A DNA stretch of 8,908 bases from Planctomycetia bacterium. GTDB taxonomy: Bacteria; Planctomycetota; UBA1135; GCA-002686595. The stretch spans positions 1 to 8,908 of the forward strand of contig SXKQ01000068.1 of NCBI GenBank assembly GCA_005778045.1, written 5' to 3'. This document shows positions 1-8,908 of the stretch, in pieces (within the stretch, counting starts at the first letter, position 1; every line of letters begins with the position of its first letter). The translations under genes were made by a program, and so were the position numbers. A model generated the notes under the pieces. It did not search any database and had not been told where the DNA came from. It saw only the letters and a list, made by a program, of their open reading frames with translations.

Positions 1-55
1 CACCGCGAATCCCTCAACGGGAGCGCGGCGCGGCACGTTCCAGTGGCTCTGCGGG

Positions 56-1150
56 CTACTTGGCGGGCTTCTCGAGCTCCGCGAGCAACTCGTCGATGGC
101 CTTCTCGAGCGCCTTCGGCGGCGGCGCGCCCAGCCACTTCTCGCGGATCCTGCCCGTGCCGTCGATCAGCAGCACGGTGGGATAGCCACCCACCTTGAAC
201 TGGCGCGAGATCGCGTTGTTGGTCCCGCCGGTCCACGCGCTGCGCCACGTGACCTTCTGCTCCGCGGCCTTCTTGGCGTACTCATCCTTGCTCGAGTCCG
301 TGTTCACGCCCACGATCGCGAAGGGGCGGTCCTTGTACTTCTCCACGAGCGACCGCTCGTGCGGGATCATCTCCCGGCAGGGCGGTCACCAGAAGCCCCA
401 GAAGTCGAGCATCACCACCTTGCCGCGGTAGTCGGAGAGCTTGAACTTCACGCCGTCGGTGTCCGTGGCCTCGAAGTCATCGGGCAGGCCGCCCTTCTCG
501 TACTTCGCGCCCGCGCCCTTCTCGACCAGCGCCGTGGTGGCCGCGGTGCCCGCGAACTCGGACGCGAGGCGCGCTTCGATCGCCTTCGCGCGCGCAAGCT
601 CCTCGGGCGTCGCGTTCTTGCCCGTCAGGCGTCCGACGAGCGCAGCGAGCGCACTGGCCGAGACTTCCTTCGACTTCGACGCGGTCGCGAGGGCCTCGAG
701 CTGCGCGCGCACCCACTCCTCGTCGAACCAGATGCGCTGCCGCGCGAGCGTGCGCGGCAAGTCCGTGCCGGCCCACGGCTGGCTGGCGTACTTCCCGAGA
801 AGCTCGGCCATGAGGCGCGACTTCGTCGCCACGGTCTCGGACTTCGCACCGGGCAGCTTGTCGCCTTCCTCGAGCATCCACAGCAACGCGCGGCCATCGC
901 TCGCGCCGAGCTCCTCGAAGCGCGGCCAGAACGCGATCACTGGGTGCTGCTTCTCGAGCGCCTCGGCCTTCACCTTGTCGGTCTTCGAGAGCGCGCGCAG
1001 CTCGTCGCGCCACGTCTTGACGGCGGCCTCGAACTCCTTGACGAGCCCGGGGTAGGTCGCGGTCGCGTCCTGTCGCGACGTCACCGCGGCGGCGCTCTCG
1101 ATGCCCGGGTGCGGCGGGACCGTGAGAGAGAGCAGTAAGGCTAGGATCAT
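56..1150 (-). CDS. TlpA/thioredoxin-like selenoprotein with U-P-P-C active site (in-frame TGA read as selenocysteine)
   Basis: Predicted extracytoplasmic thiol-disulfide oxidoreductase of 364 residues. The frame is open from the start at 1150 except for one TGA at 386-388 (residue 255), and ends at TAG 58-56. Residues 1-22 form a hydrophobic, weakly charged export signal (ILALLLSLTV). Residues 30-215 are a helical, Cys-free region I cannot assign. Residues 222-364 are a TlpA-like redoxin domain: DDFEATDTDG, then KVVMLDFWGFW, TGA, PPC, PHERSLVE, GVNTD, and the cis-proline loop GGYPT with Pro324. TGA replaces the first Cys of W-C-x-x-C, and Cys258 is the only Cys in the mature protein. The start at 1150 follows a GAGGTGA Shine-Dalgarno 7 nt upstream; an in-frame ATG at 1192 lacks this. 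What is seen: the intact frame around the TGA and an adjacent hairpin. What is inferred: Sec insertion. The alternative is a recent TGC-to-TGA nonsense change or a sequencing error. Automated callers would split it at the TGA into ORFs of about 268 and 104 residues. Confidence 0.85.
350..388 (-). promoter_or_regulatory. Candidate bacterial SECIS stem-loop
   Basis: On the minus strand a hairpin begins inside the TGA. The basal stem GACCGC (387-382) pairs perfectly with GCGGTC (356-351), and a further U-G wobble (388 with 350) extends it. After an internal loop, CGGGA (376-372) pairs with TCCCG (366-362) around a 5-nt loop GATGA (371-367). Bacterial SECIS elements lie just 3' of the UGA inside the coding region and usually have a G at the start of the apical loop, as here. 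The loop G is about 15 nt after the UGA, slightly closer than in E. coli fdhF (about 18-19 nt by my recollection of that sequence), so SelB recognition is not certain. Confidence 0.65.
386..388 (-). other. In-frame TGA codon, proposed selenocysteine (residue 255)
   Basis: The minus-strand codons read TTC TGG TGA CCG CCC TGC CGG GAG ATG, that is F-W-U-P-P-C-R-E-M. The stop codon occupies the N-terminal, nucleophilic cysteine position of the thioredoxin CXXC motif, the usual replacement site in UXXC selenoproteins. TGA ends three other genes here (kinase at 1223-1221, PIG-L at 4500-4498, TPR lipoprotein at 7364-7366), so genome-wide reassignment of TGA is unlikely. Confidence 0.8.
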
Positions 1151-1157
1151 CGCGGGT

Positions 1158-1164
1158 TCACCTC
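1158..1164 (-). promoter_or_regulatory. Shine-Dalgarno fixing the selenoprotein start
   Basis: The minus strand reads GAGGTGA, 7 nt before the ATG at 1150-1148. It is the clearest ribosome-binding site in the window and favours this start over the in-frame ATG at 1192. Confidence 0.7.
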
Positions 1165-1174
1165 GTGCGGCGCA

Positions 1175-1188
1175 GGGGCGATCGCCCC
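1175..1188 (-). repeat. Perfect 14-bp palindrome in the selenoprotein leader
   Basis: GGGGCGATCGCCCC is fully self-complementary. It lies downstream of the TATGCT box and about 10 nt upstream of the Shine-Dalgarno. It could be an operator for a dimeric regulator or the end of the kinase transcript, although there is no T-tract. Palindromes of this kind also arise by chance at this GC content. Confidence 0.4.
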
Positions 1189-1204
1189 CCACTGGGTACC
1201 CAAC

Positions 1205-1210
1205 AGCATA
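1205..1210 (-). promoter_or_regulatory. -10-like box for the selenoprotein gene
   Basis: TATGCT on the minus strand lies between the kinase stop (1221) and the selenoprotein start. No convincing -35 is visible 16-18 nt upstream. The same hexamer precedes the oxidase gene at 8347. If it is used, the gene has its own promoter and a leader of roughly 48 nt. Confidence 0.4.
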
Positions 1211-1220
1211 CGCCCGTGAC

Positions 1221-3335
1221 TCAGCGCCCGAGAGTCTGGAATGCGGGCAGGCCGCGCAGCATCTCGAACTCGGAGCTGCGCAGTTCGCTGCGGATGTAGT
1301 AGCCGCGCGACTGCGCCAGCGTCAGGTACGCGAGCGCCTCGTCAGGGTTGCCGAGCACGGCGTGCACCTGCGCGCTCATGCACGCGGTAAAGCCGTCCTT
1401 GGGAGCGATCTGGTGCGCGGTGTCGAGCTCGGCGAGCGCCTCGGCGCGCAGCCCCATGCGCGCGAGCAGCATGGCGAGATGCAGGCGCGTGTCTTGGTCG
1501 TCCTGCACGCGGGCGAGCTGGCGGCGCGCGGCCGCGATGCCGCAGTCGGCCATCTCGATCGCCTCCTCGTAGCGGTCGAGGCGCTGCAGCACGGAGTACA
1601 GGTGGTCGTAGGTCGAGATGTAGCCCGGACGGATCGCGATCGTGCGCTTGAGGAGCGGCGAGGAGCCCTTGAAGTTGCCCTCGCGCGAGAGCAGCGCGCC
1701 GAGCAGGCGGTGGGCGAGCCACTCGTCGTGGTTGAGCTGGATCGCAAGGCGGTATTCGCGCTGCGCGTCCACGGCGAGGCCGGTCAGGTGATAGCCGAAG
1801 CCGAGCGACGTGTGAGCCTCGGCGCAGGCGGGATCGAACGCGAGCGCGCGCCGCGCCTCTTGGCGGCTCTCCGCGAGAAACGACTCGTCGCCGTCCCAGT
1901 ACAGGTACTTGCGGACCAGCGCCTCGGCGAGCCCCGCGTGCGCCAGCGCGCAACGCGAGTCGTGCTCGAGCGCGCGCCGGAAGAGCGAGATCGACGCGAG
2001 CAGGTGCTTGGTCATGCCGCGGTGCAGAATCTCGTGCCCACGCAACGCGCTGGCCCGTGCGGCCTCCGGATCGCGCGCGCGCGCCTCGTCAGAGTTACGC
2101 AGCGGGTGTTCGGTGAACTGCCGGCGCAGGTGGCGCACGGCGGCGCGCACGAGTGCGCCCTGCACGGCCCACTCGTCGGGATCGCTGTGCTCGATCGTGT
2201 CGCGCCAGACCTCGCGTGTGCGCGTGAGGTCTTGCTGCGGACTCGCCTCGAGCACCACGAGCAGTCTCGCGCGCGGTCCATCGACCGAGAGTTCGCCGCG
2301 CAGCGTGAAGTCGACGCCCATGTTCGAGGGCACCCGGTCATCGCCGAGCAGCGTGGTCGAGAGACCCGCACGCGCGAGCTCCGAGGCGATGTCCTTGCGC
2401 AGGTCCGCGGCGAGGCCTGAATGCGCGGGATTCGAGCGAATCGGCGCCAGAGCGAGGTGGCCCGAGAGGTGCGCCGCGTGCTCGCGTGCGCCGCGCGGAG
2501 CGAGCCCATCGACGATCGTGAGCAGCACGCCGTGTGCCACCTCGGCGCTCGCGTAGCGCCGCGCCGGATCCGCGTCGAGGCAGCGCGCAATGAAGTCCTC
2601 GAGCGACTGCGGCACGCCCGGGCGCACCTGCGACAGCGTTCGCGGGCGGGCGTCGAGGATCGCCATGCAGACCTCGGGAAACGAGTTGCCGGGGAACGCG
2701 AGCTGGCCCGAGACCGCGTGGTACAGCACCGAGCCGAGCGCGAACACGTCGCTGCGCACGTCGAGTTCCTCGCCGCGCACCTGCTCGGGGCTCATGTACA
2801 GCACCGTGCCGACCAGCATGCCCTGCTGCGTGATGGTCGACTCGCCGCGCGCTCGCGCGATGCCGAAGTCGAGCAGCTTCACGGCACCGTCGTGCAGCAC
2901 CATGATGTTCGCGGGCTTGAGGTCGCGGTGGATCAGCCCGTGGCGATGCACCAGCGCCAGCGCGCTCGTCACCTGCAGCGCGATGCGCAGCGCCTCCTCG
3001 AGACCGAGCAGCTGGTCCTTGATGATGCGGTCGAGCGTGCGGCCCTGGAGGTACTCCATGGCGATGTAGCGCTCGCCCTCGAACTCGCCGTACTCGTAGA
3101 TCGTGGCGATGCTCGGGTGCACGAGGTTCGAGGTGTGGCGCGCCTCACGCTCGAAGCGCTGGTTCGCCTCCGGGTCGATCTCCACGTGCGCGCGCAGGAT
3201 CTTGAGCGCCACCGTGCGCTCGAGCCGCACGTCGCGGGCGCGGTAGACCGCCGACAGCGGCCCCTCGCCGAGCCGGTCCTCGACCGGGTCGTACTCGAAG
3301 TGGGCGAAGCGGCGCTTGTCGCGGGTCTGGGTCAT
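1221..3335 (-). CDS. Cytoplasmic Ser/Thr protein kinase with TolB-like and TPR regions
   Basis: A 704-residue Hanks-type kinase fused to a scaffold. The kinase domain (about 17-275) has a glycine loop LGEGPLSAV with Ser28 in place of the third Gly, the ATP lysine in VALK (Lys45), helix-C Glu64, catalytic loop HRDLKPAN (Asp138, Lys140, Asn143), DFG at 156-158, SPE at 182-184 and Asp196. All catalytic residues are present, so it should be active. Residues about 305-407 resemble the TolB/FlgO-like module of adenylate-cyclase and CadC-type regulators (DLRKDIASELARAGL, FTLRGELS, then EVWRDTIE). Residues about 425-704 are TPR-like helical repeats with the LR-GLPAFQTL type ending common in such proteins. 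No membrane segment is visible between the domains, unlike PASTA/PknB kinases, so it is probably cytosolic. The signal and substrates are unknown. It lies 71 nt after the acetyltransferase-like gene and has its own candidate promoter. Confidence 0.93.
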   Translation of the reverse strand: MTQTRDKRRFAHFEYDPVEDRLGEGPLSAVYRARDVRLERTVALKILRAHVEIDPEANQRFEREARHTSNLVHPSIATIYEYGEFEGERYIAMEYLQGRTLDRIIKDQLLGLEEALRIALQVTSALALVHRHGLIHRDLKPANIMVLHDGAVKLLDFGIARARGESTITQQGMLVGTVLYMSPEQVRGEELDVRSDVFALGSVLYHAVSGQLAFPGNSFPEVCMAILDARPRTLSQVRPGVPQSLEDFIARCLDADPARRYASAEVAHGVLLTIVDGLAPRGAREHAAHLSGHLALAPIRSNPAHSGLAADLRKDIASELARAGLSTTLLGDDRVPSNMGVDFTLRGELSVDGPRARLLVVLEASPQQDLTRTREVWRDTIEHSDPDEWAVQGALVRAAVRHLRRQFTEHPLRNSDEARARDPEAARASALRGHEILHRGMTKHLLASISLFRRALEHDSRCALAHAGLAEALVRKYLYWDGDESFLAESRQEARRALAFDPACAEAHTSLGFGYHLTGLAVDAQREYRLAIQLNHDEWLAHRLLGALLSREGNFKGSSPLLKRTIAIRPGYISTYDHLYSVLQRLDRYEEAIEMADCGIAAARRQLARVQDDQDTRLHLAMLLARMGLRAEALAELDTAHQIAPKDGFTACMSAQVHAVLGNPDEALAYLTLAQSRGYYIRSELRSSEFEMLRGLPAFQTLGR

Positions 3336-3343
3336 CGGCGTCC

Positions 3344-3365
3344 GGGGAGCTATCGGCCGCTCCCC
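3344..3365 (-). repeat. Hairpin in the kinase leader
   Basis: A perfect 7-bp inverted repeat, GGGGAGC and GCTCCCC, with an 8-nt loop. It ends 8 nt before the kinase ATG on the minus strand, where a Shine-Dalgarno would be expected but none is seen. It may limit translation initiation or be a weak terminator for the upstream pair; there is no T-tract. Confidence 0.45.
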
Positions 3366-3377
3366 CCGTGGGGCCTG

Positions 3378-3383
3378 ATTCTA
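3378..3383 (-). promoter_or_regulatory. -10-like box for the kinase gene
   Basis: TAGAAT on the minus strand, in the 71-nt gap between the acetyltransferase-like gene (stop at 3407) and the kinase start at 3335. It sits in the loop of an imperfect inverted repeat (3370-3376 with 3383-3389). No -35 is recognised. A leader of about 35 nt would include the 3344-3365 hairpin. Confidence 0.4.
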
Positions 3384-3406
3384 GGCTCCCGACCCCGTCC
3401 CGCGCC

Positions 3407-4501
3407 CTACACGCGCAGGAAGATGCGTGCGCGCCACAGGACGTAGAGCACCGTCCACTTGAGCGCGAGGCCGCCCCCGGCCACCAGCGCCGGGTGCAGC
3501 TTGAGCGCCCCGCGGCCGGCGAGCAGGAGCTTCGCGAGCGCGTCGAAATCGACAAACGACTGCAGCACGTAGATCGTGATGGCGTTCGCCCCGATCACCT
3601 CGAGCGCAAAGGCGCCGCGCTCAAATTTCCACACGTCGATCACTAGGTGGAACACGCACAGAAGCAGCAGGCTCCAGCCCGCGCACCACAGCACGAAGGA
3701 GCTCGTCCAGAGGTTCTTGTTGAGCGGGAACACGAGGGCCCACAGCGCGCCGAGCGCGAGGCAGCCGAGCGCGCCCGCCGCAAGGCCGCTGACGCGCCGC
3801 GCCGGCTCGAGGTCGCGTCGCTGCAGCCACTCTCCCGCGAGCGCGCCGCACAGCGCCGTCGCGACCGCTGGGACCGTCGCGAGCAGGCCCTCGGGGTCGC
3901 GTACGTCGCGGTAGAGGCGTCCGGGGAGGAAGCGCTGGTCGAACCAGTCGACGAGGTTCGTGCCCGGCTCGAGGTTCGCGGCGCCGAACCCGGGCACCGG
4001 GATGAGCGTCAGCGCGGCCCAGTAGCCCACGAGAATGCCGACGACCCAGCCGACGCGCGCGCGCGTGGTCCTCGTGGCGAGCACGATCCACGCCGCGAGC
4101 ATCCACGCCAGACCAATGCGCCCGAGCACGCTGGCACAGCGCAGCGTGGCGAAGTCGAACTTGAGCAGCCCGCTGTAGATGAGCCCGAGCAGCACGAGCG
4201 TGAGCCCGCGGCGCAGCGAGTGCCGCGCCAGCTCCGCATCGCTCGCGCCCTCCGCGCGACGGCGCGCGAGGCTCAGCGGCAGCGAGACGCCCGCGAGGAA
4301 CAGGAACAGCGGGAAGATCAGGTCCCAGAACGTGAAGCCGTTCCACTCGACGTGCTCGGTCTGCGCGCGCGCCGCGTCGAGCCACGCCCAGTCGTTCGAG
4401 TCGGCCCACGCCTGCAGCATCGCGCCGCCGCCGGCGATCCAGAGCATGTCGAAGCCGCGCAGCGCGTCGAGCGAGCGCAGGCGACCGGTGGTCTGGCTCA
4501 A
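3407..4501 (-). CDS. HGSNAT/NagX-type (COG4299/DUF5009) membrane acetyltransferase-like protein
   Basis: A 364-residue integral membrane protein with about ten hydrophobic helices. It opens with the family signature RLRSLDALRGFDM, followed by H50-x-x-W-N-G and FWDLIFPLFLFLAG. His50 matches, by pattern, the acetyl-accepting His of human lysosomal heparan-alpha-glucosaminide N-acetyltransferase. Later signatures are DPEGLLATVPAVATAL (202-217), FPLNKNLWTSSFVL (258-271) and GANAITIY (304-311). Family members are thought to move an acetyl group from acetyl-CoA across the membrane onto an amino sugar; the bacterial substrates are mostly unproven. I place the start at TTG 4501-4499, which shares TTGA with the upstream PIG-L stop and gives MSQTTGRL just before the conserved motif. 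The first in-frame ATG is inside that motif (residue 19), so it is too late. No Shine-Dalgarno is visible, so translational coupling is likely. Confidence 0.9.
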   Translation of the reverse strand: MSQTTGRLRSLDALRGFDMLWIAGGGAMLQAWADSNDWAWLDAARAQTEHVEWNGFTFWDLIFPLFLFLAGVSLPLSLARRRAEGASDAELARHSLRRGLTLVLLGLIYSGLLKFDFATLRCASVLGRIGLAWMLAAWIVLATRTTRARVGWVVGILVGYWAALTLIPVPGFGAANLEPGTNLVDWFDQRFLPGRLYRDVRDPEGLLATVPAVATALCGALAGEWLQRRDLEPARRVSGLAAGALGCLALGALWALVFPLNKNLWTSSFVLWCAGWSLLLLCVFHLVIDVWKFERGAFALEVIGANAITIYVLQSFVDFDALAKLLLAGRGALKLHPALVAGGGLALKWTVLYVLWRARIFLRV

Positions 4502-5451
4502 GGCAGGGACTCGTAGTTGGTGCCCGCGCTCTCGCTGTACTCGCGCACCGGCGGCTGCGCCTCGCGCAGGCGCGTGAACAAGGCCTCCGCGCGCAGCGAG
4601 GCCTGGGCGCTGCGGTCGCCGAACAGCAGGAACTCCTCGCGATCGCCGCGCCCCATGTAGAGCTGCATCGAGCCCTGCGACTTGTGCGCCGCGATGGCCC
4701 AGTTGACGACGATGCCGTAGTCGAGCTTGTCCTGATGGCCGAGCTTCTCGCGTCGGTCGCACAGGAACGGGCCCGCCTTCGCGCCGCTCTCCGGCGCATA
4801 GACGAGCGTCAGGGGATCGGAGGCGGAGCGCACGCTCGAGACCAGCATCACGGGGCGCCGCTCCGCGGGGACAGCGAGCACGGCCTCGGCCGCGAGGGCG
4901 GTCGCCGCCTTGTGGTGCGCGTGCGACTCCTCGCGGGGCGCGAGCGCGAGCACGTAGTCGTAGGAACCCTTGTCCAGCGCGCTCGCGAGCGCACGCCGCA
5001 CGCGCGGCAGGTTCCAGGCGGTCGCGTCGGGCCCGAGCACCTCGTCGAGGTCCTGCGTGTAGCGGTGGTCGCGCTCGCCGAGGAACGTGATCGAGGCGAC
5101 GCCGAGGATGTGCGCCGACTCGCGCAGCTCGCGCTGGCGAATCGCGGGCAAGAGCGCGCGCCCGATCGCCTCGTCGGACAGCGCCGCTCCGTACAGCGGC
5201 TCCGCCAGCGTCGCGTACTTGAAGCCGCCTTCGCCGTTGGTGATCACGAGCAGGTCGCACGTCGCGCCGAGCTGGTGCGAGAGCCGGTAGAGCGTGGCGC
5301 CGAACGCGAGCTCGTCGTCGGGGTGCGCGATCACGCCGAGCACGCGCGGGCCGGTCCCGGCCGAAGGCCGCTCGACGTCGATGCGCTTGCCGGAGAGGCC
5401 TGTGCACGCGGGGGCGAGCAGCGCGACGAGCAGGAGGAGGATGTGTCGCAT
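4498..5451 (-). CDS. PIG-L/LmbE-family N-deacetylase, exported (probable lipoprotein)
   Basis: A 317-residue zinc-dependent N-deacetylase of the LmbE/GlcNAc-PI de-N-acetylase family. The start at 5451 gives a signal peptide MRHILLLLVALLAPAC; Cys16 may be lipidated, but the box A-P-A-C lacks the usual Leu at -3. The zinc and catalytic motif AHPDDE is at 42-47 (His43, Asp45, Asp46). It is followed by LLVITNGEGGFKYAT (67-81), the ExxHAHHKAA segment (His177/179/180), which supplies the distal zinc His, and AHKSQGSM at 255-262. Family members remove acetyl from GlcNAc-type amino sugars (mycothiol, bacillithiol, GPI or secondary-metabolite precursors). An exported copy more likely acts on envelope glycans or imported sugars. 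It is translationally coupled to the acetyltransferase-like gene and divergent from the TPR lipoprotein gene. No Shine-Dalgarno is obvious. The substrate cannot be told from sequence. Confidence 0.92.
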   Translation of the reverse strand: MRHILLLLVALLAPACTGLSGKRIDVERPSAGTGPRVLGVIAHPDDELAFGATLYRLSHQLGATCDLLVITNGEGGFKYATLAEPLYGAALSDEAIGRALLPAIRQRELRESAHILGVASITFLGERDHRYTQDLDEVLGPDATAWNLPRVRRALASALDKGSYDYVLALAPREESHAHHKAATALAAEAVLAVPAERRPVMLVSSVRSASDPLTLVYAPESGAKAGPFLCDRREKLGHQDKLDYGIVVNWAIAAHKSQGSMQLYMGRGDREEFLLFGDRSAQASLRAEALFTRLREAQPPVREYSESAGTNYESLP

Positions 5452-5587
5452 GGGGTGGAGCGCGGAACTCGGGAAGGGCGTCGATGCGCGGGCGAGCCGC
5501 GCGGCCCCATGGTAATGCGCGCAGGCTCGCGACGCCCGGTGTGGCCGCGCCGCGCGACGCGGGTAGAGTGCGCAGAGGTAGCCCCCC
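5452..5587. promoter_or_regulatory. Divergent intergenic region (PIG-L gene / TPR lipoprotein gene)
   Basis: 136 bp between two divergent start codons. It must carry a promoter in each direction unless transcription enters from outside. The plus-strand -10-like box is clear (5564-5569). On the minus strand the best candidate is TACCAT at 5514-5509, which is weak. A 6-bp inverted repeat GCGCGG/CCGCGC (5486-5491 with 5497-5502) lies in the putative PIG-L leader. Confidence 0.5.
5564..5569 (+). promoter_or_regulatory. -10-like box for the TPR lipoprotein gene
   Basis: TAGAGT, 18 nt before the ATG at 5588. AGAGGT (5574-5579) lies 8 nt before the ATG and can serve as a Shine-Dalgarno, giving a leader of only about 11-12 nt. 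The same hexamer occurs before the next gene at 7397. No -35 is recognised. Confidence 0.45.
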
Positions 5588-7366
5588 ATGCGACGAACCC
5601 TGTCTCTCGCGCTGCTCGTCCTGCTCGCCGCCTGTCGTTCCGCCGCGCCGTCCGAGCCGGAGGGTCTCGCGCCCCTGCTCGAGCGCGCGCGCACGGAGCT
5701 CGACTCCGGCGCCTCCCTCGACGCGCTCGTCACGATCGACGATGCGCTCGTTCTCTCACCCAAGTCGCTCGCGGCGTGGCAGCTGCGCGCCGAGGCTCTG
5801 CTCGAGGCTTCCACCGTGCGCGGGGACGCGAACTTCCTCGAGGACTCGCTCGCAGCCTGGCAGCGCGCGCTGGAGCTCGGCGCTGGACCGCAGGCGCTGT
5901 TTGGCGCGAGCCGCGCGGCGCGCGGGGTGCTGAAGAGCGATCTCGCGCTCGACTTCGCGCGCCGTGGGCTCGCTGCGCAGATGCAGCCGAGCGCGACGGA
6001 GCTGCGCATCGCGAGCGAGGCGTGCTTCGACGCGTACATCGCGCGTCGCCAGGCCAATGAGCAGGCTCCGGAGCTCTTCGCCGAGACCGAGGCGCTGCTC
6101 CTGCGCGCGCTCGATGCCGCGCCGCAGGATCCGTGGCCGCCGGTGCAGCTCGCAAACCTCTACCAGTGGGAGGGGCGCAACGATGGTGCGCTCGAGCTGC
6201 TCGCGCGCGCGGTCGAGCTCGACCTCGCCAATGAGCCGCTGCACGCGCGCCTCGTCGCGCTGATGCGTTCGCTCGAGGGCCCCGAGAGCGTCGCGTCGTT
6301 CTACGCGAGCCTGTGCGCGCGCCAGCCCGACGCCGCGCTGCCGCACTGGTTCGCCGCGCAGGAGCTGTTCGAGCTCGCGGTGCCGGTCGTCGCGACCGAT
6401 CCAGGCGCCGGAGCGCGCTTCGAGCGCGCGGAGTCGTTCTACCGCCGCTGCCGTGAGCTCGAGGCGAGCTACGCGAGCGCCTGCACGGGCTTCGAGGTCA
6501 TGTGTCGCGCAGGTGCGGGCTGGACGCGCTTCCACGCCGGCGAGCTCGACGCCGCCGAGCGCATGTTCCGTTCGATGGAGCAGCTCTTCCCCGGCGGACT
6601 CGAGTGGCGGCTCGAGGGTCGCGTGCGCTCCGGCGTCGAGGGCCTGCAGTTCGTCGCCGACCGCTGGCTGCGCGGCGCTGCGGATTCCCTCGGCGGATTC
6701 GAGGTCGGCGCCGCGTCCAAGGCCGCGCGCATCTACGCCTACCTGCACGCCTACCGCCCGGCCGACGCGGACTTCGCCAACAACGCGGGCTTCTTCCACC
6801 GCGAGTGGGGCGTCGGCCTCGTGAGCGTCTCGCGCGAGCACCGCGCGCTCGCCGCAGCCGCGAGCGACTCCGCCGTGCGCGACCTCGAGCTCGCCCTCGC
6901 CGGGCGCACCTTCGCCCAGGCCAGCGACGTGCTCGCCGCGAGCCGCGATGCCTACCTCGCCGCCGCCTCGCTCGCGCCGCAGGACGTGCGCGTGGTCAAC
7001 GACGCCGCGCTGATCCTCGTCTACCACTTCCCCTCGCGCGTCGACGAGGCCGAGCGCCTGCTCCTCTCCGCCGTCGAGGCCGGCGCGCGGCAGAAGGACT
7101 CCGGCGAGCTGCCCGCGCAAGCGCTCGACATGCTCATCGAGGCCTGGGGCGACGCGCACCAGAACCTCGGCGTGCTCGAGCTCATCCACCGTCGCAACCC
7201 CGTCCGGGCGCGCGCGTGGTTCGACACGACCGTCGCCATCGGCCCGCAGCCGCGCGTCGGCCGCGAGTGGGTCACCCAAGTCGCCCTGCGCGCCTGCGAC
7301 GCCCTTGCTCAGGGCCAGACCTTCGCCCCCGAGGACCTCGACCCGCGCATCGCGCTGCTCGAGTGA
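5588..7366 (+). CDS. TPR-like repeat lipoprotein
   Basis: A 592-residue lipoprotein. Residues 1-15 are a signal peptide with charged start (MRRTLSLALLVLLAAC) and a textbook lipobox L-A-A-C, with lipidation at Cys16. The rest is alpha-helical and repeat-rich. TPR-like units occur near 43-60 (DALVTIDDALVLSPKS), 84-110, 165-212 (LLLRALDAAPQDPWPPVQLAN, broken by gaps, then ALELLARAVELDLAN), 316-335, 445-475 and 485-500. Residues 340-410 (with FANNAGFFHREWGVG) are not obviously TPR. Such proteins are protein-protein scaffolds at the inner or outer membrane; no enzymatic motif is seen and the partner is unknown. The start is supported by AGAGGT 8 nt upstream and by the signal peptide. It is transcribed away from the PIG-L gene and ends 46 nt before the next gene. 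Its repeat-type bias resembles the TPR part of the kinase, but I see no specific shared segment. Confidence 0.88.
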   Translation: MRRTLSLALLVLLAACRSAAPSEPEGLAPLLERARTELDSGASLDALVTIDDALVLSPKSLAAWQLRAEALLEASTVRGDANFLEDSLAAWQRALELGAGPQALFGASRAARGVLKSDLALDFARRGLAAQMQPSATELRIASEACFDAYIARRQANEQAPELFAETEALLLRALDAAPQDPWPPVQLANLYQWEGRNDGALELLARAVELDLANEPLHARLVALMRSLEGPESVASFYASLCARQPDAALPHWFAAQELFELAVPVVATDPGAGARFERAESFYRRCRELEASYASACTGFEVMCRAGAGWTRFHAGELDAAERMFRSMEQLFPGGLEWRLEGRVRSGVEGLQFVADRWLRGAADSLGGFEVGAASKAARIYAYLHAYRPADADFANNAGFFHREWGVGLVSVSREHRALAAAASDSAVRDLELALAGRTFAQASDVLAASRDAYLAAASLAPQDVRVVNDAALILVYHFPSRVDEAERLLLSAVEAGARQKDSGELPAQALDMLIEAWGDAHQNLGVLELIHRRNPVRARAWFDTTVAIGPQPRVGREWVTQVALRACDALAQGQTFAPEDLDPRIALLE

Positions 7367-7374
7367 CGCGCATT

Positions 7375-7393
7375 CGAGCGCTGCGCGCGCTCG
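7375..7393 (+). terminator. GC-rich hairpin after the TPR lipoprotein gene
   Basis: A perfect 7-bp stem, CGAGCGC with GCGCTCG, and a 5-nt loop TGCGC. It begins 9 nt after the TGA stop (7366) and is followed by no T-tract, so at best it is a weak or factor-assisted terminator. It also abuts the -10-like box of the next gene and could be part of its control. Confidence 0.35.
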
Positions 7394-7396
7394 CGC

Positions 7397-7402
7397 TAGA
7401 GT
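7397..7402 (+). promoter_or_regulatory. -10-like box for the unknown 261-residue gene
   Basis: TAGAGT with exactly 10 nt to the ATG at 7413 and no Shine-Dalgarno between. Transcription starting 6-8 nt after the box would leave a leader of only 2-4 nt. A poor -35 match (TTCGAG, 7373-7378) is 18 nt upstream. Confidence 0.45.
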
Positions 7403-7412
7403 CTTGCGCCCC

Positions 7413-8198
7413 ATGGCTGCCGCACAGGATCCGGAACCCAAGCCGCTCGCCGAGCTCGCGCCCTTCGAGGAGGGCGACTTCCATGCGCTGACGGAGGCCC
7501 TCGGGCGCGATCCGCAGTACAACGACCGGCGGCTCGTAACGCGGCGCAAGCTGACCTCGATCGCGAAGCTCGCCGTCGACGAAATCGCGGCTGAGGTGGC
7601 GGGAAAGGGCGGTGCGATCGAGCTGCAGAGCCGCACGAGCCTGCACCAGCCGCACATGTTCAACCACATGCGCGTGCGGCGCATCTGGGCCTACATCACG
7701 CGCGGAAAGAAGGAAAAGGCGCGGCTCAAGCAGGTGCTCGGAGCGGAGCTAGCGAAGGACCTCGACTCGTCCTACCGCAACGCGTACCTGTGCGTGGCCG
7801 TCGAGGAAGCGGCCATCGAGGTCAGCCTGCGCATCCATCCGGATGCGTGGTTCGACGGGCAGAACCTCGTGCACCGCACGCAGAAGGAGGGCTACGCGCT
7901 CCTCCTGCCGTTCCTGAACGAACTCGACGGCTTCCGCCTCAAGCTCGACAACTGGAAGGGCGAGTGGATCTGCGGGAAGCTGACCAGCGACAAGCTGGTC
8001 GAGTTCTTCCGCTACTACAAGCCGGGCGAGCATGGACTCGCGGTCGAACAGCGCCTGCCCGCGCCGCCTGGCGGGCGCGGCAACGCGCTCGCAGAGGACG
8101 TGCCCGAGATGCTCGTGCTCGAGCTGCGCCGGCTCGCGCCGCTCTATCGCCTCGTCGCGTGGTCGCAGGAGTCCGACCACCTCTTCAAGCCGCGCTAG
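7413..8198 (+). CDS. Conserved-looking protein of unknown function, 261 residues
   Basis: I do not recognise the family. The protein is soluble, with no signal peptide and no membrane segment. It has an acidic, Pro-rich start (residues 1-20) and then a mixed helical/strand region. Striking segments are SRTSLHQPHMFNHMRVRRIWAYI (73-95; His/Arg/aromatic-rich, shown by its ends), RNAYLCVAVEEAAIEVSLRIHPDAWFDGQN (122-151, in part), NWKGEWICGKL (180-190) and VEFFRYYKPGEHGL (196-209). The strand-like VSLRIHPDAWFDGQN and KGEWICGKL segments, together with the two acidic runs, could form an alpha/beta fold, but no catalytic motif can be named. The start at ATG 7413 is chosen because upstream in-frame codons run through the -10-like box and into the previous gene. 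It ends in TAG at 8196-8198, 164 nt before the next gene. Codon use matches its neighbours, supporting real coding. Confidence 0.8.
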   Translation: MAAAQDPEPKPLAELAPFEEGDFHALTEALGRDPQYNDRRLVTRRKLTSIAKLAVDEIAAEVAGKGGAIELQSRTSLHQPHMFNHMRVRRIWAYITRGKKEKARLKQVLGAELAKDLDSSYRNAYLCVAVEEAAIEVSLRIHPDAWFDGQNLVHRTQKEGYALLLPFLNELDGFRLKLDNWKGEWICGKLTSDKLVEFFRYYKPGEHGLAVEQRLPAPPGGRGNALAEDVPEMLVLELRRLAPLYRLVAWSQESDHLFKPR

Positions 8199-8362
8199 GG
8201 ACTCGCAGCCGTCGCGTGCGCGCGCTCGTGCCGGACGAACCGGACGAGCCGAGTGGCGCCCGGTCCTCGCGCGGGCTCGCGGCGCTTTCCATGCGCGAGC
8301 CGCCGTGCACGCACTTCGCCTTCGCCCGAGAGGTCCGTGGGGCGGATATGCTGCGCCATCGC
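8199..8362 (+). other. Intergenic region before the oxidase gene
   Basis: 164 nt with no credible small gene. It carries a direct repeat of CCGGACGA (8231-8238 and 8240-8247, separated by one base) and the TATGCT box near its right end. An in-frame ATG at 8291 could extend the oxidase by 24 residues, but those residues are not family-like. Confidence 0.4.
8347..8352 (+). promoter_or_regulatory. -10-like box for the oxidase gene
   Basis: TATGCT, exactly 10 nt before the ATG at 8363. This is the same spacing as the box before the 7413 gene and the same hexamer as before the selenoprotein gene. It overlaps an in-frame ATG at 8348, which would then lie upstream of the transcript and not be used. 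Confidence 0.45.
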
Positions 8363-8908
8363 ATGGGGAGCGCGCGGGCGATCGTAGTCGGAGCCGGGGT
8401 CTCGGGACTCTCGAGCGCGATCCGGCTGCTCGAGCGCGGGGTCGCGGTCGAGCTGTGGACGCGCGAGCTCCCCTCGCGCACGACCTCGGCCGTCGCGGGC
8501 GCGATCTGGTACCCGTACAAGGTCGCGCCGCGCGAGCGCGTGGCGGGCTGGGCGCGCGCGACGTACGCGGCGCTGGTGCCCCTCGCGAAAGATGCGGCGA
8601 GCGGGGTGGCGATGTGCCGCGGCGTCGAGCTCCTGCCGCGCGGGCTTTCTGACGAGGCCGCTGAGTTCCGCTCGGCTGCGGGCGACGTGCGCGCGCTGCA
8701 CCCCGAGCTCCTGCCCGACGGCTTCGACCGCGGCTTCGAGCTCAGCGTGCCCGTGGTCGAGATGCCGCTGTACCTCGAGGGGCTCATGGCGCGCTTCCGC
8801 GCGCTCGGCGGCGAGCTCGTCGTGCGGGCGCTCGACTCGCTCGCGCCCGCCCTCGACGCCGCGCCGCTCGTCGTGCACTGCGCGGGCCTCGGCGCCCGCG
8901 AGCTCGTC
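8363..8908 (+). CDS. FAD-dependent D-amino-acid oxidase family protein (3' end outside the window)
   Basis: The first 182 codons of a DAAO/DASPO-type flavoenzyme; the family is usually about 310-350 residues, so 130-170 are missing past the window edge. Residues 5-33 are the Rossmann beta-alpha-beta that binds FAD (IVVGAGVSGLSSA, with Gly10, Gly12, Gly15). SAVAGAIWYPYK (43-53 or so) matches the conserved segment in which eukaryotic DAAO and DASPO have T-x-x-A-G-x-W-x-P. VPVVEMPLYLEGLMARF (129-145) and VVHCAGLGARELV (170-182) match the strand and flavin-adjacent motif just before the second half. Family reaction: D-amino acid plus O2 to a 2-oxo acid, ammonia and H2O2. The substrate residues (Tyr/Arg in the C-terminal half) are not in view. 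ATG 8363 is preferred because it starts directly before the Rossmann strand; ATGs at 8348 and 8291 are in frame but precede non-family residues. Confidence 0.88.
   Translation, partial: MGSARAIVVGAGVSGLSSAIRLLERGVAVELWTRELPSRTTSAVAGAIWYPYKVAPRERVAGWARATYAALVPLAKDAASGVAMCRGVELLPRGLSDEAAEFRSAAGDVRALHPELLPDGFDRGFELSVPVVEMPLYLEGLMARFRALGGELVVRALDSLAPALDAAPLVVHCAGLGARELV

Follow-up and report, generated by a model that had tools for sequence, protein, structure and literature searches.

Bacterial selenoproteins with a UxxC active site have already been described in the thioredoxin-like redox families. In its accessible part, the review table of PMC13188914 lists a thiol-disulfide isomerase-like protein (cd02966, UxxC) and a Redoxin family protein (PF08534, UxxC), a thiol-disulfide isomerase-like UxxC selenoprotein is reported in the available text of PMC1088965, and related UxxC families are mentioned in the accessible portions of PMC2398784 and PMC9312934. 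With respect to the host lineage, word counts in PMC13188914 and PMC1088965 gave no mention of Planctomycetes; selenoproteins and sel genes of Planctomycetes are reported in the available text of PMC4807772, whose supplementary selenoprotein table may list genes related to the one described here.

The gene described here lies in a planctomycete contig stretch of 8,908 nucleotides, the whole of which was analyzed and is referred to as the window. Like the cd02966 and PF08534 proteins as they are presented in the accessible texts, its product belongs to the thioredoxin-like redox family and has a UxxC motif, and it has a predicted bacterial SECIS element, as do the UxxC Sargasso families; neither a helical N-terminal domain nor an invariant SECIS is described in these texts for the cd02966 and PF08534 proteins, a comparison made by description only. 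The family of UGC-containing TlpA disulfide reductases (WAxxUGC_long, NF041054) has, according to the available part of its description, a TlpA/ResA-like domain with selenocysteine (Sec), as does the window protein, but its motif is UGC, whereas that of the window protein is UPPC (UxxC), and the window protein scores 32 bits where the cut-off is 300. Compared with the ResA/TlpA/DsbE (CcmG) reductases, the window protein has Sec for Cys and carries some 185 additional residues as a helical domain; it remains below all NCBIfam cut-offs listed (for ResA, NF002854, 77.7 bits versus 170). Prx-like thiol:disulfide oxidoreductase selenoproteins come in UxxC and UxxU forms, as does the window family (L097 and L099); they are placed under PF00578, no helical N-terminal scaffold is described for them in the accessible text, and they are set apart here by description only.

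The sequence-only reading of this locus had not placed the architecture among described selenoproteins, and the combination with a helical N-terminal domain does look new. The UxxC TlpA-like selenoprotein as such is already listed in the accessible part of the review (PMC13188914), so that the newness may lie in the architecture and the SECIS rather than in the kind of protein. The helical N-terminal domain, the invariant SECIS, a second, shifted hairpin class and relatives with a UxxU site all look new. A literature search that covered mainly the main texts of open papers returned no planctomycete TlpA-like selenoprotein, no such architecture and no invariant SECIS, and a term search of the accessible text of PMC12013277 and PMC5029168 gave no match.

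The complete selenoprotein gene runs on the reverse strand (1150..56) from an ATG start to a TAG stop at 58-56 and encodes 364 residues when its single in-frame TGA is read as Sec (U). This codon (388..386, reverse strand) is residue 255 and coincides exactly with the first Cys position of WCxxC, where the first reading had placed it, and the translated active site is FWGFW-U255-P-P-C258. As had also been claimed, the frame stays open beyond the TGA, for 109 residues to the TAG, and the second active-site residue, a putative resolving thiol that is Cys in relatives, is kept (Cys258, TGC, 379..377, reverse strand). Apart from residues 255 and 258, the product has no Cys or Sec position, in agreement with the earlier description of a Cys-free N-terminal part. 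Two Pfam models span the TGA, namely AhpC-TSA (residues 225-337, 72.4 bits, cut-off 26) and Redoxin (residues 225-348, 66.5 bits, cut-off 26.6).

The protein begins with a hydrophobic leader (residues 1-29; 1150..1064, reverse strand), judged by eye and matched by similar leaders in homologues, which is probably an export signal; pLDDT in the predicted structure is low, 51-56, across residues 1-30. It is followed by an all-helical N-terminal domain without Cys, in a TPR/HAT-like arrangement (residues 33-215; 1054..506, reverse strand), and by a C-terminal TlpA/ResA/DsbE-like domain (residues 225-360; 478..71, reverse strand), whose predicted thioredoxin fold holds the WCxxC place that characterizes the TlpA/ResA-like family. 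The upstream neighbor is a Ser/Thr kinase gene with TPR (1221..3335, reverse strand; Pfam Pkinase, 165 bits), which directly precedes the redoxin gene in the loci L001 and L002 of two relatives as well, at 90-91% identity. Since this kinase gene terminates in TGA (1223-1221), TGA is an ordinary stop in the window DNA. The window also encodes a protein with sub-threshold DUF5009/HGSNAT matches (3407-4600, reverse strand), and a long antisense open frame crosses the selenoprotein gene (2-1138, forward strand); long antisense open frames are common in high-GC DNA. On the 3' side of the redoxin orthologue in L001 (5080-8815), we observe a BipA/TypA GTPase together with a protein whose multihaem cytochrome matches are weak, one lying barely above the Pfam cut-off and none being a full stretch.

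Among the 120 homologues listed of 339, 33 stop exactly at DF[W/Y]GxW, where a TGA would cut them, one of these short proteins (P0002) being the truncated product of the window gene itself; because annotation reads every TGA as a stop, such genes are recorded as half-proteins. Full-length homologues with WCGPC at the aligned site are present as well (P0009, P0010, P0011, P0013, P0014, P0016 and P0018). Genome contigs were scanned with alignment A1, and the best 80 of 542 confirmed relatives were kept. In 77 of these best 80 loci, the best-matching gene has TGA as its first active-site codon, and in the other 3 it has Cys (L007, L019 and L037, the last of which has a TGA paralogue too), in line with the expectation that relatives would show one or the other, and the second active-site position is Cys in 80/80. 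The best 80 of 542 loci are mostly from Planctomycetota, with L069, L071 and L077 from Verrucomicrobiota and L021 and L079 from Armatimonadota, and independent assemblies of other genomes carry the same TGA. With 33 of the 120 listed homologues ending at this point and TGA in 77 of 80 loci, the pattern is more than chance.

The truncated entries could also be taken at face value, with the TGA as a true stop, a mainly helical product of 254 residues, and downstream conservation that stems from rare regulated readthrough. Such proteins do make up 33 of the 120 listed homologues from predicted proteomes, and structure prediction gives an independently folding N-terminal domain; however, half a thioredoxin fold, some 30 residues long, would be left in the truncated form, Cys occupies the aligned site in full-length relatives, and selA goes with the SECIS pattern described below, all of which makes a true stop very unlikely.

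A second alternative is a pseudogene, with a TGA that arose by genuine nonsense mutation or by misassembly. In a single sequence, a lone stop in an open frame would look identical, and the family does include one decayed copy (L111). Nevertheless, TGA is found in the best-matching gene at 77 of the best 80 of 542 loci, and dN/dS on the 3' side of the TGA is 0.26, 0.36 and 0.32 against L001, L002 and L003, compared with 0.20, 0.27 and 0.63 on the 5' side, indicating that selection past the TGA is still purifying in these three comparisons. Decay downstream of the TGA, which would have told against the sequence-only reading, was looked for in the same three relatives and was not observed (dN/dS 0.26-0.36). 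Together with the frozen synonymous codons after the TGA, to which we now turn, these values render a pseudogene extremely improbable.

The codons for HERSLV downstream of the TGA contain a hairpin (hairpin II, class A; CACGAGC-GGUC-GCUCGUG; 361..344, reverse strand) that covers nt 27-44 when counting starts at the T of the TGA; its loop follows the UGA at 31 nt. The bSECIS model, as given in the accessible part of PMC13188914, requires G in the first two places of a 3-9 nt loop, a stem of 4-16 bp, a UGA-to-loop distance of 16-37 nt and an MFE of <= -7.5. Hairpin II agrees with this model in its GGUC loop, its stem of up to 7 bp and its 31-nt distance, and its 6 bp core has -8.2 kcal/mol. Regular expressions applied to the best 80 of 542 loci and the window gave 84 distinct TGA sequences (the expressions missed some genes, among them the L008 gene and the best-matching L057 gene, both of which have TGA). 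HERSLV stands at codons 9-14 in 65 of these 84, and in 65/65 HERSLV-type sequences HERSL is written as CAC GAG CGG TCG CTC. Arg, Ser and Leu have six codons each, and 4-6 codons are used for conserved Leu, Ser and Arg upstream.

On the side against the Sec reading, single-sequence folding of the hairpin was not significant (z -1.40 and -1.28), the 61-nt minimum-energy fold pairs other bases than hairpin II, and a codon-shuffle folding test was weak, with p <= 0.05 in 12/63 class A and 3/24 class B sequences and in 0/10 Cys genes. Rfam gave no match except one to mir-557, which was rejected as chance. The TGA-containing L021, L057 (3533) and L079 show no clear hairpin.

Searching 30 carrier genomes, selected from the best 80 of 542 loci, for the 16-nt core of hairpin II yielded 66 copies, present in 28/30 genomes, with 1 in the reversed control. 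In 62 of the 66, the distance from the T of a preceding TGA is 28 nt; 59 of these copies are in intact WUxxC frames and 2 in UxxU frames (L097 and L099), and the remaining one (L109) lies close to the start of a contig, in a stretch with unknown bases. The 4 copies without this spacing are L102, the decayed copy L111, in which the hairpin is kept among many stops, and L115 and L116, which are the same unrelated site in a pair of related genomes. L102 (G022) is a WCRPC Cys form that still has the exact 16-nt core, and a very similar protein, L106 (G023), has TGA; judging from its sequence, L102 seems to have changed from Sec to Cys recently and to have retained its SECIS as a remnant. The paralogues L097 and L099 (G019) have TGA at both active-site places; a single hairpin follows, at distances of 31 and 22 nt from the respective UGAs, and their helical and redoxin parts are open.

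Between the UGA and hairpin II lies a further hairpin (hairpin I, CGGG-7 nt-CCCG; 376..362, reverse strand), which was recognized by pairing in class A sequences and may be an accessory part of the SECIS signal. In 85 class A sequences, 86.2% of cells keep its pairs, versus 27-58% when the pairing is slid. The third base of codon 7, which closes hairpin I, is C in 82/85, with the opposite G in 81 and an A-U replacement of the closing pair in one of the 85. Codon 7 Tyr is written TAC 53 times versus TAT 1, against 48 versus 16 for a conserved upstream Tyr (p = 3e-4; 65 HERSLV-type sequences). The set of 85 includes loci selected by their hairpin, which is why the invariance of hairpin II is given above for the 65 sequences.

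Most relatives without HERSLV have a hairpin 7-8 nt further from the UGA (class B), for example GGCGCU-CGUGG-AGCGCC, with a loop 38 nt from the UGA, just beyond the bSECIS range of 16-37 nt. Class B was tested on 20 of 24 rows (18 distinct), with omission of L166 and L167, which have class A-like hairpins, and of L164 and L165, which belong to a different subfamily. Pairing is kept in 81.0% of cells versus 23-42% when slid, and 4/7 pairs are changed on both sides; neither the paired percentage nor the covariation score is reached by any of 500 shuffles, whereas 22/500 reach the 4 pairs. By a rough count on a tree that omits sites with short flanks, class A and class B switch 4 times among the Sec rows, class B being taken there as all non-HERSLV rows save L166 and L167, so that L164 and L165 are included. 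These two loci, L164 (G002) and L165 (G001), from the genomes of L002 and L001, carry FFAYW-TGA-GPC, form a TlpA-like subfamily of their own and, from their sequence, probably represent another UxxC selenoprotein.

The sequence-only reading counted on selB and selC (tRNA-Sec), and sel genes were searched in 20 genomes of relatives with TGA loci, picked from the best 80 of 542. We find selA, selB and selD above the cut-off in 20/20 of these carrier genomes and tRNA-Sec in 19/20; going by the genomes of L001 and L002, the window genome would have sel genes of its own. Among 14 named controls, 1 exceeds the cut-off for selA, 2 for selB, 2 for selD and 5 for tRNA-Sec, which makes the tRNA-Sec search the least specific. 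No tRNA-Sec above the cut-off was found in G001, the genome that holds L001, the nearest fetched locus. The tRNA-Sec gene of G002 lies 2.6 kb beyond selD, and the G001 contig ends 1.9 kb beyond selD, before the corresponding position, so that in G001 the gene probably lies in sequence beyond the contig end. The exact SECIS pattern, which misses class B members, gave 50 hits in 31 of 199 sampled Planctomycetota genomes and 0 in the reversed control; selA is present in 29/31 pattern-bearing genomes versus 107/168 others (Fisher p = 6e-4, relatedness uncorrected) and absent in 2/31.

In 19/20 carrier genomes, selD itself has an internal TGA. Twelve selD TGA sites were matched by expression in 19 fetched selD stretches, of which 6 have a GGU-type loop 32-33 nt past the TGA (L177, L178 and L181-L184, from G004, G007, G008, G006, G013 and G005), 5 have their loop 26-27 nt past it, and the last one, L180, lacks a 5 bp hairpin. 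The GGU-type loops, at about 32-33 nt, resemble the redoxin SECIS. We also note that selD of G001 (L168) has an in-frame TGA and a GGUCC loop. An altered genetic code or near-cognate suppression that would read the UGA as a different amino acid has nothing found in its favor besides the open frame and is scarcely credible, given that the upstream kinase gene uses TGA as a stop, that the TGA falls where the redox-active Cys stands in other homologues, and that the carrier genomes have sel genes, with an internal TGA in 19/20 of their selD genes.

Conservation of the TGA, purifying selection, the hairpin and the sel genes of the carrier genomes strongly support the selenoprotein reading, and we are highly confident that the gene encodes a Sec oxidoreductase of the TlpA/ResA/DsbE type, probably exported, with Sec inserted at the UGA by way of a hairpin that SelB would bind. 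In the mechanism that we propose, the attacking Cys of WCxxC would be replaced by Sec (U255-P-P-C258) in a redoxin domain that is linked to a TPR/HAT-like helical scaffold at the N-terminus. With the ribosome at the UGA, SelB carrying Sec-tRNA would bind the CACGAGC-GGUC-GCUCGUG hairpin, and Sec would be inserted in place of termination. In the cell envelope, Sec255 would then attack the disulfide of a substrate, and the mixed selenylsulfide would be resolved by Cys258, with re-reduction probably by a CcdA/DsbD-type membrane protein, while the helical part may act as a docking scaffold.

With respect to the invariant stretch itself, we are somewhat inclined to think that the mRNA, not the protein, dictates PHERSLV. 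The module of hairpins I (CGGG-CCCG) and II (ACGAGC-GGUC-GCUCGU) would be recognized by the SelB of the lineage and preserved without base changes in diverged paralogues and in the three Verrucomicrobiota loci in which the module is present (L069, L071 and L077); it was apparently relocated by 7-8 nt more than once (class A/B), and one copy could serve two UGAs in the UxxU members. If this is true, SelB specificity and the coding cost of a SECIS would be directly measurable in one gene family. The restored genes add a selenoprotein family to the Planctomycetota, often with several copies per genome, and the SECIS, invariant despite wide protein divergence, offers a clean case in which to study SelB recognition and the constraint that an RNA signal places on a protein.
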